From: Vulcanimicrobiota bacterium
GTDB lineage: Bacteria > Vulcanimicrobiota > Vulcanimicrobiia > Vulcanimicrobiales > Vulcanimicrobiaceae
Length of the DNA stretch: 64,000 nucleotides
Direction: 5' to 3'
NCBI GenBank assembly: GCA_027452165.1
Contig: DAIDGX010000019.1
Span: 124,001-188,000, forward strand
Shown here: positions 1 through 64,000 of the stretch, piece after piece
Layout: each line of letters opens with the position of its first letter
How positions within the stretch are numbered: position 1 is the stretch's first letter
Made by a program: the position numbers and the translations under genes
Notes under the pieces: model-generated
Database searches by the model: none
What the model saw: the letters and a program-made list of their open reading frames with translations, nothing else
Told to the model about the DNA's origin: nothing

Positions 1-14
1 TGAGCCGCGCGCTC

Positions 15-590
15 TCAGTAGTCCCGGCCTAGCGGATACGCCGTCGCCGAAGCACGCTTAAAGACCGCTTCGGCCGTGTTGATATCGAGATCGCCGAGCC
101 GCGCGCTCATCACGAGGGCCACACCACGTGCACCGTCGATCCAGATACAGACGAAGATCTTCATGGTGGAGAACCCATCGCCGGAGGTTACCTCGAGTAC
201 CTCCGCGGGCATACCGTTCGAGAGCGTGAACGGGTGCTTTCCGCGTACGATCGCGTCTTTGAGTTGCGAACGCAGTTGCTGTTCGTACACGCTGTCGAAT
301 CCGTCGAGATTGCCATTGTAAGCCTGAAGTTGCACCAGAAGCGCCTTCGGCGCCCCGTCGCCCTTGGTAGCCCATCCGGCTACCACGAGCGGGTCTTGGG
401 GGAGCTTATCGACCGTGACGTGACGCTGCGGCGAGATGGGAAACCAACCGGCGGGAACCTGGATGCGCATCGCCGGATCGCGATAGATTAGCGTCTCCGG
501 CGCAGGCGTTGGGGCCGGCACCTGCGCGGCAGCGATCGACGGGAGCAACAGCGCCGCCGCGAATGCGACCAAAATCGACGTACGTTTCAT
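15..590 (-). CDS. Secreted hypothetical protein
   Basis: A 191-residue protein with a clear signal peptide (MKRT start, hydrophobic residues 6-20, Ala-rich cleavage region near AAAQ at 20-23), followed by a short Pro-rich linker and a globular domain. The region around residues 37-50 (dPAMRIQVPAGW) resembles the start of small periplasmic beta-rich domains that often open with a phrase like 'gf.ieiPagW'. No catalytic motif is seen and I do not recognise the family. It starts directly before the stop of the upstream esterase gene with no gap, so the two are probably co-transcribed. Function unknown; export is the only supported property. Confidence 0.75.
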   Translation of the reverse strand: MKRTSILVAFAAALLLPSIAAAQVPAPTPAPETLIYRDPAMRIQVPAGWFPISPQRHVTVDKLPQDPLVVAGWATKGDGAPKALLVQLQAYNGNLDGFDSVYEQQLRSQLKDAIVRGKHPFTLSNGMPAEVLEVTSGDGFSTMKIFVCIWIDGARGVALVMSARLGDLDINTAEAVFKRASATAYPLGRDY

Positions 591-1634
591 TTAAGCCTTG
601 TCGAGGACGGCGGCGAGCGCCGGGAGCGAGATTTCGTATCGGTAGCCGACGTTGCGGTGATCGTCGTCGAATTCCTCGTGACGGACCTCGAGTCCACACG
701 CACGCATGCGCTCGGCGAGGACCCGAGCGCCGATATCGAGCCCGTATTCGTCGCGACGCCCACAGTCCAGGTAACGAAGGCGCAAGCGCGCGAGTTCCGC
801 GACGCGTCCGTCCACGCGCTCCACGGGATCGAACGCGAGCCACCGGGCGAAAATCTCATCGCGCACCTCCCCCGTACGTAGATCGAACGGGAGATCGAGA
901 TCGAACGAAGCAGCCGACCGCGGCGAGTAGGCCGCTGCGTAGCCGAGCATCTCCATCGTCTCGTAGTCGCTCTGCGCTCGCTTGTGCTTCGCTTCGAATG
1001 CCTCCACAAATGCCTGCAGCGAAAACGCGTGGCGTTCGAGCGTGCGTTGCGTGGATTTGAACGCACCCGTAACCGCGTAGCGAAAGTAGGCATCGCCGCT
1101 GTGCGACGCATACGCTCCAAAAACGCCCGGATGCTCCATCACCAGGTGAATCGCGCCGAAACCGCCCGACGACTTCCCGAATACAGCTCGTCCACCTTCG
1201 CGTGGAAGCGTGCGATACCGCGCATCCACATGGGCGACAACATCACGCACGACGTAGGTGGCGTAGGAACCGTTATGTACCGAGTTCACGTACTGCGAGC
1301 CGCCAAGCCGCGTGAATCCATCGACGAGCACGACGAGCGCGGCGGGCATGCGCTTTTTCGCGATCAAATCGTCAGCCCATTGCACCAAATTTCGCTCCCA
1401 GGCACGTCCCGCAACGAGTCCGAGCGCGTTCCCTGTATATCCGTGCAGACAGTAGAGCACGGGATACCGCTGCGAGCCTTCCGGGTCGTACCCCGGCGGC
1501 AGATAGGTGACCACCGGGCGACGCGATGGGTCGCCCAACGGATTTCCCGCGAGCGCCTCACTCTCGAGTGTTTCGAAGCAGAGCGATCCGCGTAGGCCGA
1601 GGAGTTCGGCGTAGCTCGATTCCATGATAGCCAC
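591..1634 (-). CDS. Alpha/beta-hydrolase, esterase D/enterochelin-esterase type
   Basis: A 347-residue putative serine esterase. The motif GKSSGG near residue 155 fits the nucleophile elbow of the esterase D (PF00756) family, and the preceding segment VLYCLHGYTGN carries the HG of the oxyanion region. A late acidic residue and the His of DDDHRNVGYR fit the rest of the triad. No signal peptide is seen, so it is probably cytoplasmic. The longest frame starts at a GTG; an in-frame ATG three codons later (base 1625) is equally possible and neither has a good ribosome site. It is divergent from the GH35-like gene and followed without gap by a secreted protein. The substrate (carbohydrate ester, siderophore ester or S-formylglutathione-like) cannot be told. 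Confidence 0.8.
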   Translation of the reverse strand: MAIMESSYAELLGLRGSLCFETLESEALAGNPLGDPSRRPVVTYLPPGYDPEGSQRYPVLYCLHGYTGNALGLVAGRAWERNLVQWADDLIAKKRMPAALVVLVDGFTRLGGSQYVNSVHNGSYATYVVRDVVAHVDARYRTLPREGGRAVFGKSSGGFGAIHLVMEHPGVFGAYASHSGDAYFRYAVTGAFKSTQRTLERHAFSLQAFVEAFEAKHKRAQSDYETMEMLGYAAAYSPRSAASFDLDLPFDLRTGEVRDEIFARWLAFDPVERVDGRVAELARLRLRYLDCGRRDEYGLDIGARVLAERMRACGLEVRHEEFDDDHRNVGYRYEISLPALAAVLDKA

Positions 1635-1680
1635 GTTCGCCGCGAGGGGTGGCCGTTACCGCACGCCAACTCGCCCGGAC

Positions 1681-4083
1681 ATGCGCCTTCTTCGAATCGC
1701 GTTCGTCTGCATCGGCGCGCTCATCGCGCTCTCCGCGCACCCGGCGCGTGCCGCCGGCACTTGGAGCACCTGGGACACGTCACGCATCATACGCGCTGGA
1801 GCGGTGCCGGTCTTTACCGTTGACGGCAAACCGTTTTACGTGTACGGCGCTGCTTTTTTCTACGAGCGCATTCCACGCGACCGGTGGCGCATCGATCTCG
1901 AACGTTACAAGACGCTCGGCATCAACACGATCGACCTGTATCTGATTTGGAACTGGCACGAACCCGCCCCGAACGTCGTTGATTTCGACGGGCATACCAA
2001 CCCACGCCGTAACCTGCGCGCGCTCTTCTCCATCATCCACCAACTTGGCTTTAAGGTGATCGTGCGTCCCGGGCCGGTGATCCGCAACGAATGGCGCAAC
2101 GGCGGCTATCCCGATTGGTTGCTCGAGCGTCCTGCCTACGACATGCCGCTGCACGATGTTCTGGCAGGCCGCTATCCGGCGACCGCGACACTTCAAAACG
2201 CTCACGCGGACGCGGCTGCGGCGCAGTGGCTTGCGAACCGCACGCATCTCCACTACGCGTCGCGCTGGTTGCACGACGTACTCCACGCGATCGCACCGTG
2301 GTCGCACGACGTGATCGCAATCGCGCTCGACGACGATCAGGGCGCTTATATCGACAACGACACCTGGCCCGCTCCGCACTGGCACCACTACATCGAGTGG
2401 CTCAAGCGCACCGTGCAGCACGACGTTGGGACGCGCGTACCGCTCTTTATCAATACCTATCAGACCAAGGTTCCTTCGGCGCTTCCCGTGTGGGGCTGGG
2501 GCAATTGGTATCAGAGCGACGCGTACCGCATCGGCGATCACGATCTTGCGCAGATTGCGTTTTCGTTCGGCACCCTGCAAACGCAACCGAGCGAGCCGTT
2601 AATGGCAAGCGAGTTTCAGGCGGGCTGGCTCCAGGGTGCGGACGAGGCGACGCCTCGGGCCGCAGCGCCGGAGAATACCACGCTCGCGCTCCACGAGATG
2701 TTGCAGCAAGGCGTGCGCGGCGTCGTCAATTTTCCCGTGCAGGATACGCTCGATCCCGCCGGGTGGGAGGCCCCATGGGCGAACTGGTTCTACGCGTGGG
2801 GCGCCGCCTTCGATCTGCAAGGAAACCCGTCGCCGCGTTTTGCGCCCACCGCAGCATTCGGCGCGCTCGTGCACATGTACGGACCGACGCTTGCGACGAT
2901 GCACGTCCGCAGCAACGTCGGCATCGCGTGGCTCGGCGACGCATACGATCCTGCGCAGATGACGAACCTCCGCTTTGCGCAACTCGCCGCCGCGACGATT
3001 GCAGCGCAGCAGGGCTGCCGGGCGCGTGCGCTCGCGTGTCGCGTGATCGACCTGCATGCGACGCCCTTCGCGCAGGTACGCCGCCTCCGCGCCGTCATCG
3101 TGCCGGCACTCCCCGGTCTCACGCTCGACGCCCTCGCCGCGCGAACGCTCGACGCCTACCGACACACGGGCGGCGTAGTAGCGCCCCGCATCGACGAGAT
3201 TCACCACGTGCGCTCGGTCACCGCGGGGCTCCACGACGCAGCGCTGCTCGTCACCCCGAATGGCCGAAGCGGCTTGCTCGACATCTTTAACGCACGCACG
3301 ACCGTACGCACGACGCCACGGGTCACGATCGCGCTCGGAGTGCGCCGCTTTAGCATCCCACCGCTTTTGCTCGCACCCGGAACCGCGCGCGACCTACCGC
3401 TCGGCATCGCACCGGCGACGACAACGCCGCTTCCGCAACTGGCAACGATCCCGCGCACAAACCGTCGCATCCCGATCGCCCCCGGCGCGTGGCTGCCTGC
3501 CGCGTCGGTGGACGACACCCGTGATATCTATCGCGACGGCGAACCGACGTACGTGCTCGACAACGGAACGATCCGCGTCGTCATCGCGGCCGACGCGGGC
3601 GCGCGCGTCCTGCTCTTCGAACGCGACGGAACACACCGTAACCTTCTTCCCACGATCGGCGCGTTGCGCGATGCGTCCTATGCCCCGATCCCGCCGTCGC
3701 CGCGGGACTACATCGCACCGTACACACACCCGTTGCAAGCAGGTACCTTCAACCGCGCGTACGCGTGCACGCAACGGCGACGCAGCATCGACTGCAGCTA
3801 TACCGCGCCCGATCTTGGAACGGCTCCGATCACGTTCGATAAGCGCTTCACGCTCGACGGCGCAAGCTTGGTCGTCGCCGTCCGCGCAAGCGCTCCCGCA
3901 AGTAGCCTCTCCGCGCTCGGTCCAGCCCTGCGCGCCAGCGTTACACCTCGCACCGGCGTGCTCGTATCGCGCACACCCCATCTCGGGATGACGTTCCTAC
4001 GGGTGCGCTACCCGGCCGCGACAACCGTCCATGTGCGCCTTTTCCCGCAAGGAGCCGCGCCGAGCGGCACGAATCGGCCCTAG
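1681..4083 (+). CDS. Secreted GH35-like beta-galactosidase family protein
   Basis: An 800-residue exported protein. The start at 1681 gives a clean signal peptide (MRLLRIAF..., cleavage after PARAA near residue 25); the longer frame from 1624 adds a charged, non-signal leader. Residues 35-320 resemble the catalytic TIM barrel of GH35: the WNWHEPAPNVVDFDG block (90-104) corresponds to the family's WN.HEP..G.FDF.G, and IVRPGPVIRNEW (127-138) to its RPGPYI..EW. The segment VIAIALDDDQG (211-221) sits where GH35 enzymes have V.IENEYG, so the usual acid/base Glu is replaced by Asp, while a nucleophile candidate is kept (ASEFQAGW, E311). The C-terminal half (about 330-800) is beta-rich and unrecognised. 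It may be a diverged glycosidase or a carbohydrate-binding relative. Confidence 0.75.
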   Translation: MRLLRIAFVCIGALIALSAHPARAAGTWSTWDTSRIIRAGAVPVFTVDGKPFYVYGAAFFYERIPRDRWRIDLERYKTLGINTIDLYLIWNWHEPAPNVVDFDGHTNPRRNLRALFSIIHQLGFKVIVRPGPVIRNEWRNGGYPDWLLERPAYDMPLHDVLAGRYPATATLQNAHADAAAAQWLANRTHLHYASRWLHDVLHAIAPWSHDVIAIALDDDQGAYIDNDTWPAPHWHHYIEWLKRTVQHDVGTRVPLFINTYQTKVPSALPVWGWGNWYQSDAYRIGDHDLAQIAFSFGTLQTQPSEPLMASEFQAGWLQGADEATPRAAAPENTTLALHEMLQQGVRGVVNFPVQDTLDPAGWEAPWANWFYAWGAAFDLQGNPSPRFAPTAAFGALVHMYGPTLATMHVRSNVGIAWLGDAYDPAQMTNLRFAQLAAATIAAQQGCRARALACRVIDLHATPFAQVRRLRAVIVPALPGLTLDALAARTLDAYRHTGGVVAPRIDEIHHVRSVTAGLHDAALLVTPNGRSGLLDIFNARTTVRTTPRVTIALGVRRFSIPPLLLAPGTARDLPLGIAPATTTPLPQLATIPRTNRRIPIAPGAWLPAASVDDTRDIYRDGEPTYVLDNGTIRVVIAADAGARVLLFERDGTHRNLLPTIGALRDASYAPIPPSPRDYIAPYTHPLQAGTFNRAYACTQRRRSIDCSYTAPDLGTAPITFDKRFTLDGASLVVAVRASAPASSLSALGPALRASVTPRTGVLVSRTPHLGMTFLRVRYPAATTVHVRLFPQGAAPSGTNRP

Positions 4084-4090
4084 TCGTCGT

Positions 4091-4174
4091 GGGGAAGTGG
4101 CGGAACGGCAGACGCAGCCGCCTCAAAAGCGGCCGAGGCAACTCGTGTGGGTTCGAGTCCCACCTTCCCTACCA
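4091..4174 (+). tRNA. tRNA-Leu (CAA)
   Basis: An 84-base cloverleaf with acceptor GGGGAAG/CTTCCCT, D-loop with GGC, anticodon stem GCCGC/GCGGC around loop CTCAAAA (anticodon CAA), a class II variable arm CGAG-GCAA-CTCG, T-loop GTTCGAGTCC, discriminator A, and an encoded CCA. It lies alone between the glycosidase gene and the convergent YceI gene. Confidence 0.95.
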
Positions 4175-4176
4175 CG

Positions 4177-4683
4177 CTACTTCACCGCGATCTCGAGCGT
4201 GACGCTCACCGGGTTTCCGATCACCGGATCGAGCGGAACGCGCTTCATCCCGAAGGCGTGACGATCGATCGCGCACGTGCCCCGGAAATACGGATGGGCA
4301 GCGTCCCCGCTCACGACCACGTGGATCACCTCCGGTTGCCAGACGCCGTGAATATTCAAGCGGCCACTCATCGTAAATCCGTTCGTCGCCGGCACGATCG
4401 CGGTGCTCACGAAGGACCACTGCGGATACCGTGCCGTGTCGAACCAATCGGGTCCGGCAAGCGCGGCGTCGCGGTCGGCATTTCCGGTCGTAAGGCCTCT
4501 CGCATCGAGCACCGCCTCGACATGCGTAGGAATGCGCGATCCGCTCGGTAGGTCGATCGATCCGCTTGCGATCGGCACGGTACCATGAACGTCGCTCACG
4601 AAGATATGCGGCACCGCGAAACGCGCATGCGATTGTACGCGATCGATTGCGAGGATCGCTCCGAGAACGGCGGCGGCGAGCAC
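4177..4683 (-). CDS. YceI-family periplasmic protein
   Basis: A 168-residue protein starting at GTG one base after the stop of the upstream Cyc2-like gene, with GAAGGG as ribosome site. After a short hydrophobic N-terminus (1-13) the YceI lipocalin-like barrel begins at AIDRVQSHARF (14-24), with typical SxVxG..I.LPSG and MSGRLNIHGV segments later. YceI proteins bind isoprenoid or fatty chains such as polyprenols and ubiquinone precursors in the periplasm, and are often paired with cytochromes. The one-base gap means it is co-transcribed with the haem protein and should share its regulation. The leader is short, so export depends on how the first 14 residues are read. Confidence 0.85.
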   Translation of the reverse strand: MLAAAVLGAILAIDRVQSHARFAVPHIFVSDVHGTVPIASGSIDLPSGSRIPTHVEAVLDARGLTTGNADRDAALAGPDWFDTARYPQWSFVSTAIVPATNGFTMSGRLNIHGVWQPEVIHVVVSGDAAHPYFRGTCAIDRHAFGMKRVPLDPVIGNPVSVTLEIAVK

Positions 4684-4684
4684 G

Positions 4685-5734
4685 CTACAGCCCTTCGGTA
4701 TATTGCAGGTTTAACGTGTGCGCGTTCTGCGGTGCAGGCTGCAGTACGTCCTCGAGCGTGATGCGCGCGGCATCGAACGGGCGAAAGCCAAGCAGCGCTA
4801 CCGTATCGCGCGAACGCCCGCTCGGGCCGTTCGTGCCTTCATAGCGCGCGAGCGCGAACAGCCGGTTGCCGATTGCATACCGTAGCTGCGTAAATCCGCC
4901 GCTGGATGCAATCCCATTGCCGCCCGAACGCGCGTCGTACCCCGTCTGCAGCAACGTTTGGCTCTCCCATTTGCCGGCCGCATACATCAACGCATACCCG
5001 GTGCGCTCGAAGCGGTCGCGCAGCGATGCGCCGACGGGGCGCTCGCCCGTAATACCGTAGAGCGCGAGAACGAGCGGTCCACGCGCCTGCGAAAGGTTGT
5101 ACATAACGTCGGTTCCCGTCGTTGCCAGGCCGCTCGCGCGATCGTATCCGGGACCGGCGAAGAGTCGCACGCTCGTGCCACGCAACGTATCACCGATCGT
5201 TGCGAGCACGCCGATCTTCGGCGCCTTGAACGTGAACGGGTCGTCGCCAACCGTTTGCACGAACGGTGCGTAATCCTGATAGGTCTCGCGAAACGTCTCC
5301 GGATCGACGGGCAACGGGAGCGTGAACTGTCCGGCCCGTACGTACGCCGCAACGCGCGACGTCCACGGATTCACCCGCTCGTTGATCCAGGCATCGCGCA
5401 ACAGCCCGGGTTCGCCGCCATCAACGGCATATTGTTCGACGAAGTAGCTCGCACGCGTGCCGATGGAGCCCGACGAAAAGAGCTCGACCTCGTCAACGAT
5501 GGCCTTCGGGAGCCCCGCGCCTTGGCCGCTGCTCGACGCGACCAGGTTCACCTTGGCTGCGACGGGGAGCGCCTGGGTCGTCCAGGACGAGACGCCGGGG
5601 ATGCGATCGCCCGAAGCCAAAAAGTGCGCCCCAAATCCGTTCAGATGCGGAATGACGGTGTGGCATTTCTCGCACGTCACCCCATACTGGCGAGCAAAGA
5701 GTGCGATGCCGAACAGCAGGCCAATAAGCTTCAC
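4685..5734 (-). CDS. Cyc2-like monohaem cytochrome c / outer-membrane porin fusion
   Basis: A 349-residue protein. A hydrophobic N-terminus is followed by FARQYGVTCEKCH, a single CxxCH haem c site (C21, C24, H25), and then PHLNGFGAHF. This arrangement resembles the N-terminus of Cyc2-type fused cytochrome-porins (FARQTG..C..CH, then P.L..FG..F), which carry electrons across the outer membrane during iron oxidation. The remaining 300 residues alternate aromatic and polar segments, contain repeated amphipathic strands and end in LNLQYTEGL, as expected for a beta-barrel. It is somewhat shorter than classical Cyc2 (400 or more). The GTG start is six bases after the -10 box, so the mRNA would be almost leaderless. 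It is followed by the YceI gene. The haem motif is certain; the Cyc2 assignment is from pattern memory and is moderate. Confidence 0.65.
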   Translation of the reverse strand: MKLIGLLFGIALFARQYGVTCEKCHTVIPHLNGFGAHFLASGDRIPGVSSWTTQALPVAAKVNLVASSSGQGAGLPKAIVDEVELFSSGSIGTRASYFVEQYAVDGGEPGLLRDAWINERVNPWTSRVAAYVRAGQFTLPLPVDPETFRETYQDYAPFVQTVGDDPFTFKAPKIGVLATIGDTLRGTSVRLFAGPGYDRASGLATTGTDVMYNLSQARGPLVLALYGITGERPVGASLRDRFERTGYALMYAAGKWESQTLLQTGYDARSGGNGIASSGGFTQLRYAIGNRLFALARYEGTNGPSGRSRDTVALLGFRPFDAARITLEDVLQPAPQNAHTLNLQYTEGL

Positions 5735-5740
5735 CTGCGC

Positions 5741-5769
5741 ATGATATTAGGTTCACCTAACTTTGTCAA
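5741..5769 (-). promoter_or_regulatory. Promoter of the Cyc2-like/YceI operon
   Basis: Read on the minus strand: -35 TTGACA (5764-5769), a 17-base spacer, and -10 TATCAT (5741-5746), a near-consensus sigma70 promoter. The -10 ends six bases before the GTG at 5734, so the transcript should start at or next to the start codon. Confidence 0.75.
5747..5760. promoter_or_regulatory. Palindromic operator in promoter spacer (DtxR/IdeR-like half-sites)
   Basis: TTAGGT-TC-ACCTAA is a perfect 6+6 inverted repeat filling most of the 17-base spacer between the -35 and -10 boxes. The half-site TTAGGT matches the outer half of iron boxes bound by DtxR/IdeR-type repressors (TTAGGTTAG...CTAACCTAA), although the spacing here is shorter. 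A repressor bound here would block RNA polymerase. The regulator's identity is inferred only from the half-site. Confidence 0.55.
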
Positions 5770-5807
5770 ATGGGACTCCCGCGCTTCGGGAGCGTATCTG
5801 GAGAACG

Positions 5808-7091
5808 ATGTCGCCACTTGCCTCCCCCCGCTCCTTTGCCTCCGGACCGCTGCGCGGGACATTGAGCGTCCCCGGCGATAAGTCGATCTCGCATCGTGCC
5901 CTGATCCTAGGCGCCTATGATGCCGCGCCGATCGAGGTTCGCAACCTGAATCCGGGCCGGGACGTACGGGCGACGATGGAGGCCCTGATCGCGCTCGGGG
6001 CACGCGTCGATGGCACGCACGGAACGCTGCGCGTCCAGGGCGGAGCGCTACGCGAACCGATGGGCCCGCTCGACTGTATGAACTCCGGCTCGACGGCGCG
6101 CATGATGCTCGGTGTCTGCGCGGGCGCCGACATTCCGGTCACGCTCGATGGCGATGAGTCGCTACGCCGGCGACCGATGGAACCCGGCGCCGCGCAGTTG
6201 CGCGCATTCGGCGCGAAGATCGATACGAACGACGGCCGTCTCCCCGTGCGCTTGTACGGAACACCACAAATCGAAACACGTCGGTTCATTCTCCTCTCAC
6301 CCTCCGCGCAGGTGAAATCCGCGCTGCTTTTAGCCGGCGTGTTTGCGAAAACGGCGATCGAGATTCACGGCGATAAACAGTCACGAGACCATACCGAGCG
6401 CCTGTTGCGGTATCTTGGCGCCGATATCACCTGGGACGGCTCGCACGTCACGCTGCGCAGCGGCCCAACGCGCCGTGCGCCGATCGACGTCGCCGGTGAC
6501 TTCTCCGCTGCGAGCTTCTTTCTCGTCGCGGCAACGGTGGCTGCCAAATCGGCCTGCGAGATTCGCGATGTCGGGGTGAACCCCACGCGCACGGGTCTGC
6601 TCGATGCGTTGCTCGCCATGGGTGCCGATATCGAGCTTTGCAACGAACGCGAGGTTGCGGGCGAGCCCGTTGCGGACATCGTCGTGCGCGCTGCGCCGCT
6701 GCGTGGGATCACCGTTGGTCCCGATATCGCGCTGCGCGCCATCGACGAGATCCCGCTCCTGGCCGTCGCGGCCGCCTTTGCCGAGGGCGACACCAAGATT
6801 ACCGGGGTTCGTGATTTGCGCACCAAAGAATCCGATCGCGTTGCGGCAATCGAGCGCTTGATGGCCGCGGTGGGCATTGCGCTCGAGGTCTCCGCCAACG
6901 GGCTCGTGATTCACGGAGGTACGCCTCGCGGCGAGGGCGCCGTCGTGGAGACGCACGACGATCATCGCATCGCTATGGCCACCGCCGTCCTCGCCGCGGG
7001 CGCAGGACCCCTTGCGATCGATAGCGATGCAAGTATCGACGTCAGTTTCCCCGCGTTTCTCGACACCTTACGGAGCGTGCAACTCGCGTGA
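5808..7091 (+). CDS. aroA: 3-phosphoshikimate 1-carboxyvinyltransferase (EPSP synthase)
   Basis: The 427-residue EPSP synthase transfers the enolpyruvyl group of PEP to shikimate-3-phosphate in chorismate synthesis. Family motifs are all present: GDKSISHRA (residues 23-31, shikimate-3-P site), NSGSTARMM (87-95), the SAQVKSALLLAG block, DDHRIAMA near the C-terminus, and basic residues in RTKESDR. The ATG at 5808 is preceded by GGAG at a good distance; the longer frame from TTG at 5763 adds 15 non-conserved residues and runs into the divergent promoter. A small hairpin (CTCCCG...CGGGAG) lies in the short leader. The gene overlaps the next one by GTGA. Confidence 0.96.
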   Translation: MSPLASPRSFASGPLRGTLSVPGDKSISHRALILGAYDAAPIEVRNLNPGRDVRATMEALIALGARVDGTHGTLRVQGGALREPMGPLDCMNSGSTARMMLGVCAGADIPVTLDGDESLRRRPMEPGAAQLRAFGAKIDTNDGRLPVRLYGTPQIETRRFILLSPSAQVKSALLLAGVFAKTAIEIHGDKQSRDHTERLLRYLGADITWDGSHVTLRSGPTRRAPIDVAGDFSAASFFLVAATVAAKSACEIRDVGVNPTRTGLLDALLAMGADIELCNEREVAGEPVADIVVRAAPLRGITVGPDIALRAIDEIPLLAVAAAFAEGDTKITGVRDLRTKESDRVAAIERLMAAVGIALEVSANGLVIHGGTPRGEGAVVETHDDHRIAMATAVLAAGAGPLAIDSDASIDVSFPAFLDTLRSVQLA

Positions 7092-8251
7092 ACGATCGTA
7101 CGGACTATACCGCGAACGAATTCGAGCGCGAATCGCGTTATCTCGAAACGTTGATTTGGGAATCGCTCGTTGTCGAGCGCGGCATGCACGTCTTGGTCTG
7201 CGGCTACGGCCCCGAAGGAACGTTGGTCAAACGCGCAATCGCGACGGGTGCAGCAACGACGGTCATCGAGCACCGCAACGAAGAGATCGTGCGCTTCGCC
7301 ACGCTTGGCGCCACGTTGATGCGCGGAAGTACCTCGGTGATCCCAGCACGGGACGGCACGTTCGATCTGGCGATCGCCTATCATTACCTGCACGAAATCG
7401 ACCCTTTCTTCCATGCACAAGTGCTCTCCGAACTTGCGCGTGTTGCAAAGCGTGTTGCGGTAGTCGAACCGGCACCACCCGCGGATCCCCTGGGTAAGCG
7501 CATCGCCCTGCTCTACTCGCAGGCGAAGCGCGAACTCGGCGCCTTCGAGTACTATCAACCGCTTGAGTATTGGAAAAAACTGCTTCAGGGTGTGAAAGCC
7601 GACGTCTCGCAGCACGTCTTCGCGTTTTCAAAGACGCCGCCGCTTGAGTACGTTCGCGATACCGTCGCGCTCTTGCTCGACACGATCGAAGTGGAGGAGG
7701 CGCCGCGTGAATACCTCGATGAGCTGCGCGCGATCGCACAACGCTCGGACGCGGTACTCTTGCCGCCGGCGCGGTACGTGCTCGTCGGCGCCGCTGCAGG
7801 TGAGTTGATCGCACCGGTCTTCTCGCAACGGCCGCCGGCAAAGAGCCAAGCCCCGCTGGCCACACCGTCGAGCGCATCGGAGATCGCAAAGAAGATCGAA
7901 GCAGCCCGGGAGATCTCGCAAGCGACTGGTTACGAATTCCCACCCGTCGAAGCGCCGCGCGCGATGAAGCCGCCCGACACGATCGCACCGCAGCCGCCCG
8001 CGGCCGCAGCGTCGCCATCACCGGCGCCAGCGCCCGCCTTCACGCCGCCGCCAAGCCCCGGGTTCGGGGTGCCGCTGCCCGAGACTCCCTCGCCTGCCGC
8101 GCCCGCGCCGACGCTACCGTTCGGATCGCCGTTCGCCGTTCCGCCGGGGCCCGATCCCGGCGCAGGCGGATTCGGCATCCCCGAAGCCGCGCCGCCGACC
8201 ACACCGTGGGCGTGGGAAGCGCCCGAGCATACCGGCGAACCGCCGGCCTAG
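7088..8251 (+). CDS. Class I SAM-methyltransferase-like protein with Pro-rich tail
   Basis: 387 residues, starting at a GTG that overlaps the aroA stop (GTGA), so translation is probably coupled. Residues 20-160 look like a Rossmann methyltransferase: MHVLVCGYGPEG (motif I-like, 33-44), an acidic residue at the end of strand 2 (VIEHR), and GTFDLAIAYHYLHEI (motif IV-like). Motif I is degenerate (GYGPEG), so SAM binding is not certain. Residues from about 255 to the end are low-complexity, rich in Pro, Ala and Gly, and probably disordered. The target is unknown, and the link to aroA suggests only shared transcription. Confidence 0.65.
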   Translation: MNDRTDYTANEFERESRYLETLIWESLVVERGMHVLVCGYGPEGTLVKRAIATGAATTVIEHRNEEIVRFATLGATLMRGSTSVIPARDGTFDLAIAYHYLHEIDPFFHAQVLSELARVAKRVAVVEPAPPADPLGKRIALLYSQAKRELGAFEYYQPLEYWKKLLQGVKADVSQHVFAFSKTPPLEYVRDTVALLLDTIEVEEAPREYLDELRAIAQRSDAVLLPPARYVLVGAAAGELIAPVFSQRPPAKSQAPLATPSSASEIAKKIEAAREISQATGYEFPPVEAPRAMKPPDTIAPQPPAAAASPSPAPAPAFTPPPSPGFGVPLPETPSPAAPAPTLPFGSPFAVPPGPDPGAGGFGIPEAAPPTTPWAWEAPEHTGEPPA

Positions 8252-8496
8252 ACCACGCGAAAGACCTGTTGCGCTCGCTGCACGAGGACGGCCATCGCAA
8301 GCCGGTCGCGCTGCAGGCGGGCTACGTCCTGCGAACCGGAGCGAAGGCGCGCGATGAGAGGATCAACCCGCAGAGCATCAGCGTGACGCTTCAGGCGTAG
8401 GCCCGCGATCGCCACCATCACCACGCCGGCCACAAAGCAGCCAAAGGCGGCAGCGATGCTCGCCGCGATCAGTGTGAGAGGCCACGCGTGGGGCAT
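8248..8496 (-). CDS. Small single-pass membrane protein
   Basis: 82 residues from the ATG at 8496 (MPHAWPL), one base past the stop of fmdB. A hydrophobic segment at about residues 6-30 (LTLIAASIAAAFGCFVAGVVMV...) is followed by a basic, helical cytoplasmic-type tail rich in Arg and Leu. The stop overlaps the stop of the convergent methyltransferase-like gene by a few bases. A longer frame reaching 8580 is probably spurious because it reads through fmdB. Family not recognised. Confidence 0.6.
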   Translation of the reverse strand: MPHAWPLTLIAASIAAAFGCFVAGVVMVAIAGLRLKRHADALRVDPLIARLRSGSQDVARLQRDRLAMAVLVQRAQQVFRVV

Positions 8497-8497
8497 C

Positions 8498-8713
8498 TTA
8501 GGCGGCCGAATCGCCCTTGGAATCGCCGCTCGACCCGCCACGCGAATCCGTGACGTAGAAGCCGGAGCCCTTGAAAACAACGGGCGCCGGGTTGAAGACG
8601 CGGCTCATCGCGCCACCGCATTTTTCGCACGGCGCGTCGTGGGTGTCGTTGAATCCGTGGCGCACTTCGGCGACGTGGCCGCACGAAGCGCAGCGATAAT
8701 CATAGAGCGGCAT
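8498..8713 (-). CDS. FmdB-family zinc-ribbon protein
   Basis: A 71-residue protein with two CxxC knuckles: YRCASCGHVAEV (C8, C11) and CEKCGG (C29, C32), then a short Ser/Gly-rich tail. MPLYDYRC at the start is the signature of the FmdB/CxxC_CxxC_SSSS regulatory-protein family. The biochemical role of this family is not established; it is often called a putative transcriptional regulator. The ATG lies eight bases after a good -10, so the mRNA is probably leaderless. It is followed by a small membrane-protein gene one base away. Confidence 0.9.
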   Translation of the reverse strand: MPLYDYRCASCGHVAEVRHGFNDTHDAPCEKCGGAMSRVFNPAPVVFKGSGFYVTDSRGGSSGDSKGDSAA

Positions 8714-8721
8714 ACGAGGAA

Positions 8722-8750
8722 GTTATACCAGGCCTAGCAGTCTCGGTCAA
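8722..8750 (-). promoter_or_regulatory. Promoter of fmdB
   Basis: On the minus strand: -35 TTGACC (8745-8750), 17-base spacer, extended -10 TGGTATAAC (hexamer at 8722-8727). The fmdB ATG begins eight bases beyond the -10, predicting a leaderless or nearly leaderless transcript. Confidence 0.75.
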
Positions 8751-8761
8751 TGACTGCTAGG
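8733..8761. repeat. 10-bp inverted repeat around the fmdB -35 box
   Basis: CCTAGCAGTC (8733-8742) and GACTGCTAGG (8752-8761) form a perfect 10-bp inverted repeat with a 9-base centre that contains most of the -35 hexamer. It could be an operator for fmdB, or a terminator hairpin for the SRPBCC gene whose stop is four bases away. There is no T-run after it in the minus direction, which favours the operator reading. Confidence 0.6.
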
Positions 8762-8764
8762 AGA

Positions 8765-9286
8765 TTAGAAGTCGGCTAGGACGGCATCGTCGCTCCGGTA
8801 CTCCACGAGCCCCTTGAAGTGGGTGAGCGCATCGTCGAGTACGCGCTCGAGCCTACGCCCGTGGCGCCACTGGTCGAGCGCCGCCCCCAGACGACCGCCG
8901 TAGGCGGGATAGGTGAAGCGCACGTGGAGCTTCGCGCGCGAGGTCTTCTGTTCGAGGCGAAAATCGATGCGCCGCCGCACCGAATACGCGCCCACGAGCG
9001 AGAGGTGATAGTTTGTGATGAACTGATCGACCTCGTAGAGCTGTTCCTCGTCGCCAGGCAGCGTGGAGCGCACGATCACTTCGCTCCCCGCGCGCAGGGG
9101 CAGCGCGGGATCGACGGCCCGGGCGCTCCGCAGAAACGACAGCCACACCGGCCATTTCTCGATGGCGCAAAGCAGGGCAAAGGCAGTGTCAACCGGGGAC
9201 TCGATATCCAGGCTCGCGCTGAACGACCGGAGCCCCGGGTGGGCATGGGCATCGGTCACAATTGCCATGGGGGCACGATTCGACAC
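8765..9286 (-). CDS. SRPBCC/polyketide-cyclase-like START-fold protein
   Basis: 173 residues. From residue 20 the sequence (SASLDIESPVDTAFALLCAIEKWPVWLSFLRSA) is typical of the SRPBCC helix-grip fold: a beta strand, I.sPve.vf..l.di..Wp.w, then strands and a long C-terminal helix. These proteins bind hydrophobic ligands; the ligand here is unknown. The start is a GTG at 9286 whose ribosome site (AGGGATAGG) is the 3' arm of a strong hairpin; an internal ATG at 9268 is the alternative. Confidence 0.75.
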   Translation of the reverse strand: MSNRAPMAIVTDAHAHPGLRSFSASLDIESPVDTAFALLCAIEKWPVWLSFLRSARAVDPALPLRAGSEVIVRSTLPGDEEQLYEVDQFITNYHLSLVGAYSVRRRIDFRLEQKTSRAKLHVRFTYPAYGGRLGAALDQWRHGRRLERVLDDALTHFKGLVEYRSDDAVLADF

Positions 9287-9330
9287 CCTATCCCTAGTGC
9301 CTGCTTTTGTCGCAGGCCCAAGGGATAGGG
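9286..9330 (-). promoter_or_regulatory. Long hairpin between the M20 gene and the SRPBCC start
   Basis: Outer arms CCCTATCCCT/AGGGATAGGG (9286-9295 and 9321-9330) and inner arms GCCTGC/GCAGGC (9299-9304 and 9312-9317) form a 16-bp stem interrupted by one 3x3 internal loop. On the minus strand it begins just after the M20 stop and ends on the SRPBCC GTG, burying that gene's likely ribosome site. It lacks a T-run. It could be an attenuator, a translational control element or a Rho-type stop. Confidence 0.6.
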
Positions 9331-9331
9331 G

Positions 9332-10516
9332 TCAAGGGATCGTTTGCAGCGCGCCGGAGCCGCCCGCAACGGCGAACGCCACGAGCGTGCGCACCCCGAC
9401 CGGTAACGCGGCTTCGTCGATGCGAAACTCGGCGCTGTGCCCCGGGTGAATCGCCCCGGCAGCTTCGCTGCGCACGCCGAGGCGCACGTGAACGCCCGGC
9501 ACGGCCCGCGCGAAATAGGCGAAATCCTCGGCGCCCATGGTGGGCGCAAGCCGATGGACGCGGATCTCGGGCGCATGCGCCGCGATGTAACGCGCAAGGC
9601 TCTCCGCGAGCGGCACGTCGTTAACCACCGGCGGATACCCGCGCACGATCCGGATCTCGGCCTGGACGTTATACGCTGCAGCGACGTTCTCGACGATGCG
9701 ATGCACGCGCGCAGCCAGACCCTCGCGCACCTCGGGATCGTGCGCACGCAGCGTTCCGCTCATCTGCACTTCGTCGGCGATAACGTTGTTGCGGTATCCG
9801 CCGGCGATCGTGCCGATCGTCACCACTACGCTTTTGAGCGGATCGGTCTCGCGTGCGGCGATATTCTGTAATGCGAGCACGATCGCACTCGCCGCCGGGA
9901 TCGTATCGACCGCTGTGTGCGGATAGGCGCCATGACCGCCCTTTCCGCGAACGGTGATGTAGAGTTCATCCGCCGAGGCGTTCACGGGACCGGGGGTGAT
10001 GCTGATCTCACCCGGACCGATGCGCGGATCGACGTGGAGCATCGCCGCCATCTCGACGCGCGGGTCGTCGAGCGCGCCCTCCGCGATCATCGGTTCGGCA
10101 CCACCCGGACCCTCTTCCGCAGGCTGAAACAGCAACACGACGCTCCCGTGCAGTTGCTCGCGCATTCCCTGCAACACGCGCGCCGCCCCGAGCAGCATCG
10201 CCGTATGCGCGTCATGGCCGCACGCATGCATCTTCCCCGCGATCTCCGAGGCGTAGGGTAATCCCGTGCGCTCGGTGAGCGGCAGCGCGTCCATATCGGC
10301 CCGCAGCGCCACGACGTGTCCCTCACGCGCTCCGCGGATAACCCCGACGATGCCGGTCTTGGCAACGCGCCGATGTTCGATGTCGAGCATGTCGAGCTCA
10401 CGCTCCACGAGCGCTGCGGTTTCGTATTCTTCGAAACCGAGCTCCGGGTGGCGGTGGATCGTGCGCCGCAGTTCGACGACGCGCTCAATCAGCGGCTGCG
10501 CAGGCTCTTCGATCAT
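9332..10516 (-). CDS. M20-family amidohydrolase (hippurate hydrolase/IAA-amino-acid hydrolase type)
   Basis: 394-residue zinc-dependent amidohydrolase. Metal-site motifs of subfamily M20D are present: RADMDALPL (about residue 74), MHACGHDAHTAMLLGAA (about 98), FQPAEEGPGGAEPM (about 130) and the late MGAEDFAYF. The family cleaves N-acyl amino acids such as hippurate or auxin conjugates, or acetyl-diaminopimelate; the exact substrate cannot be read here. The ATG at 10516 (MIEEP) is chosen because the longer frame adds 32 Arg-rich residues that are not family-like. It is divergent from the unknown gene at 10578. A strong hairpin follows the stop. Confidence 0.92.
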   Translation of the reverse strand: MIEEPAQPLIERVVELRRTIHRHPELGFEEYETAALVERELDMLDIEHRRVAKTGIVGVIRGAREGHVVALRADMDALPLTERTGLPYASEIAGKMHACGHDAHTAMLLGAARVLQGMREQLHGSVVLLFQPAEEGPGGAEPMIAEGALDDPRVEMAAMLHVDPRIGPGEISITPGPVNASADELYITVRGKGGHGAYPHTAVDTIPAASAIVLALQNIAARETDPLKSVVVTIGTIAGGYRNNVIADEVQMSGTLRAHDPEVREGLAARVHRIVENVAAAYNVQAEIRIVRGYPPVVNDVPLAESLARYIAAHAPEIRVHRLAPTMGAEDFAYFARAVPGVHVRLGVRSEAAGAIHPGHSAEFRIDEAALPVGVRTLVAFAVAGGSGALQTIP

Positions 10517-10577
10517 CGAAATCGATCTGCGTCGGCAGTACCGCGCATCCCTGCGCGCGAATCGCGCTGCCAAGAAG

Positions 10578-11324
10578 ATGATCGGAGCCGATATCGCCCT
10601 TGCGGTCCTCATGAACCGGGCCGCCGACGCCTACACGACGGCGCCGCCCCCGTACATGACCTACATCGAGCATACGCATGTCGTCGGCGCAAACCGCACC
10701 GAAGATATCGATCGGTCGGTCGCCGTGCGCGTCGCCGACGACTACGCGGTCATGCACGATCTGCCGCACGGCGCCGTACGTATGGGCCCCGCCTTCCCGG
10801 TAATCCCGCTCTTCGATCCGTTCTCAAGCTTTTCGTTTAGCTATTTTGCAAATCTCAAGCGCGTCGATATCACCTTTAGCCCCGGCGACCCATTTCGCGT
10901 AATCGTGCCGGCACCCGATCCCACCGTTGATGCCGTCGTTGCATATTTCAGCGAGTGGGCTCCGCGCTACGCACCCGACTCCACGAGCGAGGCCGTGCAT
11001 CTGCTGATCGATCCAACGGCGCGCAGTGCGAACAGTTTCTACCCAGCTGAAGTTGTCGAGGACCCGCAGACGCAACTACCCAAACGTGTCGTGTTACGGC
11101 TTGCGGGAAGCGACGAGACGATCGCTCTCGACTACGGCATCGTGCAAGGCCACTGGCTCATCACGGATGGCAGCTTCTCCAGTACGCAGCACGTGATGGG
11201 TCTTTCGTTCAAGGTTGACGCTGAGGTAACGTTTAGCGACTTCACCTTCCCGGCAACGCCGCCCGATCCGCGCCTTGCCGGCACGCCGCGGCCGTCGCCG
11301 TCGCCGTCGCCTGCAAAATCATGA
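10578..11324 (+). CDS. Hypothetical protein, co-translated with SemiSWEET
   Basis: 248 residues from the ATG at 10578, preceded by AAGAAG. I do not recognise the family. It is rich in alternating hydrophobic/charged strands (for example RVDITFSPGDPFRVIV and LITDGSFSSTQHVMGLSFKVDAEVTFSDFTF) and ends in a Pro/Ser-rich tail, suggesting a beta-sheet domain of the kind found in lipoprotein-carrier-like proteins. No signal peptide is evident from this start. Its stop overlaps the SemiSWEET start (ATGA), implying translational coupling. Confidence 0.7.
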   Translation: MIGADIALAVLMNRAADAYTTAPPPYMTYIEHTHVVGANRTEDIDRSVAVRVADDYAVMHDLPHGAVRMGPAFPVIPLFDPFSSFSFSYFANLKRVDITFSPGDPFRVIVPAPDPTVDAVVAYFSEWAPRYAPDSTSEAVHLLIDPTARSANSFYPAEVVEDPQTQLPKRVVLRLAGSDETIALDYGIVQGHWLITDGSFSSTQHVMGLSFKVDAEVTFSDFTFPATPPDPRLAGTPRPSPSPSPAKS

Positions 11325-11593
11325 TCGACACACCAGCGATCGAAACCATCGGCCTGCTCGCGGGCACGCTTACCACCATCTCGTTCATGCCGCAACTCGT
11401 GCGCATCTGGAAGCGGCGCTCGGCCGCGGATATCTCGTACCTGGCTCTCGGCAGCTTCATCGCCGGCATCGCGCTGTGGCTCTGGTACGGGATGCTGATT
11501 CATTCCATCTCGGTCATCCTCGCAAACGGCCTTTCGCTTCTCTTGAACATCTCGATCCTCGCCCTAAAGATCGCCCATCACGAACGCGCCTGA
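11321..11593 (+). CDS. SemiSWEET-type sugar transporter
   Basis: A 90-residue protein with three predicted transmembrane helices (about 8-25, 38-58, 63-83). The first helix ends in SFMPQLVRIWKRRSAADIS, the PQ-loop signature of SemiSWEETs, which work as dimers to move small sugars through the inner membrane by facilitated diffusion. Its length is exactly that of the family. It overlaps the upstream unknown gene by ATGA and is followed by a bidirectional terminator. Substrate unknown. Confidence 0.88.
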   Translation: MIDTPAIETIGLLAGTLTTISFMPQLVRIWKRRSAADISYLALGSFIAGIALWLWYGMLIHSISVILANGLSLLLNISILALKIAHHERA

Positions 11594-11670
11594 AACAACC
11601 GCTTCGTTCGCGTGCGCTCACTGCGCTGATGAGCGTACCGTGGGTTCGAGCAACAGCACCGCGAGAAACA

Positions 11671-11700
11671 CGCAAAGCCCGGCAGATGCCGGGCTTTGCG
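11671..11700. terminator. Bidirectional hairpin terminator
   Basis: A perfect inverted repeat with 14-base arms (CGCAAAGCCCGGCA and its complement) around GA. It contains the A-run/T-run expected for intrinsic termination in both directions and sits between SemiSWEET (+) and the end of tRNA-Ser (-). Confidence 0.85.
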
Positions 11701-11706
11701 TGTTCA

Positions 11707-11797
11707 TGGCGGAGAGGGTGAGATTCGAACTCACGGTACCCTCATCAGGTACGCCCGCTTTCGAGGCGGGTGCCTTCAACCACTCGACCACCTCTCC
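11707..11797 (-). tRNA. tRNA-Ser (CGA)
   Basis: A 91-base class II tRNA: acceptor GGAGAGG/CCTCTCC, anticodon loop CTCGAAA (CGA), long variable arm GTACC-TGATGA-GGGTAC, T-loop GTTCGAATC, discriminator G, encoded CCA. Confidence 0.95.
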
Positions 11798-11820
11798 GTG
11801 ATCTTCGCGAGCGGACGTAA

Positions 11821-12306
11821 CTACCGCACGTCGCGCTCAATCCCTTCTGGCTGCGCCGCCTGCCGCTTTTGTCGAAAGAAGCGCTGGAGCTGCGCGGCCG
11901 TTTCGTCCTCAAGGACGCCAGCAGTAATCTCGAGACGATGGTTCGTCTTTGGCGAGCGCAAGATGTCGAATGCGCCGCCGTCCGCGCCGCCTTTGGGATC
12001 GCGCGCTCCGTACACCACGCGTTTGATCCGCGCGGCGATCATCGCTCCCGCACACATGACGCATGGTTCCTTCGTCACGTAGATCGTGGCGTCGGAGAGC
12101 CGCCATACGCCCAGCCGCGCAGCCGCCTCGTGCAATAAGAGCATCTCGGCATGCGCCGTCGCATCGGGACGGGACTCTTTCTCGTTCTTCGCTTCGAGGA
12201 CGAGTTCGCCGCTTACGAGCACCGCCCCGATCGGAACGTCCCCGCGCGCCGCCGCCTGATCGGCAAGCTCCATCGCCCGCCGAAGATAGCGAACGTCGTC
12301 ACTCAT
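11821..12306 (-). CDS. tadA: tRNA(adenine34) deaminase
   Basis: 161 residues. TadA converts A34 of tRNA-Arg(ACG) to inosine. The zinc and catalytic residues are present: HAE at 52-54 (H52 ligand, E54 proton shuttle) and PCVMC at 81-85 (C82, C85). Further family traits are the N-terminal helix (YLRRAMELADQA), GAVLV, and the C-terminal helix with QLQRFFRQKR that contacts tRNA. The target tRNA-Arg(ACG) is encoded 0.6 kb away. Among tRNA genes, it is probably transcribed with them. Confidence 0.95.
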   Translation of the reverse strand: MSDDVRYLRRAMELADQAAARGDVPIGAVLVSGELVLEAKNEKESRPDATAHAEMLLLHEAAARLGVWRLSDATIYVTKEPCVMCAGAMIAARIKRVVYGARDPKGGADGGAFDILRSPKTNHRLEITAGVLEDETAAQLQRFFRQKRQAAQPEGIERDVR

Positions 12307-12362
12307 GCGTCAACTCCCACCTCGACAACGTTTCTTCTCCCGCACCACGCCCTAAAAAAAAT

Positions 12363-12436
<74 letters not shown>

Positions 12437-12448
12437 GCGTGGTGCCGG

Positions 12449-12676
12449 CTATTCGGGAGACGTGCCGGCGCTGGGAATATGTTTGAACAGATCGAGTTTG
12501 TGATCGACCAAACCGCGATAAAACTTACGCACGCAATCCGGATGACCGAAAAAGTACGTCCGCGCGTACGCGAGATCGTCGCCCGAGCTGTCGGGAACGA
12601 AGTGCGAGATCTCGATCTCTTCCATCTGGTTACGATCGACGGGATGCGGACAGAAATCGCACGGAATCGTGGACAT
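12449..12676 (-). CDS. Small CxxC-containing conserved-looking protein
   Basis: 75 residues from the ATG at 12676. It opens with STIPCDFCPHPVD (C6, C9), a knuckle-type metal or redox pair, with another Cys/His pair later (FFGHPDCVRKF), so a four-ligand zinc site is plausible. The rest is mixed charge. The reading frame continues upstream through the neighbouring tRNA-Met gene, which is not coding, so the short form is chosen. Family not recognised. It lies between two tRNA genes on the same strand. Confidence 0.65.
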   Translation of the reverse strand: MSTIPCDFCPHPVDRNQMEEIEISHFVPDSSGDDLAYARTYFFGHPDCVRKFYRGLVDHKLDLFKHIPSAGTSPE

Positions 12677-12701
12677 TAAAAACCTACCTTGGAAACGGGA
12701 A

Positions 12702-12721
12702 CGGCCGCCACCGGGCGGCCG
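12702..12721 (-). terminator. Hairpin terminator after tRNA-Met
   Basis: CGGCCGCC-ACCG-GGCGGCCG, an 8-bp GC-only stem with a 4-base loop just downstream of tRNA-Met (minus). The following bases (TTCCCGTTTCC) are moderately T-rich. Confidence 0.65.
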
Positions 12722-12735
12722 CTGCCCATCACGTC

Positions 12736-12807
12736 TGACTCGGGTAGGATTTGAACCTACGACCAAGGGCTTATGAGTCCCCTGCTCTACCACTGAGCTA
12801 CCGAGCC
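12736..12807 (-). tRNA. tRNA-Met (CAT), elongator
   Basis: A 72-base cloverleaf: acceptor GGCTCGG/CCGAGTC, anticodon loop CTCATAA (CAT), T-loop GTTCAAATCC, discriminator A, no encoded CCA. The paired first base (G1-C72) and the absence of the initiator's three stacked G:C pairs next to the loop argue against initiator tRNA; tRNA-Ile2 (lysidine-modified CAT) is less likely but cannot be excluded by eye. Confidence 0.88.
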
Positions 12808-12893
12808 ACGGCGACGAGACCGTTTTCGACACCTGACTCTACCAAAACCCGCCGCGCGGTGCAACCGTGGCACTCGCACGGCTCGGGCAAAAG

Positions 12894-12922
12894 CGAAAGC
12901 CCCGCACGAGGCGGGGCTTTCG
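12894..12922 (-). terminator. Terminator after tRNA-Arg(ACG)
   Basis: Arms CGAAAGCCCCGC and GCGGGGCTTTCG around ACGAG give a 12-bp stem beginning nine bases beyond the tRNA end. The A/T-rich outer part fits an intrinsic terminator that could work in either direction. Confidence 0.75.
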
Positions 12923-12930
12923 GCGCAATC

Positions 12931-13004
12931 TGCGGTCGGAGGGACTCGAACCCCCAACCTACAAGTTCGTAGCCTGTTGCTCTATCCAATTGAGCTACGA
13001 CCGC
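12931..13004 (-). tRNA. tRNA-Arg (ACG)
   Basis: A 74-base cloverleaf: acceptor GCGGTCG/CGACCGC, anticodon loop CTACGAA (ACG), T-loop GTTCGAGTCC, discriminator A, no encoded CCA. An A34 anticodon needs deamination by TadA, whose gene is nearby. Confidence 0.95.
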
Positions 13005-13135
13005 ATGATCTCCACGCGCGCCGCGCGGTCGCACACCTTGTGCTCGAATGTCGTCATCGCACACGCGATCACGCCAGACCGACACCGTAGATACGCGGTG
13101 GTTTTTGCTTTCCCTTCTTCACCCAAGGGCGAAGC

Positions 13136-13228
13136 TGGCGGAGAGAGAGGGATTCGAACCCTCGATACGACTTTACATCGTATAACGGTTTAGCAAACCG
13201 CCGCCTTCAGCCGCTCGGCCATCTCTCC
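13136..13228 (-). tRNA. tRNA-Ser (GCT)
   Basis: A 93-base class II tRNA: acceptor GGAGAGA/TCTCTCC, anticodon loop TTGCTAA (GCT), variable arm ATACGA-TGTAAAG-TCGTAT, T-loop GTTCGAATCC, discriminator G, encoded CCA. Confidence 0.95.
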
Positions 13229-13301
13229 GCGACCTCGCCCCGTCCGTTCTCCCCGGGCACGTGCCGTGCCTGCGCGATAAATGTCGCTCGCACGGGCGCT
13301 G

Positions 13302-13856
13302 CTACGCCGTCGGCGCCGTAGGCCCCGTCATCGGTGGCTCGTCAACGAAGACCGCCTGCTCTTTGGGCGCCGCAGGTGGCGTCGTAGCGCGGAAATGCGC
13401 CAAGATGGCATCGACGCCGAGGACCCGTCCGGTCGGCAGCGCCACGTTCAAAAACGAGAGTACGAACGCCGCGGAATCGAGGCTCGACCACATGCTCAGA
13501 TGTTCCAAGCCACCCCTCGCGCTTAAATAGTTCAGCGACAGCAGCATACCGAGCAATCCGCCCGCGCGCGTAAACGCGCCAAGGAGCAACAACGTACCCG
13601 TGGTTACCTCACCGATACGAACGAGTTCGGCGAAGAGCACCGCGTGCGGCAACACCGCGAAGGTCAGAAAATGCTGATACCATCCACTCGTGTGCACGAT
13701 CGCATTGTTGACGAAATCCATCATGACGCCGGTCGGCGGCATGAAATCCTGACCGTGGGTGAATTTCGGGATGCCGTGCATCAACCAAAACGCACCGGCG
13801 TAGATGCGAAACACGGCGAGCCAGGATGCATAGACGCTGTTTGAGGGGAGTTTCAC
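13302..13856 (-). CDS. DoxX-family membrane protein
   Basis: 184 residues with four predicted transmembrane helices (about 10-27, 60-80, 85-105, 120-145). The first helix and loop (LAVFRIYAGAFWLMHGIPKF) and the helix with RIGEVTTGTLLLLGAFTR match the DoxX/TQO-like family, whose members include the small subunit of thiosulfate:quinone oxidoreductase and many uncharacterised redox-related membrane proteins. The C-terminus (150-184) is Pro-rich and cytoplasmic. It is the last gene of the long operon, overlapping the upstream glycosyltransferase by ATGA. Confidence 0.85.
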   Translation of the reverse strand: MKLPSNSVYASWLAVFRIYAGAFWLMHGIPKFTHGQDFMPPTGVMMDFVNNAIVHTSGWYQHFLTFAVLPHAVLFAELVRIGEVTTGTLLLLGAFTRAGGLLGMLLSLNYLSARGGLEHLSMWSSLDSAAFVLSFLNVALPTGRVLGVDAILAHFRATTPPAAPKEQAVFVDEPPMTGPTAPTA

Positions 13857-14989
13857 GATGGAACCTCCGTTCGCGCCGAGGCGAGGCCGACGATCAGATG
13901 TGCGGCATCTCGGGCGGCGTTCGGGCGCCCGGAGCGCCGCGCTGCTTCAATCATTCGCGCGCGAAGGGCCGAATCCGTTAATACCTCGCTTAGCAGTGCA
14001 GGCACCCGTTCAAGCGACCGCGCCCGCACCGCGACGCCCCAATCCGCTAGGACGCGGACGTTGCGTTCTTCCTGACCGGGAAGCGGCTTGTAGAGCACCA
14101 TCGGCACCTGGGCCGCTAACGCCTCGGCCGTACTCAAACCGCCCGGCTTCGAGAGAAACGCATCCACCGCGTGCATGTAGTCATAGACGTTCTCCACAAA
14201 GCGCAACACGCGAACCGGGTAGCGTACGCTCTCCGCCGCCGCCAAAATGCGCCGCTCGATACGGGCATTGCGCCCCGCGATCACCGCGGCCGCAATCGGG
14301 GCGTCGAGCGCATCGAGCGCACGCAGCATCCGCTCGAGTGGGCCGATTCCCAGACCTCCACCCATCATCAGCGCGATGAGGCGGTCCTGCGGTAAGCCGA
14401 GCCGTTCGCGCAAAGCTTCACGCGGCTCGCCCGACGGGGCGAAATGCGGATTGACCGGGATACCGCTCACCTGAATGCGCTCTGGGCGCACGCCACGCGC
14501 GATCATGATCTCACGCATCGCATCCGTTGCCACGCAATAGCCGTCGATGTTCTCGTGAATCCAGAAGGCGTGTACCGCGAAATCCGTCACGATGCCGACG
14601 ACCGGCGGCGCGTCATCGTACATCCGCTTGTATTCGGCCATCGCTCCGCTCGGGAACGCATGGGTGCACACCACGACGTCGGGACGCTCGCGTTCGAGCA
14701 GTGGACGCAAATTTTGCGCGGTGAATTGGTGGGCCCACGTGCGGAACGGGCCAACCTCGGTCGCCCGTTCCGCACGGTCGTAAATGTAGCGATACATCTG
14801 CGGGATGGTCTTCACCATCTGCAGGTAGCCGTCTGAGACGACCCGCGACATCATCTTCGCAGCGTACTTATACGAATCGACGACCTGCGTTCGCACGTCG
14901 GCGTCGATCTCGCGCAGCGCAACGCAAACGGCGTTCGCGGCGCTCAAATGTCCCGCGCCGACGCTCGCCGACAGGAAGAGAACGCGGAT
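13853..14989 (-). CDS. UgtP/MGDG-synthase-type glycosyltransferase (GT28), non-canonical start
   Basis: A diacylglycerol glycosyltransferase-like protein of 378 residues. The conserved N-terminus LFLSASVGAGHLSAANA (GAGH is the acceptor/lipid-binding loop of MGDG synthase and UgtP) lies upstream of the first usual start, a TTG at 14947. The only reasonable start is the ATC at 14989, which overlaps the stop of the DUF1292 gene as TAATC, the position where TAATG would be expected. GGGGGAGAGG upstream is an excellent ribosome site. The C-terminal donor domain has MMGGGLGIGPLERM, FLSKPGGLSTAEALA and PLPGQEERN, which are all family hallmarks. It probably adds sugars to diacylglycerol on the membrane. 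If the ATC is a sequencing error for ATG, the protein is unchanged. Confidence 0.85.
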   Translation of the reverse strand: MRVLFLSASVGAGHLSAANAVCVALREIDADVRTQVVDSYKYAAKMMSRVVSDGYLQMVKTIPQMYRYIYDRAERATEVGPFRTWAHQFTAQNLRPLLERERPDVVVCTHAFPSGAMAEYKRMYDDAPPVVGIVTDFAVHAFWIHENIDGYCVATDAMREIMIARGVRPERIQVSGIPVNPHFAPSGEPREALRERLGLPQDRLIALMMGGGLGIGPLERMLRALDALDAPIAAAVIAGRNARIERRILAAAESVRYPVRVLRFVENVYDYMHAVDAFLSKPGGLSTAEALAAQVPMVLYKPLPGQEERNVRVLADWGVAVRARSLERVPALLSEVLTDSALRARMIEAARRSGRPNAARDAAHLIVGLASARTEVPS

Positions 14990-15291
14990 TAAGCCTCTCC
15001 CCCGTCCTCGTCGCCCGCCTCTTCGGCAAACACGAGAAACTCATCGAGGATCTCCTGCGCAAGCTCGTCGTCTTCGAGCAGGTTCCCCTCGAGATCGGTG
15101 ACGATAAATTCGCTCTCGGCTTCTTCGTCCTGTGGCTCGTGCATGAGCACCGCATACGAACTGCCGTCGTCGGGATCTTCGAGGATGCCGACCACCTCGA
15201 ACGGCAGTTCTCCGCCGTCTTTCGTTTCGATGTAGAGGGTCTCGCTCAGCTCGAGCGGGCCACTCTTCGTTTCGCCGTTGTCGGTCGTCAT
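14989..15291 (-). CDS. DUF1292 (YrzB-type) protein
   Basis: 100 acidic residues with the DUF1292 pattern: FEVVGILEDPDDGSSYAVLMHEP, then an E-rich stretch, FIVTDLEGNLL and a Glu-rich C-terminus. Family function is unknown. In Firmicutes it lies with ruvX and often mltG (yrrK-yrzB-yrrL), exactly as here. The stop TAA overlaps the inferred ATC start of the next gene. The gap to mltG is ten bases. Confidence 0.85.
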   Translation of the reverse strand: MTTDNGETKSGPLELSETLYIETKDGGELPFEVVGILEDPDDGSSYAVLMHEPQDEEAESEFIVTDLEGNLLEDDELAQEILDEFLVFAEEAGDEDGGEA

Positions 15292-15301
15292 GGGTGCTCC
15301 T

Positions 15302-16294
15302 TTAGTGAAGGCATCGGGCGACGTTGCTCTGATGCTGGGCTAGGGTGTCGGCAAAGACGTGTCGGCCGTGGCCGCAGTACACGTAGTAGAGTGCTTTCGT
15401 GGAGGCCGGATGAAATGCCGCTTCCAACGACGGCTCGCCGGGATTCGCAATCGGCGTCGGTGGAAGGCCAAGATGCAGGTAGGTGTTGTATGGCGAGTCG
15501 ATCGCTAGGTCGGCATACGAAAGCACTGGCTCGTACACCGGAAGCGCATACTCGATGGTCGCGTCGATCTGCAGCGGCATGCCGAGCCGTAAACGATTGT
15601 AGATGACGGCGGCGATCATCGGTCGATCCACCTCGGCCTTCGCCTCGCGCTCAACGAGCGAGGCAACGATCACCGCTTGCGGCACCGTCACGTGCAATGC
15701 CCGCGCGCGTTTCGCCGCGTCGGCGGGGAGCTCTTTGTAAAACTGGGCCGTCATCTGCGCCGCGACCTGCGCCGGGCTTGCGTCAAACGGCACGAGATAC
15801 GTGCTCGGGAACAGGAAGCCTTCGAGACTCTTCGTGCGCACGCCATCCACCACCAACGTCGTCGTTGCGAACGTATGCTCGAACGCGGCGGCTTTGCCGA
15901 TCCCGTCGGTTTGCAAGCGCCGCGCGATTTGCTTGGCGGTAAATCCTTCAGGAATGGTCACCCAGGTCGCGACCTGCGCGCCGCCGCTCAAGAGCGCATG
16001 CAGCACGTGGTCGGCGCTCATGTGGGCCTGGAACGCGTAGGCGCCGGCGCGCACGTCCGTATCATCATGACGCAAGCGTGCGAGCGCGCGAAAGACGAGC
16101 GCATTGCCGATCACCCCGTTCTCCGCGAGTTTTGCCGCAATCTCGTCGAACGTGGAGCCGCGTACGATGATCACTTGCGTGGTCGCGACGGGATGTGAGC
16201 GATCGCCGTACACGAGGTAGGCAAATCCCCCGATCGCTACGACGGCAACGGTTATGACAGTGACGACGATCGCCATGATTCTGCGCATCATCAC
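15302..16294 (-). CDS. mltG: Endolytic murein transglycosylase
   Basis: 330 residues, MltG/YceG family. One N-terminal transmembrane helix (6-28) anchors a periplasmic LysM-like domain followed by the catalytic domain. The catalytic Glu is E215 in SLVEREAKAEVD, and the conserved INRL (YNRLRLGMPLQIDATIEYAL), DSPYNTYLHLGLPPTPIANPG and YYVYCGHGRHVFADTLAQH segments are present. MltG cleaves nascent glycan strands and sets their length. It overlaps ruvX by ATGA. Confidence 0.95.
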   Translation of the reverse strand: MMMRRIMAIVVTVITVAVVAIGGFAYLVYGDRSHPVATTQVIIVRGSTFDEIAAKLAENGVIGNALVFRALARLRHDDTDVRAGAYAFQAHMSADHVLHALLSGGAQVATWVTIPEGFTAKQIARRLQTDGIGKAAAFEHTFATTTLVVDGVRTKSLEGFLFPSTYLVPFDASPAQVAAQMTAQFYKELPADAAKRARALHVTVPQAVIVASLVEREAKAEVDRPMIAAVIYNRLRLGMPLQIDATIEYALPVYEPVLSYADLAIDSPYNTYLHLGLPPTPIANPGEPSLEAAFHPASTKALYYVYCGHGRHVFADTLAQHQSNVARCLH

Positions 16295-16713
16295 CGCGCC
16301 TCGTTACGCCGGCGCGCAAGGAACGTCTCCAGGATCAGCGCCGCGGCCATCTGATCGACCACCTCTTTGCGACGCTTGCGCGAAACGTCGGCCCCGATCA
16401 ACGTCTTCGTCACCTGCGCCGTCGTCATCCGTTCGTCGATACGATGGATCCGGCCGGCAAACACTTCGCGCACGTGCTCAATGAATGCGTCCATCTTCTG
16501 CGCTGCGAAGCCCGCCTCACCCGAGAGTGCCAGCGGGTAGCCAACGACCAGATCGCGCACCATGTACGACTCGCAGTACTCAGCGATCTTTGCGAGATCG
16601 CTGCGCAGGTTCGTGCGTTCGATCGTCCCGACCGGTAGCGCAAAGCTTCCGGTCGGATCGGCGACCGCCAACCCGATACGCTTGCTACCGACGTCGAGCG
16701 CCATGACGCTCAC
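16291..16713 (-). CDS. ruvX: Putative Holliday junction resolvase RuvX/YqgF
   Basis: 140 residues with the RNase H fold of the YqgF family: MALDVGSKRIGLAVADP (D7 catalytic), DLVVGYPLAL in the middle, the E/D-rich IDERMTTAQV and DQMAAALILETFL at the C-terminus. The family is essential in several bacteria and has been linked to 16S rRNA 5'-end maturation and junction resolution. It is coupled to recO upstream and mltG downstream by four-base overlaps. Confidence 0.93.
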   Translation of the reverse strand: MSVMALDVGSKRIGLAVADPTGSFALPVGTIERTNLRSDLAKIAEYCESYMVRDLVVGYPLALSGEAGFAAQKMDAFIEHVREVFAGRIHRIDERMTTAQVTKTLIGADVSRKRRKEVVDQMAAALILETFLARRRNEAR

Positions 16714-17435
16714 GAGAGCACCGTACGCGGCTTACGGCCTAAGTGATGTGCGATTAACTGCTCGACCGCATGCGCGACGCGGGGGCGCGCTCGTACCGCG
16801 GCCCGTCCGCTCAAACGCGCCGCCGCCAGGTCGGCAAGGTTACGTAGGTCATCGGCGTCGAGCTCGATCAGATCGCGCCAACGTTCGCGACAGCTCGCGC
16901 AGATGAAACCGCCCATCTCCGCATCGACGAACGCATGGTCGTCTTCGAAGGCGAGACCACAGCGCACGCACGCATCGACCGGAGGCTCGAGCCCCAGGAC
17001 CGAGAGCAGCCGCAATGAGAAGCGCGGCACGAGCGAGCGCGGGTCGTCATGGGTCGCAACCGCCCGCAGCATCCCATCGACCAGTGCGTACACGTCGGGC
17101 ACCGCCAGGTCGGGCTCGCAGAAGGCGTCGATGAACTCGGCTACGAGTTGCGCTACCGCAAAGCGTTCGGGCTCGACCAAACGCTCCCACGAAGAGCGTA
17201 CGATATCGGCCGAGACGATCACGTCGAGCGAACGCCCGCGATGCATCTGCAGTTCGCATTCGTTCCCAAACTCCAGGCGCCCGGCCAGATGACTCTTCGC
17301 CCGGCGCACCCCTTTACCGACCGCGTCGATCTTCCCGCGCTCGGTGGAGAGGAACGTGAAGATGCGGTCGGCTTCGCCGAGCGGACGGGCGCGTAACACG
17401 ATCGCTCGCGTCTTATACGAACGGGCCGAAGTAAT
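16710..17435 (-). CDS. recO: DNA repair protein RecO, non-canonical start
   Basis: RecO loads RecA in RecF-type repair. The OB-fold opening SYKTRAIVLRARPLGEADR is typical of RecO, but its first residues lie upstream of the first usual start (GTG at 17399). Between an in-frame TGA and the conserved SYKT there is no ATG, GTG or TTG; the ATT at 17435, ten bases after GGAG, is the best start and gives 241 residues, the normal RecO length. The C-terminal zinc module is present: CVRCG and CASC. With the GTG start most of beta-strand 1 would be missing. It overlaps ruvX by four bases and cdd by about 23. Confidence 0.88.
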   Translation of the reverse strand: MTSARSYKTRAIVLRARPLGEADRIFTFLSTERGKIDAVGKGVRRAKSHLAGRLEFGNECELQMHRGRSLDVIVSADIVRSSWERLVEPERFAVAQLVAEFIDAFCEPDLAVPDVYALVDGMLRAVATHDDPRSLVPRFSLRLLSVLGLEPPVDACVRCGLAFEDDHAFVDAEMGGFICASCRERWRDLIELDADDLRNLADLAAARLSGRAAVRARPRVAHAVEQLIAHHLGRKPRTVLS

Positions 17436-17802
17436 GGGGTAACAGCTCCGCCACCGTCATGTGCGTGACGCCTTCCGGCGTCGTGAAGACAACGGTCATC
17501 TCGGGATTGAATTCGGCCAGCACCTGACGGCACGCGCCGCATGGTGAGGTCAGAGCGCCGTCTGGTCCGGCGACGGCGATGGCACGAAATTCGCGATGTC
17601 CCGCGCTTACGGCGGCCGCAACGGCGGCACGCTCGGCGCAGATCGCGAGGCCATAGCTCGCGTTTTCGACGTTCGAGCCGACGAACACGCGCTCGCCTGC
17701 ATCCAACGCCGCGCCCACCCGAAACTCCGAGTACGGCGCATAGGCTCGCGAACGCGCCGCGCGTGCCGTTGCAAGCAGACCGTCGAGGTCAACCAACGAC
17801 AT
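17413..17802 (-). CDS. cdd: Cytidine deaminase
   Basis: 129 residues. Cytidine/deoxycytidine deaminase of pyrimidine salvage; the homotetrameric form. Zinc ligands are C55 (ICAERA, with E57 as catalytic Glu), C88 and C91 (PCGACRQVLAEF). The N-terminal YAPYSEFRVGAAL is the family's substrate-binding block. The ATG at 17802 is chosen because the extended frame lies antisense to conserved corC coding sequence. Its start overlaps the corC stop by 14 bases. Confidence 0.95.
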   Translation of the reverse strand: MSLVDLDGLLATARAARSRAYAPYSEFRVGAALDAGERVFVGSNVENASYGLAICAERAAVAAAVSAGHREFRAIAVAGPDGALTSPCGACRQVLAEFNPEMTVVFTTPEGVTHMTVAELLPHYFGPFV

Positions 17803-19114
17803 CGTGCGACTCACTCTCCGTCGCGCTGTGCGCGTCGTCGCCTTGCGCTTCCTGGGTGATGAACATGCGCACCGCAAGAATTCGGCGCCCGCGCGTGCGA
17901 TCGACTCGCAGACGAGTATGCTCGTCTGCAGCGATCTCTTCGCCTTCTTTCGGCAGTCGCCCAAAGAGGCCGACCGTGTAGCCCCCGATCGTTTCGAAGT
18001 CTTCGGTCGGGATCGCGGTACCGAGTTTGGCGTTCACGTCCTCGATATTCGTCCCCGCTTCAACCACGGCTTCCGCGTCGGAAATGATGTGAATGGGCTC
18101 TTGCTCATCGATGTCGTGCTCGTCGCGTATCTCGCCGACGATCTCTTCGAGGAGGTCTTCCATGGTCACGAGTCCGGCGGTACCGCCGTACTCATCGACC
18201 ACGATCGCCATCGAGAATTTGTCGCGTTGCATCTCGCGCAACAGTTCGGCGATCTTCTTCGTCTCCGGGACGTGCGAGACGTGCCGCATGAGCAAGCGCA
18301 GGCTCGTTTGCGCCAAGGTGCCGTTGGCGAGCGCGATCAGAAGTTCACGATCGTGAACCACCCCGATGATGTCGTCTTTAGAATCTTGAAAGACCGGGAG
18401 CTTCGAGTAGCCCTCGGCGATCACCACGTCAAGAGCTCGCCTGGGCGAGTCGTCGATCGAGACCGCGACGATCTCCGGTCGCGGCGTCATCACCTCACGC
18501 ACGATCGTGTCACCAAACTCGATGACGGAGTGGATCATCTCTCGCTCCTCTTCTTCGATGACGCGCTGCTCCGCACCGACGTTGACGAGCGAACGGATAT
18601 CCTCTTCCGTTACGTAGATCTGATGCACGTGCTTCACGCCAAAGAGGCGCAAAATGAGATTCGCGATGAAGATAAAGACGTTGGCGATCGGGCCGACCAC
18701 GACCGCAGCGATCCGAATCGTTTGCGCGAGGCGCAGCATCCACCGCTCGCCGTTACCGGATGCCACCGTCTTGGGAATGATCTCCCCGAAGAGCAGCAGC
18801 ATCACCGACATGACGATCGTTGATAAAATCGCCGGCTGCGGCACGCCCATATCGACGGCGATCGTCGTGGCAAGCGAATCCGCCGCCAAGAGCGCGACGG
18901 TATTGCCGATCAGGATTGAGGTAAGCACATGGCTCTTGTCGTCAACCAGGCGCAGGACGCTGCCCGAGCCGTGCACCTTGCGTTCAAAGAGCGCGCGCGC
19001 CCGCAGGCGCGAGACCGAGACCAGCGCCGTCTCCGACGCGGAAAAGAGCGCGGAGAGGACGACCAGCAGGGCGAGGATGGCCATTTCGAGCCAGTTGGGG
19101 TGGGCCGTCGTCAT
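17789..19114 (-). CDS. CorC/HlyC-type CBS-domain membrane protein
   Basis: 441 residues: an N-terminal CNNM/DUF21 transmembrane domain (four helices within 10-150; ALFSASETALVSVSRLRAR and GEIIPKTVA are hallmarks), a tandem CBS pair (about 205-330; MTPRPEIVAVSIDDS and IVVDEYGGTAGLVTMEDLLEEIVGEI), and a C-terminal CorC_HlyC transporter-associated domain with FETIGGYTVGLFGRLPKEGE. Family members handle magnesium or are linked to cobalt/magnesium efflux. In the Bacillus-like gene order, this gene is inserted between dgkA and cdd. An extended -10 promoter lies 75 bases upstream. Confidence 0.92.
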   Translation of the reverse strand: MTTAHPNWLEMAILALLVVLSALFSASETALVSVSRLRARALFERKVHGSGSVLRLVDDKSHVLTSILIGNTVALLAADSLATTIAVDMGVPQPAILSTIVMSVMLLLFGEIIPKTVASGNGERWMLRLAQTIRIAAVVVGPIANVFIFIANLILRLFGVKHVHQIYVTEEDIRSLVNVGAEQRVIEEEEREMIHSVIEFGDTIVREVMTPRPEIVAVSIDDSPRRALDVVIAEGYSKLPVFQDSKDDIIGVVHDRELLIALANGTLAQTSLRLLMRHVSHVPETKKIAELLREMQRDKFSMAIVVDEYGGTAGLVTMEDLLEEIVGEIRDEHDIDEQEPIHIISDAEAVVEAGTNIEDVNAKLGTAIPTEDFETIGGYTVGLFGRLPKEGEEIAADEHTRLRVDRTRGRRILAVRMFITQEAQGDDAHSATESESHDVVG

Positions 19115-19188
19115 GCGTGGGCGTCCATTTCGAGGCCCAGGTCGAGCGGCCCGCTACTTCGGGGGAGGTCGGTATTCAAAACGGCGCC

Positions 19189-19197
19189 ATTATAACA
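19189..19197 (-). promoter_or_regulatory. Extended -10 promoter upstream of corC
   Basis: Minus-strand TGTTATAAT: a perfect -10 (TATAAT, 19189-19194) with the TG of an extended -10. The -35 region (TCTCAC, inside the end of the dgkA-like gene) is poor. It would give corC and the downstream cdd-recO-ruvX-mltG genes a 5' leader of about 70 bases. Confidence 0.65.
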
Positions 19198-19204
19198 CAC
19201 CGCG

Positions 19205-19909
19205 CTAGATCGTGAGATGGCCACGGGCTACGAGGTAGATGGCCAGGGCCACCACCGTGCCGAGGACCCCGCCGGCCACCACCTCGCTCGTGCGGTGGAT
19301 CTTTGCCTCGACCCGGCTTTGGGCCACGAGAAAGGCCACAAAATAGGCCAGCAGCGCCGCGAGCGGGCGCTGGTAGAGAAACGCCAGGAGCGTGGCCGCG
19401 GCAAAGGCGAGCCCCGCATGCCCGGAGATCGCGCCGCCTTGCAGCGCCGAGCCCCGCCCTACCCACGCCTTCGCAAAGACCGTCACGATCGCAACCGCCG
19501 CAAGGGTCACGAAGGCAACGTTGCTCGGGACGCTTCCGACGGCGGCAAAGACCCGCTGCCCACCGCTGATGATCCCATGGTAGAGGATCAGGTAACCGAC
19601 CACGATTGCCGCGATCGAGCCGATCAGCACGGCGCCCGCCGCGGCGTCCTTCGCGGTCTTGGCGAGCGGATGGTGGGTGGCGGTGAGGAGATCGACAACC
19701 GCCTCGATCGCCGTGTTCACGAGTTCGAGTGCGAGCACGAGCGCGACGATCACGACGAGCGCGATCACATAGACGCGATCGAGCCGCAGTACCAGTGCGC
19801 CCAGCACGACGAGCAGCGCGATAACGAGGTGGGCACGCATGTTCGGCTGCGTGCGCGCCGCATACATGATCCCGTCGAATGCGTGGTTGAACGAGCGCCA
19901 GAACCGCAT
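19205..19909 (-). CDS. Diacylglycerol kinase (DgkA) - PAP2 phosphatase fusion
   Basis: 234 residues. The first 120 are a DgkA-type undecaprenol/diacylglycerol kinase: three helices, with the signature ALELVNTAIEAVVDLL and AKDAAAGAVLI (ATP/Mg site). The C-terminal half is a membrane PAP2 phosphatase: K-AWVGRG, ISGHAGLAF (SGH, active site 2) and SRVEAKIHRTSEVVAG (site 3 with SR....H). Together these would phosphorylate and dephosphorylate undecaprenol or recycle undecaprenyl-PP/PA in the inner membrane. Fused DgkA-PAP2 proteins are known in some phyla. It lies four bases after ybeY, as in the Bacillus order. Confidence 0.9.
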   Translation of the reverse strand: MRFWRSFNHAFDGIMYAARTQPNMRAHLVIALLVVLGALVLRLDRVYVIALVVIVALVLALELVNTAIEAVVDLLTATHHPLAKTAKDAAAGAVLIGSIAAIVVGYLILYHGIISGGQRVFAAVGSVPSNVAFVTLAAVAIVTVFAKAWVGRGSALQGGAISGHAGLAFAAATLLAFLYQRPLAALLAYFVAFLVAQSRVEAKIHRTSEVVAGGVLGTVVALAIYLVARGHLTI

Positions 19910-19912
19910 GCG

Positions 19913-20362
19913 TCAGCTATCGTAGGGCCATGGCATGCCGATTGCCGAAGCGAGGCGCCGCTCTTCAGACTCCATCCGCGCGCGCTCGCCGGGCTCCTCG
20001 TGATCGTGCCCGAGGATGTGAAGCAATCCATGGATGCTCAAGCGGTACAGCTCCTGCTGCAGCGGAGCATCGTAGTCGGCAGCCTGCCGGCGCGCCGTGT
20101 CGATCGAGATCACGATGTCGCCGAGCAGTCGCTCCTGCGCGAAGGGTTCGGGCTCCAACGGAAAGCTCAGCACGTCCGTCGGCCGGTCCTTTCCGCGGTG
20201 CGCGCGGTTGATCTCGCGAATCGTCGCGTCGTTGACGAGCGTGATCGAGATTGACGCGTCGGCTTCATGCACGGCGGCGAGCAATTCGCGCAGGGTCTTC
20301 TTCAGGGCACGAGCATCGACGCCGCTCCTGCGAACGTCGTTGCGATAGTGTACCGTCCTCAC
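19913..20362 (-). CDS. ybeY: Endoribonuclease YbeY
   Basis: 149 residues. YbeY is a zinc-dependent single-strand RNase for rRNA maturation and ribosome quality control. The metal motif is H-GLLH-ILGHDH (H111, H115, H121), preceded by the conserved NRAHRGKDRPTDVLSFPL block. It overlaps phoH by ATGA and precedes the dgkA-like gene, the classic phoH-ybeY-dgkA order. Confidence 0.96.
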   Translation of the reverse strand: MRTVHYRNDVRRSGVDARALKKTLRELLAAVHEADASISITLVNDATIREINRAHRGKDRPTDVLSFPLEPEPFAQERLLGDIVISIDTARRQAADYDAPLQQELYRLSIHGLLHILGHDHEEPGERARMESEERRLASAIGMPWPYDS

Positions 20363-21315
20363 GTGGACGACGGCCCGTTGCCATACGCCCGAATGATCTG
20401 CGCGACCAGCGGATGACGCACGACGTCGGTTTCGTTGAGTTCGACGACGCCGATGTCATCGAGTTCGCGCAAGCGCGACGCCGCATCCCGCAGACCGCTA
20501 CGCGCGCCGTGCGGAAGATCGATCTGCGTGACGTCGCCGTTGACCACCATTCTCGAGCCCGCGCCAAGACGCGTGAGGAACATCTTGAGCTGATCGCTCG
20601 TTGCGTTCTGCGCTTCGTCGAGAATAACGAATGCGTCATTAAGCGTACGTCCGCGCATGTACGCAAGCGGCGCCACCTCGATCGTCCCGCGTTCCAGATA
20701 CTTTTCCACGACGCCGGCGTCGAGCAGATCTTCGAGCGCGTCATAGAGCGGGCGCAGATAGGGATCCACCTTTTCACGCAGATCGCCCGGCAAAAACCCG
20801 AGCTTTTCGCCCGCTTCGACCGCTGGCCGTGACAGAATCAAGCGCGACACCTCGCGTGCTTTGAGCGCGCGCACCGCCATGACGACCGCGAGAAAGGTCT
20901 TTCCCGTACCGGCCGGGCCGATTCCGATCGTCAGCGTGTTGCCTTCGATCGATTGCACGAAGGCGCGTTGGCCGATGGTCTTCGGGCGTACCTCTTTGCC
21001 GCGCTGCGTTCGCAGCAACGTGCCGGGAAGCGCCTGCGTCGCGGGCTCGACGCGCGCTTCGCTCACCGCAAGTGCAACGTCGTCGGGGGTGATCTGCGCA
21101 CCGCCGACCGCCGCGTCGAGCATGCTGCGCACCACGTTCTCGGCACGCGCAACGTTCATTTCGCTCCCAGCAAGCACCAGCTCATCGCCTTCGGCTCGCA
21201 CGCTCACGCCCAATCGGCGCTCGAGAGCCGAGAGATTTTGATCGAACTCGCCAAAGAGGCGTACGCGATCCGCGAGTTCGCTTAGATCGACGTTTCTTCG
21301 TGCCGTGGACTCCAG
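20359..21315 (-). CDS. phoH: PhoH-family ATPase, non-canonical start
   Basis: PhoH-like NTPase with Walker A GPAGTGKT (about residues 132-139 of the long form), RPAVEAGEKLGFLPGDLREKVDPY, Walker B-type FVILDEAQN, and GDVTQIDLP. The first usual start is a TTG at 21213, but the coding frame continues upstream with LFGEFDQNLSALERRLGVSV, which is the conserved N-terminal KH-like opening of PhoH proteins. No ATG, GTG or TTG lies in that extension. The CTG at 21315 is eight bases after GGAG and gives 318 residues, the usual PhoH length. It overlaps the upstream gene by 34 bases and ybeY by four. Confidence 0.88.
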   Translation of the reverse strand: MESTARRNVDLSELADRVRLFGEFDQNLSALERRLGVSVRAEGDELVLAGSEMNVARAENVVRSMLDAAVGGAQITPDDVALAVSEARVEPATQALPGTLLRTQRGKEVRPKTIGQRAFVQSIEGNTLTIGIGPAGTGKTFLAVVMAVRALKAREVSRLILSRPAVEAGEKLGFLPGDLREKVDPYLRPLYDALEDLLDAGVVEKYLERGTIEVAPLAYMRGRTLNDAFVILDEAQNATSDQLKMFLTRLGAGSRMVVNGDVTQIDLPHGARSGLRDAASRLRELDDIGVVELNETDVVRHPLVAQIIRAYGNGPSST

Positions 21316-21698
21316 AACGACTGCTCCTGCATTGCTGTGGGTGGGCCGAGTACCGTCGCGGCAACGAATGCGCGCACCAGATCGGCTCTCTCTGCGAACA
21401 TACCACGCTTCGCCTGCGTTCCATGCAGCGCGAGCGCCTCCGGGTGTGGCAAGGTCACCGGCTTGCGCACGACCTTCGGCTGCTCGGCGACAGAAACGAC
21501 GATCGGGGGTGCCGCCGGCGCCCGTACCGGCGGTGCGGCTGGTGCGGCTGCTGCGGCCGGTGCAGCCGCCGGCGCTGGCCGAACGGCGGCTGGGCCGGCA
21601 GGCTGCCTGCCCGCCCGGCGCGCGCTCTTACGCATGCTCGAGATCACGCCCACCATCACGATGCCGATCCAGACCAGCGTCCCAACGTCGATGTGCAT
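21282..21698 (-). CDS. Membrane-anchored Ala/Pro-rich protein between floA and phoH
   Basis: 138 residues: one N-terminal transmembrane helix (about 6-20, LVWIGIVMVGVISSM), a basic patch (RKSARRAGR), a long Pro/Ala linker (about 32-75), and a short C-terminal segment with AERADLVRAFVAATVLGPPTAM. This end resembles a region seen in flotillin-neighbour proteins, but I do not recognise the family. In Bacillus the same slot is held by yqfB/yqfC/yqfD. It overlaps phoH (inferred start) by 34 bases. Confidence 0.7.
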   Translation of the reverse strand: MHIDVGTLVWIGIVMVGVISSMRKSARRAGRQPAGPAAVRPAPAAAPAAAAAPAAPPVRAPAAPPIVVSVAEQPKVVRKPVTLPHPEALALHGTQAKRGMFAERADLVRAFVAATVLGPPTAMQEQSFWSPRHEETSI

Positions 21699-21701
21699 GC
21701 G

Positions 21702-22712
21702 TTACTTGGTTGGCGGCGGCGGCGAACCGCCGTCGGGCCCTGCTCCCGCCGGATCGCCGGTGCCGCCGATCGCGTCACGCATGCTCGTATCGGCTTGGAT
21801 GTTCTTGAGGCGGTAGTAGTCCATGACGCCGAGGTTGCCGTTCTTGAACGCCTGCGCGATCGCAAGCGGAATCGCGGCTTCCGCTTCCACCACCTTGGCG
21901 CGCATTGCTTGGGTCTGCGCCTTCTGCTCTTGCTCCGACGCCATCGCGGCATATTGACGCTCCGATGCCTTCGCCTGCGCGATGCGGCGGTCGGCTTCGG
22001 CTTGGCTCGTCTGCAGTTCGGCCCCGATGTTCTTTCCAACATCGACGTCCGCAATATCGATCGAGACGATCTCGAACGCGGTGCCCGCGTCGAGTCCCTT
22101 TGCCAGGACCGTCTTCGAGATGCGGTCGGGATACTCCAGCACTTCCTTGTGATCGATCGCGGCACCGACGGCGGCGACGACACCTTCGCCGACGCGAGCG
22201 ATGATCGTTTGCTCGCCCGCACCGCCGACATATCGATCGAGGTCGCTGCGGACCGTTACCCGCGCCTTCACGTTCAGTTGGATGCCGTTCTGCGCGACCC
22301 CCTGGAAGATCGGCGTTTCGATCACCTTGGGCGTGACGAACACCTGCAGCGCCTCCACCACGTTGCGTCCCGCGAGGTCGATCGCCGCCGCGCGCATCCA
22401 CTCCATCGGAATCTGCGCGCGTTGCGCCGCGATCATGGCGAGCGTTACGTTCTCCACGTTACCGCCGGCCAAGTAGTGCGACTGCATTTGATCGATTGTA
22501 AGCGTGAGCCCGGCTTTACGCGCGCGCACGTAGTTCGTCACGATGACGCCGGGCGGAATGCCGATGAGTCGCATCCGGACAAGCGTCACGATACCGATTG
22601 GTACCCCTGCCGCAATCGTGCGAATCCACAAGCCGATCGGAAAATAGTAGAGGAACGCGAACAAGAAGATGACCGCGACGAAGAATATAACCGCCGCGCC
22701 TGCTGCTATCAC
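21702..22712 (-). CDS. floA: Flotillin-like protein FloA (YqfA)
   Basis: 336 residues. An N-terminal membrane hairpin (about 5-27), then the SPFH/flotillin domain with family-specific segments [76 protein letters not shown], and the C-terminal coiled Ala/Glu-rich region (about 240-310). FloA organises membrane microdomains and interacts with many partners. The usual neighbour nfeD is immediately upstream in the operon, with 25 bases between. Confidence 0.93.
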
Positions 22713-22737
22713 GATGTTCTCTGAACTCCTTAGTGGA

Positions 22738-24045
22738 CTACGTGTAGTCCGGAAGAGTAACGGGTTCGACGAAAATACGCGCGCCCTCGACGCGTGTCAC
22801 GCGGACCGGCGTTCCGGCTGGAATGAACTCGCCCTCGGTCAATACATCGACGCGTTGGCCGTCGATCGTGGCGATACCCGCAGGACGGAGGTACGACGAC
22901 GCGGTGCCCAGGGCCCCGCGCAGTGCGGAATGATCTGAGCTCGCCACATAGTCGGCACCTTGCGCCGCGACGAGCGCGAGCCGCGCGCTCCACGCATTTT
23001 CGGGAAACAGGCGCGTCGCGAAGACGAAAATCACCACGGTCAGGATCATCGCGGTCGAGACCGTCTCGATCGCGATGAAGAAAAACGGCACGCCGAAGGC
23101 CAGCATGATGGCGAGGAAGAGCGCGATACCACCCAAGACGCCGGGAGCCCCGTGCCCCGGCACCACGTGCAACTCCCAGAGGATGCCGAGCAACCCGAGG
23201 ATTGCAAGCGCGATGACGAGCCCGTTCGAAAAGCCGGCATACACGTGCGTCCCAAAGAATAAGGCGAGCGCGCCGACGCCGAGCGTACCCGCGATCCCGT
23301 GCATCGTCTGCATCTCGAGGATGAGCCCAAGCATGCCGAGCGTAAGCAGCAACCCGCTGATCTCCGGCGTCGTCGCAAAACGCGCCACCTCTTCGCCAAA
23401 GCTGTAGCCGACGCGCTCGTGCGCCGCGTCCGGCACGTGTTGTGATGCAAGCGCGGCGTCGAGCGTTGGAGCGATCGCGTCGGCGATCCCGGCCTGCAGC
23501 GCTTCGTGCGTGTTCAGCGTCAAGATCGCACCGGTCGCTTTATACTCAGGGAGCGGCACGTTTTTATCGACCATCGCGCCGGCGATCGTCGCGTTGCGGT
23601 GGTTGCGCAGGGCCGTCGATTCGAACTCGGCGCGCAGTGCGGAGATCGTTTTTACCGTGGCCGGAATCGGCTCGGCGGCACCGATCGACGAACCCGGCGC
23701 CATTACGATACGATCGGCCGCGAGCGTGATGAGCGCGGCCGCCGAATACGCGCGCTCGCTCACGAACGCGATCACCGGAACCTTGGCAGCGAAGATCGCG
23801 TCGCGAACGCGAAACGCGGCCGCTACGAGACCGCCCGGGCTATCGACGTCCAGGACGAGCGCCGCGGCATGCTGGTCGTCAGCCTGGGTAACGGCACGCT
23901 CGACCAAATGGGCCATGCCGTCGTCCACGGTACCGTGAATGGGCACCACCACGACCTGCGGCGTCGCTGCACGCGCAAAGCCCAAAAACCCGAAGGCGAA
24001 AGCAAGGGGCCCGACGACGCGAAACAGGGCACGCAAGCGCTTCAT
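22738..24045 (-). CDS. nfeD: NfeD-family membrane-bound serine protease
   Basis: 435 residues: signal peptide or anchor (9-26), a ClpP-class periplasmic protease domain (30-220) with DVDSPGG, nucleophile S101 in [13 protein letters not shown] and the K of DKNVPLPEY, then four or five transmembrane helices (about 225-360) and a C-terminal OB-fold NfeD domain ending in [11 protein letters not shown]. The long form is the usual STOPP-partner of flotillin-type proteins, and floA follows. The SAAAL nucleophile surroundings differ slightly from the more common SAG. Confidence 0.92.
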
Positions 24046-24085
24046 GTCCGGTGCTACCGGGCACTCGGCACGAAAGTTACGCCGG

Positions 24086-24121
24086 CAAAAACGAAAGAGC
24101 CCGGGTTACCCGAGCTCTTCG
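24086..24121 (-). terminator. Intrinsic terminator at the end of yqeY
   Basis: On the minus strand, GAAGAGCTCGGG-TAA-CCCGGGCTCTTTC followed by GTTTTT. The stem includes the yqeY stop codon in its loop. This separates rpsU-yqeY from nfeD, at least partly. Confidence 0.85.
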
Positions 24122-24549
24122 GTGACGATTTGGCGGATTACGTTACCGTCCGCCTCGCCTTTGAGGCGCGGCATCGCGGCTTTCATCGCGCCGCCTTGAT
24201 TCCGGCTTTCCGGCGGGAGTCCGGCGATAATCTCTTTCACGATCGCGCGAACCTCGTCGGCCGATTTCTGTGCCGGCAGATAGACCATCAGGATCGCGCG
24301 CTCGGCGCGCTCCTTATCGGCCAAATCCTGGCGGCCGGCCTTTTCGAACTCCGCGAGCGAGTCACCTCGCTGCTTGACGAGCTTTTGGAGCACCGCGAGC
24401 TCGTCCGCGTCGGTCAGATCGGCGCCGGCTTCGGTCCGTTTATAGGTAAAACCGGAGAGGGCCGACCGTAAGGTGTCGAGACGCACCTGATCGCGCGCCT
24501 TCATCGCCTCCTTGAGATCGGAGGAGATGCGGTCCTTCAAACTTCCCAT
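24106..24549 (-). CDS. GatB/YqeY-domain protein
   Basis: 147 residues. It starts with MGSLKDRISSDLKEAMKARD, and contains LRLDTLRSAL and the GPPESRNQGGAMKAAMPRLKGEADGNVIRQIV block, the YqeY family pattern (related to the tail of GatB/Asn-tRNA amidotransferase). Function in protein synthesis is suspected but not established. It follows rpsU by 34 bases, as in many Gram-positive genomes. Its stop is in a terminator hairpin. Confidence 0.92.
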   Translation of the reverse strand: MGSLKDRISSDLKEAMKARDQVRLDTLRSALSGFTYKRTEAGADLTDADELAVLQKLVKQRGDSLAEFEKAGRQDLADKERAERAILMVYLPAQKSADEVRAIVKEIIAGLPPESRNQGGAMKAAMPRLKGEADGNVIRQIVTEELG

Positions 24550-24583
24550 CGGTATCCTATGCTAGCTGAGCGAGTTGAAGGGG

Positions 24584-24754
24584 TTACGCGCGACGCTTGC
24601 GAGCAGCAGCCGACTTCTTCTTGCGGCGCACGCTGGGCTTTTCGTAGTGCTCGTGCTTGCGCGCCTCGGCGAGAATCCCCGCCTTCTGGGTGGCCTTCTT
24701 GAAACGGCGCAGCGCGCTCTCAATCGATTCACCCGGAGCTATGCGAACTTCCAT
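24584..24754 (-). CDS. rpsU: 30S ribosomal protein S21
   Basis: 56 residues: [41 protein letters not shown] and a basic Ala/Arg tail are unmistakable S21 features. S21 is the small basic protein of the 30S subunit that helps mRNA base-pairing at initiation. Its start is ATG at 24754. A TTGACG-17-TAGAGT promoter lies upstream with a leader of about 70 bases, and yqeY follows. Confidence 0.95.
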
Positions 24755-24776
24755 CGTTGATTGACCCCCCTTCGAG

Positions 24777-24792
24777 GCGCCGCGAGCGGCGC
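24777..24792 (-). other. GC hairpin in the rpsU leader
   Basis: A 7-bp inverted repeat GCGCCGC/GCGGCGC with a two-base centre (effectively a 5-bp stem with a 6-base loop) within the predicted 5' leader of rpsU, about 22 bases before the ATG. It may be a control hairpin for S21 synthesis, but no match to a known ribosomal leader is claimed. Confidence 0.45.
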
Positions 24793-24832
24793 AAAATAAT
24801 CTCGGAGCCCGATTCCGGGCCCCAACCGACGT

Positions 24833-24861
24833 ACTCTAGCACAGGGGAGCAGGGGCGTCAA
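24833..24861 (-). promoter_or_regulatory. rpsU: Promoter of rpsU-yqeY
   Basis: Minus strand: -35 TTGACG (24856-24861), 17-base spacer, extended -10 TGCTAGAGT (hexamer TAGAGT at 24833-24838). It lies between HIT and rpsU and drives rpsU. Confidence 0.72.
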
Positions 24862-24891
24862 ACCGCCTGGGTCGTACCGGCCGTGCAACGC

Positions 24892-25230
24892 TTAACCCGG
24901 CGGCCACCCCATCGCGCGTCCCGCGAGGAGGTGCACGTGCAGATGGTCCACGGTCTGTCCGCCGTCATCACCGGTGTTCATCACCAGGCGAAAGCCGTTC
25001 GCCCCGCGTTCGCGGCCGAGTTTCGCTGCGATTGCAAAGAGCTTGGCCGTGAGTGCGGCGTCACCAGCGTCCGAGAGCGCGGCGATATTCGCATGATGCG
25101 CGACCGGCATCACGAGCAGATGGGTTGGCGCCTGGGGGTTGATATCCGCTATCGCGAGCACCTCGTCGTCGTGATAGACCGGTGTAACGGGAATCTCGCC
25201 TGCCGCGATCTTGCAAAAAATGCACTCCAT
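24892..25230 (-). CDS. HIT-family nucleotide-binding protein
   Basis: 112 residues. ECIFCKIAAGEIP at the start, NTGDDGGQTVDHLHVHLLAG at the end: HLHVHLL is the histidine triad (HxHxH) and C4/C7 the frequent zinc pair. HINT-type proteins hydrolyse AMP-conjugated lysine or phosphoramidates; the in vivo role is unclear. The ATG at 25230 is preceded by GGAGG; the longer frame is not HIT-like. It is often located with rpsU in Firmicutes, as here. Confidence 0.93.
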   Translation of the reverse strand: MECIFCKIAAGEIPVTPVYHDDEVLAIADINPQAPTHLLVMPVAHHANIAALSDAGDAALTAKLFAIAAKLGRERGANGFRLVMNTGDDGGQTVDHLHVHLLAGRAMGWPPG

Positions 25231-25250
25231 GTGAGCCTCCTCTCTCGACG

Positions 25251-26765
25251 TCAATGCGCTCGAATGGTAAAGGTCCACGAGCGCGTCGTGGTGTTCCCGG
25301 CGCGATCCGCGACGACGACCGCGACGCGCATCGGACCGTTCCGATACGCAAACGATGGAATGTACTGAATATACGAGGCGGTGCGCACGCAAGCGGCCGT
25401 GACGTCGCGTCCGTTGATCTCGAGCCGCACGCTCGAAGGATTCACGGGCACCGCGTCCGAGACGAAGGTGGCGTAGATCGCCGGCTCGTGCGTGTTGACC
25501 ACGGCGCCCGCTCGCGGCGCGACGTCGGCGACGCCGGGCGGCGAGCTCGCAGCCGACAATTCGCGATTTCCCTGAACGTCCGCCGCGTCCGCACCATTCA
25601 CCCGAAGGTGGCCGATGATCGGAACGTGCGTAAAGTTGGCGCCCCGCGGTAAACGATAGCTCCCGGTGTAGATGCCATTCGCGCCGCCGCTCATCGCAAC
25701 GTTCTCGACGTAGGGGCCGATATCGAACGTCGCCGCGCCGCCCGGCGTGCCGTACAGCGTGACGGTCACCGTATCACCGGCCTTCAACGGGCGATCGGCG
25801 TCGAGCTCGACCCGCGTGATCCGCGGTCCGCCCTCGACGGGCTGGGAACCGGCGATGGCGCGGCTGACGAGAATGCTGCGAACTTCGTTGGTCTCCACAT
25901 TGTAACGAACCGTGACACGGTCGCCGACGCGCACGTCGCCGATCTGTGCGGGCGCGCCGTCGATCGAGATTACCGTCGTTCGCGAGGGTACGACCACATG
26001 GCCATCGCTCATCACGAAGCGATCCGCCGCAGCGGCTGCGACGACGCCGTTACGCGACCCGAATGCGTCCTCGACGCGAACCACGTGGCCCGCCTTGCTC
26101 GTGAAGATGCGGACGAAATCACCGGGACGAATATCTGCGAGCTCCCCCGGGACGGTGACGTTCGCATCGACGTCGTGCATGTCGATCGTTGCATTTCGTC
26201 CGATGGAGATCGTGCGCACGGTCGCGTTATCGGTGAGCGTAATCGTCGGCGGCGATGAGATGACGTCAACGGCGGTCACCGTTCCAAAGCGCTCCACGTC
26301 CGATCCATCGCGTACCATGCCGCTGGTCGTGCGCCCGACCAGTTGCGCCACGATTGTTACCGTACGCGCGCGGCGATCGTAGGTCGCTTGCGCGCCGAGC
26401 ACATCGGTAAAGAACCGAAGGGGAGCGTAGAGGACGTTCTTGATCTCGACCGGAGCAGTTTCGAGCACGACGGTGCGATTACCGATATGCGCGATCCGGT
26501 CCCCGAGCGTCAGACTGACGTTGTCCGAGCCGACCTGCGTGATGACCTGATCGCCTTCATGATCGAACGCGAGACCGAGCGCCTGGATCGTCCGGCGCAC
26601 GGGGACCAGCAACAGATCGTGCACGACGAGCGGCGGCGGCTGCAACGGCAGAACCACACCGTTGATCGTAATAGCGATCGGCGGCGCCCCCGTAGGCGCG
26701 GCCGAGGGAGCGACGCCGAGCGTGCACGCAAGCACGACGGCCGCGATGAGCGATGGCAGTTTCAT
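25251..26765 (-). CDS. Secreted stalk-domain protein (copper amine oxidase N-like)
   Basis: 504 residues with a signal peptide (1-24). The N-terminal domain (about 30-140) has the stalk/copper-amine-oxidase N pattern: ITINGVVLPLQPPPLVVHDLLLVPVRRTIQALG.....YAPLRFFTDVLGAQATYD..ARTVTIV. This is followed by three similar regions of a small beta-domain with a GDRVTVRY or GDFVRIF-type segment and a C-terminal Ig/Big-like region (about 330-504) ending in DRAGNTTTRSWTFTIRAH. No catalytic residues are seen. It is probably surface-associated. It lies in the operon between the GT4 glycosyltransferase and HIT, with no clear functional link. Confidence 0.8.
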   Translation of the reverse strand: MKLPSLIAAVVLACTLGVAPSAAPTGAPPIAITINGVVLPLQPPPLVVHDLLLVPVRRTIQALGLAFDHEGDQVITQVGSDNVSLTLGDRIAHIGNRTVVLETAPVEIKNVLYAPLRFFTDVLGAQATYDRRARTVTIVAQLVGRTTSGMVRDGSDVERFGTVTAVDVISSPPTITLTDNATVRTISIGRNATIDMHDVDANVTVPGELADIRPGDFVRIFTSKAGHVVRVEDAFGSRNGVVAAAAADRFVMSDGHVVVPSRTTVISIDGAPAQIGDVRVGDRVTVRYNVETNEVRSILVSRAIAGSQPVEGGPRITRVELDADRPLKAGDTVTVTLYGTPGGAATFDIGPYVENVAMSGGANGIYTGSYRLPRGANFTHVPIIGHLRVNGADAADVQGNRELSAASSPPGVADVAPRAGAVVNTHEPAIYATFVSDAVPVNPSSVRLEINGRDVTAACVRTASYIQYIPSFAYRNGPMRVAVVVADRAGNTTTRSWTFTIRAH

Positions 26766-27756
26766 GCTAAAACCTCCGCATACACATCGGCGACCGCTCG
26801 CGTCGTCTTTTCCCAGGTCAAACCGCGCACGATCGTACGACCGCGATCGACGAGGGATGCGCGCAAGGTCTCGTCGTCGAGTATGCGCTGGATATGGTCG
26901 CGTGCGTGTTCGACACTGCCGGTCTCAAAGAGAAGCGCGACCCCGGCGAGCGGTTCGGGAATCGACTGCGTTGAGGCAATCACCGGGCACCCGGCCGCGA
27001 TCGCCTCGACGAAGGGTAGTCCAAACCCCTCGAGCAGCGCCGGGTGCACGAGCGCACGCGCGCCCGCATAGTAGCTCGCGAGTTCGTCGTCGCTGACGTC
27101 ACCCAGGGCTATCGCGCGGCGGCGGCTCGTCGAAGCACGTTGTAAAAGACCGCCGAGATCGTCGGGGCCGGTGAGATAGAGATCGACCTCGTAGCGCTCG
27201 GGCAGCGCCGCCCACGCGCGCACAAGTGTGGGGATATCTTTGTGTTCGCGATGGTTTCCCACGTTCAAGATATATGGTCGCTCGCCGCGATGCGCCGCCG
27301 CCGGCTCGAAGAAGCGCGCTCGCGGGGCGAGCGGAATAACGCGAATTTTCGCCGGATCAACGTTGTAGTAATTGACCAAATCCGCGATCGTACGCGCGTC
27401 GGAGGTGATGATGCGCTGAGCCTTGCGGCACGCCCGCCGAACCACGGTCATGTAATACGGCCCGATGTAGCCGCGAAAATACTGCTTGAAACGCAGATGG
27501 ATCAGGTCGTGGATCGTGAAGATGAAGCGCCCTTCCGCGAACGCCGGCACGTAGTGGGCCATGTAATGCGCGAGGTCGATACGGTCGCGCCACATCGCAA
27601 GCGGCAGCAGCACCTGCTCGGCAAGTCCGAGATTCTGCCCCTTGGTATAGACGCGATACTCGTACTCCGGGGCGATCGCGGGAAGACGGGCGACAACCTC
27701 GCGCATGTAGGTTGCCATGCCGACGGAGATACGCCGTCCACAGCGCGCGTCGAGTC

Positions 27757-27769
<13 letters not shown>
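26762..27769 (-). CDS. Glycosyltransferase family 4 protein
   Basis: 335 residues, a GT-B fold retaining glycosyltransferase. N-terminal domain: MPRIGLDARCGRRISVGMATYMREVV. C-terminal donor domain: PYILNVGNHREHKDIPTLVRAWA, then LALVHPALLEGFGLPFVEAIAAGCPVIASTQSIPE (E..F.LP..E, the GT4 signature). It uses an NDP-sugar; acceptor unknown. ATG at 27769 chosen; the longer frame only adds 17 residues. It overlaps the GT2 gene's end by 13 bases and the stalk-protein start by ATGA, suggesting a polysaccharide or glycolipid function. Confidence 0.88.
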
Positions 27770-31005
<3,236 letters not shown>

Positions 31006-32106
31006 TTAGGTCGCGGCCGCTTCTCCCGCGAGAAGCTTTGCCTGCTCGTCGTTGAGTAGGTCATCCACGATTGGGCCCAGCGCACCATCCATGATGCCGC
31101 GGATATTGCCGTAGCTCTGGTTGATGCGGTGATCCGTCACACGGTCTTGCGGGAAATTATAGGTGCGAATCTTTTCCGATCGATCGCCGGTACCCACCTG
31201 GCTGCGTCGCAACGACCCCATCGCTTCTTCTTTTTCGCGCTGCTGACGTTCGTAGAGCATCGCGCGCAGCATTTGCATCGCCTTTTCGCGGTTTTGCGTC
31301 TGCGAGCGTTCTTGCTGCGAGGCCACGATGATGCCGCTGGGTACATGGGTGATGCGTATCGCCGACTCCGTCTTGTTGACGTATTGTCCGCCGGCACCCG
31401 AGGATTTATAGGTGTCGATCTGCAGATCGGTCGATTTGATCTCGATCTGCACGTCCTCATCAACCTCGGGAAGCACGGCCACCGTCGCGGTTGAGGTGTG
31501 GATACGCCCCTGCGCTTCCGTTGCCGGCACGCGTTGAACGCGGTGGACCCCCGATTCGTGCTTGAACGTACGATACGGCGAATCGCCTTTGACACCGAAG
31601 ACGATCTCTTTGTATCCGCCCGCGTCGCTCTCGTTTTCGGAAACCAGCTCGACGCGCATGCCGCGTGATTCCGCGAAGCGCATGTACATCCGCGCGAGAT
31701 CGCCCGCAAAAATCGCAGCTTCGTCGCCACCCGCCCCGGCACGCACTTCGATAAAGACGTCTTTGCCGTCGTTGGGGTCCTTCGGAATCATGAGCACCTG
31801 CAACTCGTTCTGCAGCTCTTCACGACGCGCGCGCAGCTCCTTCGCCTCTTCGTCGGCAAGATCGCGCAATTCCGGGTCGGTCGTGTCGCGTTGGAGTTCT
31901 TCGTTTGCCCCGAGATCGGCAAGCGTCTTCTTATACGAACGATACGCGGCAACGGTGGCTTCCATCTGCGCTCGTTCTTTGACGAGCGCGGTGAAGCGCG
32001 CCTGATCGAACCCGCCTTGCGGATTGGCGAGCTCCGCTTCGATTTCGTCGAAGCGACGGATCATCGTGTCGAGGCGTGCGAGCACGCTTGCGTTCAAATC
32101 GGACAT
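31006..32106 (-). CDS. prfA: Peptide chain release factor 1
   Basis: 366 residues. RF1 recognises UAA and UAG. The codon-specificity loop contains RVPATEAQGRIHTSTATVAVLPE (the PAT anticodon-like tripeptide of RF1), and the peptidyl-transferase motif GGQ lies in SSGAGGQYVNKTESAIRITH; the residue after GGQ is Tyr rather than the common His. The coiled N-terminus (RARREELQNEL) fits. Operon: rpmE-prfA-prmC. Confidence 0.97.
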   Translation of the reverse strand: MSDLNASVLARLDTMIRRFDEIEAELANPQGGFDQARFTALVKERAQMEATVAAYRSYKKTLADLGANEELQRDTTDPELRDLADEEAKELRARREELQNELQVLMIPKDPNDGKDVFIEVRAGAGGDEAAIFAGDLARMYMRFAESRGMRVELVSENESDAGGYKEIVFGVKGDSPYRTFKHESGVHRVQRVPATEAQGRIHTSTATVAVLPEVDEDVQIEIKSTDLQIDTYKSSGAGGQYVNKTESAIRITHVPSGIIVASQQERSQTQNREKAMQMLRAMLYERQQREKEEAMGSLRRSQVGTGDRSEKIRTYNFPQDRVTDHRINQSYGNIRGIMDGALGPIVDDLLNDEQAKLLAGEAAAT

Positions 32107-32110
32107 TACA

Positions 32111-32140
32111 AGAAAAAGACGAGCCGCAGTGCGACCCGTC
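32111..32140 (-). terminator. Intrinsic terminator after rpmE
   Basis: On the minus strand, GACGGGTCGCA/TGCGGCTCGTC form an 11-bp stem (with G-T pairs), followed by TTTTTC. It ends just before the prfA start, so prfA either has its own start or is read through. Confidence 0.75.
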
Positions 32141-32160
32141 TCTCGAATCCTTTGACGACG

Positions 32161-32433
32161 TTACGCCTCGACGGCGGTCGTCTTCGCGTCTTTGGCAGCC
32201 TTACGCGCAGCCGCTTCCTCTTTCTTCTTTGCGGCGGCGGCGGCACGTTGATTGAACTTATCGACGCGACCCGCGGTATCGACCAGCTTCTGCTGACCGG
32301 TAAAGAGCGGATGACACGCCGAACAGATCTCGACGGCGATCTCTTTGAGCGTCGAGCCGGTCGTAAAGACGTTGCCGCACGCACAATGAACGCGTGCTTC
32401 GGGATGCCAATTCGGGTGGATGTTCTGTTTCAC
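32161..32433 (-). CDS. rpmE: 50S ribosomal protein L31 (C+ type)
   Basis: 90 residues: [63 protein letters not shown], with the four zinc ligands (CxC and CxxC) of the zinc-containing L31 form. A Lys/Ala-rich tail (65-90) is longer than usual. The GTG start is nine bases from an extended -10, so the transcript has almost no leader. Confidence 0.95.
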
Positions 32434-32442
32434 AGCCCCATG

Positions 32443-32451
32443 ATTATAGCA
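32443..32451 (-). promoter_or_regulatory. Extended -10 promoter of rpmE
   Basis: Minus-strand TGCTATAAT, a consensus extended -10, nine bases before the GTG of rpmE. The upstream TTGACA is only seven bases away and cannot serve as its -35. Confidence 0.6.
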
Positions 32452-32573
32452 GGGCTGTCAAAGGGGGTGCGCGGCGCCACCGCCACTCGCACGGCGGCCG
32501 ACTTTTCCGGCAGCACCGAACCCGCCGGCGAGGAATAGCGTTTGCAGCATAGGGAAGCCTTTGGGGGATGAAC

Positions 32574-33065
32574 ATGCCGATCCGCACCTGCCTGACCCTC
32601 CTCGTACTGCTGGTCGCGACGGCCGGCACACCCGCTCCGCCCAGGCGCGACGGCGCCGTGATCCGCACGACCGGCTCGACGAATAGCGCGGCGTATGCGA
32701 TCAAGATCTGGTCCGACGGTAGCGCGCTCGTGACCGTTGCCGGTCGCTCGCCGCGCGCCTTTCGTGTCGATCGCGCGAGCGCGGCGCGCTTCTTCAGCGC
32801 CGCTCAAGCGGCGCGCAGCGATCCTGGCACGTTTGCACGTTGCATGAAGAGCGTCTCATTCGGCACGCATACAACCGTGTCGTGGCACAACTACACGTCG
32901 TACGATTTGCAATGCCCGCCGTTCTCACCGAGCGTCGCACGCCTCGCGTCCGCCGTCGCGGCGATCCAAGCGGCCGCACACTTGCAATCACCGATGCGCC
33001 GGATCCCGCTTCCGCGTGACGTTCGCATGATTCCGACAGCAGCCCCAGAAATTCACCCGACGTGA
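32574..33065 (+). CDS. Small secreted hypothetical protein
   Basis: 163 residues with a signal peptide (MPIRTCLTLLVLLVATAGTPA). The GGGGG ribosome site is seven bases before the ATG at 32574, which is why it is preferred over the ATG at 32568. A globular part contains KIWSDGSALVTVAGRSPRAFRV and a Cys pair (FARCMKSV...LQCPPF) that could form a disulphide. The family is unknown to me. Its stop overlaps the next GTG start (GTGA). Confidence 0.72.
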   Translation: MPIRTCLTLLVLLVATAGTPAPPRRDGAVIRTTGSTNSAAYAIKIWSDGSALVTVAGRSPRAFRVDRASAARFFSAAQAARSDPGTFARCMKSVSFGTHTTVSWHNYTSYDLQCPPFSPSVARLASAVAAIQAAAHLQSPMRRIPLPRDVRMIPTAAPEIHPT

Positions 33066-33685
33066 AATACCCGAGTCTCGCTCTTGCGGCGGTCGCGCTC
33101 CTTGCGGTAACGCCGACCCCGCCGCCTCCACCCCCTGCCCTCAACGCCGCGCCTGCGCCGAGCGCAAGCGCGCTGCCCACCGCCTCGCCAACGCCCGCAA
33201 CCTCGTCTTCGAATAGCCAGGACGATCTGGACAAGCTTTTTGCACCCGGTGCTCGTCCGCTGCCCGCCGCGAAGGGTGGCGCCACCCCGGCGCCGCCATC
33301 GTCGCGACGGGTCGGCCTCGATGGCGTCTGGGAGATCCAGATCCAGCGTGGCGCAAACGTGCAGTACGAGCATTTTAAGCTCATGCAGACGGGCACGACG
33401 TTACGCGGCATCTACTTGACGCGCAGCAACAAACGATACCCGGTGGCCGGCTCCCTCGACGGGAGAAACATCCGCCTCGTGGTCTCGCTCGCGAACGGTT
33501 CCACGATTCTCTTCGAGGGCCGCGTGGACGGTACGACCGACATGCTCGGCATGATGACCGACTCGAAGGAGCAGGTGCCCTTCACGGCCGCCTATCGCGC
33601 GAAGCAGAAGTTCTTCGATAACATCAATCCCGATCCAGGACTCGGCGGCTTGAGCAACGCCGGCTCCAGCCTACCGCCGCGCTAA
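33062..33685 (+). CDS. Secreted protein with Pro/Ala linker and small beta-domain
   Basis: 207 residues: signal peptide (MKYPSLALAAVALLAVTPTP), a Pro/Ser/Ala linker (20-75), then a beta-rich domain with GLDGVWEIQIQRGANVQYEHFKLMQTGTTLRGIYLTRSNKRYPVAGSLDGRNIRLVVSLANGSTILFEGRV; this resembles lipocalin-like domains of the 'extracellular hydrolase-linked' kind (wEl...qg...v.G.y...g....l.G.l.g..i.l). No enzyme motif. GTGA overlap with the preceding secreted protein suggests a pair. A terminator follows. Confidence 0.78.
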   Translation: MKYPSLALAAVALLAVTPTPPPPPPALNAAPAPSASALPTASPTPATSSSNSQDDLDKLFAPGARPLPAAKGGATPAPPSSRRVGLDGVWEIQIQRGANVQYEHFKLMQTGTTLRGIYLTRSNKRYPVAGSLDGRNIRLVVSLANGSTILFEGRVDGTTDMLGMMTDSKEQVPFTAAYRAKQKFFDNINPDPGLGGLSNAGSSLPPR

Positions 33686-33696
33686 CGCTAATACGT

Positions 33697-33730
33697 AAAA
33701 GGGGCCTTGCCGAAGCGAGGCCCCTTTTTT
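33697..33730. terminator. Bidirectional terminator
   Basis: AAGGGGCCT..., loop, AGGCCCCTT with A- and T-runs on both sides (TTTTTT on the plus strand). It sits between two convergent units: the secreted pair and the S53 protease operon. Confidence 0.88.
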
Positions 33731-33756
33731 ATCCGCGCGTGCGGTCCTCCAAGATT

Positions 33757-35886
33757 CTAGGGAACCTTCGTCCCCGTGATCGCCTGGACGAGATGCCCGG
33801 TGAAGGCTGCGCCTAGGCCCGTAACCTGATCGTACCCGGGGCCGGATTGGTATCCGCTCGGCGTCGAGGCCGGCGCCGGGGATGCCGGTGCCGGAACGGC
33901 CTGATTGCCGCCGTAGATCACGTCGTAGAAGACCTGGTTGTAATTCAACTGCGGCGTGAAGCCAGCAGCCGCGTACGGTCCCTTTGCAAGGCTCGAGGTG
34001 CCGTAGATCGCGTAGAACAGCGGTGCCGGGTCGCCCAAGCGATACGACTTGGTCGAACCGAAAGCCGCGCCGTGTGAGGAGCAGGCCGCACTCGCTTTGC
34101 AGGCCTGGAGCACGACTGCCCACTGAGCCGCCGCCTCCGGCGCTGCCGCGCTCGTTCCACCGATCGCGGATGGAGCGCCTCCATAAGCGGCGTCGATCGA
34201 GATACTCGGGCCGGAGTTCGGGTCGGCGTCGAGCGAGATGTCGGGTATTTCGCGCATCGAAGCCCCGAGGGTCGCAACCTGCCACGGCGGCGCCGGGAAG
34301 ATCGTCGAGACACCGCCGCCGGAGCCCACGTTGTTCCCAAAGGTACCGTTACCGCCACCGGTCGTGTTGTCGGCCCATGCCGTAATGGGACCGGTCAGAC
34401 TGCCGCCCTCATCGAGGGGAATATTCACGCCGCCGACCGCGACCACGTTCGGGTCGGAGGCCGGGTAGCTCGGGCACGCGATCCCAAGCGGGGCGCCAGT
34501 GGCCGGATTGAAGCACTCCCACGCGCCATCGTCGCCCGAGGAGACGAAGACCGCGATGCCCTCGGCCGCAAGCGATGCGAACTCGATCGGGCCGAGTCCC
34601 GGCTGGCTTGCCGTTCCGATATACGAGCCGCCTTGGTTTTCAGGGAGGCCGTAACTGAGCGAAAGCACGTCAGCCTGGTTATCGGCGATCGCCTGCTGGA
34701 TCTCATCGTCGGAGAGCGTAATACCCTCGGCCTGATAGGCAAGATCGCCTGCGGGACACGTCGCCCCGCTCCCCGGAGCATAGGCACCGGTCGTCGCGTT
34801 GTAACAATACTCGACCGGATTGAACGCGAGGTAGAAGAGCGTCGTCGCACCCGGAGCAAGCGATGCGACCGATTGCGTATCGAGTTGCGCTTCGCCGTCC
34901 TCCGGATTGCAGGTTTGGTAGTTCGGTGCAAGCGGGTTCTGCGTGCAGCCCGGGCTCGTGACCGGCGGTGCAGGTGCAAGCTCGGCCGGATTGGTGTCCG
35001 TTGCGCCCGTCCCCGTTTGCCCGTTGGCGGCCGTCGCAGGTTGCGGCGAGACGTTGACTTGCACGACGTTCCCAAGCGATGCGTGCCACAGCTGGCTCAG
35101 CTGGGCCGTGTCGTCATCGCCGCCATTTGCGTTGAGAATCGGGCCCGTGCCGATGATGCCGACGTTGATGCCCGCACCGTTGAGTCCCGCGCTTGCTGCG
35201 CCCGAGTAGTCGAACCCGGTCGCGATCTGCTGCGGCGAGTAGCCGAAGAACTGCGCGTTGTTGTTCTTGATGAAGTAGGTCTGCGAGAGCGAGGCCGACA
35301 TCAGGCCGGTCGCCGAGACGATCGGAACGGTCGCTGGGAACTTCGGGGCAGACATCGGCGCGATGACCGGCTTCCCGCGGAAGCGGAAGGTGCCGAACGT
35401 CGTGCCGAACGCCCGGCTGAACTGGTCGAGCGATCCACTCACCGAGAGCATCTCGCGCTGCGGCCAGCCCGCAACCTTGAGACCGAATCCTGCGAAGTAG
35501 TTTGCCGCCGCTTGATAGTCGCTCGGCGAGGCGCCGAAGCGATCGCCGATCTCTTGCGGGGTGAGCCATTGCCGATAATTCGGCGACTTCGGATCGCTCG
35601 CGCTCTCGGCGTATTGCACGAGCCCCTGTGCATCGCGCATGCGCACATACACGGCAAGGGTCAGGCCGCCACCCTTGACGGGCCCGATGTAAGGGAGCTG
35701 CGAGACGATCTCCTGTCCCCATGCAAACGGCGTACCACCCGTCGTGGTTGGACCCCCACCCGCTACGGGCGGAACGATCGGGCTACCGCCGCTCGCATTT
35801 GCCGCGCCGCCGCCACCGCCGCCGCACGCGCTCAAGAGCAGCGCTCCCGCAAGCGCCGCTCCGGCGACGCGAATCGAGAATCGCAT
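33757..35886 (-). CDS. Sedolisin/kumamolisin-type S53 peptidase lipoprotein
   Basis: 709 residues. Lipoprotein signal (LLLSAC, lipid Cys at 21) followed by a poly-Gly linker, the pro-kumamolisin activation domain (about 60-210) and the S53 catalytic domain. The serine-carboxyl residues fit: E332 and D336 in GEAQLDTQSV, oxyanion Asp in SSGDDGAW (452/453), and S579 in GGTSAAAP. The C-terminal calcium region is QSGPGYDQVTGLG. Such enzymes cut peptides at acid pH outside the cell. Its ATG overlaps the stop of the upstream lipoprotein (TAATG), so it is translationally coupled to it. Confidence 0.92.
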   Translation of the reverse strand: MRFSIRVAGAALAGALLLSACGGGGGGAANASGGSPIVPPVAGGGPTTTGGTPFAWGQEIVSQLPYIGPVKGGGLTLAVYVRMRDAQGLVQYAESASDPKSPNYRQWLTPQEIGDRFGASPSDYQAAANYFAGFGLKVAGWPQREMLSVSGSLDQFSRAFGTTFGTFRFRGKPVIAPMSAPKFPATVPIVSATGLMSASLSQTYFIKNNNAQFFGYSPQQIATGFDYSGAASAGLNGAGINVGIIGTGPILNANGGDDDTAQLSQLWHASLGNVVQVNVSPQPATAANGQTGTGATDTNPAELAPAPPVTSPGCTQNPLAPNYQTCNPEDGEAQLDTQSVASLAPGATTLFYLAFNPVEYCYNATTGAYAPGSGATCPAGDLAYQAEGITLSDDEIQQAIADNQADVLSLSYGLPENQGGSYIGTASQPGLGPIEFASLAAEGIAVFVSSGDDGAWECFNPATGAPLGIACPSYPASDPNVVAVGGVNIPLDEGGSLTGPITAWADNTTGGGNGTFGNNVGSGGGVSTIFPAPPWQVATLGASMREIPDISLDADPNSGPSISIDAAYGGAPSAIGGTSAAAPEAAAQWAVVLQACKASAACSSHGAAFGSTKSYRLGDPAPLFYAIYGTSSLAKGPYAAAGFTPQLNYNQVFYDVIYGGNQAVPAPASPAPASTPSGYQSGPGYDQVTGLGAAFTGHLVQAITGTKVP

Positions 35887-37721
35887 TAGTAGTGACCTCC
35901 CGTGAGCGCCTCAAGCGTGCGAACGTTGCCGTTGCGCAGGGCCTTGAGAACGTCGTGTTCGCGCGTCAGACGAGCGCGTGTGAAGCGAGTGAGTTGATGG
36001 GCTTGAAGCGCTGCAACGAGCGCTCCGGCGTTACCCGGCGAGACCACCTGCGCATGCGATGCGTGCGCGGAGAGCAGTGCGCCCGACCCCGACTGCAGCG
36101 CGAGCGCCTCCGTCGTGGTCACCGTTTGAATGCCGAGCGGTCCGTAAAAGAGCAAGTACGGCGTCGTGCCCTGGAGGTTGTACGCATATTGCAACACGTC
36201 GTTGGTCGTCATACAGACCGGGATGCCGCCCGCGGTGAACGTGTCGAAGGTCGTCTGCTCTTGGAAGCCGATCGCCGTGTCGAGCGTCGTAATGGTACGT
36301 TTCACGTCGTTGCCGGCTCCGGCAAGACCGTTCGAACAACCGGTCGGGAAGGTGACGCCCGTCGTTACCGCGTCGCTCTCGGTGTACAACGTCGGTGGTG
36401 TCGTGTACCAGAGCGGAATCGTAAACGTGATCGGCGGGTTGGGTGACGGCAGCACAAAACTCGCGTTGATCAGGGGCGACGCCGACGGCTGCGGCTGCGG
36501 CGCCGAGAAGGTGATCGCCGAGACGTACCCGCCGTAGATCGGACCCGTGATCGAGCCCGAGCCGTCGGCGGCGTCGGTGATCGTGACCGGCAGCGCTCCG
36601 AAGAGGTTCTCGACGTCGCTGTAGCTGCCGTCCTTGTTGATCGTGCGCGTTCCGCTATCGCCGTTCGCGTAGCTATAGTTCACCAGCGCAGCCGGCGAGT
36701 TACTCCAGGCCGCACCATTGGTCTCCGGGTACTCATCGAGAACCTGCGGCGTGGTGTAGATCGTCGAGAAGGTCGGCGTGTTCGCCGAACTCGTTTGCGT
36801 CTGCACGCTGCCGTAGAGCGCGGTGTCGATCGAGGTTTGCGCGGTCGATACGCCGATCCACTCATCGGTCGCGTAGGTCGCGCTGCTCAGGTTGCTTGCG
36901 TCGGTTTCACTGACGTGCTCGTCGATCAAGCTTCCAGCGGCCGGACCAGGGAACGGCGAGGAACCGACGCTGACGTTCTCGCTGACCGTGTAGGAGAGCG
37001 TCGTCGGCGGAGCGGTCGCCGTCGGTCCGGGTTGCGGATATCCGAAGGCGTAGTTGAACGTGTACGCGACCGACTTCGTTCCCGCGAAGCCCACGCCGCC
37101 GCTCGAGGGAGTAATCGGCGTTGCCGAGACCACGAGCGCGTAGAGATACACATCGCCCGGCTGCAGGCTCTGCGGCGGAAAGAGTGCTTGCGACGAAAAC
37201 GAGATCGTCGAGCCGCTCACCGTTCCGGGGCCGCTCACGATCGTCCAGCCGACGTTCTGGTGCGCTTCGTCGAGGTAGGCGATATACGCGCTTCCGGTCG
37301 GCAAGCTCGAAAAGGTGAACGAGAACGCGGGCGTCTGCGTCACCGCAAGCGCCGATCCCGGGACGAGCGCGATGTAGGCTAGCGCGCTAAGATTGGTTCC
37401 GCCGATCAACGCGGGTGCAACGACGCGTGCTTGCGGTTGCGACACCGTTGTCGGAAGGGTTGCGGAATAGAGGAGGCTCGCCGTCGCGGCTGCGTTCGCG
37501 ACGGGAAGGGTGAGCGTCGTCGCCGAGACGTTATTCGAAAGTGCTCCCAACGACACCGCGGTCGTTGTGGTCGGCGAGAACGCTGCGGACGTTGCGATGA
37601 TCTGCGGGGTGGGAACGGTAACCGGCGTGACGCTTCCGCCGCCGCTGCTCCCTCCTCCACCGCAGGCGGCGAGAGCCGCCGCGCAGACGACCGCGCCTAA
37701 CAATGCATAGCGCGCGTTCAT
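35886..37721 (-). CDS. Large lipoprotein coupled to the S53 peptidase
   Basis: 611 residues, from the ATG at 37721 preceded by AAGGAG. It begins with a lipobox (ALAAC) and CGGGGSSGGGS linker. The remaining sequence is rich in Ser, Thr and Tyr with many beta-strands and no recognised catalytic motif; a later region of repeated 'lasl.YS' and 'TFTIPLWYTTPP' type strands suggests an extracellular beta-domain. A small C-terminal basic helix region (RFTRARLTREHDVLKALRNG) stands out. I do not recognise the family. The TAATG overlap with the S53 gene suggests they make a pair, for example substrate presenter, inhibitor or anchor. Confidence 0.78.
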   Translation of the reverse strand: MNARYALLGAVVCAAALAACGGGGSSGGGSVTPVTVPTPQIIATSAAFSPTTTTAVSLGALSNNVSATTLTLPVANAAATASLLYSATLPTTVSQPQARVVAPALIGGTNLSALAYIALVPGSALAVTQTPAFSFTFSSLPTGSAYIAYLDEAHQNVGWTIVSGPGTVSGSTISFSSQALFPPQSLQPGDVYLYALVVSATPITPSSGGVGFAGTKSVAYTFNYAFGYPQPGPTATAPPTTLSYTVSENVSVGSSPFPGPAAGSLIDEHVSETDASNLSSATYATDEWIGVSTAQTSIDTALYGSVQTQTSSANTPTFSTIYTTPQVLDEYPETNGAAWSNSPAALVNYSYANGDSGTRTINKDGSYSDVENLFGALPVTITDAADGSGSITGPIYGGYVSAITFSAPQPQPSASPLINASFVLPSPNPPITFTIPLWYTTPPTLYTESDAVTTGVTFPTGCSNGLAGAGNDVKRTITTLDTAIGFQEQTTFDTFTAGGIPVCMTTNDVLQYAYNLQGTTPYLLFYGPLGIQTVTTTEALALQSGSGALLSAHASHAQVVSPGNAGALVAALQAHQLTRFTRARLTREHDVLKALRNGNVRTLEALTGGHY

Positions 37722-37746
37722 AGTTCTCCTTAGCATAGAGTGACGG

Positions 37747-37771
37747 CCGTTTGCCCAATATGTGCAAACGG
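37747..37771 (-). other. Leader hairpin of the lipoprotein/S53 operon
   Basis: An 8-bp inverted repeat CCGTTTGC/GCAAACGG with a nine-base loop, 25 bases before the 611-aa lipoprotein start. It could be part of the promoter or an mRNA stem-loop. No known riboswitch matches. Confidence 0.5.
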
Positions 37772-37794
37772 TCACCGCTGGTATTCAGAAAGCA

Positions 37795-37828
37795 TGACGG
37801 CACACCTGCGAGTAGCGGCGTGCCGTCA
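37795..37828 (-). terminator. Probable terminator after leuCD
   Basis: TGACGGCAC/GTGCCGTCA with a 16-base loop, 32 bases beyond the leuD stop. The tail (TGCTTTCTG) is only weakly T-rich, so it is tentative. Confidence 0.55.
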
Positions 37829-37860
37829 GATGCATCGTTTGGACTATATGCGTTTTGCCG

Positions 37861-38367
37861 CTACGCACGCTCCGCCAGGCGACGCTCGACGTATGGCACC
37901 AAGCCGCCGGCCTCGATAAGCGCACGCATGAACGGCGGAAACTCCGCAGCCTTGAACTGCGTGCCTTGACTGAGATTTTTAATGACTCCGGTCGCCGGAT
38001 CGAGCTCGATCTGGTCACCCGCGCTGATGCCATCCACCGCTTCCGGGCACTCGAAGATGGGAAGGCCGATGTTCAGCGCGTTGCGATAAAATATCCGCGC
38101 AAAGCTCTTGGCGATCACGGCCGAGGTTCCCGAGCCTTTGATCGCGATCGGCGCGACCTCGCGGCTCGAACCGCAACCGAAATTCGTATCGGCTACGAGA
38201 ATGTCGCCCGCCTTCATCTTCGTCGTGTACTCGGGGTCGAGTCCCTCGAGCGCATGCTTCCCGAGTTCGACCGGATCGACGATGTTGCAGTACTTTCCGG
38301 GGATGATGACGTCGGTGTCCACGTTTTTGCCGTACTTGTGCGCGGCGCCGCGTAGTGTCGATTCCAT
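37861..38367 (-). CDS. leuD: 3-isopropylmalate dehydratase small subunit
   Basis: 168 residues, the compact (archaeal/Thermotoga) LeuD form. NVDTDVIIPGKYCNI, DTNFGCGSSREVAPIAIKGSGTSAVIAKSFARIFYRNALNIGLP are the family blocks (YLRT/PIAIKGSG loop governs substrate). With LeuC it forms the [4Fe-4S] isopropylmalate isomerase for leucine synthesis. A homoaconitase/methanogen-type HACN role is the other possibility for this branch. Three bases separate it from leuC. Confidence 0.93.
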   Translation of the reverse strand: MESTLRGAAHKYGKNVDTDVIIPGKYCNIVDPVELGKHALEGLDPEYTTKMKAGDILVADTNFGCGSSREVAPIAIKGSGTSAVIAKSFARIFYRNALNIGLPIFECPEAVDGISAGDQIELDPATGVIKNLSQGTQFKAAEFPPFMRALIEAGGLVPYVERRLAERA

Positions 38368-38370
38368 TAC

Positions 38371-39648
38371 TTAGACTCCTGCCAGTTCGAGAACGCGCGG
38401 GTCGGTGATCTTACCGGTCAACGCCGACGCGGCGCACGTCGCGGGCGAAGCGAGATAGACTTCGGCCTTCGGTGAGCCCATACGCCCGACGTAGTTTCGG
38501 TTGGTCGTCGAGATCGCGCGCTCGCCATCGCCGAGCGTCCCCATATGACCGCCGAAACAGGCACCGCACCCGGGTGTATTCACCGCACAACCCGCCGCGG
38601 CAAGCGTCGTGAGAATGCCTTCGGTGGCAGCCTGCATCCACACTTTCTGCGAACCCGGATTCACGATGACGCGCACGCGCGGCGAAATACGCTTGCCTTC
38701 CAGAATCTTCGCCGCGATGCGCAGGTCATCGATGTATCCGTTGGTGCACGATCCGATGAATACTTGATCGACGTTGATATCGTCGCGCGTCACCTGCGAG
38801 ATGGGATGAACGTTATCGGGCGTGTGCGGACACGCCACCTGCGGCTCGAGCGCGCTTGCGTCGATCGCGACGACCCGCTCGTACACCGCATCGGCATCCG
38901 ACCGTTCGACCACGAACGGGCGCTGCGTGCGCTCCTTCACGAACGCAACCGCCTTCTCGTCGGCGTGGAATATCCCGTTTTTCGCCCCCGCCTCAATCGC
39001 CATGTTCGCCATGGTGAAACGCCCGGTAATCGAGAGGTTATCGATCGTCGAGCCATGATACTCGATCGCACGGTAGGTGGCGCCGTCGATACCGAGTTCG
39101 CCGACCGTGCGCAGCATGAGATCCTTTGCAAAGACCATCGGCTGGAGCGTGCCGTCGTACACGATCTTGATCGAGGCGGGAACCTTGAGCCACACCTCAC
39201 CGAGAACGAACGCGGCAGCGATATCGGTCGAGCCCATACCCGTCGCAAACGCGCCGAGCGCGCCATAGGTACACGTGTGCGAATCGCCGCCGACGATCAG
39301 CTCGCCCGGCGCCACCAAGCCCTCTTCGGGCAGGACCACGTGCTCGATACCGCCTCGACCGACGTCGAAGAAGTGCGTGATCTCCTGCTCCGCGGCAAAG
39401 TCCTTCATCAGCTTCGCAAGCTTCGCGGACTGCGCGTCCTTGGCGGGCACGAAGTGATCTTCCACAAGCGCGATCTTGTTGCGATCGAAGACCTTGCTCG
39501 CTCCCTTCATGCCGCGCATCACCCCAATGGCGACGGCGGCGGAAAGCTCGTTCGCGAGCACGAGATCGACGTTCGCGTTGATGATTTGACCGGGCTCGAC
39601 GCGGTCGAGGCCGGCGTGGCGGGCGAGAATCTTCTCGGTTAGTGTCAT
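38371..39648 (-). CDS. leuC: 3-isopropylmalate dehydratase large subunit
   Basis: 425 residues, the shorter LeuC form. Active-site motifs: GGDSHTCTYGALGAFATGMGSTD, the Fe-S cysteines in FIGSCTNGYIDDLR and NTPGCGACFGGH. It catalyses isomerisation of 2-isopropylmalate to 3-isopropylmalate. Two candidate starts ATG 39654 and ATG 39648 (MGMTLTEKIL) give almost the same protein; the long upstream frame is rejected. Divergent from the luxE-like gene by about 120 bases. Confidence 0.94.
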   Translation of the reverse strand: MTLTEKILARHAGLDRVEPGQIINANVDLVLANELSAAVAIGVMRGMKGASKVFDRNKIALVEDHFVPAKDAQSAKLAKLMKDFAAEQEITHFFDVGRGGIEHVVLPEEGLVAPGELIVGGDSHTCTYGALGAFATGMGSTDIAAAFVLGEVWLKVPASIKIVYDGTLQPMVFAKDLMLRTVGELGIDGATYRAIEYHGSTIDNLSITGRFTMANMAIEAGAKNGIFHADEKAVAFVKERTQRPFVVERSDADAVYERVVAIDASALEPQVACPHTPDNVHPISQVTRDDINVDQVFIGSCTNGYIDDLRIAAKILEGKRISPRVRVIVNPGSQKVWMQAATEGILTTLAAAGCAVNTPGCGACFGGHMGTLGDGERAISTTNRNYVGRMGSPKAEVYLASPATCAASALTGKITDPRVLELAGV

Positions 39649-39725
39649 CCCCATGCACAAGCGGTTCTGCTCGAGCTGTGGAGAATCCCCGCCACATGAT
39701 TCTCGCGGAGCCGGCCGAGCATATG

Positions 39726-39740
39726 GTGCTCTTGGAGCAC
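39726..39740. repeat. Short inverted repeat upstream of the LuxE-like gene
   Basis: GTGCTC-TTG-GAGCAC is a perfect 6-bp inverted repeat located 31 bases before the LuxE-like ATG in the divergent region with leuC. It could be an operator for the four-gene cassette; no known binding protein is implied. Confidence 0.4.
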
Positions 39741-39771
39741 AGGACGACCTGCCGCGCGGGTGCGTTCGTCG

Positions 39772-40893
39772 ATGAGGGTCGCCGTGCACGCATATCGTGA
39801 CGAATCCGCACGTCTCGACGACGCGCTGCTCGCGCTCTTCGAACGCTGGCATCGCGACGGTGCGCCGCTCGGTGACGGCGAGTTCAATGCATTCGCCCTA
39901 CGCCTCTTCGCCTACCAGTTGCGGTACAATGCGCCGTACGCGCGCTATTGCGAAGGATTCGGCGTAACGCTCGAGCGGCTTCCCGCAAGCTGGCACGAGA
40001 TCCCTGCGCTTCCAAGCGCGGCATTTAAAGAAGCAGCGATTGCCACGTGCGATCCGGCGAAGGCCGAGCTGGTCTTCGAGACCAGCGGAACGACGCAAGG
40101 CATCGGCGGCCGACACTATCTCGAGCGCGCGCTCCTCTACGACGCCGCGTTGCTCGTTGCGTTCGACCGCTTCATGCTGCCCGACCATCTGCGCTTACGC
40201 TACTTTAACCTGGTTCCCGATCGCGCGGAGCGCCCGCAGTCGTCGCTCGGATACATGATGGCGCAGGTATGCGCGGCGCGCGCGGAGCGATCGGACTGGT
40301 ATCTTCGCGGGGACGAACTGCAGGTCGAACGTTTCCTCGCCGATCTCTCCGAGGCCGTCGAACGCGGCATCCCCGTCTGCATCGCAGCGACGGCGTTTGC
40401 GCTCGTGCACTTGCTCGACGCACTCGCGGCACGCGACCTCTTCGTCGCGCTGCCGACCGGCTCGCGCATCATGGAGACCGGCGGCTTCAAGGGGCGCTCC
40501 CGGGTCGTCGAACGCGACGAACTCTACGCCGCACTCTGCGAGCGGTTCGGCATGCCACGCGACGCGATCGTGGCCGAATACGGCATGACCGAACTCACCT
40601 CGCAGTATTACGACGACGTTCTCGTCTCGGCGCTGCCGGACACGGGTGTTCGCTATAAGGTCGCACCGCCGTGGTTACGGGCGCGCGTCGTCGGCCCGAA
40701 CGGTGCGACGTTGCCGAACGGAACGGTGGGCGCGCTCGTCCACGTGGATTTAGCAAATCGTTCCTCGTGCCTTGCAATCCAAACGGAGGATTTGGGGGTG
40801 CAATTCGAGCGCGGTTTGGTGCTGATCGGCCGCGAGGCCGGCGCACAATTGCGCGGGTGCTCGCTCGATGCCGAGGACCTGACGGCGCGATGA
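39772..40893 (+). CDS. LuxE-like acyl-protein synthetase
   Basis: 373 residues, LuxE family (PF04443). LuxE enzymes activate a fatty acid as acyl-AMP and transfer it to a Cys on themselves. Family traits: IPALPSAAFKEAAI (78-90), ATP-binding TSGTTQGIGGRHY (104-116), IMETGGFKGRSR (about 234-245), AEYGMTELTSQYY, and the C-terminal acyl-acceptor candidate C363 in LRGCSLDAED. It starts at the ATG of 39772. The next gene begins in its stop codon (ATGA). No luxAB is present, so bioluminescence is not implied. It probably activates a carboxylic acid for the following reductase. Confidence 0.9.
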   Translation: MRVAVHAYRDESARLDDALLALFERWHRDGAPLGDGEFNAFALRLFAYQLRYNAPYARYCEGFGVTLERLPASWHEIPALPSAAFKEAAIATCDPAKAELVFETSGTTQGIGGRHYLERALLYDAALLVAFDRFMLPDHLRLRYFNLVPDRAERPQSSLGYMMAQVCAARAERSDWYLRGDELQVERFLADLSEAVERGIPVCIAATAFALVHLLDALAARDLFVALPTGSRIMETGGFKGRSRVVERDELYAALCERFGMPRDAIVAEYGMTELTSQYYDDVLVSALPDTGVRYKVAPPWLRARVVGPNGATLPNGTVGALVHVDLANRSSCLAIQTEDLGVQFERGLVLIGREAGAQLRGCSLDAEDLTAR

Positions 40894-42116
40894 CGGCGCT
40901 CGAAGGTATCCCCGCGCGTCGTATCATCCACGCGATCGCGGACGCGGCCGCACGCTTTGCCGATGCAGATTTTCCGCCGCGCGTCCGCCTCCTCGACCGT
41001 ATCGTCGAGCGCACAGGCTACACGATTCCGGTTGTCGAGTATGCGCTCGACCAGCTCTTCTTCTCGATCACGGCTCCGGCACTCGAACGCACGATCGTCA
41101 GCGAGCTCGGGTCGCTCGACGCGCTCGATCGTTTCGTAGATCGTGGCGGCGGCGAGACCGAGGGCTTCGCGCGCCCGATCGGATCGGTTGCGATCGTCTC
41201 GAGCCGTACCACGATCGGCGTGGCGATCGTCCCGGCCGTCTTCGCGCTCTGCGCGAAATGCGACGTCCTGGTCAAAGACCGCGAGGACGGGCTCGTGAGC
41301 GCGTTCTTTACCGCGCTCACCGCCGAACTCGACGCCGCGGGAAGCGCCGCCCGGGCGCACGCGTGGGAGGGCGAGGGCGACGCCGTCGATCTTGCGCGCT
41401 TCGACGCCGTCGTGGCGTTTGGTGGCGATGCGACGCTCGCACGCATCCGCGAGCGCGTTGCCGCACGCGCGCCATTCATCACCTACGGATCGAAAGCAAG
41501 CCTCGGGTATATCGGGCGCGATGCGCTCGAGGACGAATCGCAAGCGCGTATCCTGGCTGGTGACGCGGCCCGCGACCTGGTCCTCTACGACAGCGAAGGA
41601 TGCCTTTCGCTACACGCGCTCTTCGTGGAGTCCGGCGCCGCGATATCGCCCGCGCGATTTGCCGAGCTCTTTGCCGGGGCGGTGGAGCGCGCGGCGATCG
41701 AGTTTCCTCCTGGAGCACGGGACGCACGCGCAAACGCCAGGATCGCAACCGCGCGCAACCTGGCAGCCTTTCGCGCGGCGACGGGTCAAGGTAGCGTCTT
41801 CTCGGACGAGCAGGCATCCTTTCTCGCAGTTCTCGATCCGCCCGCAAGCGAACCGCCCGCATTTCTGCCACGAACGCTCGCCATCCGCGCGATCGACGCA
41901 CCGGACGAGGCGACCGCGTACGTGCGGCGCCACCAACTCCCGGTCGAAGCGTTGGCAATAGCTGGATCGCGCGACGAGATCGTGAATATGGCGCTCGACA
42001 TGGGAGCCCACCGCCTCACCGCCTTCGGCCGCCTGCAGCGGCCACCGCTCTCCAATACCCACGGCGGCCGTTCGCGAATCGCCGATTTCGTGCGCTGGGT
42101 CACGCGCGACCGATGA
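40890..42116 (+). CDS. LuxC-like acyl-CoA/acyl-protein reductase
   Basis: 408 residues of the aldehyde-dehydrogenase superfamily, LuxC subgroup. The catalytic Cys is C238 in YDSEGCLSLH (GCLS is the LuxC signature), with the NADPH-binding GSVAIVSSRTTIG (98-110) and the FGGDATLARIRERV segment. It reduces an activated acyl group to an aldehyde using NADPH. It lies between LuxE and an aminotransferase, with four-base overlaps on both sides, so the product is likely channelled. The substrate may be long-chain or a small polar acid; the sequence does not tell. Confidence 0.9.
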   Translation: MTALEGIPARRIIHAIADAAARFADADFPPRVRLLDRIVERTGYTIPVVEYALDQLFFSITAPALERTIVSELGSLDALDRFVDRGGGETEGFARPIGSVAIVSSRTTIGVAIVPAVFALCAKCDVLVKDREDGLVSAFFTALTAELDAAGSAARAHAWEGEGDAVDLARFDAVVAFGGDATLARIRERVAARAPFITYGSKASLGYIGRDALEDESQARILAGDAARDLVLYDSEGCLSLHALFVESGAAISPARFAELFAGAVERAAIEFPPGARDARANARIATARNLAAFRAATGQGSVFSDEQASFLAVLDPPASEPPAFLPRTLAIRAIDAPDEATAYVRRHQLPVEALAIAGSRDEIVNMALDMGAHRLTAFGRLQRPPLSNTHGGRSRIADFVRWVTRDR

Positions 42117-43423
42117 ACGACGACATCGAATTCATCGGCGGCGCGATTCCTGGACCACACACGAACGAACTCACACCGCTCCTGCGCATGCACGAATCGC
42201 GCAACGTCACCTACCTCGGGGTTGATTTCCCCGTCTTCTGGCAGGCGGCGAGCGGCGCGACGGTAAGCGACGTCGATGGCAATCGCTACATCGACCTCAC
42301 CTCGGCGTTCGGTGTCGCGAACGTCGGCCACGCGAACGCCTACGTAGCGGCCGCGATTCAGGACCAAGCCTCACGCATGATGCACGGCATGGGCGACGTG
42401 CATCCGACCGAGGTGCGCACGCGACTCCTCGAACGCCTCACGCACGTCCTGCCCGCCGGCCTCACGAAGACGTTTCTCGCGACCACCGGGTCGGAGGCCG
42501 TCGAGGCCGCAATCAAAACGGCGGTGCTCGCGACCGGGAAGCATCGGTTTGTTGCGTTTCACGGCGGCTACCACGGCCTCTCGCTCGGTACGCTTGTGCT
42601 TGCGGGCATCCCGAAGTTCCGCGATCCGTTTGCCGCGCTCGTACCCGACACGACCACGTTTCTCGAGTATCCCGCGAACGGACACGACGACGTCGACGCT
42701 GCGCTTGCGCACCTGCGCGAAACCCTCGGCGCCCGCGACGACCTTGCGGCGATCGTCATCGAGCCGTTGCAGGGCCGCGGCGGGTGCATCGTTCCCCCGC
42801 CCGGCTATCTGCGCGGCCTGCGTGAGTTCTGCAGCGCGCGCGGCATGCTGCTCATCGTTGACGAAATTTACACGGGCTTCGGCCGGACCGGCGCGTGGTT
42901 TGCGTGCGAGCACGACGATGTCGTGCCCGACATCATCTGCATCGGCAAAGCGATGGGAGGTGGCTTCCCCATCAGCGCAACCGTCGCGCGCCCCGAAATC
43001 ATGGATGCCTGGCCTGCATCGAGCGGCGAAGCGCTGCACACCTCGACCTACCTCGGAAATCCGATGGGCTGTGCCGCCGCGCTCGCCACGATCGACGAAC
43101 TGGAACGCAACGGTCTCCCGGAACGGGCTCGAACGCTCGGCGCAGCGCTCGGATCGCGCCTAACGTCGTTGCGCGCACACGCGTGCGTGCGCGACGTCCG
43201 CGGACGCGGCATGATGTGGGGCGTTCACGTGACCGACGGCGCCTTCGCCGATCGGGTCGTGAAACGCGCGCTGGCACTCGGCGTTATCGTACTTCAGGCG
43301 GGCCCGGACGGCGACGTTCTCTCGATCACGCCGCCGCTCGTCATCGGCGAGACTTCGCTCTATCGCGCGATCGATCTGCTCGAACGCGCCATCATCACCG
43401 TCGCCCACGGACAGGACGCATGA
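42113..43423 (+). CDS. Class III PLP-dependent aminotransferase
   Basis: 436 residues, fold-type I class III (omega-transaminase/4-aminobutyrate type). Motifs: TGSEAVEAAIKTAV (PLP phosphate), HGGYHGLSLG (150-159), VIEPLQGRGG (215-224), DEIYTGFGRTG with D250, and the PLP Lys K279 in ICIGKAMGGGFP. It transfers an amino group, normally to an aldehyde or ketone. The order LuxE-LuxC-aminotransferase suggests that the aldehyde made by LuxC is converted into a primary amine. ATGA overlaps on both sides. Confidence 0.93.
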   Translation: MNDDIEFIGGAIPGPHTNELTPLLRMHESRNVTYLGVDFPVFWQAASGATVSDVDGNRYIDLTSAFGVANVGHANAYVAAAIQDQASRMMHGMGDVHPTEVRTRLLERLTHVLPAGLTKTFLATTGSEAVEAAIKTAVLATGKHRFVAFHGGYHGLSLGTLVLAGIPKFRDPFAALVPDTTTFLEYPANGHDDVDAALAHLRETLGARDDLAAIVIEPLQGRGGCIVPPPGYLRGLREFCSARGMLLIVDEIYTGFGRTGAWFACEHDDVVPDIICIGKAMGGGFPISATVARPEIMDAWPASSGEALHTSTYLGNPMGCAAALATIDELERNGLPERARTLGAALGSRLTSLRAHACVRDVRGRGMMWGVHVTDGAFADRVVKRALALGVIVLQAGPDGDVLSITPPLVIGETSLYRAIDLLERAIITVAHGQDA

Positions 43424-44454
43424 ACACGTATCGCATCGGAATCAGCGGCGCTGGCTTCGGCGTCAACGCCCACCTCCCGGCCCTCATCGCACACCCCCGC
43501 TTCGAGGTGGTCGCACTCGCGTCGCCCACGCGCGCAGCCGGAATCGCGCGCGAGCGCTCGATCCCGCAGGCGTTCACCTCCACGCGCGAGATGCTTGCGG
43601 GCTGCGAGCTCGACGCCGTCGTCGTCGCATCGCCGCCCTTTGCGCATCGCGAAGACGTCCTCGCCGCACTGGACGCACGCAAACACGTGCTCTGCGAAAA
43701 ACCGTTCGGCCTGAACATCGAGGAGGCGCAAGAGATGCTCGCCGCCGCGACCGATGCGGGAACCGCGTGCGGTGTGGCCCATGAGTTCCGTTTCGTACCA
43801 CAACGCGCGGCGCTCCGAGAACTCGTCGCCAACGGTCACCTGCAGCCGCTGCGCCAGCTTGAGATCACGCAACTCGGTACATGGCTACGTGCCGAAAGCA
43901 CGCGCGAGCGCGGCTGGTGGTTCGAGCGCGAACGCGGCGGCGGGCTCACGGGCGCTCTCGTGTCGCACCTGATCGACACGGCGAATTGGACCCTTGGGTC
44001 GGTGCCCGCACGAGCGCATGCGTTTCTCCGGACAGCCAACCCCGAGCGCCACGACGCGCGCGGAGCGTTCACGAGTTCGGTCGATGACGGGTGCTTCGCG
44101 CTCTTGGACTACGGCAACGGCCTTATCGCACGCATCACGGCCGACGCAACCGCGGCCGTCGAGTCGTTTACGTTCGCGGTGCACGCAGAGAATCGCACCG
44201 CGGTCGCAAGCGGCACCTCGATTGCCGACATGACGCTCTTCTCGGTGGACGACGACGAGACGAACGAACTCCAATGCGCGCCATCGCCCTATGCGAAGTT
44301 CGCAAGCATCAACGCCAACGTACCGTTGCTCATGGAGCTCTACGACGAGTGGGTCAAACAGATCGAGACGGGCACCAGCGCCCTGCCGACCTTCGGCGAG
44401 GCGCTCGCCACCCAACGCGTGCTCGCCGAACTCGGCTACACTACGGCAAGTTAG
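43420..44454 (+). CDS. Gfo/Idh/MocA-type NAD(P)-dependent oxidoreductase
   Basis: 344 residues. N-terminal Rossmann fold: GISGAGFGVNAHLPAL (7-22), LASPTRAAG, then the EKP motif in CEKPFGLNIEEA (about 88-99) and a C-terminal beta-sheet substrate domain. The family oxidises or reduces sugars, inositol and imine-like substrates. Start ATG overlaps the aminotransferase stop (ATGA). It is the fourth gene of the LuxE-LuxC-aminotransferase cassette; it could act on the sugar or amino product. The end overlaps the convergent S8 protease by 14 bases. Confidence 0.9.
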   Translation: MNTYRIGISGAGFGVNAHLPALIAHPRFEVVALASPTRAAGIARERSIPQAFTSTREMLAGCELDAVVVASPPFAHREDVLAALDARKHVLCEKPFGLNIEEAQEMLAAATDAGTACGVAHEFRFVPQRAALRELVANGHLQPLRQLEITQLGTWLRAESTRERGWWFERERGGGLTGALVSHLIDTANWTLGSVPARAHAFLRTANPERHDARGAFTSSVDDGCFALLDYGNGLIARITADATAAVESFTFAVHAENRTAVASGTSIADMTLFSVDDDETNELQCAPSPYAKFASINANVPLLMELYDEWVKQIETGTSALPTFGEALATQRVLAELGYTTAS

Positions 44455-46177
44455 GATCCCCAAGCGCCGCTGCGACCGCGCGATAGACGTTGAGGCGCCC
44501 GCACCCTTCGTGCGGATCTCCGATATCGTCGGCGGTGCTGCACAGGAGCGCTTTCATCGCAGCGGGCGAATCGTACCGGCCGCCGACCCCGCTCACCGCA
44601 AGCACGAGCGCGGCCGCACCCGCCACGTGCGGCGTTGACATCGACGTTCCGGCGATGAGCGTACGGCAGTCGTTCGCTTCGCCGAAATAATCCGTTGCAC
44701 AGTCACCCGTGAAGTTCGTATCGGTCGGCGACGACATGTACGGCGTCGACGTCCAAATATTCTCGATCCAGTGCAGGTCGTCGAGATCGCTGCCATTGAG
44801 CGGGTCACCGCCGGGTGCGACGATCCCCCACGACGTCGCGCTCTTGAGCACGTTCGTCGCACCGTATTGACTGTAGCTCGCAACGTACTCCTGGTTCGGT
44901 CCCGTGTAACTCGTCGCGTTCGGTGCCCCGTCGTTGAGTGCGCTTGCACCGACCGCGATGACGCCGGGATCGCACCCCGGCGCCCCTACGACGCCCGTGC
45001 CGCCATTGCCCGATGCAGCCACGACGATCACGTTGTGTGCGATCGCGTTCGCAATGGCTTGACCTTCGATCGTTGAGGGATCTTGGCCGTTCACGCAGCC
45101 CGAGCCGACACCGAGGCTCAAGTTGATGACGTTTGCACCGTTCTGCACCGCATCGTCGATCGCGGAGGCAATATCGACGTCGGCGGCGCCGCACTGCGGA
45201 TCGTTTGCGGAGTTCGTCGGCGACGCGCACGTGTCGTCGGGTGTCGGAAAGACTCGATAGAGCATGAGCGACACGTTCCCGGCAGCGCCGGCAAAGCCGA
45301 AGCCATTTCCCGTAGTGGCAGCTGCAATTCCGGTGACGTCGGTACCGTGACCGTCGGGATCCGTAGCGTATCCTCCCGTACTTTGCACGCCATTCTGATC
45401 GGTGATGAAGCAGCGGGTCAACGCGATGCTGCCACCCGCGAGATCAGGGTGCGTCACATCGGCGCCGGTGTCGATGACCGCAAGCTTCACGCTGGTCGAG
45501 CCGAGCGCGTTTGGACTATAGACACCGCTGCCGTTCGAGGATTGCGAATACGCAAACGCATCGCCCAGACCAATCACGTGCATATCCCACTGCCCCGGAA
45601 CCGACGCCGATTCATAGTATGGCGCCGCGGTTCCGGTGCCGCCGCGAAAATACGGATCGTTCGTCACGTACGGCGCGTTAACCGTAAGCGTACGCGCGCG
45701 CATCGACGGCTGAGCGGAGATGACACCCGGCAACGAGCGTAGCGACGCTGCAAGGGCGTCGGCTTGCGCGGGTTCGACCGCCAGCACGTGCGCCGCGGTT
45801 CCGAGTGCGGAGAAGCGGACCGTTTGCACGACGCGGGCGCCGAAGGCGCTCGCGCGTGCATCGACCGCGGTCGTGCTTGCAAGGTTCGCCGGTGTGTAGG
45901 TAACGACGACAAGCCGGCGATCGGCAAAGCCGCTCGCGGAGGATGGCGCACGGCGCACGATGCTGCCTCGTTGCGCGCTTCGTACGAGGCCGTAACTCGA
46001 CGTTGACGTGGGACACGCAAACGCGCTCGACGAGCTCACCGGCATCGACGTCGCCGTCGGAAACGGGGTCGGAAAGATCCCGCCGCCACCGCCGGATGAG
46101 CCGCCGCCACCACAGGCCGTGAGCGTGAGCGATGCCACCGCAAGCACGGTGATGACGAAGCGAGCCGAATGGTACAT
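44441..46177 (-). CDS. S8 subtilisin-like protease lipoprotein
   Basis: 578 residues. Lipobox LTAC (Cys 22) with a CGGGGSSGGGGG linker, then a fervidolysin-like propeptide region (about 85-165), and the S8 catalytic domain: D236 in VIDTGADVTHPDL, H277 in DGHGTDVTG, the N of AASGNGG and S512 in GTSMSTPHVAG. It cuts extracellular proteins while anchored on a membrane. It follows cinA by 43 bases. An intron-free GC-rich gene of the same style as the S53 gene; the two share the poly-Gly linker. Confidence 0.93.
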   Translation of the reverse strand: MYHSARFVITVLAVASLTLTACGGGGSSGGGGGIFPTPFPTATSMPVSSSSAFACPTSTSSYGLVRSAQRGSIVRRAPSSASGFADRRLVVVTYTPANLASTTAVDARASAFGARVVQTVRFSALGTAAHVLAVEPAQADALAASLRSLPGVISAQPSMRARTLTVNAPYVTNDPYFRGGTGTAAPYYESASVPGQWDMHVIGLGDAFAYSQSSNGSGVYSPNALGSTSVKLAVIDTGADVTHPDLAGGSIALTRCFITDQNGVQSTGGYATDPDGHGTDVTGIAAATTGNGFGFAGAAGNVSLMLYRVFPTPDDTCASPTNSANDPQCGAADVDIASAIDDAVQNGANVINLSLGVGSGCVNGQDPSTIEGQAIANAIAHNVIVVAASGNGGTGVVGAPGCDPGVIAVGASALNDGAPNATSYTGPNQEYVASYSQYGATNVLKSATSWGIVAPGGDPLNGSDLDDLHWIENIWTSTPYMSSPTDTNFTGDCATDYFGEANDCRTLIAGTSMSTPHVAGAAALVLAVSGVGGRYDSPAAMKALLCSTADDIGDPHEGCGRLNVYRAVAAALGDPNLP

Positions 46178-46220
46178 GAAAACGTTCCCCCGATACCTTT
46201 CTACCCGGAGAACGCTCGCG

Positions 46221-47468
46221 CTATCGCAAAAGTTCTCTCCAGAGCAGACCGAGCATCATCACGGAAGCGCGGCGTTGGATCGCGTCGCGGTCGCCACGAA
46301 AGGTCAACGACCAACTGCGCGTCTGCACCCCATCGTCGAAGGCGAAACAGACCAGCCCGACGGGCTTCTCGGCGGTGCCGCCGGCTGGACCGGCGATACC
46401 GCTCGTCGAGATACCGATCGTCGATCCTAAGCGTTCGCGCGCTCCGCGCGCCATCTCGAGCACCGTGCGCTCGCTCACTGATCCCGCCTCGTCGAGCGTC
46501 GCTTGGGAAACGCCGAGCGCCGTAACCTTCACCGCGTTCTCATACGCAACGATGCCGCCACGAAAAGCGGCCGAGGCGCCCGGGACGGCGGTCACCGCTG
46601 CGGCGATGCGGCCGCCCGTGCACGACTCTGCGATCCCAAGGGTCGCTCCCCGCTCGATGAGTAAGCGCACGATGACAGCCGCGATCGGCTCGTGGTCGCG
46701 CGCGTACACGAACCCTTTCAGCCGCGATGCGATCTCACGTTCGAGCGGCGCGATCATCGCCTGAGCCTGCGCTGCGGAGTCGGCCTTGGCCATGATCTTC
46801 ACGTCGCACTGCCCTTCGTGGGCGAGCACCGCGATCTTCGGATTTTCGCTCGCGCGAAACAGATCGGCGATGCGATGGTCGATCTCCGACTCACCGAGGT
46901 TGATCGTGTGCAGCACGCGCGTCGTAATCGATGCAGTAAGTCCGAATCGTTCGCGCAGGTACGGGATCGCATGCTCGCTCAGCATCGGCTTCATCTCGCG
47001 CGGAACGCCCGGCATCGCAACGATGAACTTGCCCTCCTTCCCGAACGCGATGAATCCCGGCGCCGTACCGCGCGGATTTACGAGCACGTGGGCACCGCGC
47101 GGGATCTCGGCCTGTTTGCGATTGTTTTCGCGCATCTCGCGCCCCATCGCTGCGAAGAACTCTTGCATCTGACGCAACGACGGCTCGTGCACTTCGGTCT
47201 CGAGGCCAAGCGCGTCGCAGACGGCCTCCTTGGTGAGATCGTCCACGGTCGGCCCCAGGCCGCCCGTCGTGATCGCGCCATCGACGCGTTCGAGCACTGA
47301 GCGCAGCGTTGCGGCGATGCGCGCACGGTTATCGCCGACCGCGTGGGTGCCGAGCACGTCGATGCCGTTTGCCGCTAGTTGCGCCGCCACGTACACGGTA
47401 TTGGTGTCGGTCAACTGTCCGAGCAACAACTCGGTCCCGACGGCGACGAGTTCGACCCGTAGCGACAT
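46221..47468 (-). CDS. cinA: CinA-type nicotinamide-nucleotide amidase / MoCF-domain protein
   Basis: 415 residues. N-terminal molybdopterin-binding-like domain (VAVGTELLLGQLTDTNTVYVAAQLA; ITTGGLGPTVDDLTKEAV; MPGVPREMKPML) and C-terminal NMN deamidase domain (TLGIAESCTGGRIAAAVTAVPGAS, SGIAGPAGGTAEKPVG). CinA deamidates NMN and has ADP-ribose pyrophosphatase activity in some species. Its position behind nadE and the nitrilase fits NAD metabolism. Three bases separate it from the precorrin-2 dehydrogenase. Confidence 0.95.
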   Translation of the reverse strand: MSLRVELVAVGTELLLGQLTDTNTVYVAAQLAANGIDVLGTHAVGDNRARIAATLRSVLERVDGAITTGGLGPTVDDLTKEAVCDALGLETEVHEPSLRQMQEFFAAMGREMRENNRKQAEIPRGAHVLVNPRGTAPGFIAFGKEGKFIVAMPGVPREMKPMLSEHAIPYLRERFGLTASITTRVLHTINLGESEIDHRIADLFRASENPKIAVLAHEGQCDVKIMAKADSAAQAQAMIAPLEREIASRLKGFVYARDHEPIAAVIVRLLIERGATLGIAESCTGGRIAAAVTAVPGASAAFRGGIVAYENAVKVTALGVSQATLDEAGSVSERTVLEMARGARERLGSTIGISTSGIAGPAGGTAEKPVGLVCFAFDDGVQTRSWSLTFRGDRDAIQRRASVMMLGLLWRELLR

Positions 47469-47471
47469 GCG

Positions 47472-48092
47472 CTACTCCTTCTCGAGCATGCTCGGGCCGA
47501 GGCGTTCGAGCTCCTCGCGAAACCAGCGCGGATACGTAAACGCGATGCGCACGTCGAACCCGTCGGCCGCATCGATCATCGCCTTGCGGCGCAATGCGCC
47601 GTTCGCCGCGCCGGGAAAACGCCGCTTGACGCGCGTCTTCTGCGTGGCGAGGCAGGCGATGAATCGTTCGAACGTAGCATCCATCGCCTCTTGTGCCCGC
47701 TCCTTGAGACGTTTGCCGACGCGCGGCGCGAGGCCGGTCGTCGAGACGGCGATCCGTACCGGCCCCGACTTCGCGATCGCGGTCATCGCAACGAAGCCGT
47801 GCGCAGGCTGATCGATGCAGCAGAGCAGGAAGCGGTGCACGTCCGCGAGGTCACGCAAACGACGGCAGAGAGCTTCGTCCTGGGGCGTTGCGATCACGAA
47901 GAAGGCGTCAATGACGTCCTCGTCGCGCAACGACGAAGGGTCGTCGATCCAGCGTACATCAGCACCCGATTCGCGCAAGGCCGCACGTTTTTCCACTGCC
48001 TCACGATCGTCGCGCGTGCCGATCACGACGCAGCGACGGCCCATCAGGTTCAGGCTTACAGGGAAGAACGGCGCTTGATCGAGGGTCGGCAT
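47472..48092 (-). CDS. Precorrin-2 dehydrogenase/sirohydrochlorin ferrochelatase-like protein
   Basis: 206 residues. FFPVSLNLMGRRCVVIGTRDDREAVEKRAALRESGADV is the NAD-binding opening of CysG-N/Met8-type enzymes, followed by FFVIATPQDEALCRRL and SGPVRIAVSTTGLAPRVGKRLKERAQ. These oxidise precorrin-2 to sirohydrochlorin in sirohaem synthesis, and some also insert iron. The usual xGxGxVAxRK is altered (VIGTRDDREAVEKR), so activity could be reduced. TGATG overlap with nadE. There is no sirohaem methyltransferase gene in the window. Confidence 0.82.
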   Translation of the reverse strand: MPTLDQAPFFPVSLNLMGRRCVVIGTRDDREAVEKRAALRESGADVRWIDDPSSLRDEDVIDAFFVIATPQDEALCRRLRDLADVHRFLLCCIDQPAHGFVAMTAIAKSGPVRIAVSTTGLAPRVGKRLKERAQEAMDATFERFIACLATQKTRVKRRFPGAANGALRRKAMIDAADGFDVRIAFTYPRWFREELERLGPSMLEKE

Positions 48093-48946
48093 CAGAAATC
48101 CACCGGGCGCAGGTAGAACTCGTTGATCGCCGTGTTGCTCAGCATTGCCGTCGTCGGCAAATGGCGTTTCCAATGCGTGGAATCGACCCGGCGGCGCACG
48201 AGCGCGACATCGGCCGGATCGAATCCGCGTTCCACGAGTTGCGCATTCGAATACCCTTGCAACAGTTGATCCAAGATCGCGTCGGCCCGCGCGTAGGTGA
48301 TGCCGAGATCGCCCTCATCGGTTTGATCGGCCTCCAAGTCGGCGCTTGGCGCTTTCTCCACGAGCCCGGACGGGACGCCGAGGTGCCGTGCAAGCGCCCA
48401 AACTTGTGTCTTGAAAAGATCGCCGAGCGGATTGAGCGGTGGCGTGTCGTCGGCATGCCAGGTGAAGTACCCGAGCAGGCGCTCGGTCTTGTTTCCAGTG
48501 CCGATCGGGAGCGCACCGAGTTTGGCCGATTGATCGAAGAGCACGAGCATGCGCGTGCGCGCCATCACGTTACCGCGCCGCCGCGCATCCGCATCGGGCT
48601 CGAATTGGAGATAGCCATCGACCGCAGCGGTGATCTCGATCGTGCGGCAATGGATGCCGAGCGCATCGACGACGAGTTGCGCGTCCGTGAGGCTCGCCGC
48701 GCTCGAGGTAGCATACGGCATGCGAAACGCGTACACGTTCTCGGCTCCGAGCGCACGCGCACAGAGAAACGCGGTCACCGCAGAATCGACGCCGCCCGAG
48801 AGCCCCACCACGGCACGCCGGATACCACGACGCTCAACCAGTTCGTCGTGCAAGAACGCAACGAGCCAGCGCGCGGCAAGGCCGGCATTGATCGTCGGCC
48901 CGTGCAGTGCCGCAGCATACGACGGGCGCACCTCAGCGATCGTCAC
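48092..48946 (-). CDS. nadE: NAD synthetase (NH3-dependent domain)
   Basis: 284 residues. PP-loop SGGVDS (50-55), LGTGNKTERLLGYFTWHADD (NaAD/ATP site), LFKTQVWALARHLGVP and KAPSADLEADQTDEGDLGITY. It adenylates deamido-NAD and adds ammonia. It lacks the glutaminase domain, which is encoded by the gene immediately upstream and overlapping by ATGA. Confidence 0.95.
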   Translation of the reverse strand: MTIAEVRPSYAAALHGPTINAGLAARWLVAFLHDELVERRGIRRAVVGLSGGVDSAVTAFLCARALGAENVYAFRMPYATSSAASLTDAQLVVDALGIHCRTIEITAAVDGYLQFEPDADARRRGNVMARTRMLVLFDQSAKLGALPIGTGNKTERLLGYFTWHADDTPPLNPLGDLFKTQVWALARHLGVPSGLVEKAPSADLEADQTDEGDLGITYARADAILDQLLQGYSNAQLVERGFDPADVALVRRRVDSTHWKRHLPTTAMLSNTAINEFYLRPVDF

Positions 48947-49857
48947 GACGTGCGTCCTTTCGGCAGCGGCAACTCATCGTCGAGCAGCAGATCGGGCAGG
49001 ACCGCGTTCAGATCGCCAAGCAGCGGCAGCGATGCGCGCGCGAGATCGGCCTCGCGTAGATCGACCACCCCGCGCACGATGCACCCACCGAGGTCGGGGG
49101 CCTGCACCTGAATCGTACCGCGCGGATCGACCACGCACGACGATCCCGTCATGCCCTTCCCGCCCTCGAAGCCGGTGAGACCGGCGTAGAGTACGTACAC
49201 GCCGTGCTCGGCGGCCGTCGCGCACAAGATCTCGCGCCAACGCGCGACCGAGCGCATCTCGGTTTCGCCGTCGATGCCGCGCCCCGGCGCCGCCGACGGC
49301 ACGATCAGCACGCGCGCACCTTTGATCGCAGCGATCGTCGGCATGATGGCGTGCCAGAGGTCCTCGCAAATCAAGATCGCGGCCGGGCCGAGCACGCTTG
49401 CGAACGTCTGCAGGCGGCGCCCGCGCGAGAGAAAGCGCTCCTCGTCGAAGACGCCGTAGGTCGGCAAGAACATTTTGCGGTGCACGTGCACGACCTCGTG
49501 CGAACCGCCCGCAATGCGCAGGTAGAGCGCGCTGTTGTAGTACGTGCCGCCGTCGTTCTCGTAGAAACCGCAAGCGAGTTCGACCGCCCGGTCGCCGCAC
49601 GCCACGCGCCACGTCGTTGCCAGATCGTGGGCGAACTCTTCGGTCGAGCGCGCAAGCTCGTACACGGCCCCCTCGAGAAAGTAGCCGGTGGTCGCTGCTT
49701 CGGGCAAGACCACGAGCGCCGGCGTCGTCTCGCCGATAGCCAACTGCGCGAACGACTCGCCAATCTGCGCGAGGTTTTCGGCATAGCGGCCCTTCGCTGG
49801 CTTTACCTGCAGGATCGCGACCTCGAACACACCGGCTGCGTTAATGGTGCGCTCCAC
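48943..49857 (-). CDS. Nitrilase-type amidase, likely glutaminase subunit of NAD synthetase
   Basis: 304 residues, carbon-nitrogen hydrolase family. Catalytic triad E53 (VVLPEAATTGYFLEG), K128 (VHRKMFLPTYGVFDEERFL), C164 (ILICEDLWH). The K..LP.Y.VFDE.R.F block is typical of the glutaminase domain of glutamine-dependent NadE and differs from general nitrilases. The ATGA overlap with nadE supports a split version of that enzyme. Alternative: another amidase of the family acting on NAD precursors. Overlaps the downstream end of the disulfide reductase by 17 bases. Confidence 0.85.
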   Translation of the reverse strand: MERTINAAGVFEVAILQVKPAKGRYAENLAQIGESFAQLAIGETTPALVVLPEAATTGYFLEGAVYELARSTEEFAHDLATTWRVACGDRAVELACGFYENDGGTYYNSALYLRIAGGSHEVVHVHRKMFLPTYGVFDEERFLSRGRRLQTFASVLGPAAILICEDLWHAIMPTIAAIKGARVLIVPSAAPGRGIDGETEMRSVARWREILCATAAEHGVYVLYAGLTGFEGGKGMTGSSCVVDPRGTIQVQAPDLGGCIVRGVVDLREADLARASLPLLGDLNAVLPDLLLDDELPLPKGRTS

Positions 49858-51277
49858 TCGTAGCGACCTCGATCATCTGATCCTCCGCCGTCTTCTTCCC
49901 GCACGCCGCAGCGCATGTTTCGGCGGGATAGGTCCAAATCTCGGCAAGGGTGGGATGAAGGTGCGGGATGCGCATGAACTCATCGACCGTACCCCGATAG
50001 TGCATCGCGACGATCACTTCGTGGATCAACTCCGAGGCTTGCGGCCCGATGATCGATGCGCCAAGGATCTCTCCCGTCTTCCGATCGGCCATCATCTTCA
50101 CAAAGCCGTGCGTGGTGTTTAGGCACATCGCTTTGCCGTGGTCGGCAAAATCGTAGCGCCCGACGCAATACGCGACGCCGTCACGCTGCAGTTGCTTCTC
50201 GCTGCGTCCAACCACGGCGATCTGCGGATCGGAGAAGATCGTGTGCGCCGGAAAGACGCGGTAATCCGCGGCTTCGGAACCGTCGACGACGGCATTTCGA
50301 GCTGCGATCTCGCCCTGGTAGATCGCAACGTGCACGAGCGGGTAATCACCCGTGACGTCGCCGACGGCGAAGATGCGGGGATTGCTCGTGCGCAGGGTGA
50401 GATCGACGCCGATACCCTTGCGCGCGTCGAATGCAACCCCCGCCATCTCGAGATCGAGGCCAGCGACGTTCGGAACGCGCCCGAGCGCGTTAAATATTTC
50501 ATCGGCGACGATCTCGCGCGAAGTGTCGCCGACACGCACGTGCACGACCTTCTTTCCGTCACGGAGCTCGACGCCTTCGAACGAGGCGTGCGCCACCACC
50601 TCGATGCCGTCCTCGCGATAGTAGCGCGTGAGCGCATCACCGATATCGTCATCCTGCTCGGTCAACAGATGCCCCGAGCGAATGACCATCGTCGTCGTCG
50701 CGCCCATGCGGGCGAGGAACTGACCGAGTTCACACGCCGTGTAACCGCCGCCGAGCACGACGACCGATTGGGGCACCGCTTCGAGCTCGAGCACCGCATC
50801 GGTGTCGAGGTAACCCGCTTCGGCAAGGCCTGGAATCGCCGGTGACGAGGTGATGCTCCCGGTCGCAATAACGAATTTCGGCGCGCGCAGCACGGTGTCG
50901 TCACCGACCTGCAGTTCGCCGTCCGAGAGAAAGCGCGCGCTTCCCATGTAGGTCGGGAACGTGTTGATGCCATCGATGCGATACTCGGCAAACTCCGCGA
51001 TCAGACGCCGTTTGCGCTCGGCGATAAAAGGCATATCGGCCGCGATCGTTCCGTCGATACGAATGCCGAGCGCTCCCGCAGAACGGGCGCCGGCAATGGC
51101 GTCGCTCGAAGCGATCAGCGCCTTACTCGGCATGCAGCCGCGCAGGATGCACAGCCCGCCAAGCGGGCCGCGATCGACCAGCGCGACCGAAGCACCCAGG
51201 TCGCGCGCCGTGCGCGCGGCGGCGTAGCCGCCGGAACCGGCGCCGACGATCACGAGGTCGTACTCGAAGCTCTTCAT
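49841..51277 (-). CDS. FAD-dependent disulfide reductase (dihydrolipoyl dehydrogenase/mercuric-reductase-like)
   Basis: 478 residues. FAD Rossmann motif VGAGSGGYAAA (11-21), redox pair C43/C48 in GGLCILRGCMPSKAL, NAD site VVLGGGYTACELGQFLARMG, and C-terminal dimer domain with HLHPTLAEIW (the His-Pro-Thr base motif). It reduces a disulphide with NAD(P)H, for example lipoamide. The redox motif CILRGC is different from the CLNVGC of standard Lpd, so another substrate is likely. Downstream of glpX and upstream of the nitrilase gene. The extended frame from 51712 is antisense to glpX and not used. Confidence 0.87.
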   Translation of the reverse strand: MKSFEYDLVIVGAGSGGYAAARTARDLGASVALVDRGPLGGLCILRGCMPSKALIASSDAIAGARSAGALGIRIDGTIAADMPFIAERKRRLIAEFAEYRIDGINTFPTYMGSARFLSDGELQVGDDTVLRAPKFVIATGSITSSPAIPGLAEAGYLDTDAVLELEAVPQSVVVLGGGYTACELGQFLARMGATTTMVIRSGHLLTEQDDDIGDALTRYYREDGIEVVAHASFEGVELRDGKKVVHVRVGDTSREIVADEIFNALGRVPNVAGLDLEMAGVAFDARKGIGVDLTLRTSNPRIFAVGDVTGDYPLVHVAIYQGEIAARNAVVDGSEAADYRVFPAHTIFSDPQIAVVGRSEKQLQRDGVAYCVGRYDFADHGKAMCLNTTHGFVKMMADRKTGEILGASIIGPQASELIHEVIVAMHYRGTVDEFMRIPHLHPTLAEIWTYPAETCAAACGKKTAEDQMIEVATSGAHH

Positions 51278-51330
51278 GTCATCCCCTACAACGCCCGTCG
51301 GGCGCGATCGGTTGAGGGCGCGAATGCCTT

Positions 51331-52275
51331 TTAGCGGCTCGGCCGCGCTCCCAGGCGATGCACGGATTCGATGAAGCGCACCGTGCCCGAGGCATGCACG
51401 AGAATCGAGTGCGTGCGCGCGTGGTTTCCGAAAAGGCGCACGCCACGCATGAGATCGCCGTCGGTGATTCCGGTCGCACAGAAGATCACGTTCTCGCTCT
51501 TGACCAGATCGTCGATCGTCAGCACCCGATCCAAGTTGCCGAACCCCATTGCGATCGCCCGCTGCGCCTCTTGCTCGTTGCGTGGTTCCAACCGCCCCAT
51601 GAAGTTCCCGCCCAAGCACTTGATCGCAGCGGCCGCTAGCACGCCTTCGGGCGCGCCGCCGGTTCCAAGCGCCATGTGAATGCCGGTAGTATCGATCGCG
51701 GTCGCGATGCACGCATCGACGTCGCCGTCCGAGATCAGCTTGATCCGCGCCCCGGAATCACGCACCTGACGAATTAGATCGGCATGACGGGGCCGGTCGA
51801 GGATGACGACGCAGACGTCGTTGATCGGCTTCTCGAGAGCGTTTGCGACCGCTTCGATGTTCTCGCGGACCGGCGCGTCGATGTGCACGTACGGTGCGGC
51901 TTTCGGCCCCACGGCGAGCTTCTTCATGTACGAATCGGGCGCGTGCAACAGGCCGCCGCGCTCCGCAATTGCCATCACCGCAATCGAGTTTGGCAGGCCG
52001 TTCGCGACGAGGTTCGTTCCTTCGACCGGATCGACCGCGATATCGACCTCCATGCCGCCGCGACCAAGCTCCTCACCGATGAAGAGCATGGGCGCCTCAT
52101 CGCGCTCCCCCTCGCCGATCACGATACGGCCGGAGATCGCCATATCGCCGAGCGACTCGCGCATCCGTTCGACGGCCGCGCCGTCGGCCGCGTCGCGCTC
52201 GCCACGCCCCATCCAGCGCGAGGCGGCAAGCGCCGCACTCTCGGTTACTTTTACGAAATCGAGGGAGTTGACCAT
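51331..52275 (-). CDS. glpX: Class II fructose-1,6-bisphosphatase
   Basis: 314 residues. GlpX-type lithium-sensitive FBPase of gluconeogenesis: VIGEGERDEAPML, VDPVEGTNLVANGLPNSIAVMA (D-P-V-E-G-T metal/phosphate motif), AIDTTGIHMALGTGGAPEGVLAAAAIKCLGG. The ATG at 52275 is preceded by AGAGG. It diverges from the PIG-V gene with only 27 bases between the start codons. Confidence 0.95.
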   Translation of the reverse strand: MVNSLDFVKVTESAALAASRWMGRGERDAADGAAVERMRESLGDMAISGRIVIGEGERDEAPMLFIGEELGRGGMEVDIAVDPVEGTNLVANGLPNSIAVMAIAERGGLLHAPDSYMKKLAVGPKAAPYVHIDAPVRENIEAVANALEKPINDVCVVILDRPRHADLIRQVRDSGARIKLISDGDVDACIATAIDTTGIHMALGTGGAPEGVLAAAAIKCLGGNFMGRLEPRNEQEAQRAIAMGFGNLDRVLTIDDLVKSENVIFCATGITDGDLMRGVRLFGNHARTHSILVHASGTVRFIESVHRLGARPSR

Positions 52276-52305
52276 GGAGCGAGCCTCTACAAGGGAAGCT
52301 CCATG
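52273..52305. repeat. Inverted repeat carrying both divergent start codons
   Basis: CATGGAGC (52273-52280) and GCTCCATG (52298-52305) are perfect 8-bp inverted arms with 17 bases between. The left arm contains the glpX start (minus) and the right arm the PIG-V start (plus). The intergenic part is too short for two ordinary promoters. Confidence 0.7.
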
Positions 52306-53844
52306 ATTCCTTTAAGAAGTTGCGCCGTGTCCGCCCACGTCCACGCCCCCACGTCACGTCCGCACAATTCGCTCGCGAGCGATCTGCTCTCGGCCGGTCC
52401 CATGCCCTTTGCGGCGGTAGCACTCGCCGGCTTCACCATCGGCTTCTTCGCCTGGATCTCGGTCATCGTTCCGTGGCATCTCCCGGCCCTCTCCGAGCTC
52501 GGGCTCGTTGTGGGCACCCTCGGCGGAGCGGCTACGACGCTGCTTGCCTGGGTAGGGTACGCCCGCTACTTCGCGCGCCGATCGGGTGCGACATTTGCCA
52601 GATCGCTGCGCTATGACGCGTTGACCTGGGCGCCGTTCATCCTGCTGTGGCTCGCTTACGTGCTGCCCCTTGCGACCACGCACGGCGGCGCGCGCATCTT
52701 CGTCATTTGCGGCACCGTCTTCGCGATCGGCAAAGTGCTGATCGCGGCGCGCTTCAACCAAACCGTGCGCGAGGTGCTCCTAGACTTCGTCGCCACGCGC
52801 GCGGCCATCATCGTGATCGCAGAACTGGCGGCCGTGATCATCGGCCAGCGCGCGGGCACGCACGTGCAAGAATCGTCGCACTTGCTGCTCAACGTGTGGG
52901 GCCGCTGGGACGCCGTGCACTACCTCGACATCGCCACGCACGGGTACCAGGGCACCGAGATGGCGTTCTTCCCGCTCTTCCCGATGCTCATTCGCATCCT
53001 CGGACGGCTGGTTGGAAACCACCTGATCGCAGGGCTCTTGATCTCGAACGCATCGTTCTTCTTCGGGTTGCTCTTTCTGTACAAACTCTTCGAGCACGAG
53101 TACGACCGTCCGGTCGCGCGGCGCGCGATCTTCTACATCTCGATCTTTCCGTCGGCGGTCTTCTTCTCGGCCGTGTACACCGAGTCGCTCTTCTTCATGC
53201 TGACGGTGGCTTCGTTTTACTACATGCGCGCGCACCGTTGGTGGCTCGCCGGCGCCATCGGGTTCTTCGCCGCGATGTCGCGTGTCGAAGGCGTCTTGCT
53301 CGCGATTCCGTTTGCAATCGAGTGGTTCTCCCAGCGCAACGCGTTCAAGCAGAACCTCATCTCGCTGCTCGCCGGGGGCTTGATCCCAGGCGGCCTCTTC
53401 GTGTACATGGCCTACCTTTGGGTGCTTCGGGCCGATCCGCTCTACTTCTCGCACGTGCAGTCGCATTGGGGCCGGCATCTCGCCCCGCCGTGGGTGAGCA
53501 TCATCGATGCCTTCACCAAGATCGCGCATGCAAGCCAAGGCCAGACGGTGGCAAATCAATCCCTTGAGATCGCGTTCACCGCGCTTATGATCGGCGTGCT
53601 CGCCGGCGGCTGGAAACTGCTGCGCCCATCGTTCATCGCCTACATGGCGCTCTCGATTCTGATCCCTATGTCCACATCGAGCCTCATGAGCATGCCGCGC
53701 TTCGCGCTCGTGCTCTTTCCGATGTTCGGCATCCTCGCGCGCTGGGGCGACCGGCCGTGGGTCAACAACCTGATCCTGGCCTTCTCGCTTCCGCTCCTTG
53801 GACTTTTCACCGTCCTCTTCGCAGATTGGTATTGGGTTGCATAA
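52303..53844 (+). CDS. PIG-V-like membrane mannosyltransferase
   Basis: 513 residues with about 10 predicted transmembrane helices. The PIG-V/GPI-mannosyltransferase hallmark is the periplasmic GRWDAVHYLDIATHGYQG (the WD.xxYl.Ia..GY block), and the central AIFYISIFPSAVFFSAVYTESLF is the matching family segment. Such proteins transfer mannose from a polyprenyl-phosphate sugar. Start at the ATG 52303 with AAGGGA at the right distance. It overlaps GtrA (inferred start) by eight bases, so the three following genes form an operon. Confidence 0.85.
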   Translation: MIPLRSCAVSAHVHAPTSRPHNSLASDLLSAGPMPFAAVALAGFTIGFFAWISVIVPWHLPALSELGLVVGTLGGAATTLLAWVGYARYFARRSGATFARSLRYDALTWAPFILLWLAYVLPLATTHGGARIFVICGTVFAIGKVLIAARFNQTVREVLLDFVATRAAIIVIAELAAVIIGQRAGTHVQESSHLLLNVWGRWDAVHYLDIATHGYQGTEMAFFPLFPMLIRILGRLVGNHLIAGLLISNASFFFGLLFLYKLFEHEYDRPVARRAIFYISIFPSAVFFSAVYTESLFFMLTVASFYYMRAHRWWLAGAIGFFAAMSRVEGVLLAIPFAIEWFSQRNAFKQNLISLLAGGLIPGGLFVYMAYLWVLRADPLYFSHVQSHWGRHLAPPWVSIIDAFTKIAHASQGQTVANQSLEIAFTALMIGVLAGGWKLLRPSFIAYMALSILIPMSTSSLMSMPRFALVLFPMFGILARWGDRPWVNNLILAFSLPLLGLFTVLFADWYWVA

Positions 53845-54265
53845 CGGCATCGCATCGTTTGCCGCGCGCCGCGGCGTGCGTCAGTTCATCAAATTCGGCC
53901 TCGTCGGCGCGTCAGGGTTCATCGTCAACCTCATCGTCTTCACGCTGCTTCAACGCCTCGATCGCAACCATTCGGAGGCCGCGCATTATTACGTACTCTT
54001 CGCGGTGGCGTTTTTGAGCGGCGGCGTCTCGAATTATTGGTTCAATCGCGTGTGGACGTTCCGGTCAACCGGCCATGCGGTCCGTGAAGGCACGCAGTTT
54101 CTCACGGTCTCGTTCATCGCCATGCTTGTCGGTTTTGTTGCGTCGGCGATCGCAGCGCCCTGGTTTGGGCACGGTCACAAGACGTGGTTCATCGCAAACG
54201 TTGCCGGCATCTTCGTGAACTTTTTCGTCAACAAATACTGGACGTTCCGTCACCTCAGCGCGTGA
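53837..54265 (+). CDS. GtrA-family membrane protein
   Basis: 142 residues, four transmembrane helices. The family segment is QFIKFGLVGASGFIVNLIVFTLL, with YWFNRVWTFRSTG and NKYWTFRHLSA (the W.F pairs) typical of GtrA. GtrA-like proteins flip polyprenyl-phosphate-linked sugars. The start is uncertain: TTG at 53837 gives the normal length; another TTG at 53798 adds 13 residues. It is coupled to the next gene by GTGA. Confidence 0.85.
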   Translation: MHNGIASFAARRGVRQFIKFGLVGASGFIVNLIVFTLLQRLDRNHSEAAHYYVLFAVAFLSGGVSNYWFNRVWTFRSTGHAVREGTQFLTVSFIAMLVGFVASAIAAPWFGHGHKTWFIANVAGIFVNFFVNKYWTFRHLSA

Positions 54266-55878
54266 GCAAGTTCCTGCGTTCCTTCAACCTCTGGCTGCTG
54301 CTGATCGTCGCTTTCGCGGCGCTGCTTCGCCTCAAGGGCATCCACAATCCCATTCTCGATCATCCGGCGTGGCGCCAAGGCGACACGGCGAGCATCGCGC
54401 GCAATTTCGCGCATCTAAAATACAATCTACTCTACCCGCAGACGAACTACGACGGTCCGCCACCGAACTACGTCGAGCTCGAATTGCAGATCGTGCCGTT
54501 TCTCGCAGCGACGCTCTACAAAATCTTCGGCGTGCACGCGATTTTCGGACGGTTGATCACGCTCGCGTTCTCGCTCGGCACCGTCGCTGTGATCGGCCTC
54601 TTCGGTCGCTGGCTCTTCTCCAACCCGCTTGCCGGCATTGCCGCCGCATGTTTTTACGCGATCTTCCCCGGGTCGATCTACTACGGCCGCACCTTCACGC
54701 CCGACACCACGATGGTTTTCTTCCTCACGGCGGCCCTCTACGTCACAACCCGCTTGATTGTGGAGGACGAGGTCTTCTCTCAGCGCTCGCTTGCGCGCGC
54801 AACGGCGCTGCTCACCTTCGCCTATCTCGCAAAGCCCGTGAGCGTGGCCGGGATCATCCCGGTCGTGGGCGCGCTCGCGGAACGCATACGCGCTGGGCGC
54901 ACCATGCGACCGACAGCCATCGCCGTGTTGCTCGCTGTACCATTGTTGATTCTCTGGATGTACGACGACAAAGTCCGCTCGCACGCCGAGTGGCGGTGGG
55001 CTAGCGGCATCACGACGCTGCACGTGATTCCCGCGCTGAAAGCCGCGCTGACGAGCGCAAGCGGCTTCGCGCTAAAATTCGAACAGTTCCGCACCGTCAT
55101 CGGCATGCTCCGCGCAACGATGCTGGGCGGCATCGGTTTTTTCTTGACGATTCTATCGTTCATCGCAATGCCTTGGATTCCGGTGCGGAGCAGAGCGCTT
55201 GTGTGGGGTTGGCTCGCCGGTGGCCTGCTCTATACCTACGCCGTGGTCACGGTTGAGCGCGTCGATTACTACATGTACTTGCTCCTGCCGCTTGCAGCGC
55301 TCGTTATCGGCGGGGCCCTTGCAGCATTCGTGAAGCGCGTCCTCGCAGCCGACGCGGCTCCGGCGGCCCGCTATGCGATCGTCGCGCTCGTGCCGATCGT
55401 CGCCATGCTCTCGCTTGCGCAAGCCGAAGCGGCGATTGCCCCATACTATATGTATAGCAAAGCGACGTATCGCGAAGCGGCCTATCTGGACAAGGTGCTC
55501 GAGCCGAACGCTCTCGTTGTCGTCGGCCACTACGGCCCAGACGTGCTGTACTATATTGGACGCTACGGCTGGGAGGAGGATCCCGCCCTGTGGACGCCCT
55601 TCGACGAGGAGAGCGCGATCAACAAGGGCGCGCGCTATTTCATCTCGATCGAGGACAACCGGCTACGACGCAACGCCGATCTGTGTGCGTGGCTCCAACG
55701 CTTTCCCGTGCTCGATCGTCATGCCGAATGGCCGGTCTATGTGACCGATCCGGCGCACGAACTTCCCGGTGGCGAGGCGTTCTGGCGCGCCTACCGTAGT
55801 GCCGCGTCACACGGCCGCGCAAGAGCCTTCCTAAACGCAAGCCCCGCGTGTAGCATCGCGCCGCTACGGAAGCGGTAA
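54262..55878 (+). CDS. GT39-type (PMT/ArnT-like) membrane glycosyltransferase
   Basis: 538 residues, about 11 transmembrane helices. The first loop HPAWRQGDTASIARNFA and the later FPGSIYYGRTFTPDTTMVFF are hallmarks of PMT_2/ArnT family members, which transfer a sugar from polyprenyl phosphate to protein or lipid A. GTG start overlaps the GtrA stop (GTGA). The C-terminal part (about 420-538) is a soluble periplasmic domain. The end overlaps the convergent TPR lipoprotein by 15 bases. Confidence 0.85.
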   Translation: MSKFLRSFNLWLLLIVAFAALLRLKGIHNPILDHPAWRQGDTASIARNFAHLKYNLLYPQTNYDGPPPNYVELELQIVPFLAATLYKIFGVHAIFGRLITLAFSLGTVAVIGLFGRWLFSNPLAGIAAACFYAIFPGSIYYGRTFTPDTTMVFFLTAALYVTTRLIVEDEVFSQRSLARATALLTFAYLAKPVSVAGIIPVVGALAERIRAGRTMRPTAIAVLLAVPLLILWMYDDKVRSHAEWRWASGITTLHVIPALKAALTSASGFALKFEQFRTVIGMLRATMLGGIGFFLTILSFIAMPWIPVRSRALVWGWLAGGLLYTYAVVTVERVDYYMYLLLPLAALVIGGALAAFVKRVLAADAAPAARYAIVALVPIVAMLSLAQAEAAIAPYYMYSKATYREAAYLDKVLEPNALVVVGHYGPDVLYYIGRYGWEEDPALWTPFDEESAINKGARYFISIEDNRLRRNADLCAWLQRFPVLDRHAEWPVYVTDPAHELPGGEAFWRAYRSAASHGRARAFLNASPACSIAPLRKR

Positions 55879-56556
55879 GAGCGACGCGCCGCCGGCCGGC
55901 GTCACGGTTCCGCGCGCGCTTTCGGGGACGCCCGAGCTCACCAACTGCCGATAGATGATCAGCCGATTGGTATTGCGCGCAACGTCAAGCTCGAGTTCGT
56001 AACTCTGCTTGATCGCTTTGGTGAGGTCTTCCGTGTCGTAACTGTAAGCAAAGCGTTTGAGCGACTTCAAGATCGTCGTGTTGGTGTCATCGAGCTGGGC
56101 GTAGGCATGCTGGATCGCAATCCCCGCCTCGTGATACGTCGGGTAGTTCGAGATGACGATCTCACGCTTTAACTTGGCGTCTTCGAGCGTCGTCTTCAGG
56201 GCAGCGAGACGGACGCTCGTCGGGTCAACCTTCAGCCCCGCGCCGATCGTCACGAGTGCGTCCTCGAAATCGCCTTGTGTGTACTGCTTCTGTGCGAGAT
56301 CGCCCGCTGCCGTAACAAAGCCTGCGCGTGCCCGCGGGTTCTTTGGATCGATTCGAAGCGCCAGGCGGTACGAGAGCTCGGCGTCGGCCACGTTGCCTCG
56401 CTCGAGCGCGAGATCCCCCTGGTGCACGCGGGTATTGACGATCCAACGTTCGATCGATCCGGCGCAACCACTGGTCCCGAGCACGAGCAGCGTAAGCACC
56501 ACCGCGCCAAACGGTCGGAGCTTAGACGTGAACGTGGTTTGCGAAGCGTGCGACAT
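55864..56556 (-). CDS. TPR-containing lipoprotein
   Basis: 230 residues: a basic leader and hydrophobic stretch (12-30), lipobox LGTSGC, then two or three TPR-like helical hairpins (GDLALERGNVADAELSYRLALRIDPKNPRARAGFV; YTQGDFEDALVTIGAGLKVDPTSVRLAAL). Likely a periplasmic scaffold. The start overlaps the end of the Amj-like gene by 35 bases. The ending is Pro/Gly-rich. Confidence 0.8.
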   Translation of the reverse strand: MSHASQTTFTSKLRPFGAVVLTLLVLGTSGCAGSIERWIVNTRVHQGDLALERGNVADAELSYRLALRIDPKNPRARAGFVTAAGDLAQKQYTQGDFEDALVTIGAGLKVDPTSVRLAALKTTLEDAKLKREIVISNYPTYHEAGIAIQHAYAQLDDTNTTILKSLKRFAYSYDTEDLTKAIKQSYELELDVARNTNRLIIYRQLVSSGVPESARGTVTPAGGASLLPLP

Positions 56557-57409
56557 ATTCGATCACCAATGCAGCTTGGACGAAGATCACCTGGGAGAGC
56601 AGCGATCCGACGATCGCCGTAAGGCTCAAATAGAACACCATCGTCCGAACCTCCTCGACGGTGCGCTTACCGTGAATGGCCTGGTCGGTGATCATCGAGG
56701 ACGTCGGGTCAACGAAGAGCGTGAAGAGGATCGTTCCAACGCCGTTGATCACGCCGGAGAGGCTGGTGGCCGTGCGCGCCACCTGCGGATCGAGGACCGA
56801 GGCGAGAAACGCCGCCTGCACCCCGATCGAGTACACCCCGGTCACGAGGACGTTCGAAATCATGAGACGTTTGGGCACGACGCGCCAATCGAACGAGCGC
56901 AGTTGCGCAAGCGACGGCAGGTGCTCGGCGCGTAGCACATCGATCACGTTGCGCAGCCGGGCGAGCTGCGCGACCGCGTGCGGCACCGACCCGCGCTGCT
57001 CGAACGAGCGCACCCCGCGCCGGAACAAGTAGGTGAACATCGGCAGCAGAAGCGCGAAGACGAGCATGCCCATCGTACCGGCAAGCACGATCAGCCGTAG
57101 TTGCCCTTCAAAAACATGTTGCCACACCGCAAGCGCGTTCGGGTGCCCCTGGAGCTTCGCCGCGGCGTTACCCGCCGCATCGGAGAGCGGCGCGATGAAG
57201 AACACCGAGAAGAGCGTCGCCAGGCGCCCGACCGTCATGAATAAGTTGTAGAGCGAGATCGAGGTTGCGATGCGATGGGTCTGCACGCCCGCAAGACGCG
57301 CCGCATACGCGCCGATCGTCACGCCCTGTGTAATGAACGTGATCGCCATGGCGCCCAGGAGACGCCCGGACCACAGATGCGGCACGACCGCGTAGCTAGG
57401 CGGCGTCAC
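56522..57409 (-). CDS. Amj-type alternative lipid II flippase
   Basis: 295 residues, about six transmembrane helices, matching the DUF2837/Amj (YdaH) family: GAYAARLAGVQTHRIATSISLYNLF near the N-terminus and VDPTSSMITDQAIHGKRTVEEVRTMVFYLSLTAIVGSLLSQVIF at the C-terminus. Amj moves lipid II across the membrane when MurJ is absent in Bacillus. Its GTG start overlaps the M16 gene's end by 14 bases; the longer frame adds a non-membrane leader. MurJ is not in the window, so its role beside MurJ is not known. Confidence 0.78.
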   Translation of the reverse strand: MTPPSYAVVPHLWSGRLLGAMAITFITQGVTIGAYAARLAGVQTHRIATSISLYNLFMTVGRLATLFSVFFIAPLSDAAGNAAAKLQGHPNALAVWQHVFEGQLRLIVLAGTMGMLVFALLLPMFTYLFRRGVRSFEQRGSVPHAVAQLARLRNVIDVLRAEHLPSLAQLRSFDWRVVPKRLMISNVLVTGVYSIGVQAAFLASVLDPQVARTATSLSGVINGVGTILFTLFVDPTSSMITDQAIHGKRTVEEVRTMVFYLSLTAIVGSLLSQVIFVQAALVIEYVARFANHVHV

Positions 57410-58652
57410 GATTCCATGCAATAGCGGCTTCGTCAACCGGTCCGAGGACGCACAGTCCAAGCTCGCTCGGAACGAAGAGCTCCTGCGCGAGTGCGGTAAC
57501 CTCATCGGCCGTCACGGCATCGATGCGCTCCTCGATCTCCTCGGGTGCCACCTGGCGGCCGAGCGTAAACTCGTTGCGGCCCAGGCGAATCATCCGGCTC
57601 GACGTGGACTCAAGCGAGAGCGTGAGACCACCTTTGATATGCTCTTTCGCCAAGCGGAGTTCGTCGTTGCCGACGCGCACGTCGCGCAGCGCCGCGAGTT
57701 GCTCGGCGATGACGTCGATGCACGCCTGGACATTCTCTGGTGACGTTCCCGCGTAGATGCCGAAGAGGCCCGCCTCGCGATACGCGGCCTGAAACGAATA
57801 CACCGTGTACACGAGCCCGCGCTTTTCGCGAATCTCCTGAAAGAGCCGGCTCGACATCCCGCCGCCAAGGAGCGTATCGAGCACCGAGAGCGCATAGCGA
57901 CGCTCGTCGCGCGCGGAGAGCCCACGCGAACCGACCACCACGTAGGCCTGCTCGCTCTCCTTCTGCCGCACGAGCACCGCAGGGGTGGCACGCGGTGCAT
58001 CCGGCGCGAAACGTTCGCTCGTTCCATGAAAGGCTGCAAAGCATTCGGCGACGAGTTCGACGAAGCGATCGTGCTCGACGTTTCCCGCGGCCGCGACCAC
58101 GACCGAGTTCGGCGCATAGTGTCGGGCCATGTGCATGCGCAGATCGTTCGGGGTGATCGCGGTGACCGTATCGACGAATCCAATCGTCGGATCGCCCAGG
58201 TGCGAGCCACGCCACATCGTCTGCAAGAAGAGGTCGTGAATGAGCTCGTCCGGCGAATCCTCGTACATCTTGATCTCTTCGAGCACGACCTTTTGCTCTT
58301 TTGCAAGTTCGGCTGCGTCGAAGGTGGAGTGCAAGAACATATCCGCGAGCACGTCCAGCGCAAGGGGAACGTGCCGATCGATCACCTTGGCGTAGTAGCA
58401 GGTCGTCTCTTTGTCGGTAAAGGCGTTGAGGTTACCGCCGACGCCGTCCATCGCCTCGGCGATCTCGCGCGCGCTGCGCCGATTCGTCCCTTTGAAGAGC
58501 ATGTGCTCGACAAGGTGGGAAATACCGCGAGAGGCCTTGGTTTCAAGCGACGAGCCAACGTCGGCCCAAATGCCGATGCTGGCCGAGCGCACCGAGGGCA
58601 TCGTCTCGGTCAGCACGCGAAGTCCATTCGGGAGTGTGGTCGCGCGGATCAT
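57396..58652 (-). CDS. M16-family zinc peptidase
   Basis: 418 residues. Inverted zinc motif HLVEH (H46, E49, H50) with the distal Glu in EEIKMYEDSPDE, and the second half-domain with GGMSSRLFQEIREKRGLVYTVYSF. This is the single-chain PqqL/mitochondrial-processing-peptidase-like bacterial form. It degrades small proteins or processes peptides. It directly follows the secreted-protein gene (adjacent, no gap) and overlaps amj. Confidence 0.93.
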   Translation of the reverse strand: MIRATTLPNGLRVLTETMPSVRSASIGIWADVGSSLETKASRGISHLVEHMLFKGTNRRSAREIAEAMDGVGGNLNAFTDKETTCYYAKVIDRHVPLALDVLADMFLHSTFDAAELAKEQKVVLEEIKMYEDSPDELIHDLFLQTMWRGSHLGDPTIGFVDTVTAITPNDLRMHMARHYAPNSVVVAAAGNVEHDRFVELVAECFAAFHGTSERFAPDAPRATPAVLVRQKESEQAYVVVGSRGLSARDERRYALSVLDTLLGGGMSSRLFQEIREKRGLVYTVYSFQAAYREAGLFGIYAGTSPENVQACIDVIAEQLAALRDVRVGNDELRLAKEHIKGGLTLSLESTSSRMIRLGRNEFTLGRQVAPEEIEERIDAVTADEVTALAQELFVPSELGLCVLGPVDEAAIAWNRDAA

Positions 58653-59204
58653 CTAGCGTGCCTTCTCGAACGCGCTCGCGGCCCATGCCGTATCGACGAA
58701 CACGTTCTTGCCACTGCGTAAACGAGCAAGGATGCGTGCCGTCGATTCGCCGTGCATGACCGAGATGGTGAGGACGTTACGCATGGTGGGAAGCGCCAGA
58801 TCACCGCTGACGATCGTGCCCTTCGGCACGACGATCGGCACCGTGGTCCAAATATCGAGTTCCTCGGCCTGCGGGACGGCTGCAAACGTGTCGCGCGCAA
58901 GCGACGCGATCTCGGCGTCAAACTGGGCCCGCGTCAGGGAACCGTGAAAGTGCTCCCCGCTCACGCGCATGCCCACCACGACGTGCGTGCCGACGGCATT
59001 GACGAGCACCTGAAACACTTGGGCTGGTTGCGTCCGCGCAAACACGCGCTCGCCGATCGCGATCGCGAGCTCCTTGCGATTCCCGCCAGCGCGCGCCTGC
59101 GCGTCGATACGTGCAAGTGGCGGAGCCGACGCAACGGCTGCATGCCCCATCAGCAGGACGAGCGCGACGAGGATCAGCGATGAACGATTAATAGCTCTGC
59201 GCAA
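58653..59204 (-). CDS. Secreted hypothetical protein between proS and the M16 peptidase
   Basis: 183 residues with a signal peptide (MRRAINRSSLILVALVLLMGHAAVASA). The rest is a small alpha/beta domain: KELAIAIGERVFARTQPAQVFQVLVNAVGTHVVVGMRVSGEHFHG... with several VxVSG-type strands, no catalytic motif. Family unknown to me. It overlaps proS by 17 bases and is adjacent to the M16 gene, so it could be a partner or inhibitor of that peptidase. Confidence 0.7.
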   Translation of the reverse strand: MRRAINRSSLILVALVLLMGHAAVASAPPLARIDAQARAGGNRKELAIAIGERVFARTQPAQVFQVLVNAVGTHVVVGMRVSGEHFHGSLTRAQFDAEIASLARDTFAAVPQAEELDIWTTVPIVVPKGTIVSGDLALPTMRNVLTISVMHGESTARILARLRSGKNVFVDTAWAASAFEKAR

Positions 59205-60648
59205 AATAGGCCCTCACGGTCGCGGCTTCTCCGCAAGCCACGCAACTGGTCTCGTCGCCATCCAGCGCGCGTGTATTTCGTGTCGTCGCGCCGGTCTCAG
59301 CCTTCACGTGCGCCTCGCACGCCGCGCGGCCGCACCACGTGATATCGACCATACCGGCGCGCTCCTTGCAGAGCCGCGTGAACTCGGCGCGGTCGTTCGC
59401 GCGCGGTGTGTGCTCGTGCAAGAACGCTTTGGCTTCCTCATACATCGATAGTTGGATCGCATCGAGCGACACCCGCACGTGCTGGGCAAGTTGATCGAGC
59501 GGCACGCTCTGCTTCTGCTCCGGATCGCCCTTGGCTTTGTCGCGTCGCACGAGGACCACGGTACCCGCGTCCACATCACGCGGTCCGATCTCGATGCGTA
59601 GCGGCACGCCACGCACGTCCCATTCGGCGTACTTCCACCCCGGCTGCTGATCGCGATCGTCCACCCTGACGCGAAAGCCCGCCTCGCGCAAGGTTTTGGC
59701 GGCATCGTGAGCGGCCGCAACCGCACGTTCGTCACCCTTGCGCACGATCGGCACGAAGACCGCTTCGAGCGGCGCCATTTTCGGCGGAATGCGCAAGCCG
59801 CGATCGTCGCCGTGCGTCATGATCATCGCGCCGAGCATGCGCCACGACATCCCCCACGACGTGGTGTAGGCGTATTTGATCTGCTGGTCGGCATCGAGGA
59901 ATTTGATATCGTAGGCCTTGGCAAAATTCTGCCCGAGGTCGTGCGAGGTTGCCGATTGCAGCGCCTTGCCATCGGGCATTAGTGCTTCGATCGAGAAGGT
60001 TTCGACGGCGCCCGGAAAGCGCTCGCTTGCGCTCTTAATACCCGCGTACACGGGGACCGCCGCTACGTTCTCCGCAAATTCGCGATAGACGTCGAGCATC
60101 TTGAGCGTCTCTTCGCGCGCCTCCGCGGCGTGCGCGTGGGCGGTGTGACCCTCTTGCCACAGGAACTCCATCGTACGCAAGAACGGACGCGTCGCCTTCT
60201 CCCAGCGAAGCACGTTGGCCCATTGATTGATCAAGATGGGCAGATCGCGATACGACTCGACCCACTGCGCGTACATTACGCCGATGATCGCTTCCGAGGT
60301 TGGCCGAATGGCGAGCCGTTCGGTAAGTTCTTCCTGACCGCCGTGCGTTACCCACGCGACTTCCGGCGCGAACCCTTCGACATGCTCGGCTTCCTTGAGC
60401 AGAAGCCCTTCGGGAATGAGCAAGGGAAAATAGGCGTTCTCGTGCCCGGTGTCTTTGAACGCTTTGTCCAGATGCTTCTGGAGGTTCTCCCACAGGCCGT
60501 AGCCGTAGGGCCGAAGCACGACGCAGCCGCGCACCGGCGAATACGATACGAGTTCGGCCTTCAAGCAGACAGCCGTATACCATGCGGAGAGGTCGGCCGC
60601 CTTCGGTGGAATCTCTTTGACGACAGGTTGGAGAGCGGGGTCAGACAT
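59188..60648 (-). CDS. proS: Prolyl-tRNA synthetase, archaeal/eukaryal type
   Basis: 486 residues, the ProS type 3 form: class II motifs around NAYFPLLIPEGLLLKEAEHVEGFAPEVAWVTHGG, LAIRPTSEAIIGVMYAQWVESYRDLPILINQW, FLWQEGHTAHAHAAEAREE, the anticodon-binding domain and a C-terminal zinc-like domain with WCGRAACEAHVKAETGATTRNTRALDGDETSCVACGEAA and the ending AQSY (Tyr C-terminus is common in this type). It lacks the bacterial editing INS domain. Its ATG at 60648 is chosen because the longer frame is antisense to pduO. Confidence 0.95.
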   Translation of the reverse strand: MSDPALQPVVKEIPPKAADLSAWYTAVCLKAELVSYSPVRGCVVLRPYGYGLWENLQKHLDKAFKDTGHENAYFPLLIPEGLLLKEAEHVEGFAPEVAWVTHGGQEELTERLAIRPTSEAIIGVMYAQWVESYRDLPILINQWANVLRWEKATRPFLRTMEFLWQEGHTAHAHAAEAREETLKMLDVYREFAENVAAVPVYAGIKSASERFPGAVETFSIEALMPDGKALQSATSHDLGQNFAKAYDIKFLDADQQIKYAYTTSWGMSWRMLGAMIMTHGDDRGLRIPPKMAPLEAVFVPIVRKGDERAVAAAHDAAKTLREAGFRVRVDDRDQQPGWKYAEWDVRGVPLRIEIGPRDVDAGTVVLVRRDKAKGDPEQKQSVPLDQLAQHVRVSLDAIQLSMYEEAKAFLHEHTPRANDRAEFTRLCKERAGMVDITWCGRAACEAHVKAETGATTRNTRALDGDETSCVACGEAATVRAYFAQSY

Positions 60649-60738
60649 GACCCGCCTCGGTTCGCGTGGGCTGCGTCCGCGGCCTCCCCGCGGGCAAGCC
60701 ACGGGACGAGCCCAACCGTCGCGGCGAAGGAGTGCATC

Positions 60739-61344
60739 ATGCCCAAACTCACCCGCATCTATACCCGCACCGGCGACAACGGCACGACCGGCCTCGTCGG
60801 CGGTCAGCGCGTCAAAAAGAACGCCTTGCGCATCGAGACGTACGGTACCGTCGATGAACTCTCGAGCGCGATCGGCATCGCGCGCACGGCCCTGCGCCCC
60901 CTGCTCGCCACGCATGCACGGGCACGCCGGCTCGACGGCTGGCTCGCATGGACGCAAGATGCGCTTTTCAACTTGGGGAGCGACCTCGCCACGTTGCCGC
61001 ACGACCGGTGGGAGGGCATGCCGCTGATCGCATCGTCAGACAGCACCGCACTCGAACGCGCGATCGACGAAGCGCAGCGCGACCTAACGCCGCTCGACAC
61101 GTTCATTCATCCCGGAGGCTCGTTTCCAGGCGCCTATCTGCACCTCGCGCGCACGATTTGCCGGCGAGCGGAACGCCTGCTCGTGACGCTTCGCGAAACC
61201 GACGACGGCGTCTCGCTCGAGACGCAGCACTACGTGAACCGCCTCTCCGACGCGCTCTTCGTGTGGTCGCGCTGGATCAATGCAGAGCTCAACGAGCCCG
61301 AATACCTGTGGAACGCGGCCACCCAGCCGCCGGAGGCCGTTTAA
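60739..61344 (+). CDS. Cob(I)alamin adenosyltransferase, PduO type
   Basis: 201 residues. It converts cob(I)alamin and ATP to adenosylcobalamin. MPKLTRIYTRTGDNGTTGLVGGQRVKKNALRIETYGTVDELSSAIG is the PduO ATP-binding N-terminus; the C-terminal helix has RAERLLVTL and VNRLSDALFVWSRWINAE, with the usual R/N active-site residues. Ribosome site GAAGGAG precedes the ATG. Its stop overlaps the Nudix stop (TTAA). It is divergent from proS by 90 bases with no riboswitch seen. Confidence 0.95.
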   Translation: MPKLTRIYTRTGDNGTTGLVGGQRVKKNALRIETYGTVDELSSAIGIARTALRPLLATHARARRLDGWLAWTQDALFNLGSDLATLPHDRWEGMPLIASSDSTALERAIDEAQRDLTPLDTFIHPGGSFPGAYLHLARTICRRAERLLVTLRETDDGVSLETQHYVNRLSDALFVWSRWINAELNEPEYLWNAATQPPEAV

Positions 61345-61868
61345 GGCCCAAGGAGCCGGTAGCGTAAGAGCGCCGCAAGCGTAACGGCGTCGTCGATGCG
61401 GCCGTCGCGTGCCGCAGCATAGGCGGCGGCCATCGGTAGACGCACGCGCTCCACCCGCTCGACCGCCTCTTGCTCGCACGGCACCTCGCGCAGCTCTGAT
61501 GCGAGAAAAATCGCAACGGGGTGCGCGACGATCGAGGGAATCTCCCACACGACACCAAGCGAGATCCACCGGCTCGCTTCGACCCCGAGCTCCTCGCGCA
61601 GTTCGCGCTTCGCGCATGCGAGGGGGCTCTCGTCCACCTCGGCCCCGCCTTTGACGATCTCGATCACGCTCGTGCGTGCGCCGAACCGCGGTTGGCTCGC
61701 AAAGATCATCGCATCGCCATCGACGACGAGGACGCCCGATGCGGGCGGTGTCACCACCAGGGCATGCTCGCCGGAAACGCCTGTCGGATGCACGATCTGG
61801 TGGACTTCCAGGGTGACCCAGCGATTGCGATAGACCTCGGTGCGCGCGCGGCGTTCGTAGGGGTCCAT
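61341..61868 (-). CDS. Nudix hydrolase (ADP-ribose pyrophosphatase type)
   Basis: 175 residues. Complete Nudix box GGAEVDESPLACAKRELREELGVEA (Gx5Ex7REUxEExGU), preceded by an N-terminal domain with RTEVYRNRWVTLEVHQIVHPTG that is typical of ADP-ribose/GDP-mannose pyrophosphatases. It hydrolyses nucleoside diphosphates linked to a moiety. The ATG at 61868 is used because the upstream extension is antisense to the permease. It is 27 bases from the divergent permease ATG. Confidence 0.92.
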   Translation of the reverse strand: MDPYERRARTEVYRNRWVTLEVHQIVHPTGVSGEHALVVTPPASGVLVVDGDAMIFASQPRFGARTSVIEIVKGGAEVDESPLACAKRELREELGVEASRWISLGVVWEIPSIVAHPVAIFLASELREVPCEQEAVERVERVRLPMAAAYAAARDGRIDDAVTLAALLRYRLLGP

Positions 61869-61895
61869 CTTGCTCTCTGCGAACCCCCGGCCGGT

Positions 61896-63422
61896 ATGTC
61901 CTTTGTCAGTGAGCTCTTTGCGACGACCAACGTCGATAAACTTCGCGCGCTCGCGCAGCAGAAAATTCTCAAACGAGCGCTGAGCGCAAAAGACCTCGTC
62001 GCAATCGGGCTCGGCACGATGATCGGTGGCGGCATCTTCACCACCATCGGCACCGGAGTGAAGGGGGCGGGACCCGCGGTCATCGTCTCGTATCTGCTCG
62101 CCGGCATCACGTCGTTCTTCGCGGCCCTCTGTTACGCGGAGTTGGGCGCGATGGTGCCGGTCGCCGGCAGCGCCTATACGTACGCGTACGCGACGATGGG
62201 CAAGCTCTTCGCGTGGATCATCGGATTCGCCCTGATCTTTGAATACGGCATCAGCGCCGCGCCGGTGGCGCAACAATTCTCCGCCGCGTTACAGGACGTC
62301 CTGAAGTCGATCGGTATCGTGCTTCCAAGCTGGGCACAGCAATCGAACCTCGTGATTCACGGCGCGTGGTGGCAGATTTGGACGTGGGATTTCGCGCGCT
62401 CCCAGTACGACATCGTCGGCGCGCTCTTCGTCATCGGCCTCTCGGTGATTCTTTCGATCGGCATCCGCGAATCCGCAACCACGAATAACATCTTCGTCGT
62501 GCTGAAAATCTCGGCGCTCATCGTCTTCGTGATTGCAGGCGTATGGCTCTTCCATCCGGCGCATTTCGCCAACTTCGCGCCCTACGGGTGGGGCGCGCTC
62601 AAGCCGTTCGGCGGCATGGCCGATTACTCGTCATCCGCGCAACCTTACGGCATCGTGGCGATCGGTGCGTACGTATTCTTCAGCTATATTGGTTTCGATA
62701 CCGCAACCACCACGGCCGAAGAGTGTAAGAACCCTCAGCGCGACGTACCGATGGGCGTGATCGGAGCGCTTGCGATCGGCACGTTGATTTACTGCGCGAC
62801 GGCGGTCGTGTTGATCGGTGCCGTGCCATGGAACCAGGTGCCGATCAAGAATCCACTCGTGTACGCGCTCAACCCGCTGCACCAGCCGTGGCTCAGCTGG
62901 ATCATCACGATGGGCGTGCTTGCCGGCACGACGAGCGTGGCGTTGAGCTCGCTGCTTGGCCAGACGCGCATTTTTTACGTGATGGCGCGCGACAAGATGC
63001 TTCCGCCGGCCGTTGCCGTGATCAACCCGCGCTTCAAAACGCCGGTGCGCACGACCATGGTAACGGGCGTCGCCGTCGCCCTGCTTACGCTCATCGTGCC
63101 ATTGAACGAGTTGCTCAACCTGGTGAACATCGGGACGTTGATCGCGTTCACCGTGGTGTGCGCGGGCGTGATCTATCTGCGTAAGCGTAAACCGGATCTG
63201 CCGCGCAGCTTCAAGGTGCCGTTCGTTCCGCTCTTCCCGATCCTCGGCATCGTCTGCTCGCTCTTTCTTGCGGTGTTCGGCCTCTCGCGCACCACTTGGA
63301 CGTGGTTCGCAGGCGCCCTCGTGGTCGGGCTGATCTTCTTCTTCTCGTATGGATTCCGAACGTCGAAGCCGAGCGAGATCGAACCCGTCGCTGAGCCCGA
63401 AGGCATCGCCGAGAGCATCTAA
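61896..63422 (+). CDS. APC-family amino acid permease
   Basis: 508 residues with about 12 transmembrane helices. The helix 1 motif GLGTMIGGGIFTTIGTG and helix 6 SYIGFDTATTTAEECKNPQRDVPMGV are signatures of the APC (CAT-like) family, which moves amino acids in symport with protons. Substrate not deducible. The start at ATG 61896 follows a Nudix gene on the opposite strand by 27 bases, so the promoter lies close to or inside that gene. Confidence 0.92.
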   Translation: MSFVSELFATTNVDKLRALAQQKILKRALSAKDLVAIGLGTMIGGGIFTTIGTGVKGAGPAVIVSYLLAGITSFFAALCYAELGAMVPVAGSAYTYAYATMGKLFAWIIGFALIFEYGISAAPVAQQFSAALQDVLKSIGIVLPSWAQQSNLVIHGAWWQIWTWDFARSQYDIVGALFVIGLSVILSIGIRESATTNNIFVVLKISALIVFVIAGVWLFHPAHFANFAPYGWGALKPFGGMADYSSSAQPYGIVAIGAYVFFSYIGFDTATTTAEECKNPQRDVPMGVIGALAIGTLIYCATAVVLIGAVPWNQVPIKNPLVYALNPLHQPWLSWIITMGVLAGTTSVALSSLLGQTRIFYVMARDKMLPPAVAVINPRFKTPVRTTMVTGVAVALLTLIVPLNELLNLVNIGTLIAFTVVCAGVIYLRKRKPDLPRSFKVPFVPLFPILGIVCSLFLAVFGLSRTTWTWFAGALVVGLIFFFSYGFRTSKPSEIEPVAEPEGIAESI

Positions 63423-63455
63423 CGCGACGGCAAGCTCGCTAACCGGCGCAAACGT

Positions 63456-63929
63456 TTACTGAGGCGCGGGGATCGGCCGAGCGTTTGTCTCTCCGAGGCC
63501 GGGCGTCACCATCTCCACTCGGGCGGTGCGCGCGTCGTAACTTGCCCGCATCCCGAACGCCGTCGCTATCGCTTTCAGGCCGATCATCACGCGACCCCGC
63601 ACGCGAAACGGAGCGTGCTTGAGCGTGAGCGGCATGCCGTTGTAGGTGGCGTGCACGCTCCCGACGCGCACGCGAAGCGATTGATCCCCGCGCACGATCG
63701 CGACCGCGTCGCCGCTCACGATCGTCTGCGCTCCGAGCGCGTCGGCCACGGTCCGCACGGGCACGTAAATCTTATCGGAAAGCCCCTGCACCGGCGGCAC
63801 GTCGCTGCGAATATGCTGACCGTCGATCACGATCTCGATCGGGCGCGCGAGCGCGAAGAGGCCAGATGCCATCGTCGCGATGACGGCGGTCAGGACGATC
63901 GTCTGCAGCCGCGGCGCCCGATAGACCAT
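63456..63929 (-). CDS. Secreted stalk-domain protein (short)
   Basis: 157 residues with an N-terminal signal/anchor (about 8-28) and a copper-amine-oxidase-N/stalk domain: IEIVIDGQHIRSDVPPVQGLSDKIYVPVRTVADALGAQT and HAPFRVRGRVMIGLKAIATAFG. The pattern (vDg..i.sd..p....d.vyVPvR.va.aLG) is the same as in the larger stalk-domain protein in the window. No enzymatic residues. It overlaps nothing; the partial gene follows on the same strand upstream. Confidence 0.82.
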   Translation of the reverse strand: MVYRAPRLQTIVLTAVIATMASGLFALARPIEIVIDGQHIRSDVPPVQGLSDKIYVPVRTVADALGAQTIVSGDAVAIVRGDQSLRVRVGSVHATYNGMPLTLKHAPFRVRGRVMIGLKAIATAFGMRASYDARTARVEMVTPGLGETNARPIPAPQ

Positions 63930-64000
63930 CTACACGGCCGCCGACGTGATCTCGTGCAGATAGTCGGGATACTTTTCGGCGATCACTTTCTCGATCTCGA
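63930..64000 (-). CDS. 3' end of an unidentified gene (partial)
   Basis: The last 22 codons and stop of a minus-strand gene cut by the window edge. The C-terminal sequence contains EIEKVIAEKYPDYLHEI, an amphipathic helix. The stop lies directly upstream of the stalk protein's start with no gap, suggesting an operon. Nothing identifies the family. Confidence 0.6.
   Translation of the reverse strand, partial: EIEKVIAEKYPDYLHEITSAAV

Follow-up and report, generated by a model that had tools for sequence, protein, structure and literature searches.

The window, a stretch of 64,000 nucleotides from a Vulcanimicrobiota bacterium, contains a cassette of four same-direction genes encoding a LuxE-like acyl-protein synthetase, a LuxC-like acyl reductase, a class III aminotransferase (AT3) and a Gfo/Idh/MocA-family dehydrogenase (Gfo), with ATGA overlaps at all three junctions. 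Gene coordinates and Pfam matches bear out this arrangement as it had been described in an earlier sequence-only reading. That reading also gave 39726 as the start of the cassette; the gene set holds, but this position lies upstream of LuxE and out of frame. The features of the locus are as follows.

39681-39704, no strand: inverted repeat GAGAATC-N10-GATTCTC, putative operator, at chance level
39772-40893, + strand: LuxE-like acyl-AMP ligase / acyl-protein synthetase, 373 aa; alternative GTG start at 39760
40858-40860, + strand: LuxE Cys363, the predicted acyl acceptor, C-terminal and within (R/K)GCS; invariant both among the Eremiobacterial LuxE loci and in the wider LuxE alignment
40890-42116, + strand: LuxC-like acyl reductase, 408 aa, PF05893
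41601-41603, + strand: LuxC Cys238 within GC[LM]S, predicted to be catalytic; among six invariant columns in LuxC of Eremiobacterota and TPP-type loci
42113-43423, + strand: AT3, class III PLP aminotransferase of a charge-swapped subfamily, 436 aa, PF00202
42776-42778, + strand: AT3 Arg222 (EPLQGRGG), Glu in canonical class III aminotransferases (GABA-AT E211 position)
42947-42949, + strand: AT3 Lys279, PLP-binding lysine, invariant in the AT3 alignment and aligned with the YgjG lysine
43322-43324, + strand: AT3 Ser404, the carboxylate-binding Arg in canonical class III aminotransferases (GABA-AT R398 position)
43420-44454, + strand: Gfo/Idh/MocA-family NAD(P) dehydrogenase, accessory, 344 aa, PF01408

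The residues singled out beforehand, C238 of LuxC, K279 of AT3 and an acyl Cys near C363 of LuxE, are all present as numbered. The proposal that the upstream inverted repeat serves as an operator fared less well: 7-base arms are about the chance expectation for a stretch of such length and the DNA upstream of the cassette is non-homologous in sister species, so that an operator is unsupported. A search for a sigma-70 promoter-like site found none.

LuxE and LuxC homologues and their relatives

LuxE and LuxC are the textbook enzymes of bioluminescence, and the characterised proteins act on long-chain fatty acids. The cassette LuxE matches PF04443 with 47.3 bits (Pfam gathering cut-off, 24.9) and the LuxE of the LuxC-LuxE complex 7xc6 (7xc6_E, E=5.6e-15), and its SGTT, GGFKG and YGMTEL motifs are kept across both the Eremiobacterial loci and a wider LuxE alignment. 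LuxC matches PF05893 (127.7 bits against a cut-off of 21) and the LuxC profile of 7xc6 (E=3.1e-42), and its AlphaFold model (pLDDT 89.8) finds 7xc6_A as best fold match with a TM of 0.85. In common with the fatty acid reductase of luminous bacteria, the cassette therefore possesses both families, the acyl-accepting and catalytic cysteines and a similar LuxC fold. It differs in that an aminotransferase takes the place of luciferase and in missing the fatty-acid-specific NCBIfam equivalog cut-offs (LuxE, 52.5 against 550 bits; LuxC, 25 against 750). The absence of luxAB claimed earlier is upheld genome-wide, as no member of the luciferase family PF00296 was found in the whole genome while control genomes gave matches; a search for the LuxD family gave no match in the genome, nor did it in the control genomes. 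Among plasmid sequences, the weakest LuxE-type match (an E. coli K-12 construct) is 21.5% identical to the cassette LuxE.

Outside the AT3-linked groups, the nearest LuxE homologues (34-41% identical over the full length) belong to LuxE-LuxC-(ABC or NCS2)-SDR cassettes of Proteobacteria and Bacillota that are controlled by TPP riboswitches. No published description of this family was found in the open-access literature, and it resembles a salvage route for thiamin precursors. Although the two kinds of cassette share the adjacency of LuxE and LuxC, the TPP-type carries an SDR, a transporter and the riboswitch, whereas an aminotransferase replaces the SDR here. LuxC of the source order has an unusual loop motif, SRTTIG, at the place of [AS]GN[VI]P in TPP-type LuxC, and the cassette LuxC might therefore differ in the acyl carrier or cofactor that it binds.

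This kinship raises a thiamin-pyrimidine branch, in which a pyrimidine carboxylate would be converted to 4-amino-5-aminomethyl-2-methylpyrimidine or a related vitamin precursor: the riboswitches of the sister family imply a pyrimidine-type acid, and AT3 in place of the SDR would yield an aminomethyl compound. However, no TPP riboswitch was detected upstream in the window, at 18 other Eremiobacterial loci or near the myxobacterial cassettes tested. Moreover, the only TPP site detected in the genome lies before thiC, and HMP is therefore made de novo. In the LuxE tree the cassette proteins fall outside the TPP-type (type A) clade, the two forming separate clades with 99% support each. With the riboswitch absent here and thiC present, a thiamin role for this cassette has been demoted and we regard it as very improbable.

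A second alternative follows from the known substrates of the Lux enzymes, namely that the cassette makes a long-chain fatty amine, or a membrane lipid with an amine head group, from a fatty acid. Beyond the precedent of the characterised enzymes and the solved complex, this would fit a near-universal distribution, as expected of a structural lipid, and the cultured relative contains numerous unidentified polar lipids (PMC9758169). Against it, both Lux proteins score far under the fatty-acid-specific cut-offs given above, the closest LuxE relatives elsewhere are thiamin-regulated rather than lipid-linked, and neither an acyl carrier, a ligase nor a lipid gene was found adjoining the cassette. 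The 'alkylamine lipid' product suggested by the sequence-only reading is thus made less likely, since the LuxE relatives outside the AT3-linked groups point to a small thiamin-type acid, and a long-chain route is judged unlikely.

The AT3 aminotransferase

AT3 belongs to PF00202 (Aminotran_3; 351.9 bits, cut-off 30.5), and the best fold matches of its AlphaFold model (pLDDT 91) are GABA transaminases. It misses the GABA and acetylornithine NCBIfam subfamily cut-offs (e.g. argD, 294.6 against 410; GABAtrnsam, 290 against 506.65), and no plasmid homologue was found at E 1e-80. The position equivalent to E211 is Arg in every cassette AT3 and Glu in the canonical aminotransferases examined, including the genome's own paralogs, while the position equivalent to R398 is never Arg in cassette AT3s and is Arg in the canonical enzymes examined. 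This Glu/Arg-swap signature occurs in 56/56 cassette AT3 rows and 0/10 canonical rows, and cassette AT3s from all contexts form a single clade (100% SH-aLRT). By its sequence, then, AT3 belongs to a distinct, charge-swapped class III subfamily and is not an ArgD or GabT recruited to the cassette. In related enzymes the Glu/Arg pair deals with glutamate; as AT3 has other residues at both positions, its amino donor or its substrate is probably unusual.

Carboxyl activation, reduction to a semialdehyde and a class III aminotransferase are also combined in ArgB-ArgC-ArgD, LysZ-LysY-LysJ and GluTR-GSAM. These systems proceed through an acyl phosphate or tRNA ester, whereas the cassette would employ acyl-AMP and acyl-Cys, and its AT3 lacks the Glu/Arg pair. 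A role in replacing arginine or ornithine synthesis was ruled out, as ArgC and a canonical ArgD are encoded elsewhere in the genome. The proposed route from a Cys-thioester through an aldehyde to an amine, with a class III aminotransferase, is likewise shared with PigE and TamH of prodigiosin and tambjamine synthesis, PigE being a Cys-dependent thioester reductase joined to a class III transaminase (PMC8341465). However, PigE has a fused acyl-ACP-reductase-type domain and contains neither LuxC nor LuxE, whereas the genes are separate here, and the cassette protein misses the PigE equivalog cut-off (282 against 850 bits).

AT3 might instead be unconnected with the aldehyde, LuxE and LuxC supplying it to another enzyme while AT3 acts on an amino acid, with the operon as their sole link. 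TPP-type LuxE-LuxC pairs do work without an aminotransferase, and the roles of class III aminotransferases are broad. This is nonetheless a rather unlikely explanation, given that AT3 is the constant partner of the cassette LuxE clades across phyla and in two gene orders, and that it forms a subfamily separate from the ArgD and GabT enzymes.

Distribution and the fourth gene

Among 37 near-complete genomes of the source order, LuxE is present in 37/37, LuxC and AT3 in 36/37 each and Gfo in 32/37. The sequence-only reading had proposed looking for the genes together elsewhere, and most of the order's genomes do carry the four as a set, including that of the cultured Vulcanimicrobium alpinum WC8-2 with its full cassette. 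The usual site lies between leuCD and cinA. In one genus (g5), all four genes are retained with LuxE beside rpoA and LuxC-AT3-Gfo still beside cinA; one near-complete genome (G043) possesses LuxE and lacks the other three. In the other order of the class, LuxE-LuxC-AT3 is followed by an MFS_3 exporter, and outside the phylum AT3-LuxE-LuxC, without Gfo, occurs at 19 loci, mostly of Myxococcota/Deltaproteobacteria, with AT3 48-56% identical. The four-gene set is thus specific to the source order and the three-gene core is wider, the module being a core trait of the class Eremiobacteria that is present in single copy and inherited vertically.

The neighbouring aconitase-type pair scores best as 3-isopropylmalate dehydratase, which rules out a link to homoaconitase and lysine; with prfA-prmC-pyrG also nearby, the surroundings represent ordinary synteny.

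Gfo matches PF01408 (GFO_IDH_MocA) with 84.4 bits against a cut-off of 24, as well as PF22725 and PF02894 above cut-off, and carries an EKP motif (CEKPF) with an SHLID motif downstream. Its closest family models, inositol dehydrogenase and anhydrofructose reductase, together with the action of Gfo/Idh enzymes on sugars and inositols, allow for an aminosugar or aminocyclitol route, in which LuxE and LuxC would reduce a uronic-type carboxyl, AT3 would aminate the aldehyde and Gfo would oxidise a ring hydroxyl. LuxE and LuxC homologues are also found without luciferase in flagellin glycosylation islands of Aeromonas and Enterobacteriaceae, where they adjoin genes for an acyl carrier protein, a FabG-like protein and a glycosyltransferase (PMC7874193, PMC4875605); the cassette is without such genes and no nucleotide-sugar gene was found beside it. 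The homologous triads outside the order also dispense with Gfo, and within the set Gfo was not detected in G040, G043 and G051, leaving this route distinctly improbable. Gfo is an accessory, loosely attached fourth gene, used in one order only.

A proposed acid-to-amine pathway

Sequence comparison establishes the families, predicted catalytic residues, operon, conservation, co-inheritance and AT3 signature, and from these we infer what each enzyme catalyses, in which order the steps run and what class of substrate is used. We consider the cassette to be a module that turns a carboxylic acid into a primary amine by way of a Cys-thioester relay, with a probability of roughly 60%. LuxE would use ATP to convert the acid to an acyl-AMP and then load the acyl group onto Cys363, from which it would be handed to Cys238 of LuxC, and LuxC would form the aldehyde with NAD(P)H as reductant. 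AT3 would convert the aldehyde to a primary amine, and Gfo may act as an accessory oxidoreductase, perhaps with a hydroxyl or imine group in that compound as its target. The acid that enters the relay is probably endogenous and small or polar, not a long-chain fatty acid.

The same succession from acid through acyl-Cys and aldehyde to amine had been put forward by the sequence-only reading; it is retained as the simplest reading of a conserved, co-travelling gene set, its reactions being predicted ones. Against the relay stand the SRTTIG loop of LuxC and the genome in which LuxE persists by itself, and AT3 could have its substrate elsewhere in the same pathway. The earlier view that no described system has this exact set agrees with the open-access literature searched, in which no description of LuxE/LuxC with an aminotransferase, thiamin or a TPP riboswitch was found; it requires qualification in that the three-gene core extends beyond the lineage and its tie to the fourth gene is loose.

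More tentatively, the product may be a new amine, possibly a cofactor piece or a lipid head group, made by a pathway that is core in Eremiobacteria and shared with some Myxococcota. In this speculative form of the proposal, two replacements in AT3, of Glu by Arg and of Arg by a small residue, have remodelled the way it recognises its donor, which would therefore be other than glutamate.

Relatives of the Lux enzymes thus seem to serve core metabolism here, and a single-copy, near-universal pathway in a widespread soil phylum represents a real gap in the biochemistry of that phylum. As the first cultivated member, Vulcanimicrobium alpinum WC8-2, has the full cassette, the pathway is open to experiment. 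Enzymes that together make primary amines from acids would be of biocatalytic use, and the TPP-riboswitch LuxE-LuxC-SDR family predicts a new salvage route for vitamin B1 precursors.

The cassette in the window

The four-gene cassette predicted by the sequence-only reading was located where expected, except that LuxE starts at ATG 39772 (alternative GTG 39760) and not at 39726:

39772-40893, (+), LuxE
40890-42116, (+), LuxC
42113-43423, (+), class III aminotransferase (AT3)
43420-44454, (+), Gfo/Idh/MocA-family dehydrogenase (Gfo)

Pfam bears out the proposed families (LuxE, LuxC, class III aminotransferase and Gfo/Idh/MocA), all three gene-gene junctions are ATGA as claimed, and the residues singled out earlier (C363 in LuxE, C238 in LuxC and K279 in AT3) are correct. 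The source genome is 2.64 Mb in size and 95% complete. In many genomes of the family, genes for a Cys/Met PLP enzyme and a CoA-binding protein stand ahead of LuxE; both are missing upstream of it here (39650-39772), whereas the CoA-binding-protein gene is kept in the sister species (L032 and L004 compared). The cassette region is flanked on one side by a kumamolisin-type peptidase gene (33757-35886) and on the other by a subtilisin-type peptidase gene (44441-46177), which has a 14-base tail-to-tail overlap with the end of Gfo.

Conservation within the phylum

Occurrence outside this genome had been set as a test of the cassette and, in a search run across the phylum, its genes were found together in other genomes. 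LuxE is present in 111 of the 149 genomes searched; LuxC, AT3 and Gfo largely share this distribution, and there is nearly always one copy. Among the 37 near-complete genomes of the order, LuxE occurs in all, LuxC and AT3 in 36 each and Gfo in 32. All four genes are found (1573442-1578110) in the genome taken as Vulcanimicrobium alpinum WC8-2, whose published chromosome is 3,508,363 bp (PMC9758169). A lipid product would fit this near-universal occurrence, and this cultured relative has polar lipids recorded without identification.

The usual site of the cassette is between leuDC and cinA. In genus g5, LuxE adjoins rpoA while LuxC-AT3-Gfo still adjoin cinA; all are kept, which shows that the genes can persist apart. 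Three loci (L038, L040 and L041) carry an extra opposite-strand gene between LuxE and LuxC, whose relatives elsewhere match DUF1565. In the other order of the class, LuxE-LuxC-AT3 is followed ~0.4 kb on by an MFS_3 exporter gene. At L079 (G145:C8:18000-36000; 6074-7285 and 7924-10581), from another class of the phylum, LuxE adjoins an 885-aa LuxC/AMP-binding ligase fusion, and similarly long open frames surround LuxC matches in several other genomes. A single in-frame stop inside the AT3 matches of some relatives (e.g. G033, G089 and G055) probably reflects a match overrunning the gene end.

LuxE loci outside the phylum

When one genome per species was scanned with a LuxE alignment, 80 loci were obtained and sorted into types. 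In type A, LuxE-LuxC has an ABC transporter and/or SDR after it or an NCS2 permease ahead of it; the hosts are Proteobacteria, Bacillota, NC10 and Rubrobacter, and the type also occurs on plasmids. Type B (AT3-LuxE-LuxC, 19 loci) is found chiefly in Myxococcota and Deltaproteobacteria, its AT3 sharing 48-56% identity with the Eremiobacterial AT3, and type C (three loci) includes an aminotransferase whose residues are canonical. Upstream of their AT3-LuxE-LuxC genes, three loci (L140, L155 and L159) carry a class III aminotransferase (PRK07036 type in L140) and an F420-type luciferase-like oxidoreductase, with an opposite-strand HPPK gene in between. In the unrooted LuxE tree, type A, Eremiobacterial f1+f2, f3 and type B (including one row without a detected AT3) form separate groups with 99-100% SH-aLRT, and a branch with support of 89 parts the AT3-linked groups from type A and its kin.

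Rfam places a TPP riboswitch at 7/8 plasmid type A loci and 8/9 further ones, and found nothing at eight type B loci. The first seven sites were used to build a model, which gave hits in 40 type A loci (33 of these end no more than 300 nt from the LuxE match) and in no type B or Eremiobacterial locus searched. Riboswitch operons of the form LuxE-LuxC-(ABC ATPase, permease, SsuA-type binding protein)-SDR or NCS2-LuxE-LuxC-SDR occur on plasmids (L052-L059) and in 39 of the 80 scan loci (e.g. L093, L099, L103, L118 and L128). Pyrimidine carboxylate and thiazole acetate are breakdown products of thiamin. Type A is best read as a predicted salvage system, in which the acid form of a thiamin precursor would enter by dedicated uptake and undergo two-step reduction to the alcohol; the literature searched yielded no description of such a cassette.

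Outside the AT3-linked groups, these thiamin-regulated loci hold the nearest relatives of the Eremiobacterial LuxE, which argues against a long-chain fatty acid as substrate, as does the wide margin by which fatty-acid-specific models were missed. TPP regulation in this sister family is the one point favouring a thiamin-related substrate; against it, HMP synthesis in the window's genome runs through a riboswitch-controlled thiC, ahead of which lies the only TPP riboswitch detected there (G000:C5:28873-28979, L078).

The aminotransferase and the proposed pathway

By structure match, AT3 is predicted to adopt the GABA-transaminase fold, although without that enzyme's substrate-handling pair. In GABA-AT and ornithine aminotransferase, a Glu/Arg pair handles dual substrate recognition. 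AT3 reads QGRGG (R222) where YgjG and canonical paralogs read QGEGG, and the Arg that precedes their PPL motif is replaced in AT3 by Ser or some other residue. This charge-swap pattern is common to 56/56 cassette AT3 rows, a few loci being counted twice, and to 0/10 canonical rows, seven of which come from paralogs in the window's genome (five distinct genes); the two sets split with 100% support. The swap may change the amino donor of AT3.

In the proposed pathway, LuxE would convert an acid and ATP to an acyl-AMP and then to acyl-Cys363, LuxC would take the acyl group onto Cys238 and reduce it with NAD(P)H to the aldehyde, and AT3 would convert the aldehyde to an amine. Each step is typical of its enzyme family, from which the reactions are assigned, and the ATGA overlaps would help to coordinate synthesis of the enzymes. 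Gfo is treated as accessory because it is the least constant member and absent from type B. PigE, in which a thioester reductase is joined to a class III transaminase and aldehyde channelling has been proposed, offers a precedent for the two final steps (PMC8341465).

The cassette is genuine and conserved, and its proposed steps fit together mechanistically. Its novelty lies in how known enzyme families are combined and not in the kind of chemistry, and the cultured strain makes the question of its product testable.
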